DNA of 33,260 bases, taken from contig JAIRPV010000037.1 in NCBI GenBank assembly GCA_031256825.1, positions 1 to 33,260 of the forward strand, in the 5' to 3' direction. A program made the translations under genes and the position numbers. Source of the stretch: Oscillospiraceae bacterium. GTDB lineage: Bacteria; Bacillota; Clostridia; Oscillospirales; Acutalibacteraceae. The notes beneath the pieces are model-generated. The model made no database searches. It was not told the origin of the DNA and saw nothing but the letters and a program-made list of their open reading frames with translations. Positions within the stretch are counted from its first letter, which is position 1; each line of letters opens with the position of its first letter. Below, piece by piece: positions 1-33,260 of this stretch.

Positions 1-57
1 TCTCCGGCAACCCCAATTTCGGCCTGCGATTGAGATGCGGCCCGTTCGGGATTTCGC

Positions 58-86
58 TTGCTTTTTCCTCGGGTTTGCTGTATAAT
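58..86 (+). promoter_or_regulatory. Probable topB promoter
   Basis: A TTGCTT -35 element at 58-63 and a perfect TATAAT -10 at 81-86 are separated by 17 bases. The predicted transcript start is about 25 bases before the topB start codon. The 57 bases before it show no gene I can support. Confidence 0.7.
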
Positions 87-118
87 AGAACCGGAACTTG
101 ACGACCGGAGGAATCGAA

Positions 119-2347
119 ATGCCAAACAAAACCCTTGTTCTTGCGGAAAAGCCTTCTGTTGCCCGCGAAATTGCGCGGGTGCTGGGCTGCCGCCAAAGCG
201 GCCCCGGCTGCCTGATGGGCGGCAGCTATATCGTCACCTGGGCTTTGGGCCATTTGGTCACGTTGGCCGACCCGGAAACCTACGGCGAAACATACAAGCA
301 ATGGCGGCTGGAAGATCTGCCCATGCTGCCCAAAAACATGCAGCTGGTGGTGATCAAAGAAACCGGGAAGCAATTCAGCGCGGTTTCCGCTTTGCTGCGC
401 CGCGCGGATGTTGGCGACGTTGTGATTGCCACGGACGCGGGCCGCGAAGGCGAGCTGGTGGCCCGGTGGATCCTGCAAAAAGCCGGCTGCAAAAAGCCCC
501 TGCGCCGCCTGTGGATTTCTTCCCAGACCGACAGGGCCATTCGCGATGGTTTTGCGAACCTCCGCCCTGGCAGGGAATACGAAAATCTTTTCCACGCCGC
601 CCGTGCCCGGGCCGAGGCCGACTGGCTGGTGGGGCTGAACATTACGCGGGCGCTCACTTGCAAGCACGGGGCGCAGCTTTCCGCCGGGCGGGTGCAAACG
701 CCAACGCTGACGCTCATCTGCCGCCGGGAGGAAGAAATTCTGCGCTTTCATCCGAAGGAATATTTCACTGTGCGCGCGCAGTTCGAGGGCTTTGACGCGC
801 TGTATCAGGACAAACAAAAGCAAAGCCGGTTTTTTGAACCGGCCGCCGCCGAAGCCGTCGCCAAAGCCTGCGAAGGGAAGGGGGCAACCGTAGCCGAGCT
901 GAAGCGCGAATATAAGCACCAGGCGCCGCCCGCCGCCTATGATCTGACGGAACTCCAGCGGGACGCCAACAAAACATACGGCCTTTCGGCCAAACAGACC
1001 CTTGACGCAACGCAGCGCCTGTATGAGATCCATAAAATCGTAACATATCCGCGAACCGACAGCCGTTATATTCCCGAAGACGTTGTGCCAACGCTGCCGG
1101 AGCGGCTGCGGGCCATTGCCTTTGGTTCCTATGCCGAAACGGCGCGGGCTCTGCTGCGGCAAAAGCTGAGCACGCGCTATCTGGTCAACAACGCCAAAGT
1201 CACCGATCATCATGCCATTTTGCCCACAGAAGAGCATCCGGATGTCGTCCGGCTCAGCCGGGCCGAAGCGCAGGTTTACGACCTGATTGTGCGGCGCTTT
1301 TTGGCGGTGCTCAGCGCCCCGCACGAATATGACGACGTCCGTGTGCGGCTGCAAATAGGGCAGCACAGCTTTTTTGCCCGGGGCAAAAGCGTGCGCCAAC
1401 CGGGCTGGAAGGCGGTGTATGGCAATTGGGACGACGACGGGGACAGAGCGGAAGAAGAGACGCAAAGCCTGCCTGCGCTGCGCCAGGGGCAAAGTTTGCG
1501 GGCCAACGCGCTGCGGCTGCAAAGCGGAAAAACAAAGCCGCCGGCGCGCTACACCGAAGCCACGCTGCTCTCGGCCATGGAGCACCCGGTGGAGGAGGCA
1601 GGGATCAGGAGACAGGAGACAGGGGGCGAACAGGAGATAGGAATCAGGGAGCAGGGGATAGGAGAAACGGGGCGTACTCCCCTAACGCCGAATCCCTCCG
1701 CCCTCCCTCCTTCGCTGGGTACGCCCGCGACAAGAGCCGATATCATAGAAAAATTGTTCGATTCGTTTTATATGGAACGGCGCGGCAAAGAGATCGTTCC
1801 AACCTCAAAGGGGCGGCAGCTGGTCAAGATTGCGCCGCCGTCGCTGACTTCCGCCGCGCTGACCGCCCAGTGGGAACAGCGGCTGGCGAATATCGCCAAC
1901 GGGCGCGAGCGGGCCGAAACATTCCTGGAAGAAATGCGCCGCTACGCCGCCGCGCTGGTAAGCGAAGCAATCGCCTCCGACGCAAAATATGTTCACGACA
2001 ACGCCACGCGGGAGATCTGCCCGGATTGCGGCAAATTCTTGCTGGATGTCACCGGCAAAAAAGGCCGCATGCTCGTCTGCCCCGATCGGGACTGCGGCTA
2101 CCGCAAAAATGTGAGCATGATCACCAACGCCCGCTGCCCCGAATGCCACAAAAAGCTGGAACTGCGGGGCGAGGGCGACAAAAAAAGCTTTTACTGCACC
2201 TGCGGCTACCGCGAAAAAGCTTCCGCCTTTGAAGAGCGGAAGCAAAGCGCCGGGGCAAATAAGCGCGAGACCCAGCGCTTTTTGGAGTCCCAAAAGGACG
2301 AAGCGCGCACCACGCTGGGGGATCTGTTCCAAGGGCTGGAGCTATAA
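119..2347 (+). CDS. topB: DNA topoisomerase III (TopB)
   Basis: Type IA topoisomerase of 742 residues that relaxes and decatenates DNA by cutting one strand. The Toprim domain is N-terminal, with the ATDAGREGE metal-binding motif near residues 104-112. The catalytic tyrosine is Y310 in TYPRTDSR. The conserved GTPATRA motif is near 534-540. Two C-terminal Cys4 zinc-ribbon-like units follow (CPDCGK and CPECHKK type). I chose the ATG at 119 because GGAGG at 107-111 lies 7 bases upstream; a TTG 21 bases earlier in frame lacks a ribosome site. Residues about 495-532, just before GTPATRA, are an unusual low-complexity insert encoded by a purine-rich 7-base repeat (RRQETGGEQEIG and onward). The usual helix of TopB there is replaced or interrupted. 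Firmicute topB copies often sit on mobile elements, but I see no conjugation genes here. Confidence 0.95.
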   Translation: MPNKTLVLAEKPSVAREIARVLGCRQSGPGCLMGGSYIVTWALGHLVTLADPETYGETYKQWRLEDLPMLPKNMQLVVIKETGKQFSAVSALLRRADVGDVVIATDAGREGELVARWILQKAGCKKPLRRLWISSQTDRAIRDGFANLRPGREYENLFHAARARAEADWLVGLNITRALTCKHGAQLSAGRVQTPTLTLICRREEEILRFHPKEYFTVRAQFEGFDALYQDKQKQSRFFEPAAAEAVAKACEGKGATVAELKREYKHQAPPAAYDLTELQRDANKTYGLSAKQTLDATQRLYEIHKIVTYPRTDSRYIPEDVVPTLPERLRAIAFGSYAETARALLRQKLSTRYLVNNAKVTDHHAILPTEEHPDVVRLSRAEAQVYDLIVRRFLAVLSAPHEYDDVRVRLQIGQHSFFARGKSVRQPGWKAVYGNWDDDGDRAEEETQSLPALRQGQSLRANALRLQSGKTKPPARYTEATLLSAMEHPVEEAGIRRQETGGEQEIGIREQGIGETGRTPLTPNPSALPPSLGTPATRADIIEKLFDSFYMERRGKEIVPTSKGRQLVKIAPPSLTSAALTAQWEQRLANIANGRERAETFLEEMRRYAAALVSEAIASDAKYVHDNATREICPDCGKFLLDVTGKKGRMLVCPDRDCGYRKNVSMITNARCPECHKKLELRGEGDKKSFYCTCGYREKASAFEERKQSAGANKRETQRFLESQKDEARTTLGDLFQGLEL
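1602..1661 (+). repeat. Degenerate 7-base purine-rich repeat inside topB
   Basis: Eight consecutive units read GGATCAG, GAGACAG, GAGACAG, (11-base unit), GAGATAG, GAATCAG, GGAGCAG and GGGATAG. They keep the topB frame open and encode a QETG/EIG/EQG-rich segment. A related two-copy version lies in the GH130-mutase gene at 8344-8376 (minus strand). Confidence 0.85.
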
Positions 2348-2454
2348 GCCGGCCAACGCCGCCCGCCAAAAACTTCTTTCGTGTATTCCTCACAGGGCAT
2401 TCTGCGCGGCTTAGCCCCGCAGGCCCGGCGAGGAATATTTTCCAATTTATGGTA

Positions 2455-2483
2455 TTGACAAGCGCCCGCAGAATAGATATAAT
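2455..2483 (+). promoter_or_regulatory. Consensus sigma-A promoter
   Basis: A perfect TTGACA (2455-2460) and a perfect TATAAT (2478-2483) are spaced by 17 bases. The site lies 35 bases before the start codon of the small exported protein and is one of the strongest promoters in the window. Confidence 0.9.
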
Positions 2484-2517
2484 AAAAATACCATTAATTG
2501 GAAGAAGAGGAGTCCCT

Positions 2518-2925
2518 ATGAAAAAGAGCATCAGCATTGTTCTGGCTGTCCTAACGCTGAGCTGCGCGCTGTGCGTTGGCGCGGGCGCCGCGAAAAGCAG
2601 CTCCACAGGCGCGTTCAATCCCTTTCCCGGCATTGCCGATCTGACGAAAGAGGCCATGCCCGGCAGTTTTTACGCCAAAGTGGCCGAGGCGTATCGGCAA
2701 GGCAAGCTCACCGAGGCCGAAGCGCTGCAAATCATCACCGCCGTCAACACCAACGGTTTTTTGAACCTCTTGAGCAGCAGTAGCAAGCCTGTCACCAGCA
2801 CTTTGCCGATAGAACTCAAGCGCGCGCTGCACCGGGCCGACGTCGTAAAATTTCCGCTTTGGGAGCGCAGCAAGTTCTGGAACGCGTTCTTTAAGTACCT
2901 TTTGTTCGGCTGGATTTGGATGTAG
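2518..2925 (+). CDS. Small exported protein, unknown function
   Basis: 135 residues, family not recognised. The first 24 or so residues form a classical Sec signal peptide: MKKS, a hydrophobic stretch, then small residues around GAGAAKSS. There is no lipobox with a clear downstream cysteine pattern, so cleavage near residues 23-25 is the best guess. The mature part is about 110 residues, starts with a Ser/Thr linker, has a helical segment rich in Ala/Glu (about 55-75), and ends in an aromatic, hydrophobic tail (FFKYLLFGWIWM) that could bind membrane. AGAGGAG lies just before the ATG. It has its own consensus promoter and is convergent with leuB, 24 bases away. High expression is implied; the function is unknown. 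Confidence 0.8.
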   Translation: MKKSISIVLAVLTLSCALCVGAGAAKSSSTGAFNPFPGIADLTKEAMPGSFYAKVAEAYRQGKLTEAEALQIITAVNTNGFLNLLSSSSKPVTSTLPIELKRALHRADVVKFPLWERSKFWNAFFKYLLFGWIWM

Positions 2926-2949
2926 CAGGGCGTTGTTCGCGCTGCGCGG

Positions 2950-4035
2950 TTATCCCAGCCCCTCGCAAACCGCGTTGCCCATCTCCGCGCAGCCAACTTT
3001 TTCGTACCCCGCCTCAAAAATATCCCCCGTGCGTTTGGTTTCCAGCGCCTTGTTCACGGCGGCTTCTATGGCCGCCGCCGCCGCAGGCTCGTTCAGGGAA
3101 TATTGCAGCAGCATGGCCCCGGAAAGAATGGTGGCAAGGGGGTTGGCAATCCCTTGCCCGGCGATGTCCGGCGCGGAGCCGTGGATGGGTTCGTAAAGCC
3201 CGAAGGCGCGGCTGCCGCTGGATTCGCCCAGGCTGGCGCTGGCCAGCATGCCAATGCTGCCGCTGATCATGCTCGCTTCGTCGCTCAGAATATCGCCAAA
3301 GATGTTCGATGTGACAATCACGTCAAATTGCCGGGGGTGGCGCACCAGCTGCATGGCGCAGTTGTCCACATACATGTGGCTAAGCTCCACATCCGGGTAG
3401 TCCGCCGCCACGCGCAAAACTGTCTCGCGCCAGAGGCGGCTGCTTTCGAGCACATTGGCTTTGTCAACGCTGCAAAGCCGGCCCGCGCGCTTGCGCGCCA
3501 TTTCGAACCCCACCCGGGCAATCCGCTCAATTTCCGGCACAGTGTAACATTCTGTGTCGAAGGCGGCGGGCTGGCCCGCTTTTTCTGTGCGGCCGCGCTC
3601 GCCAAAATAAATGCCGCCGGTCAGTTCGCGCACAATCATGATATCCAGGCCTTCGCCGATGATGTCCTGCCGGATGGGCGACGCCTGGCGCAGCGGCCGA
3701 AAAATGCGGGCGGGCCGGAGGTTGGCATAAAGCCCCAGCGCCGCGCGGATGCCCAACAGGCCCGCCTCAGGGCGCAGATGCCCCGGCAGGGAATCCCATT
3801 GCCAGCCGCCAACGGCCCCGAGCAGCACGCTGTCGCAGGCCTTGCAAATTTCGATCGTTTCGGGCGGCAGCGGCAGCCCGGTTTGATCAATCGCGCAGCC
3901 GCCCATCAGGCAGGGCTTGTAGTCGAAACGAAAGCCGAACCGTTCGCCCGCGCGGTCGAGCACTTTGAGGGTTTCTTCCACAATTTCAGGCCCAATGCCG
4001 TCGCCCCGAATTACGGCCAAGGTATAAGTTTTCAT
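2950..4035 (-). CDS. leuB: 3-isopropylmalate dehydrogenase
   Basis: 361 residues, the normal family length. It catalyses NAD-dependent oxidative decarboxylation of 3-isopropylmalate in leucine synthesis. The N-terminus has [12 protein letters not shown]. The substrate region carries [13 protein letters not shown], and the metal/NAD region has [18 protein letters not shown] followed by [12 protein letters not shown]. The ATG is preceded by CGGAGG. No leuA, leuC or leuD lies beside it. It follows the GH5 gene on the same strand after 57 bases that contain a perfect palindrome, so it may be co-transcribed or have its own control. Paralogous tartrate or isocitrate dehydrogenases are less likely given the GELTGG-type motif. 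Confidence 0.93.
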
Positions 4036-4064
4036 AAGGTTCCTCCGACGCGCTTTTTATGATG

Positions 4065-4081
4065 GCGTTCCCCGGGAACGC
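4065..4081. promoter_or_regulatory. Perfect 8-1-8 palindrome between GH5 and leuB
   Basis: GCGTTCCC, one base, then GGGAACGC. It lies 30 bases upstream of the leuB start and just after the GH5 stop. It could be an operator or a short hairpin. No T-run follows on the minus strand, so an intrinsic terminator is not supported. Confidence 0.4.
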
Positions 4082-4092
4082 GTTGACCCGCC

Positions 4093-5544
4093 CTAGTTAT
4101 AGTGTACCACAATCCTGCCGCTGCGCTCTGTTATTTTCAGCACCGTGCCCTCGTATTCCACCCGTGCGCCTTTGCCCGCCTCCACATTGTCGTATCCGTT
4201 GGGCAAATAAATTTCTGTGGGCAGCTCTTCGTCGCGGGGCGTGTAATCCAATGTAAAAATCTTGCGCTCCGTGTCAACGGCGAAGGAGCCGATGGTTCCG
4301 TTGACCGCCCGGGGATAGGGGCGCGCGAGCACGCGCATGATGGGCTGATCATAAAAGCCCGGGGTGTAGGTGAAATAGGTGTTGCTCCAGTTGCGCGCCT
4401 CAAAAAAGTCGAGCAGGTGGCTGATGTGGGGGAAGAACCCTTCGCCTTCGCCGCCGCCGCCCCATTCGCCAACTATCACAGGCACGTTCATGGCCGCCTG
4501 GTTTTGGGCCATCTGCCCGAACATAAACCCGGTGCGCTCGTTGCTGGCGAACTGGTAGGCCGGGGTGTCCACCAAAAAGTCGTAACCATGCGGGCTATAA
4601 ACAATCGCTTCGCCCGCAGGCGGTTCGATGCGGAACGGGATGCCCAGGTTGCACCAATAATTGTGTTCCAGAAGAATCACGCCGTTCGGGGTGATTTCCC
4701 GCAGGGCGGCGATCATGCGCGCAACGAAGGGCGCGTAGTGCTCTTTGTCGAATTTTTCAACGAGACCCGCCGCAACTTTTGTGACTTTGCCCATCACTGT
4801 CGGCGTGAGCACATCCAGCGCGTAGCCGCGCCGCTCTTTGTTCAGCGCGGTCTTCAGGAACTGAATACGGTGCACGCTGGGGCTGACGCCGCACACGCGC
4901 ACCAGCTTTGCCACAAGCTTGCGGAAGATCTTGCCGCCGGGCGTGCCCGGGAAAGGCTCGTTGAGCAAATCGAAGCCAAAAAAGGCGGGTTGGTTGGCAT
5001 ACCGCCGCGCGAGCGTCTGCCAGGCTTCGGCCAGATGCTCCTGCAACCCTTTGCCCAGCACTTTGTCGTTGGCCCAGAAGTGATCGAACGCGCGGTGCAC
5101 AGCCTTGTCCAGATAATAGCGATCCGACCAGACAAACCATTGGGGCTTTGCCTCATATTGATCGGTCAGGCAAGCCCAGTAGGGCATGCCCTTGCCCGGC
5201 AGCGCGTTCCCTTTCCCAAAATCAGAGTAAAGATCCTGGTGCATGTCCAGCATAATATAGATGTCGTATTTGGCGGCCAAAGCAAAAACTTCGTCTATCT
5301 TTTGCAGATAGGCTTCGTTGTATTGCCCTTTTTCCGGTTCGATATAGGCCCACATCAGCCCCAGCCGCAGCAGCCGGAAGCCAAGCTTTTGGGAGCGCCG
5401 GAAAAATTCCTCGTCCAAATGCTCGAGCCTGCCGTAGGGCGGCTCTTCGAGCATTTTGTCGTCCTTCAAATTAACCCCGTGAAATATGCACTCGCGGCCA
5501 TGCTCGTCCAGAAGGCGCGTGCCCTGTGTCGTAAAGCGCTGCAT
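4093..5544 (-). CDS. GH5 family glycoside hydrolase, endoglycoceramidase-like, cytoplasmic
   Basis: 483 residues. The (beta/alpha)8 domain carries the glycosphingolipid-hydrolase style signature: FHGVNLKDD near 21-29, IMLDMHQDLYSD near 97-108, the acid/base E196 in FDLLNEPFPGT, YSPHGYDF near 316-323, and the nucleophile E360 in VIVGEWGG. A small C-terminal beta domain (about 415-483) follows, as in endoglycoceramidases and related GH5 beta-glycosidases. There is no signal peptide, so it acts inside the cell, presumably on an imported glycoside or aglycone conjugate. GGGAGG lies 9 bases before the ATG. It has its own promoter and is divergent from the InlB-repeat gene pair. A close alternative is a GH5 glucosylceramidase or beta-primeverosidase-like enzyme; the substrate cannot be read from sequence. 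Confidence 0.85.
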   Translation of the reverse strand: MQRFTTQGTRLLDEHGRECIFHGVNLKDDKMLEEPPYGRLEHLDEEFFRRSQKLGFRLLRLGLMWAYIEPEKGQYNEAYLQKIDEVFALAAKYDIYIMLDMHQDLYSDFGKGNALPGKGMPYWACLTDQYEAKPQWFVWSDRYYLDKAVHRAFDHFWANDKVLGKGLQEHLAEAWQTLARRYANQPAFFGFDLLNEPFPGTPGGKIFRKLVAKLVRVCGVSPSVHRIQFLKTALNKERRGYALDVLTPTVMGKVTKVAAGLVEKFDKEHYAPFVARMIAALREITPNGVILLEHNYWCNLGIPFRIEPPAGEAIVYSPHGYDFLVDTPAYQFASNERTGFMFGQMAQNQAAMNVPVIVGEWGGGGEGEGFFPHISHLLDFFEARNWSNTYFTYTPGFYDQPIMRVLARPYPRAVNGTIGSFAVDTERKIFTLDYTPRDEELPTEIYLPNGYDNVEAGKGARVEYEGTVLKITERSGRIVVHYN

Positions 5545-5603
5545 GTGGTCAACCCTCCCGAATGAATTGATAATATGAATATCCCGCCAATCCGGCTGTC
5601 TTT

Positions 5604-5632
5604 ATTTTACCACAAGGAACCGCAAAAAGCAA
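5604..5632 (-). promoter_or_regulatory. GH5 gene promoter
   Basis: On the minus strand, TTGCTT (5632-5627), 17 bases, then TAAAAT (5609-5604). The TGTGG just upstream of the -10 gives an extended -10 TGn. A pair of A/T-tract repeats begins 25 bases upstream of the -35. Confidence 0.7.
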
Positions 5633-5656
5633 GAGCCAAGCGAAAATATGCTTCGT

Positions 5657-5703
5657 GAAAATTTTTTTTGAAATTTTTTGAAAATCTTTTTTGAAATTTT
5701 TTT
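5657..5703. repeat. A/T-tract tandem repeat upstream of the GH5 promoter
   Basis: Two near-identical units of 23 and 24 bases, each made of a GAAAAT tract and a GAAAT tract followed by T-runs (unit starts at 5657 and 5680). The tracts recur every 10-13 bases, close to helical phase, which suggests curved DNA or an UP-element. The rest of the 372-base gene-free stretch 5545-5916 holds two divergent promoters and nothing else I can support. Confidence 0.6.
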
Positions 5704-5844
5704 GGCATCCCCCCGCTTTTGCGCCCATGCTTTACACCGGTTTAGAATTGCCGCGATTTCCCGTTTGGGTATTCGAAAATGAACAGCCTTTCCCAATCAA
5801 ATAAAAATTGGCTTCGGAGGATTTCCCAATCCCGCCGCAGCGCA

Positions 5845-5873
5845 TTGACATCGGCGGAACCGCGCGATAAAAT
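5845..5873 (+). promoter_or_regulatory. Promoter of the InlB-repeat gene pair
   Basis: TTGACA (5845-5850), 17 bases, TAAAAT (5868-5873). The predicted transcript start is about 37 bases before the ATG at 5917. Confidence 0.8.
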
Positions 5874-5916
5874 GGGATTAAGGCAGCCCAAATTGCAAAG
5901 AAGAGGAAGTATCGCA

Positions 5917-6711
5917 ATGGAATTGATTTGCCAGGAAGGACAGCATAACGTTTATTTTCTCGACAATACAGGCAGGCTCATCGGCACGCCCCTGCGCGTT
6001 GCGCACAACGAGCCGGCGCCGCCGCCGGAATACGAACCGCAGAGCGGCCGCATCTTCCTTTGCTGGAGCCGCAAAACGGATCGCATCATCGAAGATACCT
6101 ACGCCGTGGCCGTCACCCGCCCGGAAGAGCCGCTGGAGTTTTGCAGCGTGACCTATTTCGACGCGGCGGGGCTGGTGCTGGATATGAAACTTGTGCTGGC
6201 GGGCGAAGACGCCCCTCTGCCTGCCTATGCCCCCCCGGAAGGGTATCGTTGCCTCGGCTGGGAGATCCGATCGGAAGACGGCGAAGAACCGCAGCTTTTG
6301 CCGGCGGAAGAAAGCGCCCTGCGCGGCGTAACCGGCGACTGCTGCCTGTATGCCCGCTGCGAAGCGGAGGCCTGCCGGTTATATGCCCTCGATTTGCGGG
6401 AAGAAACCCGGCCCGGCCTGCAATTCCTGGGCAGCTACGGGTTCGGCGCAATAGTTTCGCAGGAAGATCTATTCTGCCTGCACCTGCGCAGCACCCGCTG
6501 CCTGCATCCGTTCCGGCTGACCCTGCAAAGCGACGCCATTTTGGCGCTGACCCCCCAGGGCGTTCGCGCCTTTGATCTGTCCATGCGGCCCATTGAGATG
6601 AACGCCATCTGGCTCATGCCCGACTACGATGCGGAGCAGGCCCGCGCCCAGTCCGCCCCGGCGCAGATTGTGACCTATCGCAACCGCCAGCTGATGCGAA
6701 AGGAGGCTTGA
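5917..6711 (+). CDS. Leaderless protein with InlB-type repeats
   Basis: 264 residues, unknown function. Residues about 10-51 and 75-116 each resemble the InlB/Listeria-Bacteroides beta-grasp repeat: an x-V-x-F-x-D-x-x-G start, a central proline-rich turn, and an end like GYRCLGW or GRIFLCW. The region after 150 is more divergent. Such repeats usually lie in secreted surface proteins, yet no signal peptide, transmembrane helix or cell-wall anchor is visible. I chose the ATG at 5917 because AGAGGAAG precedes it and the promoter lies just upstream; the frame stays open 46 codons earlier, but no start there fits. The next gene follows within 5 bases and has the same repeat type, so the two likely act together. 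Possible roles are a cytoplasmic scaffold or a protein exported by another route. Confidence 0.75.
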   Translation: MELICQEGQHNVYFLDNTGRLIGTPLRVAHNEPAPPPEYEPQSGRIFLCWSRKTDRIIEDTYAVAVTRPEEPLEFCSVTYFDAAGLVLDMKLVLAGEDAPLPAYAPPEGYRCLGWEIRSEDGEEPQLLPAEESALRGVTGDCCLYARCEAEACRLYALDLREETRPGLQFLGSYGFGAIVSQEDLFCLHLRSTRCLHPFRLTLQSDAILALTPQGVRAFDLSMRPIEMNAIWLMPDYDAEQARAQSAPAQIVTYRNRQLMRKEA

Positions 6712-6716
6712 TTGTT

Positions 6717-7100
6717 TTGCCGCTGAAAACCTATCGCGTGGAATTCTTCGACGCCAACGGCATGCCGCTGGGGGAGTGCCGCGCGGTTTATGGTTCCGCC
6801 GCGCATCCGCCGAAAGCGCCGCATCCGCCCAAAGGCTGGCGGTTTGATCACTGGGAACCCGAAGTTTGTTTTGTGCGCAGCAACCTGCGTTCTGTGGCGG
6901 TCTACGCCCCGAAGGAATATTTGGTGACATTTATGAGCGAAACCGGCACTGTGCTCAAGCGGGAATATGTGCCCTACGGGGGCGACGCCACCCCGCCGCA
7001 ATACCACGCCTGCGGCCGTGCCGCCCGCTGGAGCGGCCCCACGCAAAACATCCGCCGCGCGGAAACGTTCCGGGCGCAGTTTGAGGGCGCGGTAGCGTAA
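6717..7100 (+). CDS. Second leaderless InlB-repeat protein
   Basis: 127 residues that consist almost entirely of two InlB-like repeats, about 6-48 (VEFFDANGMPLGE, ending WRFDHW) and 68-107 (VTFMSETGTVL, VPYGGDATPP). The likely start is TTG at 6717, 10 bases after AAGGAGG (6700-6706). A TTG at 6708 is too close to the ribosome site and overlaps the upstream stop. No export signal is visible. It forms a two-gene transcription unit with the preceding gene. An original single gene split by a stop is possible, because the two proteins together would give a continuous four-repeat chain, but the good ribosome site argues for two genes. Confidence 0.7.
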   Translation: MPLKTYRVEFFDANGMPLGECRAVYGSAAHPPKAPHPPKGWRFDHWEPEVCFVRSNLRSVAVYAPKEYLVTFMSETGTVLKREYVPYGGDATPPQYHACGRAARWSGPTQNIRRAETFRAQFEGAVA

Positions 7101-7130
7101 CTGAGATCCTGTTTCTGAGGTTCCGGCTCC

Positions 7131-7166
7131 ATAAAAAACCCCCGGGCAGTCGGCTGTCCGGGGGTT
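7131..7166 (-). terminator. Intrinsic terminator of the GH130-mutase gene
   Basis: A 13-base stem (7137-7149 with 7154-7166, one G-U wobble) closes a 4-base loop. Read on the minus strand it is followed by six T (7138-7133). It starts 18 bases after the stop codon of the fusion gene and may also stop readthrough from the plus-strand pair. Confidence 0.9.
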
Positions 7167-7184
7167 CGTCGTCGTCTTACTTCT

Positions 7185-10058
7185 TTAGCGGAAGATTTCC
7201 TTTGCCTTGCCAAGCAGTTCCTCGCAGCGCGCTTTCGCGGCTTCGAGCGGCGCGCCGGGGGCAAAGGCTTCGGCCGTGCAAACGTAGAGCTTGATTTTTG
7301 GCTCCGTGCCAGAGGGCCGCAGCACCAGCCAACTGCCGTCGGCCAGGAACAGCTTTACCACATCGGACATGGGCAGGGCAATGGGCGTTGTTTCGCCCGT
7401 GCGCAGATCGCGCCGCTCGCGGGCAAGGTAGTCTTCCACGGCAACCATGCGCTCGCCCGGCAGCAGGGCCGCGGCGTCCCTGCGCAGTTCGGCCATCCAT
7501 CCGGCAATCTGCGCCAAACCCTCCGCGCCTTTTGCTTCGTGGTTGTATAGTTCCTCCGCTACAGGGCCATAGGTTTCGTATAGCGCTTGCAGCGCCTGCC
7601 AGAGCGTCATCTTTTTTTCTTCTTTATACCAAAGGGCCATTTCGGCAACAAGCGCGGCGCTGATCACAGCGTCTTTGTCGCGGCAAACATCGCCCGCAAG
7701 ATACCCGTAGCTCTCTTCGAATCCAAAGATAAAACTGTGTTCCCCGCTGGCCTTCCATTGATCCATGCGCTCGCCGATATACTTGAAGCCTGTCAGAACC
7801 AGATCGGCCGTTACCCCGTTTTGTTTGCAGATGCGTTCGGCCAGGGTGCTGGTGACAATGGTCGTCACAATGGCCGGGCGCGGCGGCAGGCCGCCAAGCT
7901 CTTTTTGGGCGCGGATCAGATAGTCGCACAGCAGCGCGCCGGTCTGGTTGCCGCTGAGCACCACGTATCCGCCGCTTTCATCCTGCGCGAGCACGCCAAT
8001 GCGGTCGGCGTCGGGATCCGTGGCAAAGATCACGTCGGGCCGCAGCGTCCGCGCCAATTCCATCGCCGGCGCAAAGGCCTCGCGCTCCTCGGGGTTGGGC
8101 TTTTTTACGGTCGGGAAAGAGCCGGCCGCGTCTTGCCCCGCCTGCGAAGGCACAACCGTAACATCGCTGAACCCCGCCCGCGCCAGCAATTGCGTCACAG
8201 GAATCAGCCCCGTGCCGTGCAGCGGCGAATAGAGCAACTTCAACGCCCCGCCGCGCTCTTTGGTCCATTCCCGCCGCGGCAGCCAAGCTTCCGTCGCGGC
8301 ATAATATAGCTCGTCGAACGCCTCGTCCAGCAGGATTGTTTCGCCTGTCTCCCGCGTTTTGTCTCCCGTTTCCTGGAACACATCAAGGGCCTCGATTTCC
8401 GCCAGCACCTGCCCGGCGGCCTCGTCCGTCAGCTGCCCGCCGGTGGCGTTATAGACTTTATAGCCATTGTATTCCTTCGGGTTGTGGGAGGCGGTTATCA
8501 CAATGCCCGCGTGGCACTCGTATTGCCGCACGGCAAAGCTGAGCATGGGCGTCGGGCGCGGCCCGGCGGTGAGATAGACCAAAAAGCCGTTTTCCCGCAG
8601 CACATTGGCGCTGTGCTGGGCAAACTCCCTGGAGCAGCGCCGGGTATCGTAGGCAATGGCGGCTTTCAGCCGCTCCCCCGGGTACGCCTTCTTCAGATAA
8701 TTGGCCAAACCCTGTGTGGCGCGGCCCACCATATAATGATTCATGCGGTTGCTGCCCGCGCCGATTTCCGCGCGCAGGCCGCCCGTGCCGAAGGCCAGGC
8801 TGCGATAAAACGCGTCGGTGCGGCGTGGCCCGTCGCAGGCAAGGGCTTCCAGTTCCGCCCGCCAAAGGTCGCCTTGCGGCACATGCTCCAGCCAGCGCTC
8901 GTATTCCAGATAGGTCTCGTTGCGGCGGATCAAATCCATGCGCTGCCGCACACAGTCGGCGCTGCGGCCCGGATCGCGCGGGGTATGGAACGCGTAATCC
9001 AGCAGCAAATCGATGGTTGTTGTGGCAACATGCAAACGCGTGTCGCTGGAAGCGTAATAGATTGCCACTTCGTTTCGTTCATTGACCGCCGCGCCGTTGC
9101 TGAACACCACGTTCGAAACGTCGCCCAGGCGTTCGCCGCCCAGCGGCGCAAGAAAATAGCCGGAAGGTTCGGCTGTCACGCGCCAAGGCTCCGCCAAATC
9201 CGTGATGAATACATACAACACATAGCGCAAACCCGCCGCCGTGTTGCGCACGCCGTGGGCAATGTGCAGCCAGCCGCGCGGCGTTTCAATCGGCACGGCG
9301 CCCGCGCCGTTTTTGCTCTCTGTAATCTGGTGATACCGCCGGGGGCTGACCAGGCGCTCTTCTTCAATCGCCGCGTGTTCCATGTCGTCGCACAGCGCAA
9401 AACAAATGCCCCCGCCGCTTCCCGCCTGGATAAAGCCGTCCTGCGGCCTTGTCAGCAGGGCGTAGCGGCCGTCAACTTTTTTGGGGAACAGCACAACGTT
9501 GCGCTGCTGCGGCGAACGGGAAATCAGGTTCGGCAAGCGCTCCCATGTGATCAAATCGCGCGTGCGGGCAATTCCGCAGGCGGCCCGCGCCGCGCCAATC
9601 TCCGGGTCGTCGGGGTCTTTGCTTTCCGAGCAAAATAGGCCATAAATCCAGCCGTCCTCGTGCGCGGTCAGGCGCATGTCGTAAACATTCACTTCATCCG
9701 GTTCTGTGTCGGGCAGGGCAATCGGGCGCAAAAAGCGGAAGCCTTCGGTTGCGCGCCGGCTGGCAGCCAGCGCAAAAAAAGATTTGCGGTCGCTGCCTTC
9801 CACGCGCACGGCAAGATAGTATGTGGCATCCCGGTAGATCGCGCCGCTGTTGAAAACGGCGTTCACCCCAAGGCGCTCCAGGGCGTTGGGGTTGGCCGCC
9901 GGGTCGAAGTCAAACTTCCAGCCGGGCGGAATATGATCCCGGGTCAGCACCGGGTTTTCGTAGCGCTGATAAATGCCATTATATGGTCCCGCGGGGGCGT
10001 TCGGGCGGTCAACCAATGCTTGATAAGCGCGCAGCTGCGCGCGGATCTGCTCCTGCAT
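7185..10058 (-). CDS. Fused GH130 mannosylglucose phosphorylase and phosphosugar mutase
   Basis: One 957-residue ORF with two complete enzymes. Residues about 25-382 are a GH130 domain of the 4-O-beta-mannosyl-glucose phosphorylase type: [15 protein letters not shown] (33-47), FNSGAI (69-74), the proposed catalytic Asp D127 in [32 protein letters not shown] and YYASSDTR. Residues about 384-957 are an alpha-D-phosphohexomutase of the PgcA type: [11 protein letters not shown], the catalytic S524 in TASHNP, the metal site DPDADR (681-686), the sugar loop FGFEES (778-783) and the phosphate site RPSGTEP (914-920). All key residues of both are intact. The expected chemistry is mannosylglucose plus phosphate to mannose 1-phosphate plus glucose, then mannose 1-phosphate to mannose 6-phosphate. 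The start is ATG 10058, with GAGG 7 bases upstream. An internal ATG at 8939 (M374) could give free mutase. [12 protein letters not shown] insert lies at 562-572. Monocistronic, with its own promoter and terminator. Confidence 0.9.
8344..8376 (-). repeat. In-frame QETG/RETG repeat in the mutase domain
   Basis: On the minus strand GGGAGACA occurs twice, 14 bases apart (8367-8360 and 8353-8346), exactly two 7-base periods, preceded by CCAGGAAAC. It encodes [12 protein letters not shown] in a variable loop of the mutase domain. It matches the purine-rich heptamer family seen in topB at 1602-1661. Confidence 0.65.
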
Positions 10059-10092
10059 GAAAATACCTCGCTGTTTCTCTTTCTCTCCTCCT

Positions 10093-10121
10093 ATTTTAAC
10101 ACAGCCAAGAGAAAAAAGCAA
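10093..10121 (-). promoter_or_regulatory. Promoter of the GH130-mutase gene
   Basis: On the minus strand TTGCTT (10121-10116), 17 bases, TAAAAT (10098-10093). It has the same hexamers and spacing as the GH5 promoter. The predicted 5' leader is about 28 bases. Confidence 0.7.
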
Positions 10122-10178
10122 GAATTTTATTTTTTTCTTCCCCTATTATTCTTCCCCGGGAAAACTTACAGTTTTGGC

Positions 10179-10207
10179 TTGCAATTTGCCCGGCTTTGTG
10201 GTATGAT
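10179..10207 (+). promoter_or_regulatory. Promoter of whiA-hisDCB
   Basis: TTGCAA (10179-10184), 17 bases, TATGAT (10202-10207), with TTGTGG directly before the -10. It is divergent from the GH130-mutase promoter in a 199-base intergenic region. Confidence 0.75.
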
Positions 10208-10257
10208 AGAGAACAGGATCAACACCGGATTAGATTTTTTTAACGCAGGTAACCGCT

Positions 10258-11148
10258 ATGAGCTTTTCCGCCGGAGTAAAAACCGAGCTGCTGCGCGCGG
10301 GCGCGGAGCAGGAACTTTGCTGCGCTGAGGCGCAGCTCTATGGCACGTTGCTGTTCGGGCGCGATTTCAGCAGCCGCAGCATGAGCTTGCGCACGGAAAG
10401 CCGGGCGCTGGCCGACTATGTTTGCGCGCAGCTGCACGAAATTGAGCTGGCTTCGGCGCAGCTGCGGCAGGCCGGGCGCAAGTGGGAAGTCGTTGTGCGG
10501 CCAGAAGACCGCCTGCGGGTGCTCGAACGCTTTGGGCACGGCCAAAACGAAGTCTCTCTCCACATTGCAACAGAAAACTTTGCCTGCGAAAACTGCCGCG
10601 CGGCCTTTTTGCGCGGGGCCTTCCTTGCCTGCGCGGCGGTCACCGCCCCGGAGCGCCAATATCACCTGGAATTTGCCGCGGGCTACAAACGGCTCGCCAG
10701 GGAACTTTGCGGTATCCTCGAAGAGGTGGGGCTGCCCACGCCAAAGCTGTGCCAGCGCAACGGCGTTTGGCTCGCCTATTATAAGGATAGCGCCCAGATT
10801 GAAGACGCCCTCGCCCTGCTCGGCGCGCAGCTGGCCATGCTGGATCTGGTTACCGTCAAAATCGAAAAGGACATGCGCAACAACGTCAACCGCATCGTCA
10901 ATTTTGAGGTGGCCAACGTCGGGCGCACATCCGCTGCGGCGGCCGCGCAATTGCTGGCCATCCAGCGCCTGCGCCAGCGGCAGGGCCTGGATTCCCTGCC
11001 CCCGTCCCTGCGCGAAGCGGCTCTGCTGCGGGAAGAAAACCCCGAAGCTTCGCTCCAGGAGCTAAGTGAATTATCTTCCCACTCTATGACGCGTTCCGGT
11101 ATCAATCACCGGCTGAAACGGCTCATCGCGCTTTCGGAAGCCGAATAA
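10258..11148 (+). CDS. whiA: WhiA, sporulation/cell-division DNA-binding protein
   Basis: 296 residues, slightly short for the family. The N-terminal homing-endonuclease-like (LAGLIDADG-derived) domain includes FLRGAFLACAAVT near 118-130 and YHLEFAAGY. The C-terminal helix-turn-helix follows NRIVNFEVANVGRT (about 214-227), the typical WhiA signature (N-R-x-V-N-x-E-x-A-N). WhiA binds DNA and influences division and sporulation in Gram-positive bacteria. It normally sits with rapZ/yvcJ and mgfK/yvcK; here those are missing and histidine genes follow after 15 bases, so the neighbourhood is rearranged. The ATG at 10258 has only a weak site (CAGG) upstream. Confidence 0.93.
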   Translation: MSFSAGVKTELLRAGAEQELCCAEAQLYGTLLFGRDFSSRSMSLRTESRALADYVCAQLHEIELASAQLRQAGRKWEVVVRPEDRLRVLERFGHGQNEVSLHIATENFACENCRAAFLRGAFLACAAVTAPERQYHLEFAAGYKRLARELCGILEEVGLPTPKLCQRNGVWLAYYKDSAQIEDALALLGAQLAMLDLVTVKIEKDMRNNVNRIVNFEVANVGRTSAAAAAQLLAIQRLRQRQGLDSLPPSLREAALLREENPEASLQELSELSSHSMTRSGINHRLKRLIALSEAE

Positions 11149-11163
11149 GAAAAGGAGACAACG

Positions 11164-12507
11164 ATGATACCTGTCACAATTTGCAATGGCGCCGACGAAA
11201 TAACACGCTTGGCCCAGCTGAAGGCCCGCGGCGGCGAGATAGACGCGCGGGTAACTTCCATGGTGTCCGAAATTATCGCGGCAGTGCGCGAAAAAGGCGA
11301 CGCGGCGGTGCGCGGCTTCACGCATTATTTCGATGTGGAAGCCCGGCGGGATACCCTGCGTGTTGTGGATGAAGTGCGGGCAAGCCATGCCTTTGATCAG
11401 GGCGAAAGCTGCGAAATCCCCCGCGCGCGGCTGGAAGAATCCCTGAAAACATGCAGCCCCGATTTCCTTTGCGCTCTGCGGCAATCCGCTGAAAATATCC
11501 GCGAGTTCCACGCCCGGCAGCTGCGGCAAAGCTTCTTTTTCGCCCGCGAAGACGGCGTGATGCTGGGTCAGCGCTTTCGCCCGCTGCACCGCGTGGGCGT
11601 CTATGTGCCCGGCGGCACGGCCCCGCTGCCCTCTTCGGTGCTGATGAATGTCATCCCGGCCAAGGTGGCGGGCGTGAAAGAAATCATCATGGCCACGCCG
11701 GAACAGGCGGGCGGCGGCGCAAACGAACAGATTTTGGCGGCCGCAGCCGTTGCCGGCGTGGATCGGGTCTTCCTGGTTGGCGGCGCGCAGGCCATAGCGG
11801 CGCTGGCGTTCGGCACCGCAACCATCCCAAAAACCGACAAAATTACCGGCCCCGGGAATATTTTTGTGGCGGCGGCAAAAAAGCTGCTCTATGGCGTGGT
11901 GGATATCGACATGATTGCTGGCCCGAGCGAAATTCTGGTCATCGCCGACGACAGCGCAAACCCCGCCTGGCTGGCCGCCGATCTGTTATCCCAGGCGGAA
12001 CACGACAGGCTTGCCAGCGCGATACTGATTTGCACCAGCAAAGCAACAGCGGAACAGACCGTTGCCGCGCTGGAGCGGCAGCTCGAGAAATTGCCCCGGC
12101 GGCAGATTGCCGAAGAGGCGCTGCGCCAGTTCGGGGCCGTTTTCGTTTGCGAAAGCGTTGCGCGCGCAATGGAACTGGCCAACGAATTTGCGCCGGAGCA
12201 CCTGGAACTTTGCGTGCGGAACCCCATGGATTGGCTGGGCGCGGCAAACAACGCGGGTTCGGTTTTCCTCGGGCACTGGACGCCGGAATCGGTGGGCGAT
12301 TATTTTGCCGGACCCAACCATGTGTTGCCAACCGGGGGCACGCCGCGTTTTTTCTCGCCGCTTTCAGTGGATGATTTTGTCAAAAAAGTGCAATTTATCT
12401 ACTACACCGAATCAGCGCTGCGAAGCGCTGCGGGAAGTATTGTCACGCTCGCGGAGGCGGAAGGCCTCGCAGGGCACGCAAACGCGGCGCGCATTCGCGT
12501 TCAATAG
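11164..12507 (+). CDS. hisD: Histidinol dehydrogenase
   Basis: 447 residues, normal length. It catalyses the last two oxidations of histidine synthesis, L-histidinol to L-histidine, with NAD and zinc. Visible motifs are VYVPGGTAPLPS (147-158), KITGPGN (226-232), IAGPSE (251-256), the zinc-site SQAEHD (276-281), the catalytic pair E345-H346 in FAPEHLEL and a C-terminal GHANAARIR. AAAGGAG precedes the ATG. It is co-directional with whiA (15-base gap) and hisC (18-base gap), so it is probably read from the whiA promoter. Confidence 0.96.
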   Translation: MIPVTICNGADEITRLAQLKARGGEIDARVTSMVSEIIAAVREKGDAAVRGFTHYFDVEARRDTLRVVDEVRASHAFDQGESCEIPRARLEESLKTCSPDFLCALRQSAENIREFHARQLRQSFFFAREDGVMLGQRFRPLHRVGVYVPGGTAPLPSSVLMNVIPAKVAGVKEIIMATPEQAGGGANEQILAAAAVAGVDRVFLVGGAQAIAALAFGTATIPKTDKITGPGNIFVAAAKKLLYGVVDIDMIAGPSEILVIADDSANPAWLAADLLSQAEHDRLASAILICTSKATAEQTVAALERQLEKLPRRQIAEEALRQFGAVFVCESVARAMELANEFAPEHLELCVRNPMDWLGAANNAGSVFLGHWTPESVGDYFAGPNHVLPTGGTPRFFSPLSVDDFVKKVQFIYYTESALRSAAGSIVTLAEAEGLAGHANAARIRVQ

Positions 12508-12525
12508 ACAGAACAGGAGACCGCT

Positions 12526-13572
12526 ATGTCGTTCATTCTCAACGAAAAAATCCGGAACCTGGCGCCATACGACCCGATTAGCGGGGATTATCCCATCCGG
12601 CTGGATGCAAACGAAAGTTTTTTGCCCGTTGAACCGCAAGAGCGCGAGGCGATCGTGCGGGCCGCGCAGGAGATTGACCTGCGGCGGTACCCCGATCACG
12701 AGGCGCGCACGCTTTGCCAGGCCGCCGCTGCGTTTTACGGAACAAAACCGAAGCTGTTGACCGCCTGGAACGGCACAGATGAAGCGATTTTGCTGCTGTG
12801 CACCGCTTTTTTGGGGAAAGACGCCACGCTGTTGTGCTACGAAGTTGACTTTTCAATGTATCGTTTTTATGCATATCTTTCCGGTGCATCGATTGTTTCG
12901 CTGCCAAAACGAGACGATTTTTCGATTGATATCGACGCCGCCGTCGCCGCTTTGCAGCAATATCGGCCGCAAATGTTTTTGTTTTCTAACCCTTGCAACC
13001 CAACAAGTCTCATTCTTTCGCGCAGCGAAGTGCGCAAAATCGCACGCGCGGCGGAAGAAACTGGCACATTATTGGTACTTGACGAGGCCTATATGGATTT
13101 TTGCGCGGAATCTTTGCTGGATGAAGTAGAAAATTATACCAATTTGGTACTGCTGCGCACCTGCTCCAAAGCGCCGGGGTTGGCGGGGCTGCGGCTGGGC
13201 TTCACCTGCGCCAACGAGAGTATCACGACAGCGCTGCGCTCTGTAAAATCCCCCTACAACGTAGGCGCGCTCACGCAGGCCGTGGGCACGGCGCTCCTTT
13301 CGCAGCCGCAGCGAATCGAAGCGGGAATCGCGGAAATCAGGGGAAATATGGATCACTTAACGCAAGAATTGCGGGCACTCGGGTTCCGTGTGATCGGCAG
13401 TTCGGCAAATTTTGCGTTTATTCGCGGAATTGCGGGCGCGTTCGACAGCTTGAAAGCCCGTGGGATTATCGTGCGCCGCTTCGGAGAACATCTGCGCATT
13501 ACCACTGGAAATCGCGACGAAAACCGGGCGTTGCTGGCCGCATTAGATGATTGGCGAAACGAAACCGCATAA
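12526..13572 (+). CDS. hisC: Histidinol-phosphate aminotransferase
   Basis: 348 residues, fold-type I PLP aminotransferase of histidine synthesis. It transfers an amino group from glutamate to imidazole-acetol phosphate. Motifs: LDANES at the N-terminus (26-31), SNPCNPT (154-160), DEAYMDF (186-192), the PLP lysine K215 in CSKAPGLAGLRLG and a C-terminal RRFGEHLRITTG with the substrate Arg. CAGGAG precedes the ATG. From about the middle of this gene to the DUF6514-like gene the GC content visibly falls compared with hisD. Confidence 0.95.
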   Translation: MSFILNEKIRNLAPYDPISGDYPIRLDANESFLPVEPQEREAIVRAAQEIDLRRYPDHEARTLCQAAAAFYGTKPKLLTAWNGTDEAILLLCTAFLGKDATLLCYEVDFSMYRFYAYLSGASIVSLPKRDDFSIDIDAAVAALQQYRPQMFLFSNPCNPTSLILSRSEVRKIARAAEETGTLLVLDEAYMDFCAESLLDEVENYTNLVLLRTCSKAPGLAGLRLGFTCANESITTALRSVKSPYNVGALTQAVGTALLSQPQRIEAGIAEIRGNMDHLTQELRALGFRVIGSSANFAFIRGIAGAFDSLKARGIIVRRFGEHLRITTGNRDENRALLAALDDWRNETA

Positions 13573-13621
13573 ATCCGCAAGATCTGATATTTTTGTGCTA
13601 AATTGAGAAAGGAAAAGCAAG

Positions 13622-14194
13622 ATGAGATGTGTCACAATTGAGCGAAAAACCAAGGAAACTGACGTGCGTGCCCAGCTGAACTTGGACGGCGGCGAGACAA
13701 AAATTCAAACAGGCGTCGGTTTTTTCGACCATATGCTGACCGCTTTCGCGTTTCACAGCGGAATGGGACTTTCCCTCACATGCCAGGGCGATTTGGATGT
13801 GGACGCACACCACTCGGTGGAAGATTGCGGCATCGTGCTGGGGCAGGCCTTGGCACGGGCGTTGGGCGAAAAAAGCGGTATTGCGCGCTTTGGCGCCGCG
13901 TTGGTGCCCATGGATGAGGCGCTGGCGCGGGCCGTTGCGGACGTCAGCGGGCGGCCATATCTGGCGTTTTTTGCACGGTTTTCGCAGGAAAAAACAGGGG
14001 ATTTTGATTTGTGCCTTTGTGAAGAATTTTTCCGTGCGCTGGCCACAAACGCTGGGGTTACGCTGCATTTGCAGCTGCTTTATGGGGAAAACAGTCACCA
14101 TGAGGCCGAGGCCCTATTCAAGGCCGCAGCGCGGGCGCTGCGCGAAGCGATTGCGCCGCAGCAAGGGGTGCGTTCTACAAAGGGGATTCTCTAA
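13622..14194 (+). CDS. hisB: Imidazoleglycerol-phosphate dehydratase
   Basis: 190 residues, monofunctional HisB as in most bacteria outside the enterics. It dehydrates imidazole-glycerol phosphate to imidazole-acetol phosphate using Mn. The two metal-binding repeats are visible: FFDHMLTAFAFHSG (34-47) with DAHHSVED (61-68), and SHHEAEALFKA near residue 160. AAAGGA lies before the ATG. It follows hisC by 49 bases. After it comes a 225-base region with inverted repeats and a fresh promoter for hisA. Confidence 0.96.
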   Translation: MRCVTIERKTKETDVRAQLNLDGGETKIQTGVGFFDHMLTAFAFHSGMGLSLTCQGDLDVDAHHSVEDCGIVLGQALARALGEKSGIARFGAALVPMDEALARAVADVSGRPYLAFFARFSQEKTGDFDLCLCEEFFRALATNAGVTLHLQLLYGENSHHEAEALFKAAARALREAIAPQQGVRSTKGIL

Positions 14195-14196
14195 GT

Positions 14197-14277
14197 TTCT
14201 ATGCAAATCTCATAGAACAAACCAGCTTTTATGCCGCTTATTTGTTCGTTCCTACAAATCTCAAAAATTTGTTCTAT
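14197..14277 (+). other. Mutually exclusive inverted repeats after hisB
   Basis: TTCTATG (14197-14203) pairs with CATAGAA (14211-14217) to make a 7-base hairpin. The overlapping ATAGAACAAA (14212-14221) can instead pair over 10 bases with TTTGTTCTAT (14268-14277), or over 7 bases with TTTGTTC (14241-14247). The alternatives exclude each other, like an attenuator for readthrough from hisB, or they form part of an operator upstream of the hisA promoter. No clear T-run terminator. Confidence 0.45.
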
Positions 14278-14282
14278 TTTGC

Positions 14283-14311
14283 TTGACAAAGGCAGCGGAC
14301 TCTGCTACAAT
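14283..14311 (+). promoter_or_regulatory. hisA promoter
   Basis: A perfect TTGACA (14283-14288), 17 bases, TACAAT (14306-14311). It gives hisA its own transcript with a leader of about 100 bases. Confidence 0.85.
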
Positions 14312-14371
14312 AGATACAGAACATACGAGCCGCCAGGCCTTGACATAGATACAACCGAATAGCTCTGAAAC

Positions 14372-14389
14372 AGCGTCTGATCAGGCGCT
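14372..14389 (+). other. Hairpin in the hisA leader
   Basis: AGCGTCT and AGGCGCT pair over 7 bases (one G-U) around a GATC loop, 30 bases before the hisA ATG. T-rich sequence (TTTTGCTTTTT) lies 9-20 bases later, next to the ribosome site. It may be a weak regulatory hairpin or a symmetric protein site. No T-box motif was found. Confidence 0.4.
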
Positions 14390-14419
14390 TTAGGATGATT
14401 TTGCTTTTTGGAGGTTGCC

Positions 14420-15139
14420 ATGCTGATTTTTCCTGCCATCGACATTAAAAACGGGGAATGCGTGCGGTTGTATCGCGGTGATTTTGCTACGGCGCAACGC
14501 GTAGCGGAGGATTATTTGCAGACAGCGCTTTCGTTTGCGGAAGCTGGTTGCGCGTGGGTGCACATGGTTGATTTGGATGGTTCGCTCGCCGGACGGCGCA
14601 TAAATGCGGCAATTTTTGTGGAAACTGCGGCAAAAAGCGGGTTGAAAGTGGAGTTGGGCGGCGGCATCCGCTCTATGCAAGATATGTCGTATTACCTCGA
14701 ACGAGGGATTTCGCGTGTCATTTTGGGCTCCGCTGCGCTGCGCAACCCCGGTCTTGCCGCCGAAGCTGTGAAGGAATTCGGCACAGAGCATGTGGCGGTG
14801 GGGATTGACGCGAAAAATGGCATGGTTGCCACAGAAGGCTGGCTGGAGACCAGCAATATTCACTTTATTCAGTTGGCGCGGCAAATGGAATTGCTCGGGG
14901 TGCGCTATCTGATCTATACGGATATTGGTCGCGACGGAATGCTCAGCGGGCCAAATCTGGCGCATCTCACCGCTTTGCGCGACGCCGTGCAGTGCAATAT
15001 TACCGCCAGCGGCGGCGTCACTGACGTGAACGACATCCGAGCCTTGGCCGCATCGCAAATGTACGGCGCCATTTGCGGGCGCAGCATCTATGCCGGAACG
15101 CTTCAATTGCAAGAAGCGCTTGCCGCTGCAATCCGCTAA
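14420..15139 (+). CDS. hisA: ProFAR isomerase HisA
   Basis: 239 residues, (beta/alpha)8 isomerase of the fourth step of histidine synthesis. The family signature is complete: FPAIDIKNGECVRLYRGD at the N-terminus with the catalytic Asp, GGGIRS for phosphate binding, the second catalytic Asp in YTDIGRDGM, and a SGGV phosphate loop near the end. ATG 14420 was chosen because GGAGG lies 5 bases before it; a TTG four codons earlier overlaps the ribosome site. It has its own promoter. hisG, hisH, hisF and hisIE are not in the window, so the histidine genes are scattered. Confidence 0.95.
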   Translation: MLIFPAIDIKNGECVRLYRGDFATAQRVAEDYLQTALSFAEAGCAWVHMVDLDGSLAGRRINAAIFVETAAKSGLKVELGGGIRSMQDMSYYLERGISRVILGSAALRNPGLAAEAVKEFGTEHVAVGIDAKNGMVATEGWLETSNIHFIQLARQMELLGVRYLIYTDIGRDGMLSGPNLAHLTALRDAVQCNITASGGVTDVNDIRALAASQMYGAICGRSIYAGTLQLQEALAAAIR

Positions 15140-15148
15140 ATTCGACAA

Positions 15149-15203
15149 TTTTGTTGAGGATTGTCTCTATTTTGCCGATTTTGGGAAATTCTTGTCAACA
15201 AAA
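15149..15203. promoter_or_regulatory. 9-base inverted repeat upstream of the DUF6514-like gene
   Basis: TTTTGTTGA (15149-15157) and TCAACAAAA (15195-15203) are perfect inverted copies 37 bases apart. A second inverted pair, GACAAT/ATTGTC (15144-15149, 15160-15165), overlaps the left arm. They lie between the hisA stop and the next promoter. They could be a long AT-rich hairpin after hisA or a two-site operator. Confidence 0.4.
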
Positions 15204-15218
15204 TCAACCAAAGGTGTA

Positions 15219-15247
15219 TTGCAACTTATCGAAAAAAAGCGCATAAT
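15219..15247 (+). promoter_or_regulatory. Promoter of the DUF6514-like gene
   Basis: TTGCAA (15219-15224), 17 bases, CATAAT (15242-15247). It lies 48 bases before the start codon. Confidence 0.65.
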
Positions 15248-15294
15248 AGTAGAGAGGAAGGGATTCGAACAAAAGGTGGATTGAGGTGTTGGTT

Positions 15295-15549
15295 ATGACG
15301 AAACAACGGTTGCAGTACATATGCACAGGAGGGATGGTGCCTGACGAAGAGGGCGGCATGCGCAAAACATGGTGCTTTCAAGTGTTTCGTTTGGGCGAAC
15401 AGCGGTCAGAATTGCTTTATACCGTAAACGACATATGCAGCAGCGAAGAAGAAGCGCATGCACTGGAGCGCCTGTTTGAACAAAATCAGGTTGCGGCCGT
15501 GCACGTGATGGATGTGTTGGATGACTGGCTGGACAGCCGATACGATTGA
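15295..15549 (+). CDS. Small DUF6514-like protein
   Basis: 84 residues. The layout resembles the small clostridial DUF6514 family: an N-terminal strand pair with FQVFRLGEQ, then VNDICSSEEEAHALERLFEQNQ, then a C-terminal VHVMDVLDDWLD in which the last helix is acidic. The function of that family is unknown; members are cytoplasmic and often stand alone. ATG 15295 follows GAGGTG by 6 bases; a GTG at 15286 is an alternative. It has its own promoter. Its stop codon directly abuts the feoB stop on the other strand, with no spacer and no terminator. Confidence 0.65.
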   Translation: MTKQRLQYICTGGMVPDEEGGMRKTWCFQVFRLGEQRSELLYTVNDICSSEEEAHALERLFEQNQVAAVHVMDVLDDWLDSRYD

Positions 15550-17319
15550 TTAACGCAACAGCGCGCCAACCTGGTAGAAAACTGCCGCGACAACATAGGC
15601 ATAAACGCATTGATAGACCACCGCAGCGAAGGTTAGTTTGCGCGATCCCAGCTCTCGCCGCAGCGCCCAAATAGCTGCTACGCAGGGCGCGCAAAGCAGG
15701 TTAAAAAGCAAAAACGAAAGCCCTTGCAGCGGGGTGAAGGCCTGCGGCAAAGATGCGCCGTAAAGAATGCTCAGAGTAGAAACCGCGTTTTCTTTGGCGA
15801 TCAGCGCGGTGAAACTAGCGACTACCATTTGCCATTGCCCCAGCCCCAGCGGCACAAAGAGGAATTCGAAAGACTTGCCAAATCGCGCAAGCAAGCCTTC
15901 GGACATGCCTTCGGCCAGAACAAAACCGCGGTTTTGCCAGGTAAACGCCGCGAGGAACCAAACGAACAAAGAGGACAAAAGAATAATCGTTCCGGCCTTT
16001 TTCAAAAATGAGGCTGTATGGTTCCGTATGTTGCGCAGCAAGCTGACGGCGGAAGGCATGCGGTAGGCGGGAAGCTCCAGCACAAAGGGAGAGGGCTTGC
16101 CGCCAAAGAGCTTCATGCGGCCTAGCAGTTTTGCGGAAATCAAAATAGAGGCCGCGCCAACAAAATATGCCACAGGCGCCAGCCACCAGGCGCCCTCGAA
16201 GAGCGTGCCCGCGATGAGGGCAATGATGGGCAGTTTTGCGCTGCAAGGCAGAAAAGTGCATGTGATTGCAGTGACGCGGCGTTCCCGCTGGCTGTCGATG
16301 GCGCGCGTGCCAAGGATCGCGGGCACGCCGCAGCCTGTGGCCAGCAGCATGGGCATAAAACATTTGCCCGACAGGCCAAAGCGGCGCAGCAGGCTATCCA
16401 ACAAAAAAGAAATGCGGGCAAGGTAGCCGCAATCGCCCAAAAATGACAGGCAGCCGTATAACAGCAGCAATTGCGGCACAAACCCAACCACCCTGCCAAC
16501 ACCCGCCAACAAACCTTCTAAAATGAGCGAGCGCAAAAATGGAGCCACCTGCCAGCGCAGCAGCAAGCTGCCGAGCCATCGCGCAAAAGCGGCCTGCCAT
16601 TCCATCAGGCCATTGGTAAGCCATGCCCCCGGTCCGGAAACGGAAATATAATAGACCCCGGCCATCACCAGTACGAAAATGGGCAGGGCAAGGTATCGGT
16701 TTAATACGACAGAGTCCAGGCGATTGCTGAGTCCGCGTTTGGCGCCGCGGCGCAGACATTGTCGAACTATGCGCTCAATGCGCTCGTAACGGGCGGCGAT
16801 TGCCGTTTCTTCGTCGCTGGGCGCGATAAATCGGCGTGCCGGGCGGTTTGGCGCTTTCAACGCTTGCGCCAGCTCCCCCAAACCGAAGCCCCGCAAGGCG
16901 GAAATGCCGACCACGGGGCAGCCCAGCGCCTCCGATAGGCGCTCCGGCGAAAAATGGTCGCCGCGTTTTTTCATGGCGTCCACGCAATTGACGGCCACCA
17001 CCATGGGCAAACCAAGCTCCAGCAACTGCATGGTGAGGTACAAATTTCGCTCAAGGTTGGTGCCGTCAACAATATTCAGCACAAGCTCCGGCGGCGTGCG
17101 CGTCAGAGCTTCCCGCGCAACGATTTCTTCGGGCGAAAACGGCGTCAGCGTATAGATTCCCGGGAGGTCGAGCAGGATCCCTCCGCCATTTTTTAACCGC
17201 CCTTCCTTTTTTTCAACCGTTACGCCTGGCCAATTGCCCACCGATTGGCTGGAGCCCGTTAACGCGTTAAACAGCGTGGTTTTTCCGCTGTTCGGATTGC
17301 CAATGAGCGCGATGGTCAT
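15550..17319 (-). CDS. feoB: Ferrous iron transporter FeoB
   Basis: 589 residues, an inner-membrane Fe(II) importer with an N-terminal G domain. G1 is GNPNSGKT (7-14), with the WPGVTVEKKEG switch I region, DLPG as G3 and NCVD in the G4 position. The membrane part has about eight to ten helices, including the two gate regions (LLATGCGVPAI and CAPCVAAIWALRRE). It is shorter than the 770-residue E. coli protein, as in many Firmicutes, mainly from a compact linker and C-terminus. ATG 17319 was chosen: it gives the usual MxIALIGNPNSGKTTLFN start and GGGGGGA precedes it; earlier in-frame starts have no ribosome site. No feoA is present. It follows uxuA by 44 bases; a TTGACA overlaps the uxuA stop, but no good -10 is positioned behind it. 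Confidence 0.94.
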   Translation of the reverse strand: MTIALIGNPNSGKTTLFNALTGSSQSVGNWPGVTVEKKEGRLKNGGGILLDLPGIYTLTPFSPEEIVAREALTRTPPELVLNIVDGTNLERNLYLTMQLLELGLPMVVAVNCVDAMKKRGDHFSPERLSEALGCPVVGISALRGFGLGELAQALKAPNRPARRFIAPSDEETAIAARYERIERIVRQCLRRGAKRGLSNRLDSVVLNRYLALPIFVLVMAGVYYISVSGPGAWLTNGLMEWQAAFARWLGSLLLRWQVAPFLRSLILEGLLAGVGRVVGFVPQLLLLYGCLSFLGDCGYLARISFLLDSLLRRFGLSGKCFMPMLLATGCGVPAILGTRAIDSQRERRVTAITCTFLPCSAKLPIIALIAGTLFEGAWWLAPVAYFVGAASILISAKLLGRMKLFGGKPSPFVLELPAYRMPSAVSLLRNIRNHTASFLKKAGTIILLSSLFVWFLAAFTWQNRGFVLAEGMSEGLLARFGKSFEFLFVPLGLGQWQMVVASFTALIAKENAVSTLSILYGASLPQAFTPLQGLSFLLFNLLCAPCVAAIWALRRELGSRKLTFAAVVYQCVYAYVVAAVFYQVGALLR

Positions 17320-17363
17320 AGAATCCCCCCGGGACATGATATGCCGGGAGACGGGGGCGTATG

Positions 17364-18422
17364 TCAATTGCGCGACGCCGCTTCAAACAAGCCATTGAGA
17401 TAGGCCGCGCCAAGCGCGCGGTCGTAAAGACCATAGCCCGGGCGCGCCACTTCGCCCCAAATCATGCGGCCGTGGTCAGGGCGAACATAGCCGTCAAAGC
17501 CAATTTCGTGGAGAGTCTTCACGATTTCCGCCATATCCAGCGATCCTTCAGCGGAAAGATGCGCTGTCTCGTTAAACCAACCTTCGCGCACCAGGATATT
17601 GCGCAGGTGGGCAAAATAAATGCGAGGGCCAATTTCGCGGATCATGGCGGGAAGATTGTTGCGCGGGTTCGCCCCGAGGGAGCCTGTGCAAAAGGTGATA
17701 CCGTTGCGTGAGCTCGGCGCGATCGACTGCAATCGACGGTAATCGTCAATATTCTTGATAATTCGCGGCAATCCGAATATGCCCCACGGCGGATCATCCG
17801 GATGAATTGCCATATTCACGTCGTATTCCTCGCAAACCGGAAGAATTTCGTGAAGAAAATTCCCAAGATTGCGCCACAAATCTTCCTCCGTAACCTCCTG
17901 ATATCGCTCAAAAAGCGCCCTGATTTCCGGCAAACGGTGCGGTTCCCAGCCGGGCATGGCGTAGCCGTGTGAATTTTCGTCAATCTCACGAAACATCTCC
18001 TCCGGCCGCTTGCCCTCCACCTGCCGGCCATCATAGCTCAAACAGGTCGAGCCATCGGGCAAAACCATACGCAAATCGGTGCGGGTCCAATCAAAAACCG
18101 GCATAAAATTATAGCAAATCACCTTCACGTTCGCCCGCGCCAAATGCCGGATGCTCGTCTTATAATGTTCGACATATTTCGCGGATTCCGGCGCGCCAAG
18201 CTTGATATCCTCGTGGACGTTGACGCTTTCCACGCATTCCATGGTAAGCCCGGCATCCTCGATTTCGCGCTTTAACGACAATATTCGCTCCAACGGCCAA
18301 GGCTCTCCGGCGGGCAAATCGTGCAGCGCGGGCACCACGCCGCGCACACCGGGGATCTGCCGAATCTGCGCAAGAGTAACGGTGTCGAGCTTGCTGCCAA
18401 ACCAACGCAGCGTCATTTGCAT
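17364..18422 (-). CDS. uxuA: Mannonate dehydratase
   Basis: 352 residues, normal length. It dehydrates D-mannonate to 2-keto-3-deoxy-gluconate in hexuronate breakdown; the enzyme needs Fe(II) or Mn(II). Family motifs: TLRWFGSKLD at the N-terminus, VCYNFMPVFDWTRTDL-like (here VICYNFMPVFDWTRTDL), NMAIHPDDPPWGIFGLPRI, FCTGSLGANP, YFAHLRN and a C-terminal GYVRPDHGRMIWGE. ATG 18422 has GAGGTG 8 bases upstream. It is the third gene of the GPH-isomerase-uxuA-feoB group (27-base gap to the isomerase). No uxaC, uxuB, kdgK or kdgA is in the window. Confidence 0.95.
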   Translation of the reverse strand: MQMTLRWFGSKLDTVTLAQIRQIPGVRGVVPALHDLPAGEPWPLERILSLKREIEDAGLTMECVESVNVHEDIKLGAPESAKYVEHYKTSIRHLARANVKVICYNFMPVFDWTRTDLRMVLPDGSTCLSYDGRQVEGKRPEEMFREIDENSHGYAMPGWEPHRLPEIRALFERYQEVTEEDLWRNLGNFLHEILPVCEEYDVNMAIHPDDPPWGIFGLPRIIKNIDDYRRLQSIAPSSRNGITFCTGSLGANPRNNLPAMIREIGPRIYFAHLRNILVREGWFNETAHLSAEGSLDMAEIVKTLHEIGFDGYVRPDHGRMIWGEVARPGYGLYDRALGAAYLNGLFEAASRN

Positions 18423-18449
18423 AAAATTTACACCTCATTCATGATAATT

Positions 18450-19211
18450 TTACTTTTGAAGGCTCTCCAAATAGCTCCAGCTGGCCGCCAGTTCGTCGAA
18501 GGGGTCGCGGCCATAGCAGTTGTCCTGCTCAACAAAGGCAAATTTCGTGCCCGCGGCCGCGCAAGCCTCCGCAATGCCCCTCCAGTTCATGTTGCCGCTG
18601 CCAACGGCGGCAAATCGGCGCTGCTGCGCGCGCGTAATCGCCATATCCTTGTAGTGCACGCAGTCGACGCGCCCCGACAATTGGCGCACAAGTTCGCGAA
18701 CATCCGCCCCGGCGTGCTGCACCCAAAAAACGTCGAGCGTAAATCCCAGCAGGGCGGGGTCGCTTTCGTTGACGAAAACGTCAAAAATCCGTTCTCCGCT
18801 TTGTCGCGCGAATTCAAAACTGTGGTTATGGTACATGAATTTCAGGCCCGCGCCGGCAAACGCCCGCATGGCGGGGTCGTAATCGCGCAGAAACTTGCGC
18901 GCGCCCTCGGGCGAATGATACTTCAGCGGAAGAAAGCCCAGGCCAACATAGGGGCAGCCCAACAGTTTGTGCTCTTCTATCACACGTTCCGTGTCGTTGA
19001 GGAGCCGCTCAGGTTCTGTGTGAGTTAATTTCACGCTGAGGTTCAGCGCGTCACAGTGCTGCTTGAACTCGTCGGGCCGGTATTCAAAACCGGAGCACTG
19101 CACAATGGGATAACCAATTTCGGCCAAGCGCCGGAGCACCGCAGCATGATTTTTCTGCTTTTTCAGGGCGTCGCGCAGGGTATAGAGCTGCGCGCCGATG
19201 ATAATCGACAT
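18450..19211 (-). CDS. Sugar phosphate isomerase/epimerase-like TIM-barrel protein
   Basis: 253 residues of the xylose-isomerase-like TIM-barrel superfamily (AP_endonuc_2 fold). The N-terminus reads IGAQLYTLRD; metal-site motifs seen are YHNHSFEF, LGFTLDVFW and VHYKDM, giving the usual Glu/Asp/His set, with a C-terminal FVEQDN. The reaction is not fixed by sequence; possible roles are epimerisation of a ketose, keto-acid or inositol-related sugar. It sits between a GPH symporter (40-base gap) and uxuA (27-base gap), so a role in feeding a uronate or related sugar acid into the mannonate step is reasonable. The ATG follows GAGGTG. Confidence 0.85.
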   Translation of the reverse strand: MSIIIGAQLYTLRDALKKQKNHAAVLRRLAEIGYPIVQCSGFEYRPDEFKQHCDALNLSVKLTHTEPERLLNDTERVIEEHKLLGCPYVGLGFLPLKYHSPEGARKFLRDYDPAMRAFAGAGLKFMYHNHSFEFARQSGERIFDVFVNESDPALLGFTLDVFWVQHAGADVRELVRQLSGRVDCVHYKDMAITRAQQRRFAAVGSGNMNWRGIAEACAAAGTKFAFVEQDNCYGRDPFDELAASWSYLESLQK

Positions 19212-19251
19212 AATGTCACCTCATTCTGGCCGTGATTTCTTTCAAATTTCG

Positions 19252-20736
19252 TTATACCGCGCCTTCCTCTGCTCTGCGCTGTGCGAGGCCTTCGGTGATG
19301 ACCTTGCGCTTTTCGCCCGTTAAATCATAAAACAGCGTGGGCACGATGCACAGCAGCAGCGAGATGGCCGGCACAATCGACACCAGCGCAAACATGCCGC
19401 CGCGCACGGAGCTTAGCTGCGCCGCGGGCACGCTCAGGAGCGTTGCTCCTTTTTCGTTGATGGCGCCCATATCCAGGTGGACGATTTGGTACGTTAACAC
19501 AATAGAAGACGTGGCAAGGGCGTTGGCAAGCTTCACAACAAAGCTCTGGCAGGCTTGCCCCAGGCCGTTTTGGCGGAATCCGCTTTCATACTCCATCGCG
19601 TCAAGGCTGTCGCCAACCATCGCGTAACTGACCACATTGATAATACCCAGCGGGATCGAGCACAGCAGCAAACAGGGCAAAAGCGCCCAAAAATGTTCGT
19701 AGCCGATGAAATACATCACAACCGCCGCAACGCCGCCCAGGCCGCAGGAGCCAACGATCAGCTGCTTGTAGTTGAATTTGTCGATGAGTTTTGGCACCAG
19801 AGCCATGGTGATAAACATGCCCGCCGCAATCACCGCCTGGAACACCATCTGCACCGTGGACATGCTCGACTGAATGGCCTTTGCCTGCTCGGCTGGGGGC
19901 ATGCTCCGCAGGGCGGCCCAATCGCCAAGATAGAACACATAGCGCGCCACATGCGCCGCGCCCGCCTGGAACATATAGCGCCCGCCCGAAAGAATCCCCA
20001 TCGCGGCGGTGAGCATCAGCGGCTTGCAGCCAAAAACGGCGCGCAGCGCGCCCTTGCCGCCCTCGCTTTTTTGCGGCGGCAGCGGCACGCGCTCTTTCAC
20101 GCGGAAAGGCGTAATAAAATACAGCAGCCCGCCAACCCCCGCGCACAAAGCGGCGGTGATAATGAACTTTAACTGGTCAATCAGGCGAAGATCGGAGGAA
20201 AAACGCGCCAAAACCGGCCCTAAAAACATCACTAGCGCCATGGGCACCGCAGAGCCAACGCCGTTAACGGTGCGGCTGATGGTGACGATTTTTCCGCGCT
20301 CCCAAGCCCCGGGGGCCATGGCGTTGGAAAGGCTCCAAAAGGGGATATCCGCCGTCGTATAAAGCATCCCCCAGCAGGTATAGGTCACTGCGGCATAGAG
20401 CATTTTCCAGCTGCCCGGAATGGGCGGAGCATAAAAGAGCAAAATGGTAAAAACGGCAATTGGCAGCGGCATAACGAAGAGATAAGACCGCATTTTGCCC
20501 CGTTTTGGGTTGGCGCGGTCCATCACAATGCCCATGAGAGGATCGTTCACCGCATCCCAGACGCGGGCTAGCAGCATCAGGAAGAACACAAAGATAGAAC
20601 CCAGCCCCATGACGTTCATGTAGAAATCCGAGATGTAGGAAGACATGATGGCGTACATCATTCCCTGCCCCAGGCCCCCCAGGTAGTAGCTGATCCGCTC
20701 TTTTTTCGGCACCACGCCGGCATATTGTTTTGGCAT
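19252..20736 (-). CDS. GPH-family sugar:cation symporter (MelB-like), uronate operon
   Basis: 494 residues with about 12 hydrophobic helices. The GPH signature is LLARVWDAVNDPLMGIVMDR (about 55-74), with the conserved Asp of the cation/sugar site. Other GPH features are ISRTVNGVGS and GDSLDAMEYESGFRQNG near helix 10. Family members import melibiose, glucuronides, xylosides or isoprimeverose with Na+ or H+. Its partners (isomerase and UxuA) suggest a glucuronide or a galacturonide-type substrate. AAAGGAG precedes the ATG. It is first in its operon, behind a leader of about 190 bases with repeats and a candidate terminator. Confidence 0.9.
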   Translation of the reverse strand: MPKQYAGVVPKKERISYYLGGLGQGMMYAIMSSYISDFYMNVMGLGSIFVFFLMLLARVWDAVNDPLMGIVMDRANPKRGKMRSYLFVMPLPIAVFTILLFYAPPIPGSWKMLYAAVTYTCWGMLYTTADIPFWSLSNAMAPGAWERGKIVTISRTVNGVGSAVPMALVMFLGPVLARFSSDLRLIDQLKFIITAALCAGVGGLLYFITPFRVKERVPLPPQKSEGGKGALRAVFGCKPLMLTAAMGILSGGRYMFQAGAAHVARYVFYLGDWAALRSMPPAEQAKAIQSSMSTVQMVFQAVIAAGMFITMALVPKLIDKFNYKQLIVGSCGLGGVAAVVMYFIGYEHFWALLPCLLLCSIPLGIINVVSYAMVGDSLDAMEYESGFRQNGLGQACQSFVVKLANALATSSIVLTYQIVHLDMGAINEKGATLLSVPAAQLSSVRGGMFALVSIVPAISLLLCIVPTLFYDLTGEKRKVITEGLAQRRAEEGAV

Positions 20737-20822
20737 AAGCTTCGCTCCTTTGCTCTGTTGTTCGTTTTGCTCCTATGGTCTTTTTTGTGCTGTTATTTCA
20801 CGTTTCAAGGGCAAATGACAAG

Positions 20823-20842
20823 ATTCCGAAATTCCGAACTAC
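20823..20842 (-). repeat. Octamer-pair repeat, copy 2 in the GPH leader
   Basis: On the minus strand GTAG followed by two exact tandem TTCGGAAT octamers. It is identical in 19 of 20 bases to the copy at 20883-20902, exactly 60 bases away. Confidence 0.8.
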
Positions 20843-20867
20843 TGGAATTTGGCTCTCCGGAGGGGTT

Positions 20868-20904
20868 AAAAAACGGTTCGCCATTCCGAAATTTCGAACT
20901 ACCG
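20868..20904 (-). terminator. Candidate leader terminator (attenuator) of the GPH-uxuA operon
   Basis: Read on the minus strand, CGG-TAG-TTCG (20904-20895) pairs with CGAACCG (20880-20874) over 7 bases with a 3-base bulge, and six T follow (20873-20868). It lies about 20-55 bases after the predicted transcript start and contains one copy of the octamer repeat. The stem is short, so termination would probably be conditional. Confidence 0.45.
20883..20902 (-). repeat. Octamer-pair repeat, copy 1 in the GPH leader
   Basis: On the minus strand GTAG followed by TTCGAAAT and TTCGGAAT. It lies directly downstream of the predicted start of transcription and inside the candidate attenuator hairpin. 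Confidence 0.8.
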
Positions 20905-20931
20905 AAAAAAAGCGCCGCAAAAGGTTCTTTG

Positions 20932-20960
20932 ATTATATCATGAAATAACTTTGGTGTAAA
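20932..20960 (-). promoter_or_regulatory. Promoter of the GPH-isomerase-uxuA-feoB operon
   Basis: On the minus strand TTTACA (20960-20955), 17 bases, a perfect TATAAT (20937-20932). The transcript would start near 20925, leaving about 190 bases of leader. The 394-base gene-free stretch 20737-21130 contains this promoter, the repeats, the hairpin and candidate operators. Confidence 0.85.
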
Positions 20961-21047
20961 GGGGGGAAACGCAAAAAACAAAAAATCAATTTCCGCCGCG
21001 AAACATATTTTTTCAACCCCTGTCCGCTAGATTGCAGGGCACTGAAT

Positions 21048-21064
21048 TTGTCCGCCGGGGACAA
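21048..21064. promoter_or_regulatory. Inverted repeat upstream of the TetR gene
   Basis: TTGTCC, five bases, GGACAA: perfect 6-base arms, 67 bases before the TetR start. The size and position suit a TetR autoregulatory operator. Confidence 0.4.
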
Positions 21065-21104
21065 GTCATAGTCCCGCCGCCGGGGGCATAGCATGGGGTG
21101 TAAG

Positions 21105-21114
21105 CAAGCGCTTG
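21105..21114. promoter_or_regulatory. LacI/CcpA-type palindrome before the TetR gene
   Basis: CAAGCGCTTG is a perfect 10-base palindrome with the central CG typical of LacI-family and CcpA (cre) sites. It ends 4 bases before the ribosome site of the TetR gene. The outer cre positions match only in part. Confidence 0.4.
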
Positions 21115-21130
21115 AAAAGGAGGGTATGCC

Positions 21131-21697
21131 TTGCCTGGTAACTTCAAAAAAAACGACCTGCGCGTTCTGAAAACCCGGCGCGCGCTGTTCGAGGCCCTGC
21201 TGGAACTGCTGCGCCGCCAGCCGTTTGGGAAAATCACGGTGTATGACGTCTGTACGCAGGCGCTGGTGAGCCGAACGGCATTTTATGCGCACTTCTATGA
21301 CAAATACGATCTGCTGGAGCAGTCGCTGGAACCACTGCGCAAAAACATGGCAAACCTGTTTTTTTCCGATGATCCGCGCGCCCTGGAAGACTACGTTTGC
21401 GGCGTTATATTAAAAAACCGCGCGCTCATCGCCCATGTTTTGGAGGAAGCCGACCGGGAGGTGCTGGCGCTGACGCTGCGCTTTTTTTCGCCCACGGCGG
21501 AAGAAGCCGAGCGCGCGGGCTATCGCCAGGGGGAATACCCCGCGGAGCTGGCCTGCTTTTTGGCCGGCGGCCTTTGGAACAGCGTGCTGACGCAGCTGCG
21601 CGGCTGCCGCAGCGAAGAAAGCCTGCGCGCGAATATCGGCCAAATTTGCCGCCTGGTGCGGCTGCTGACAGAATGGAAAGGGGGCGGCCCATGCTGA
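21131..21697 (+). CDS. TetR/AcrR-family transcriptional regulator
   Basis: 188 residues. The N-terminal helix-turn-helix is clear: a first helix near 12-28, then GKITVYDVCTQALVSRTAFYAHFYDKYDLLEQ (about 32-63) with the family pattern of a recognition helix followed by FYxHFxxKxxLL. The C-terminal ligand domain is helical and not assignable. Start is TTG 21131, 6 bases after AGGAGGG; an ATG at 21126 is out of frame and too close. It is divergent from the GPH-uxuA operon and overlaps the next regulator by 7 bases, so the pair is translationally coupled and may control the uronate operon. Confidence 0.9.
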   Translation: MPGNFKKNDLRVLKTRRALFEALLELLRRQPFGKITVYDVCTQALVSRTAFYAHFYDKYDLLEQSLEPLRKNMANLFFSDDPRALEDYVCGVILKNRALIAHVLEEADREVLALTLRFFSPTAEEAERAGYRQGEYPAELACFLAGGLWNSVLTQLRGCRSEESLRANIGQICRLVRLLTEWKGGGPC

Positions 21698-22848
21698 CAC
21701 AGAAAAAGAACCTGATGAACCGGTTCACCTCGCTGCTGGAAGAAACCATGCGGCGCATTGAAAACCCAATGGTTTTTATCGACACCAGCTACCGCTTGCT
21801 GGCGCACACGGCTTGCCCTGTCAGCGACGACCCCATCTGGAACGAGCTGCTGCAGCGGGGCGATTTTTCGCCCGAAACAGTGGATTTTTTTCAGCGGGCG
21901 CGGTTCATTGCCGCCGTGGCGGGCGACGACGCCGTTGCCCTGCTGCAATCGGGCGAACTGCCATATGACCGCGCCTGCTGCAAGGTTTACGACGAAGCGG
22001 GGGTGCAGCTGGGCGCGGTAACGGTGGTATCTTGCGTGCGGCCGTTTGCGCCGGAAGATTTCGCGGAGCTGACGGCTTTGTGCGAACGCCTGACAGAAGC
22101 CAACCGCCGCGCGGGCGCGCAAATGCTTGTGGAACACGCCTTTCAGGATAGCTTTATGACAGAGCTGCTGGAGGGCGGCAACTGCCCGGAAGGGCTGGAT
22201 GCGCTGGAACAGAGCCTGGGCGGGGCTTGGTTTTTCACCATTGTGGCGGATATTTCGCTCTACGATCCCTCTTTGTCGCACCTGGCGTATTTCCGCGATA
22301 CGCTGCAAGCGCTGTTGCCGGGGAGCCGCGGGTTTCTCTATTTGAACAATGTTGTGCTGCTGCTGGGCGCGCCGGAGCCGCGTTTTTCTGTGCGGCCCGC
22401 GCTGGAGGAATTTTGCCGTGCGCACAGCCTTTACGCAGGGCTCAGCGAAGGGTTCCGGGAGCTGCGGGATCTGAAAAAACACTATCGGCAGGCTCTGGAG
22501 TCGCTGGGGGGCGGCTTTGGGCAGCCCTGCGATCGGCATGTGTTTTCCCCGGAACTGCTGGGGCTGGAGCGCCTGATCCATCTGGTGCACGACGAGGCCG
22601 CGCTGGCGGCGCTTTGCCCGCCCCGCCTGCGCGCGCTGGCCCAGCCGTTGCGTGAAACGCTCCATGTCAGCTTGCTGCACGGGCAGGATCGCGCGCAAAG
22701 CTGCGCGCAGCTGGGCGTCAGCGAGCAAACGCTCCACACGCGGCTGCTTGCGCTGCAGGCGCAGCTGGAGATTGACTGGCTGGATGGCAACCAGCTGGCG
22801 AGCCTGCTGCTGGGGCTGAAGATACTGGAGGCGGAAGGCAAGAACTGA
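21691..22848 (+). CDS. PucR/CdaR-type transcriptional regulator
   Basis: 385 residues. The N-terminal part has a GAF/PAS-like look (NPMVFIDTSYRLLAHT near residues 24-40). The C-terminal 55 residues match the PucR helix-turn-helix layout: LRETLHVSLLHGQDRAQSCAQLGVSEQTLHTRL, then a final helix LLGLKI. Such proteins respond to small metabolites, for example purine catabolites or sugar acids (CdaR). It begins inside the end of the TetR gene (ATGCTGA overlap). No downstream gene is closely linked; a new promoter begins 80 bases later. Confidence 0.85.
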   Translation: MLTQKKNLMNRFTSLLEETMRRIENPMVFIDTSYRLLAHTACPVSDDPIWNELLQRGDFSPETVDFFQRARFIAAVAGDDAVALLQSGELPYDRACCKVYDEAGVQLGAVTVVSCVRPFAPEDFAELTALCERLTEANRRAGAQMLVEHAFQDSFMTELLEGGNCPEGLDALEQSLGGAWFFTIVADISLYDPSLSHLAYFRDTLQALLPGSRGFLYLNNVVLLLGAPEPRFSVRPALEEFCRAHSLYAGLSEGFRELRDLKKHYRQALESLGGGFGQPCDRHVFSPELLGLERLIHLVHDEAALAALCPPRLRALAQPLRETLHVSLLHGQDRAQSCAQLGVSEQTLHTRLLALQAQLEIDWLDGNQLASLLLGLKILEAEGKN

Positions 22849-22927
22849 GTTCGGCGGCAAAGCGGGCCCTTTGGCGGGGTTCGTTTTCGTTTTTCTGAGA
22901 TAAGACGAAAATATTTTTGGGATGGCG

Positions 22928-22956
22928 TTGACAAGCCGCTTTGCTTGTGGTATAGT
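22928..22956 (+). promoter_or_regulatory. Promoter of the unknown-lipase-pxpA unit
   Basis: A perfect TTGACA (22928-22933), 17 bases, TATAGT (22951-22956), with TTGTGG just before the -10 (extended -10). Confidence 0.88.
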
Positions 22957-23021
22957 ATGGACGCAAGAAAGAACGCTGCGGCGCCGGGAAAAACAGGGCC
23001 AAAAGGGGAGTGAGGTTGGTT

Positions 23022-23708
23022 ATGGCGGCTTCGTGTTTTGATTTGCCCGGCTGCGACGCGCTCAACCGCGCCACGGCGGACAGGATTGCGGAAAAATTGG
23101 GCGAAAAATATGGCGAAGCCTTTTTGGTGACCGCCCTGGGCAATCGGCTGAACCGGGAAATGGTCCGGGCTTTCTGCGTGGCGCAGGCCGATCCAACGCT
23201 TGCGTTCACCGCGTGCCTTTCTCCCGACGGCGGCGCTTTTTTGGATGAGTACGCGGTTCGGCGCGTTGGCCGGCAGGCGGAGCGCCTGATCAACGGCGTT
23301 TTTGCCGGATCCGGGGTTTTGTCGCAGTGCCATGCGGAAATCAGCGGCATTGGCCGGCAGGCGCTGCCCGGCGACCCCATGGGGCTGCCGGAGTTTGTCC
23401 GCCGGTTTCGGCCCGATTGTTTTACCGCCGACCTTGTGCTTCCGGCAAGCTCACAGCAGCGAAGCGGCAACGAGGAATTCCTGAAAGCCGCCTTCGCGGC
23501 GATCTATGCCGCGATTGGTCAGGTGAAATTGGCCGCAAAAGTGCGCTGGGTGGAAGACGGCGGCTTTGCGGCGTGCGCGGAAATGGTGAAAAGCGCGCCC
23601 GCGCTCCATGAGGCGTGGTTCCGGAAGTATGCCGTTACCAAGGCGGCGTTTGTTTCGATCGACGCCGCCGGGTGTTCTGTTTTGGCCGGGAGGGAGGCGC
23701 AGCGCTGA
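23022..23708 (+). CDS. Unknown protein paired with a lipase
   Basis: 228 residues, not recognised. It is Ala-rich with a cysteine-containing N-terminus (MAASCFDLPGCDALNRATADRI) and no signal peptide or membrane helix. The first two thirds look alpha/beta (for example AFTACLSPDGGAFLDEYAVRRVGRQ), with a helical C-terminal part near 150-205. ATG 23022 follows GAGG by 6 bases; a GTG at 23010 is a poorer choice. The gene has its own consensus promoter and its stop overlaps the lipase start by one base (TGATG), so the two proteins are made together. A chaperone, partner or immunity role for the lipase is possible but unproven. Confidence 0.75.
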   Translation: MAASCFDLPGCDALNRATADRIAEKLGEKYGEAFLVTALGNRLNREMVRAFCVAQADPTLAFTACLSPDGGAFLDEYAVRRVGRQAERLINGVFAGSGVLSQCHAEISGIGRQALPGDPMGLPEFVRRFRPDCFTADLVLPASSQQRSGNEEFLKAAFAAIYAAIGQVKLAAKVRWVEDGGFAACAEMVKSAPALHEAWFRKYAVTKAAFVSIDAAGCSVLAGREAQR

Positions 23709-24961
23709 TGGCTTACACCGACAAAGAGCTGAAGGACGCCACGCAGGTGGCCTACGCGGAACTCGCGGGATCCTTTGAGCGGCTGCTAAAAAAGAACCCG
23801 GGACAGAGGGCGTTTACGCTCGAACAGCTCCGGCTGGAAGGCGAGCGGAACGGGGAAGCGGTTGGCAGGCTGGCCGGCCTGAGCGACGCGCAGAGGAACA
23901 CTTGGAAGCTCGTTGCGGTGCGCAACGACGACCTGCCGGGCGGCAGCGGCCTTTATTGCTGTGTGATTGAAACCGGGCCGGGCGAAGCGATTGTTGCGTA
24001 TCGCGGCAGCGAAAACATGAGGAACCTGATGAACTTGCAGCAGGACTGGGTTGGAGCCGACCTGGCGCTGCTCCACAACACCGCCACGCCGCAGGAGCGG
24101 GAGGCGGAGCGGTTTTTGCTGGAAAACAGAGGGCTGCTCGAGCGCTATCAATGGACGGCCACGGGGCATTCGCTGGGGGGAGAACTGGCGGAATACACCG
24201 CCATTATGGCGGCGCATCATGGAATGGACGGCAATTTTGCCGGGAGTTACAGCTTCGACGGCCCCGGGCACTCCAATACGATCCTGGAAAAATATCAAAA
24301 CGAAATTGAGAAAGTCAGCGGAAAAATGGTACATTACCGCTGGAGCCCGGTGGGCAATCTGCTCAACGAGATCCCCGGCGCGCGGCAGCAAATGGTTGCT
24401 GTGGAAGACAAGGGCGGCGACAAATACGGCCCACTGACGCGGCACGACACCAAATACCTTGTGTTCACGCCCGAAGGCCAGCTGGTTGCGGGGAAAATGG
24501 ATCCGCTTTCCGGTTTGCTGCTGTATTTCAGCCGGGGGCTGGATCGCCTGCCCAAGCCGATGGACGACGCGCTGCTGCGCGTGGTGTCGCAGACGCTCTA
24601 CGCCAACTACTGGATTGGCCAGGACGAAACGCTGCGCAATTCCCTCGTTGCGGGGGGAGCCGCTCTTTTGCTCGCGGCAGGCCTGACCGCAGGCGTTGCG
24701 CCCACCATTGCCGCGCTGGCGGCGGCGGCGCTGGTGGTGGCGACGTTTGTTGTTGGCGTGGCGCTGCTGGAGGCGACCTACGAGGCTATTGTTTGGATTG
24801 CGGGCAAGATATGCGAATTTGCGGCCAAGGCCTGGGAGGGGATCCGAGGCAAAGAAAGCGAGCTGGCCCAGGCGATTTCGCAGACGATACAAAGCGCAAA
24901 AGGCTGGCTGAGCCAGCGAAATATTTTGGAAACCATGAAGGAGGACTATCATGCATATTGA
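23708..24961 (+). CDS. Mbeg1-like (DUF2974-type) alpha/beta-hydrolase with C-terminal membrane segments
   Basis: 417 residues. The lipase-class-3-like core has AIVAYRGSE (94-102), QDWVGADLALL (112-122), and the nucleophile elbow GHSLGG with S155. Later FDGPGHSN (183-190) and D/H residues near 234-246 could complete the triad. There is no N-terminal signal. Residues about 312-365 form two long hydrophobic, Ala/Gly/Val-rich segments, which suggests membrane insertion. A charged helical tail follows (about 380-417). ATG 23708 is coupled to the upstream gene; GGGAGG lies about 13-18 bases before it. The end overlaps pxpA by 11 bases. The substrate (acylglycerol or phospholipid) is unknown. Similar layouts occur among secreted toxin-like lipases, but no secretion genes are near. 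Confidence 0.8.
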   Translation: MAYTDKELKDATQVAYAELAGSFERLLKKNPGQRAFTLEQLRLEGERNGEAVGRLAGLSDAQRNTWKLVAVRNDDLPGGSGLYCCVIETGPGEAIVAYRGSENMRNLMNLQQDWVGADLALLHNTATPQEREAERFLLENRGLLERYQWTATGHSLGGELAEYTAIMAAHHGMDGNFAGSYSFDGPGHSNTILEKYQNEIEKVSGKMVHYRWSPVGNLLNEIPGARQQMVAVEDKGGDKYGPLTRHDTKYLVFTPEGQLVAGKMDPLSGLLLYFSRGLDRLPKPMDDALLRVVSQTLYANYWIGQDETLRNSLVAGGAALLLAAGLTAGVAPTIAALAAAALVVATFVVGVALLEATYEAIVWIAGKICEFAAKAWEGIRGKESELAQAISQTIQSAKGWLSQRNILETMKEDYHAY

Positions 24962-25712
24962 TTTAAACTGCGACTTGGGCGAAAGTTTTGGGGCGTATAC
25001 CATCGGGCTTGACGGCGAAGTCATCCCCTATATCACCAGCGCCAACGTGGCCTGCGGCTACCATGCGGGCGACCCGCTGGTGATGCAATCCACTGTGGCG
25101 GCCTGCAAGGCGGCGGGCGTCGCCGTTGGCGCGCATCCGGGTTTCCCTGATCTGATGGGCTTTGGCCGCCGCAACCTGGCCGCCGGCCCAAAAGAGGTTA
25201 AGGCTTTCGTGCAGTATCAGGTGGGCGCGCTGAAGGCGTTTTGCGCCGCGCAGGGCGTTGCCTTGGCCCATGTGAAACCCCACGGGGCGATGTATAACAT
25301 GGCAGGGAAAGACATTGCTTTGGCGCGGGCGATTGCCGAAGCGGTTTTTGAGATTGACCCGAAGCTGATTTTGCTGGCGCTTTCCGGCAGCAAGATGATC
25401 GATGCGGCGCAGGCGCTGGGGCTTCCCTTTGCCCGGGAGGTGTTTGCCGACCGCGCCTATGAAGAAGACGGCAGCCTGGTGGCCCGCGGCACGCCGGGGG
25501 CAATGATTGAGGACGAAGATTTGGCCATACGGCGCGTGGTTGGCATGGTCAAACACGGAACCGTTACCGCTGTGACGGGCAAAGAAATTCCCCTGCGGGC
25601 CGACTCCGTCTGCGTGCACGGCGACAACGCCCACGCCCTGGAGTTTGTGAAGAAAATACGCGCGGCGCTGGAGGAAGAAGGGATTGAAGTGCGGGCGATG
25701 GCCCTCGGCTGA
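24951..25712 (+). CDS. pxpA: 5-oxoprolinase subunit A (LamB/YcsF family)
   Basis: 253 residues, normal length. Together with PxpB and PxpC it hydrolyses 5-oxoproline to glutamate with ATP. The start IDLNCDLGESFG, then SANVACGYHAGDP, GAHPGFPD, HVKPHGAMYN and, near the end, VCVHGDNAHA are all typical. AAGGAGG lies 6 bases before the ATG. It begins inside the last codons of the lipase gene (11-base overlap), so it belongs to that transcription unit. No pxpB or pxpC (kipI/kipA) is in the window, which is unusual because the three genes normally cluster; the YcsI-like gene follows after 89 bases. Confidence 0.95.
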   Translation: MHIDLNCDLGESFGAYTIGLDGEVIPYITSANVACGYHAGDPLVMQSTVAACKAAGVAVGAHPGFPDLMGFGRRNLAAGPKEVKAFVQYQVGALKAFCAAQGVALAHVKPHGAMYNMAGKDIALARAIAEAVFEIDPKLILLALSGSKMIDAAQALGLPFAREVFADRAYEEDGSLVARGTPGAMIEDEDLAIRRVVGMVKHGTVTAVTGKEIPLRADSVCVHGDNAHALEFVKKIRAALEEEGIEVRAMALG

Positions 25713-25765
25713 GCCGCTGCTTCGCCCGGCGCAATGCTGATCTGCGACGAAAAAATCATATGTTA

Positions 25766-25773
25766 AAGCGCTT
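25766..25773. promoter_or_regulatory. cre-like core before the YcsI-like gene
   Basis: AAGCGCTT within GTTAAAGCGCTTATT, 28 bases before the start codon. It matches the CcpA/LacI-family core but not the outer G and C positions, so it is only a weak candidate. Confidence 0.3.
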
Positions 25774-25801
25774 ATTTTAGAGCAACAGAAAGGAAACCGT
25801 T

Positions 25802-26590
25802 ATGAGGAACCCTTACGCCAACGCCGCCCCCGCGCAAGTCCGCGCAAAAATCCGCGCGGGCGAACTGACCGGCCAGACTTCCGGCATGTGCAATGGTTAC
25901 GCCCAGGCGAACTTAATTGTTCTGCCGAAAGACTATGCCTACGATTTTTTGCTCTTTGCCCAGCGCAACCCCAAACCCTGCCCCGTGCTCGAAGTGACAG
26001 AACCGGGCGAACGCATGCTGCGGCACATTGCCAACGCGGATATCGCGACGGACATCCCAAAGTATCGGGTGTATCAAGACGGCGCGCTGATCGACGAGGT
26101 GACGGACGTTTCGCCATATTGGCGGGAGGACTTGGTCAGCTTTTTGATTGGTTGCAGCTTCAGCTTTGAATCGGAGCTGCTGGAGGCCGGCGTGGCCGTG
26201 CGCCACATTGAGGAGAACCGCAATGTGCCGATGTTCAACACGAACATTGCCTGCGACCCCGCCGGGGCGATGCACGGCAACATGGTGGTGAGCATGCGCC
26301 CGCTGCCGCCCGAGCAGATTGTCCGCGCGGTCACGGCAACGGCGGCCATGCCCCGCGTGCACGGCACGCCCGTGCACATTGGCGACCCGGCGCAAATTGG
26401 GATTGCCGACATAACGAAGCCCGACTACGGCGACGCTGTGACGATATATCCCGGCGAAACCCCGGTTTTTTGGGCCTGCGGCGTGACGCCCCAGGCGATT
26501 GTTATGCAGAGCCGCCCGCCGTTTGCCATCAGCCACGCGCCGGGGCATATGCTGATTACGGATGTGAACAACAGCTTGCTGAAATATTAG
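25802..26590 (+). CDS. YcsI/DUF1445 family protein (putative hydro-lyase, D-glutamate cyclase-like)
   Basis: 262 residues, the usual length. It contains GQTSGMCNGYAQANLIVLP near 24-42, PCPVLEVTEPGE, DIPKYRVYQDG, FLIGCSFSFESEL, NIACDPAGAMHGNMVVSMRP and a C-terminal ISHAPGHMLITD. All fit the DUF1445 family, in which a mitochondrial homologue hydrates 5-oxo-D-proline to D-glutamate. In Bacillus the homologue ycsI sits in the ycsF-kipIA cluster, so its pairing with pxpA fits pyroglutamate or D-glutamate metabolism. AAAGGA lies before the ATG at 25802. Confidence 0.9.
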   Translation: MRNPYANAAPAQVRAKIRAGELTGQTSGMCNGYAQANLIVLPKDYAYDFLLFAQRNPKPCPVLEVTEPGERMLRHIANADIATDIPKYRVYQDGALIDEVTDVSPYWREDLVSFLIGCSFSFESELLEAGVAVRHIEENRNVPMFNTNIACDPAGAMHGNMVVSMRPLPPEQIVRAVTATAAMPRVHGTPVHIGDPAQIGIADITKPDYGDAVTIYPGETPVFWACGVTPQAIVMQSRPPFAISHAPGHMLITDVNNSLLKY

Positions 26591-26607
26591 CGCATAATGG
26601 GAAATAA

Positions 26608-26619
26608 TTCAACGTTGAA
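26608..26619. promoter_or_regulatory. 12-base perfect palindrome upstream of perR
   Basis: TTCAACGTTGAA ends 9 bases before the perR -35 element. It is followed by AAAAATTT. It may be an operator for another regulator or the end signal of the YcsI-like gene. Confidence 0.35.
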
Positions 26620-26628
26620 AAATTTCTC

Positions 26629-26657
26629 TTGACTTTCTTATTGATAAGTGTTATCAT
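26629..26657 (+). promoter_or_regulatory. perR promoter
   Basis: TTGACT (26629-26634), 17 bases, TATCAT (26652-26657). The -10 lies within the Fur-family box, so binding would block RNA polymerase. Confidence 0.85.
26642..26656. promoter_or_regulatory. Fur/PerR-family operator over the perR promoter
   Basis: TGATAAG-T-GTTATCA has the 7-1-7 layout of Fur and PerR boxes, with six perfect outer pairs. It overlaps the -10 element, which points to negative autoregulation. Confidence 0.8.
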
Positions 26658-26677
26658 TAATGAGCGAGGTAGAAACG

Positions 26678-27100
26678 ATGGAAGCAAAACGGATGACACG
26701 GCAACGCGAGGCGATTTTTGCGCAGCTGGTTTCGCGCAGCGATCACCCGACGGCGGAAGAGATCCACGAGGCGCTCAAGCCCGACTGGCCGCGCATGAGC
26801 CTGGCCACGGTTTACCGGAACCTGGGGCAGCTTTGCGAAGGGGGGCGGGCGCAGAAGCTGGGGCGCGGCGCGGCGGATCGCTTCGACGGCAACGCGGCGC
26901 CCCACTGCCACCTGACCTGCGAGCGCTGCGGCGGGGTGTTTGATTTGCCCACGCCGCCGGCCGACACCGAGGCGGAACCGCAGGCGGCGGCGAACTACCC
27001 GGGCAAAATCACAGGGCACACGCTTTGCTTTTTTGGGCTCTGCCCCAACTGCCTGAACCGCGCGGCAGACGACCGCGCTTCAGATAACACTTATCTTTGA
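26678..27100 (+). CDS. perR: PerR-like Fur-family peroxide regulator
   Basis: 140 residues. The N-terminal winged helix has HPTAEEIHEAL (23-33) and SLATVYRNLGQL (41-52). The dimer domain has DRFDGN and PHCHLTCERCG (75-85), and a second Cys pair CPNC (122-125), forming the structural Cys4 zinc site. The layout fits PerR better than Fur, and the rubrerythrin next door supports a peroxide role. ATG 26678 was chosen because the ATG at 26660 would lie upstream of the predicted transcript start; GAGG (26666-26669) precedes it by 8 bases. The last codons contain a second box-like sequence in front of rbr (14-base gap). Confidence 0.9.
   Translation: MEAKRMTRQREAIFAQLVSRSDHPTAEEIHEALKPDWPRMSLATVYRNLGQLCEGGRAQKLGRGAADRFDGNAAPHCHLTCERCGGVFDLPTPPADTEAEPQAAANYPGKITGHTLCFFGLCPNCLNRAADDRASDNTYL
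27082..27096. promoter_or_regulatory. Second Fur-family box inside the 3' end of perR
   Basis: AGATAAC-A-CTTATCT: six perfect outer pairs and a CAC centre, the complement of the GTG centre in the first box. It lies over the last perR codons, 18 bases before the rubrerythrin start. No -35/-10 pair is visible nearby, so it may act as a roadblock or auxiliary site. Confidence 0.55.
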
Positions 27101-27114
27101 GGAGGAGTATCACG

Positions 27115-27663
27115 ATGAAAACTTATGTCTGTTCTGTCTGCGGCTTTGTCCATGTGGGCGAGGCGCCGCCCGCGAGCTGCCCGCAATGCAAGGCCCCTGC
27201 GGAAAAATTCAAGGAACAAACGGAAGGCGAACTGTCCTGGGCCGCAGAGCATGTTATCGGCGTGGCCAAGGGGGTCAGCCAGGATATTTGGGACGATTTG
27301 CAGGCCAATTTTATGGGCGAATGCACGGAAGTTGGCATGTATTTGGCCATGAGCCGCGCCGCGCACCGCGAGGGCTACCCCGAAATTGGGATGTATTATG
27401 AGCAGGCCGCGCTGGAGGAAGCCAACCACGCTGCGCGCTTTGCCGAGCTGCTGGGCGAAGTTGTGACCGACAGCACGAAAGAGAACCTCAGCCTGCGCAT
27501 TAAGGCCGAAAATGGCGCGACCGCCGGGAAAGTTGACCTGGCTAAGCGCGCGAAGGCCGCGAACCTCGACGCGATTCACGACACCGTGCACGAGATGGCC
27601 CGCGACGAAGCGCGCCACGGCAGAGCGTTCGCCGCCCTGCGCAAGCGCTATTTTGGGGAATAA
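27115..27663 (+). CDS. Reverse rubrerythrin (rubredoxin domain first)
   Basis: 182 residues. The N-terminal rubredoxin-like domain binds one iron through C6, C9 (CSVCG) and C22, C25 (CPQC). The ferritin-like diiron domain follows with ECTEVGMY (69-76), EEANH (101-105) and DEARH (164-168) as ligand motifs. This domain order is the reverse of classical rubrerythrin and is typical of the clostridial NADH-linked peroxide reductases induced by oxygen and controlled by PerR. GAGGAGG lies 8 bases before the ATG. It is probably co-transcribed with perR. A minus-strand terminator of the neighbouring operon lies just after it and could also serve this gene. Confidence 0.93.
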   Translation: MKTYVCSVCGFVHVGEAPPASCPQCKAPAEKFKEQTEGELSWAAEHVIGVAKGVSQDIWDDLQANFMGECTEVGMYLAMSRAAHREGYPEIGMYYEQAALEEANHAARFAELLGEVVTDSTKENLSLRIKAENGATAGKVDLAKRAKAANLDAIHDTVHEMARDEARHGRAFAALRKRYFGE

Positions 27664-27674
27664 CAGGCCGCAAC

Positions 27675-27709
27675 AAAAAAACGGGAGGTACAGCGCCGCT
27701 GTACCTCCC
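27675..27709 (-). terminator. Intrinsic terminator of the GH31 operon
   Basis: A perfect 12-base stem (27683-27694 with 27698-27709) and a 3-base loop. On the minus strand seven T follow after one base (27681-27675). It begins 6 bases after the stop codon of the second GPH symporter. Confidence 0.92.
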
Positions 27710-27715
27710 CGCGCT

Positions 27716-29113
27716 TTAGCCGGCCGATTCTGTCTGCAACAGCGCCGCCTGCATGTCCCGCAGTTTTGCCTTCCCCAGCGGGTAAGCGAACGACAGCAGC
27801 AGGAACATCACCATGCAGGCCGCCGCGGGCACTATCGTGGCAAGGCGATACATCCCCGCCGCCACTTGCGTGGTTTGGGCCAGGCCCATGCCGCTGCTGA
27901 CCTCGTAGCCGATCATGCGCAGGGCCACCGCGCCGCCGCTGCCCGCAAGGGTTTGGCCGAGTTTGCGGAAGAAGGAATAGAACGAGTAGGCCGTGCCTTC
28001 TTCCCGCCGCCCCGAAAGCAGGTATTGATAATCGATCACATCTGTGACCAGCGCCCAGATCTCCATGGTCAGGCAGGTTTGGCCCATGCCGCTGAAGAAG
28101 CAGAGCGCGAGATAGGGCACGGCGCCGCGCAGCCGCAGCGCGAAGGTTAGGAAAAACACCAGCGCCGAAAGCAGAAGCCCCGCCGCGCACAGCTCTTTTT
28201 TGCCAAAGCGGCGCGTGAGTTTCCCCAAAAATGGCAGCAACAGCGCCATGGGCGCATAGGTGCAGATAGAATAGAGGCTATAAAAAGCGGGCTGATGGAA
28301 ATAATCTTTAAACAGGTAGGAATTCACCGTTTGGGTATACATGGTCAGGGCGATGAGGAGCATAGAGACCAGGCACAGCACCAAAAAGGGCCTGTTTTTT
28401 GCCAGGGTTTTGAATGTGTTGGAGAGCGGCTGTTTTTCGGCGGCGGGCGGGGCTTCCACCCGCTCTTTGGTGAGGAAATAGGAAGCCGCCTGAATGCCCA
28501 GAGCGCCCAGCGCCAGCACCGCCGCTGCCAGCCAGAGCTTGCGGCTATCTAAATATTGGTTGCCGGCGGCGTTTTTGGAATAGACAAACAGCGGCAGCAG
28601 CACCATAGCAGGCAGGGCGCCCAGCCCAGCCCCCATGGAGCGGAAGATAGAAAGCGCCGTGCGATCCTGTTCCAGAGGGGAAATCACGCTTGCCAGCGAA
28701 CCGTAGGGGATATTGTAACTGGTATAAGTCATTCCGTAGGCGATATAAGTGGAATAGGCCCAAACCAAACTGCCAACGGGGCCAAGGCCCGGGTTGGCGA
28801 ACATGAGGATGGCGCTGACGGACAGCAAGGGGGCGGCCCCGAGCAGGTAGGGCCGGAATTTGCCGTGGCGGAATACGCCGCCGCGGGGCCTGCGCCGATC
28901 AATCAGGCTGCCCCATATGGGGTCGTTGACCGCGTCCCATACCCGGGCGACGAGCATCAGCAGGGCAATTTGCTTTGGCAGGATGCCCAGCACATCGGTA
29001 TAAAACATCGACAGAAAGGAGCCTACCAGCCCAAAGGTGAACTGGCCGCCCATGTCGCCCAGGGCGTAGCCGATTTTATCCCAGAATGTGATCATGGTGC
29101 TTTTCTGTTCCAT
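27716..29113 (-). CDS. GPH-family sugar:cation symporter, GH31 operon
   Basis: 465 residues with about 12 helices. The GPH signature is LVARVWDAVNDPIWGSLIDR (about 39-58), plus YTSYNIPYGSLASV and, later, VTDVIDYQYLLSGRREEG near helix 10. E. coli sulfoquinovose permeases YihO and YihP belong to this family, as do MelB and XynP-like porters. It is last in the operon; its ATG overlaps the RpiB-like stop by one base (TAATG), with AGGAGG 7 bases upstream. The likely role is import of the glycoside that the GH31 hydrolyses. Confidence 0.9.
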   Translation of the reverse strand: MEQKSTMITFWDKIGYALGDMGGQFTFGLVGSFLSMFYTDVLGILPKQIALLMLVARVWDAVNDPIWGSLIDRRRPRGGVFRHGKFRPYLLGAAPLLSVSAILMFANPGLGPVGSLVWAYSTYIAYGMTYTSYNIPYGSLASVISPLEQDRTALSIFRSMGAGLGALPAMVLLPLFVYSKNAAGNQYLDSRKLWLAAAVLALGALGIQAASYFLTKERVEAPPAAEKQPLSNTFKTLAKNRPFLVLCLVSMLLIALTMYTQTVNSYLFKDYFHQPAFYSLYSICTYAPMALLLPFLGKLTRRFGKKELCAAGLLLSALVFFLTFALRLRGAVPYLALCFFSGMGQTCLTMEIWALVTDVIDYQYLLSGRREEGTAYSFYSFFRKLGQTLAGSGGAVALRMIGYEVSSGMGLAQTTQVAAGMYRLATIVPAAACMVMFLLLSFAYPLGKAKLRDMQAALLQTESAG

Positions 29114-29601
29114 TATGTAACCTCCTGTTGCCCGCAATATAGCTGCGCTTCCAGCGCGGCGATCGTTTCTTTCGCGGTTTGCAGCCAGGCGCCCCGCCAT
29201 TCTTCCAGCCCTTCGGTGAATTCCGTGCGCAAAAAAACCCGCGTCATTTCCTTGGCCAATTCCGGCGCGATGAGCCAGCCGCCCAGGCACAGAACATTGG
29301 AATCGTTGACGGCGCGGGCCATTTTTGCGCTATAGACGCTTTCGGCGCAAGCCGCGCGCACGCCCTGGAACTTCCCCGCCACCTGCGCCATGCCCATGCC
29401 AGTGCCGCAAATCAGCACCGCCCGCTCCGCGCCCGCCTGCACCGCCCGGGCCGCAGCGGCCGCCACCTCATAAAACGGCACGGCCTGATCGGCCTGTTCG
29501 GGCCCCAGCACTGTGATTGCCCAGCCCTGCTCCCGCAGCCAAGGTTCCAGCGCGCGGCGCAGCGAAAAGCCGGAGCGATCGGATCCCAGAATCAAATGCA
29601 C
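29113..29601 (-). CDS. RpiB/LacAB-like isomerase with an altered active site
   Basis: 162 residues, family length. The catalytic Cys is kept: C65 in LICGTGMG. From my memory of RpiB structures, the first His of the SDHAG motif and the His of the HNDAN motif are conserved; here they are R9 (GSDRSGF) and V98 (RAVNDSN). The GGRHxxR phosphate clamp is reduced to EGLEEWR. So a normal ribose 5-phosphate isomerase role is unlikely and a non-phosphorylated or differently charged aldose is suggested. In transketolase-type sulfoglycolysis an RpiB-family enzyme (SqwF) isomerises 4-deoxy-4-sulfoerythrose. Start is GTG 29601, with AGGAGG 7 bases upstream. It follows the FucI/AraA-like gene by 18 bases and overlaps the GPH gene by one. 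Confidence 0.85.
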   Translation of the reverse strand: MHLILGSDRSGFSLRRALEPWLREQGWAITVLGPEQADQAVPFYEVAAAAARAVQAGAERAVLICGTGMGMAQVAGKFQGVRAACAESVYSAKMARAVNDSNVLCLGGWLIAPELAKEMTRVFLRTEFTEGLEEWRGAWLQTAKETIAALEAQLYCGQQEVT

Positions 29602-29619
29602 AACAACGCCTCCTCTTCT

Positions 29620-30921
29620 TTATTCCAACAGCGAAAACCCCATGACGCGCGCGAACGTTTTCAGCGCCGCCGTATGATCGCCATAGAGCATCGCCACATG
29701 GTGCGCCAAACCGTTTTGCGTCACCAGGCCAAACAGTTCTTCCGCCGGGCGCGCAAACCTGGCCCAGGTATAGGTGCCGGTGAGTTCTTTTTTTGTTGGC
29801 AGCGCTTCGCCCGCCTGCAAAAACAGCCGTGTGACGCCCCGGGCGGTATCGATGCGCGCGATGGTAACCGGCCCGGGCCGCAGCACAAAACCAGCGGTAA
29901 CGCCGCGCCCGCCCGCAAAATAGGTATCCAGCGCGCGGGGCGATTCGCCGTCCCAAAGATTATGCGCCGCCACGCCGCAGTGCCAAAGCAGCGCGCGGTT
30001 GCCGGGCAGATCCAATTGCGACAGATCGGCCAGAAACGCGGGTTCTTCCTGAAGGGCCCGCAGGGCCAGCAGCGTCAGCGTGCCTTCCACGTCGCCCTCG
30101 CATCCGATGCAGAGGCCTTTGGCCGCCAGCAGGCTCATGGCGGCGCAGGGGGCAATGCCGTAGATATCGGCAAACTCCGGCCAGCAGCGCAGCGCGAGGG
30201 CGTCCAGCCGCTGCGCGCCCATGAAATGCGCCAGCGCGTTGGCCAGCGCCGCCGTTTTTTCGCACTGCGATTTTGTGAGGCCGCCGCAGTCAAACAGCTG
30301 GCTTAGCCCCTGCGCGCTGAACTCGCCCGGGAAAGGACGCGTGAGATCGCTCAGCTCGTAATGATCCAGCAGCACGCCGCAGCGTTCGTAGAGCTGTGCG
30401 TCGCTCACGCTCAGGTTGAAAAACCCATCCGCGCGGTAGCCGGCAAGGCCAACGTGCGCGCGCCGCAGCGCCGCGCGCATGCGAATGGCGTTCAGCCAAT
30501 CTTCGTCAACCGCGCCGCCCACGTGGCAGCAGTAGTCATCCGCGCCGGCTTTATAGAGGTTGGAAGCGTCGAGGTTTACGCCGCAGACGCTGTTGAGGCG
30601 AATTTTCCCGCCGTTGGCCGGCGGTTCTTCCGGCGCCCAGAGCAAAACCGGCGCGGCGACAGCCTTGCGCAGGGCCAGCGCCAAATGCCCCAGATGGAAG
30701 GTGCCGCTGATGAGGATCAGCCCGTCGGGCAGGGCCGCCGCAAGCGCTTCAGCCGCGCGGCTCGCGTCTTCCGGCGAAATCACCAGGTCGTCCCAAAAGA
30801 TCCAGTCAACCATTTGGCGCGATTCCAGCTGCGCCCGCGTTTGCCGATACATCAGGCGGGCTTCTTCGTAATCGAATGTGGTGCGGGCAAGGCAGGCCAC
30901 GGCTATCGCGGTTCGCTTCAT
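29620..30921 (-). CDS. FucI/AraA-like ketol isomerase
   Basis: 433 residues, shorter than L-arabinose or L-fucose isomerase (about 500-590), matching the compact COG2407-like group. An N-terminal Rossmann-like part includes PDGLILISGTFHLGHL (65-80) and LLWAPEEPP. The C-terminal metal site appears as E275 in GCEGDVEG, LWHCGVAAHN (312-321) and the terminal AHHVAMLYGD (406-415). Such enzymes convert an aldose to a ketose with Mn. In sulfoglycolysis by the transaldolase or transketolase routes the sulfoquinovose isomerases (SftI, SqwI) have this general role; whether this one is orthologous I cannot tell. The ATG overlaps the GH31 stop (ATGA) and GAGG lies 8 bases upstream. Confidence 0.8.
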   Translation of the reverse strand: MKRTAIAVACLARTTFDYEEARLMYRQTRAQLESRQMVDWIFWDDLVISPEDASRAAEALAAALPDGLILISGTFHLGHLALALRKAVAAPVLLWAPEEPPANGGKIRLNSVCGVNLDASNLYKAGADDYCCHVGGAVDEDWLNAIRMRAALRRAHVGLAGYRADGFFNLSVSDAQLYERCGVLLDHYELSDLTRPFPGEFSAQGLSQLFDCGGLTKSQCEKTAALANALAHFMGAQRLDALALRCWPEFADIYGIAPCAAMSLLAAKGLCIGCEGDVEGTLTLLALRALQEEPAFLADLSQLDLPGNRALLWHCGVAAHNLWDGESPRALDTYFAGGRGVTAGFVLRPGPVTIARIDTARGVTRLFLQAGEALPTKKELTGTYTWARFARPAEELFGLVTQNGLAHHVAMLYGDHTAALKTFARVMGFSLLE

Positions 30922-32876
30922 ATATCCAGCCTCAAATCCAAAAAATTTTGCAGATAAGCGCTGCTTTCGCGGCAAAATACCGGCGGCTGCCCCAGGGGCG
31001 CGGCAAAGCGGTGCGTGCCGCCGCGGAACGTTTGCCCGCTCCACAAATGCACCCAATCGTCTGCCGGCAGATAAACTTCCCGGAATTCCGCGCCCGCTTC
31101 CAATACCGGGGCCACCAGAATATCGCGGCCCAGCAGGTATTCGCGGCACTCTGTCATGTCTTTTTCGTCATGATAATAAAAACAAAGGGGCCGCATGACG
31201 GGCACGCCGCGCTCGGTATTTTCGCGCTGCGCCGCTTGCAGGAAGGGCTTCAGGTTTTTGTGCAGGCGCGCCATGCGGGCGTAGTGCGCCAGCAGAGCGG
31301 CGTTGTGATCGAACTGCGCGTTGTTGCCTGGGCGAATGCCCTCGTGGGAACGCATGACCGGCGAAAACGCGCCAAGTTCGGCCCAGCGGGCCATCAGTTC
31401 CGGCGAACGCTTCACATGGAAGAAGGTGGAAAAGCCGCCCACGTCGCTGTGCGAAAGGCCAAAGCCGCTGACGCCCAGCGAAAGCGCCGCAGGGATCGCC
31501 TCGGGGAACCCGCCCGCCAAGGCCCAGTCAGCGCACTGATCGCCATTCCACATCAGCGTGGAGTGGCGGATGCTGCCGGTGAAGCCGGCGCGGGTAAAAA
31601 AGAATACCTCGCCCAGCTTGCCGCATTCCTCGATTGCTTCGCGGTTGAGCTGCGCCCAGAGCGCGGGCCAGCGGTTGTGCAGCGCCGCCGGGTCGCCTTC
31701 GTAAAGCACGCAGTCGGTGGGAAGATATTCCCCAAAATCGGCCATCCATCCGTGGAGGCCGAAGCCGATGAGATTGGTTTTGATCACGCGCTTGAACCAG
31801 GCGTAGGCGTCCGGGTTGGTGAAATCTATCATGGCGGACGAAAACGTGGTGCTCTTCACCAGATAGTCGTCGCCGCGGCGGTTTTTTACGCAATAGCCCT
31901 TCGCGCTGGCCTCGGCGTAGAGTTCTTTTTCCACAGCCAAAAACGGGTTGATATAGCCCAGGAAGCGCACGCCCCGCGCGTTCCATTCCGGGATTTTTTC
32001 CCGCAGGGCGGGATATTGCTCCGGATCCCAGGCCCAGTTCCACATCAACTGGCTGCCCACGGCCGTTACCCGCGCGCCCTGCCAATCCTGGCACCAAACG
32101 CCGCAGACGGGCATGCCCGCGTCAAACGCCCGCGCCAGCTTTTGTTCCACCACTTCTGTGCCGCCCTGGACGCCCAGGATCGCGCCGTCGTAGACCCAGC
32201 CGGGCAGCGGCGGCTGCGTGCCCAGCAGCCCGGCGCGCTGCTCGCACAAGCCTTCGAACGTTGCCGAGCGGCCAATATGGAGCGTAGGGAGCGCGTGGAA
32301 CAGCAGCTCGTGGCAATCCTGCGCGCGGAAATCAAACTGCGCGTAAGCGCTGCCATCGGCATGCAAAAAATAGCCCCGGCTGGAAAAAAAGGTTGGCTGC
32401 GCAACATAAGAAGACTCGCGGGCATAGATCGGCGGGGTGTTTGGGCGGGGGCCGAAGAGCGTTTCGCGAATGACTTTACGGGCCAGGGATTTCATTTTTT
32501 GATGCTCCTGCACCCAGACACGCACCCGTTCGCCGCGCAGATCCAGCTTGGCGAAGGTTTCGCCGCAGCCATAAATATGCTCGTTTTTTTGCGCGGGCAA
32601 GCGCAGCCAAAACCGATTGAACGTTTGCCCTTGCGCCGGCAGAAAGCGCAGGGTTTCCGGATTGCCGCCATCGGAGACCACGCGCAGCAGCACGCGCCCC
32701 GCACGATCGGCACAGGCCAGTTCGCCGGGCGACTCGCCTGCGGCAAACAGGGGGATTTTTTGCAGGATTTTGTCATGGAAGCGGAAGGCGCCGCGTTCCA
32801 TACGAAACGTTGCGCGCCCATTGCCGACCCAAAGCGCCGCGCCGCTCAAACTCTCAATCACGAAAAACACCCGCAT
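30918..32876 (-). CDS. GH31 alpha-glycosidase, close to sulfoquinovosidase YihQ but with altered sulfonate clamp
   Basis: 652 residues, cytoplasmic. It aligns with my memory of E. coli YihQ over almost its whole length. The nucleophile is D380 (HGWMADFGEYLPTD) and the acid/base is D446 (MWNGDQ). YihQ uses Q262, Q288, R301, W304 and Y508 around the sulfonate. Here these are Q237 (GVQGG), Q263 (WCQDW), Q276, W279 (SQLMWNW) and F482 (GGFSTFF). The Arg and the Tyr are lost, so cleavage of sulfoquinovosides is doubtful; an uncharged alpha-glucoside or 6-deoxy-glucoside is more likely. ATG 32876 is chosen; a GTG at 32945 lies inside the promoter -10. The ribosome site is weak (ATAGG). First gene of the four-gene operon. 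Confidence 0.85.
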   Translation of the reverse strand: MRVFFVIESLSGAALWVGNGRATFRMERGAFRFHDKILQKIPLFAAGESPGELACADRAGRVLLRVVSDGGNPETLRFLPAQGQTFNRFWLRLPAQKNEHIYGCGETFAKLDLRGERVRVWVQEHQKMKSLARKVIRETLFGPRPNTPPIYARESSYVAQPTFFSSRGYFLHADGSAYAQFDFRAQDCHELLFHALPTLHIGRSATFEGLCEQRAGLLGTQPPLPGWVYDGAILGVQGGTEVVEQKLARAFDAGMPVCGVWCQDWQGARVTAVGSQLMWNWAWDPEQYPALREKIPEWNARGVRFLGYINPFLAVEKELYAEASAKGYCVKNRRGDDYLVKSTTFSSAMIDFTNPDAYAWFKRVIKTNLIGFGLHGWMADFGEYLPTDCVLYEGDPAALHNRWPALWAQLNREAIEECGKLGEVFFFTRAGFTGSIRHSTLMWNGDQCADWALAGGFPEAIPAALSLGVSGFGLSHSDVGGFSTFFHVKRSPELMARWAELGAFSPVMRSHEGIRPGNNAQFDHNAALLAHYARMARLHKNLKPFLQAAQRENTERGVPVMRPLCFYYHDEKDMTECREYLLGRDILVAPVLEAGAEFREVYLPADDWVHLWSGQTFRGGTHRFAAPLGQPPVFCRESSAYLQNFLDLRLDI

Positions 32877-32890
32877 CCTATTTTTATGTA

Positions 32891-32915
32891 GATCAGCCGC
32901 AGCAAAACGCTGATC
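32891..32915 (-). promoter_or_regulatory. Inverted repeat in the GH31 leader
   Basis: GATCAGC (32891-32897) and GCTGATC (32909-32915) are perfect 7-base arms around 11 bases. The site lies about 15-40 bases downstream of the predicted transcript start and ends 15 bases before the ATG. It could be a repressor operator or a hairpin limiting translation. Confidence 0.55.
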
Positions 32916-32936
32916 ATGACGGGAACCCTTGCACCC

Positions 32937-32965
32937 ATTATACACCCAGGGGCGGGGAGTGTCAA
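32937..32965 (-). promoter_or_regulatory. Consensus promoter of the GH31 operon
   Basis: On the minus strand a perfect TTGACA (32965-32960), 17 bases, a perfect TATAAT (32942-32937). Such a strong promoter with a palindrome just downstream suggests repressor control. Confidence 0.92.
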
Positions 32966-33025
32966 GGGGGAAAGTAACTGTTTGCGCGGCAAAGCGCTGC
33001 CCCGCAAATTTTTACGCCAAAGCCC

Positions 33026-33054
33026 TTGCAAATCAAACCCATTTGTGGTACAAT
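33026..33054 (+). promoter_or_regulatory. Promoter reading out of the window
   Basis: TTGCAA (33026-33031), 17 bases, TACAAT (33049-33054), with TTGTGG before the -10. It is divergent from the GH31 operon. Confidence 0.75.
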
Positions 33055-33086
33055 ATTACATATTCTCGGCAACCGCAAAAAGAAAT

Positions 33087-33186
33087 AGCCAGCCGCGGAA
33101 CCAGTTATCGCCTGTGGCAAGGGCTGGATACAATTGAGAACTGAAACCTGCTAAAAAAAGTCAAGCCCCAAATGCAGGAAAATTGT
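33087..33186 (+). other. Structured leader before the 13-codon ORF
   Basis: Three helices can form: CCAGCC (33089-33094) with GGCTGG (33122-33127); ACAATT (33130-33135) with AATTGT (33181-33186); and, nested in the latter, CCTGC (33147-33151) with GCAGG (33174-33178). The outer helix ends right at the ribosome site. No known riboswitch motif was recognised. Confidence 0.4.
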
Positions 33187-33200
33187 AGAGGAGATATGCC

Positions 33201-33242
33201 ATGAAACGAAGGCACAGCGAAGCAGGCCCGCAGCCACCATAA
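33201..33242 (+). CDS. Possible 13-residue leader peptide
   Basis: ATG to TAA encodes MKRRHSEAGPQPP. AGAGGAG lies 7 bases before the ATG, which is as good as for any real gene here, and a promoter plus structured leader precede it. The 18 bases after the stop start a GC-rich inverted sequence (GGCG...CGCC) cut by the window end. It could be a regulatory peptide before a downstream gene, or the 5' part of a gene broken by a frameshift. The window end prevents a decision. Confidence 0.35.
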   Translation: MKRRHSEAGPQPP

Positions 33243-33260
33243 AGGCGGCGCTGCGCGCCG

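Follow-up and report, generated by a model that had tools for sequence, protein, structure and literature searches.

A GH130 subfamily 1 phosphorylase and an alpha-phosphohexomutase joined in one polypeptide and kept across a bacterial genus

Can one gene encode two consecutive enzymes of mannoside catabolism, and if it does, how did the joined protein arise and what does the joining bring? The window, meaning the whole stretch of 33,260 nucleotides that was analysed, is contig C40 of a draft genome (G000; 2.05 Mb, 97.7% complete, 42 contigs). Translation of its minus strand between 7185 and 10058 gives an open reading frame of 957 residues without an internal stop. As the initial annotation had claimed, this single frame holds two full domains, a GH130 mannosylglucose phosphorylase and a phosphosugar mutase. 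The features of the locus, from the promoter side to the end of the gene, are as follows.

10093..10121, minus strand: possible promoter, TTGCTT - 17 nt - TAAAAT (read by eye)
10066..10069, minus strand: Shine-Dalgarno-like GAGG, 7 nt 5' of the ATG (read by eye)
7185..10058, minus strand: fused GH130_1-phosphohexomutase gene, 957 aa, ATG at 10058, TAA at 7185-7187
8913..10058, minus strand: GH130 subfamily 1 (4-O-beta-D-mannosyl-D-glucose phosphorylase) domain, residues 1-382
9678..9680, minus strand: codon of D127, the proposed GH130 catalytic acid, with Tyr126 before it (alignment; excerpts of PMC4599007)
8883..8963, minus strand: residues 366-392, one continuous predicted helix (AlphaFold2 model)
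7188..8906, minus strand: alpha-phosphohexomutase domain, of what we take to be the PgcA type, residues 385-957, PGM_PMM I-IV
8487..8489, minus strand: codon of S524 in the TASHNP active-site loop, presumably the phosphoserine of the alpha-phosphohexomutase family (alignment)
8001..8018, minus strand: DPDADR, residues 681-686, presumed metal-binding loop (alignment)
7710..7724, minus strand: GFEES, residues 779-783, presumed sugar-specificity loop (alignment)
7299..7319, minus strand: RPSGTEP, residues 914-920, presumed phosphate-binding loop (alignment)
7133..7166, minus strand: terminator-like hairpin, AACCCCCGG ... CCGGGGGTT, then a T run (reading and folding)

The N-terminal half carries a Glyco_hydro_130 match at residues 65-354, above the curated Pfam cut-off. 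Its top solved relatives are two mannosylglucose phosphorylases, RaMP1 of Ruminococcus albus (5ay9, E 3.7e-160) and BF0772 of Bacteroides fragilis (3was, E 6e-137), which match far better than any other GH130, with the alignment reaching residue 380. The similarity to characterised GH130_1 enzymes is full-length and lies above that to other GH130 proteins. The model of the fused protein is 62% identical to RaMP1 and 55% identical to BF0772 (VIA-align); residues 1-385 match up to the last residues of both, and both chains stop where the mutase of the fused protein starts. The catalytic Asp and the preceding Tyr are common to all three proteins. All 11 fused rows and all 29 other GH130_1 rows have D127, and the pair Y126-D127 is constant in all 40. 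A Tyr beside the catalytic Asp marks the phosphorylase rather than the hydrolase type, as in the GH130_1 and GH130_2 phosphorylases, according to the excerpts of PMC4599007. A second PF04041 match in the same genome (contig C8), considered as another GH130, belongs to a GH32-like protein instead.

The C-terminal half contains PF02878, PF02879, PF02880 and PF00408 in this order within residues 422-926, all above cut-off. The 45 mutase rows (11 fused, 34 other) all have S524, D683, D685, R686 and R914, as well as E781, E782 and S783, so the catalytic residues listed early on for both halves (D127, S524, DPDADR, RPSGTEP) are all in place. The fused mutase groups with stand-alone phosphohexomutases of about 575 aa and not with GlmM, which is encoded by another gene in G000. 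It aligns with these stand-alone enzymes over most of its own length, at 40-47% identity and with the motifs in common. In a scan of named genomes, 80 of 80 loci listed (of at least 589 relatives) match within residues 365-957 at this identity; since all match the mutase half, the scan is silent on fusions in named species. The closest solved relative is 26% identical (VIA-align), which constrains the sugar preference only weakly. Twelve positions mark the clade of GH130-linked mutases, none of the 12 in a catalytic motif. One fused protein (L215, from G001) carries in its mutase domain an insertion of about 26 residues, rich in Lys, Ile and Glu, that none of the other aligned fused proteins has.

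Between the halves there is almost no linker, as had been noticed at the outset: GH130_1 ends at residue 382, the mutase starts at 385, and a predicted helix spans both. In the AlphaFold2 model (mean pLDDT 92.9, pTM 0.81) the end of GH130_1 would run straight into the first mutase helix, and the block means of pLDDT across residues 361-400 are 85, 90, 96 and 95. This helix, residues 366-392, comes from a single-chain model, in which neither the orientation of the domains nor loop 208-214, of low confidence, is certain.

The genus retains the fusion. Nothing interrupts the frame at the junction in 13 of 14 genomes, of which 11 have the gene at full length (G000-G004 and G008-G013) and two have junction-spanning pieces at contig ends (G005, G006). 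The remaining genome, G007, has two genes, in which the stop of the phosphorylase and the start of the mutase overlap by 8 nt and GGAGG precedes the second ATG; this looks like a true gene pair. Both halves have a low dN/dS, over five genome pairs 0.05-0.18 (GH130 half) and 0.08-0.20 (mutase half), at dS values of 0.76 to 1.59 that bring the distant pairs near saturation. Mean pairwise identity within the genus is 0.71 for the GH130 half and 0.60 for the mutase half. That the fused frame is an artefact of assembly or sequencing, or that one half is dead, is hardly credible. The genus genomes are drafts of 42 to 520 contigs, which would leave room for such errors, but the open frame in 13 of 14 assemblies rules out an artefact or hidden frameshift at the junction, including the missed stop or frameshift near 8900-8960 for which a check had been advised, and the low dN/dS and kept catalytic residues of both halves speak against a dead domain. 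An internal start that would release a free mutase was also considered; by eye, no Shine-Dalgarno sequence precedes an in-frame ATG at the G000 junction, which speaks against it. The last ~55 mutase residues occur once more in G006, 0.4 kb past the fused gene (L216:2623-2787), through either a duplication or an assembly error.

The initial annotation also gave the gene its own promoter and terminator. The terminator is likely, on the strength of the hairpin and T run, whereas the promoter is only possible, with consensus matches at 8 of 12 positions against a scan cut-off of 9. A consensus scan of the window listed neither, and the 101-nt stretch with the hairpin is no more stably folded than expected from its composition (z -1.15, with 24 of 200 shuffles as good). 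The fused gene sits between one divergent and one convergent neighbour.

How far the fusion extends was followed with the GH130 half as query (E <= 1e-40), which gave matches in 16 of 250 family, 18 of 394 order, 25 of 391 class and 13 of 398 phylum genomes, in samples that overlap and each include G000. Frames of more than 900 residues were found only in genomes of the same genus, namely in four of the 16 matching family genomes, and in G000 alone in the order, class and phylum samples. The only other frame above 600 aa was that of G853 (782 aa), an epimerase fusion. In the samples searched, then, the fusion is confined to its own genus, and the objection named at the outset, relatives that always have two separate genes, holds outside the genus but fails inside it, with 13 of 14 genomes fused. 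Among 66 other GH130 loci, scored with flanks of up to 1.5 kb, some shortened by contig ends, 34 have an adjoining epimerase of the PF07221 type and four (G021, G231, G140, G853) an adjoining mutase of the fused type; 29 have neither, and G853 alone has both.

All 12 fused rows fall into a single clade of the mutase tree (123 rows, quick method; SH-aLRT 90). Nearest to this clade is G007, followed by G231 with G140 and then by G021, all with a GH130 adjoining the mutase. Thirteen rows of this tree were flagged for odd composition, and most of the 12 named are fused or linked, which may inflate their grouping. The GH130 tree (90 rows, 76 different) likewise unites the 11 fused rows in a clade of their own (100/94). 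Its sister group consists of G007, G231 and G140 (98/77, unstarred), followed in an open fork by G021 and by G253, which has no adjoining mutase. G007 thus stands alone beside the fused clade in the one tree and with G231 and G140 in the other; its overlapping genes could represent a stage on the way to the fusion or a state of their own. The gene-pair lineages nearest to the fused clade belong to two other genera. Because both trees give one fused clade near gene-pair lineages, the simplest reading is that a single fusion took place in the genus, from an adjacent pair.

The GH130-linked mutases are a group apart from the clade formed by the stand-alone ~575-aa mutases of 20 other family genomes, and lie nearer to six Clostridium loci. 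None of the 80 named-genome mutase loci listed, these six included, has a GH130 in the flanks covered. Seven ORFs beside three of the Clostridium loci encode polysaccharide export, lipid II flippase, chaperone or TPR proteins, or proteins of no known type. Since a search at E <= 1e-30 gave no further mutase of the fused type in G021, G231 or G140, the linked copy seems to have replaced the usual mutase of the family.

The chemistry that the fusion would unite has been described before. In the excerpts of PMC6385246, Roseburia intestinalis converts mannosylglucose to mannose 1-phosphate, mannose 6-phosphate and then fructose 6-phosphate without ATP, an epimerase having made the mannosylglucose from mannobiose. 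The phosphorylase and mutase steps are carried out by separate enzymes, RiGH130_1 and RiPgm, and RiPgm, which requires Mg2+, converts both mannose 1-phosphate and glucose 1-phosphate (PMC6385246). A phosphomannomutase is part of the mannan locus of R. hominis in the excerpts of PMC9784577, and those of PMC4264767 make the energetic case for ATP-free mannose 1-phosphate. The R. intestinalis system (RiMep, RiGH130_1, RiPgm and a GH1-mannose-6-phosphate isomerase protein), as far as these sources describe it, thus shares with the fusion the same two consecutive steps and the ATP-free phosphorolytic entry, but has separate proteins in a mannan locus with an epimerase, whereas the genus has one chain, no PF07221 epimerase found and no mannan locus seen. 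The ATP-free route to mannose 6-phosphate first proposed for the fused protein is therefore already known from separate enzymes; its product-substrate logic holds, and the channelling proposed with it is conjectural. In the open-licence literature we found no description of a GH130-mutase fusion, and a review of glycoside phosphorylases has no word beginning 'mutase' or 'fused' (PMC8950772). What appears to be new is the one-chain domain architecture; the two-step module and the ATP-free logic are known.

A different fusion onto the same kind of phosphorylase occurs in G853, a relative at class level. There, a PF07221 protein, which we infer to be a cellobiose 2-epimerase, is fused N-terminally to a GH130_1 phosphorylase (L201:6865-9207, 781 aa). 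The locus also encodes an ABC permease, a further GH130, a CE2 esterase, a mutase and a GDSL lipase. The epimerase-phosphorylase protein is apparently a second, independent fusion. As in the genus, a neighbouring pathway step, by its presumed role, has been joined to the phosphorylase; the partner in G853 is the upstream epimerase at the N-terminus, with the mutase separate nearby, whereas the genus fusion bears the mutase at the C-terminus.

All 14 genus genomes have a match to the ManA model, which in six of them, G000 included, exceeds the cut-off. The PF07221 epimerase, in contrast to the known epimerase-phosphorylase pathway, was found in none of the 14 (five of them under 90% complete), with a model that does detect the G853 epimerase (E 1.5e-35). 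A GH26 mannanase is present in two of 14 (G007, G008), in a search limited to that mannanase family. With no PF07221 and only two GH26 genomes, the source of mannosylglucose in the genus is uncertain.

G000 has three PGM_PMM_I proteins, namely the fusion, GlmM (506 bits, cut-off 447.55) and an 820-aa protein resembling mannose-1-phosphate guanylyltransferase (228 bits, cut-off 440). The last is encoded on contig C29 (L284:1718-4177), and eight of 14 genus genomes carry a PGM_PMM_I match in frames 772-820 aa long. In G000, the genome annotated for this purpose, no mutase of the fused type other than the fusion itself was found; the other fused genomes were judged from match lists, in a set with five of 14 assemblies under 90% complete. 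G007 also has a 549-aa mutase of a different type. GlgC, GlgD, RmlA and glucose-1-phosphate cytidylyltransferase are above their cut-offs in G000, and a GalU-like protein is just below (307 vs 326.8). Because the fused mutase is the sole one of its type and enzymes using glucose 1-phosphate are present, it is the best candidate for a general phosphoglucomutase. It probably serves glucose 1-phosphate metabolism as well, and is probably not a dedicated phosphomannomutase.

Starting from the domains, the kept residues, the conservation with low dN/dS and the predicted helix, and taking the origin from the trees, we consider it probable that the protein is a cytoplasmic, bifunctional phosphorylase-mutase of single origin, with a mutase that accepts two sugars, and that it forms an oligomer carrying the mutases. 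The N-terminal domain would convert 4-O-beta-D-mannosyl-D-glucose and inorganic phosphate into alpha-mannose 1-phosphate and glucose. By analogy with RiPgm and from the fusion itself, the C-terminal domain would convert mannose 1-phosphate to mannose 6-phosphate, which ManA of G000 could turn into fructose 6-phosphate. Conversion between glucose 1- and 6-phosphate is very probably another reaction of the mutase domain, which would then be the general phosphoglucomutase of the cell. The fusion of the adjacent genes would have made the C-terminal helix of the phosphorylase continuous with the first mutase helix. The corresponding phosphorylase helix forms the oligomer in the B. fragilis enzyme, and the likely particle is a phosphorylase oligomer bearing mutase domains, which might keep the product near its consumer.

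Part of this reading is shared with a plainer one, to which we give a lesser though real chance: the mutase may be chiefly a glucose phosphomutase with minor use of mannose 1-phosphate, tethered by a chance deletion between adjacent genes that merely fixes a 1:1 ratio. The domain assignments are common to both, so their likelihoods overlap. The plainer reading gains from the overlap of the genes in G007, from the mutase being the sole one of its type in G000 alongside the enzymes that use glucose 1-phosphate, from the EES loop, which ordinary mutases have as well, and from the place of the linked-clade positions outside the catalytic motifs. It sits poorly with the retention of the fusion by 13 of 14 genomes in so divergent a genus (mean identities 0.71 and 0.60), with a linked mutase lineage that differs from that of the 20 other family genomes, and with the ability of RiPgm, a mutase of the same pathway, to use mannose 1-phosphate (excerpts of PMC6385246).

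A biosynthetic direction seems improbable to us. In it, mannose 1-phosphate from phosphorolysis would be reserved for GDP-mannose, or mannose 6-phosphate would be converted via mannose 1-phosphate into a mannosyl-glucose product. Phosphorolysis is reversible, which would permit such a direction. A GDP-mannose role has been proposed for GH130 mannose 1-phosphate in Thermoanaerobacter (excerpts of PMC4264767), and G000 has the guanylyltransferase-like protein, at 228 bits for a cut-off of 440. Against this, a mutase fused to the phosphorylase would use up mannose 1-phosphate before it could go into GDP-mannose, and ManA is present in G000.

The preferred bifunctional reading can be extended, with about the same lesser chance as the tether: the sole general phosphohexomutase would be locked into the phosphorylase oligomer, mannose 1-phosphate would be passed on directly, and the central supply of glucose 1-phosphate, for glycogen and nucleotide sugars, would be tied to mannosylglucose scavenging. 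The scavenging of ready-made mannosylglucose left by other bacteria would then explain why the search found no epimerase.

The fusion offers a natural Rosetta-stone argument for assigning the mutase step to mannosylglucose phosphorolysis, and related genomes present the phosphorylase and mutase in separate, adjacent, overlapping and fused arrangements. A housekeeping mutase may have been captured by a catabolic phosphorylase. The fused protein is also a test case for whether joining consecutive enzymes brings channelling, and a phosphorylase-mutase in one chain could serve ATP-free synthesis of hexose phosphates.

No mannan-locus context for the fused gene emerged among the neighbours scanned. 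In the window, these neighbours are leuB, a GH5 gene and whiA-hisD-hisC-hisB, with no mannan genes among them. Of the 20 neighbouring ORFs scanned from 13 related loci, only those of G853 resemble a mannan locus, and the genus has no shared one in the neighbours covered. Elsewhere, the gene lies near a GH2 beta-galactosidase (G003, G001), a sugar MFS transporter (G008), IMP dehydrogenase (G009), RNase Y (G010), a topoisomerase (G011) or an M23 peptidase (G012); barring weak MFS matches, the other genes of the window were not found beside the fusion in the other genomes. The GH5 protein (4093-5544, minus strand), with a Glyco_hydro_5_C domain, is encoded 1.6 kb past the end of the fused gene, and its sole NCBIfam match is endoglycoceramidase I (131 bits, cut-off 700). 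Between them, convergent with the fused gene, are two ORFs of 310 and 130 aa (5779-7100, plus strand) without a Pfam or NCBIfam match at E <= 0.001. Farther along the window (17364-20736, minus strand), a mannonate dehydratase, a xylose-isomerase-like barrel protein and an MFS_2 sugar transporter stand in a row, possibly a cluster for hexuronate catabolism.
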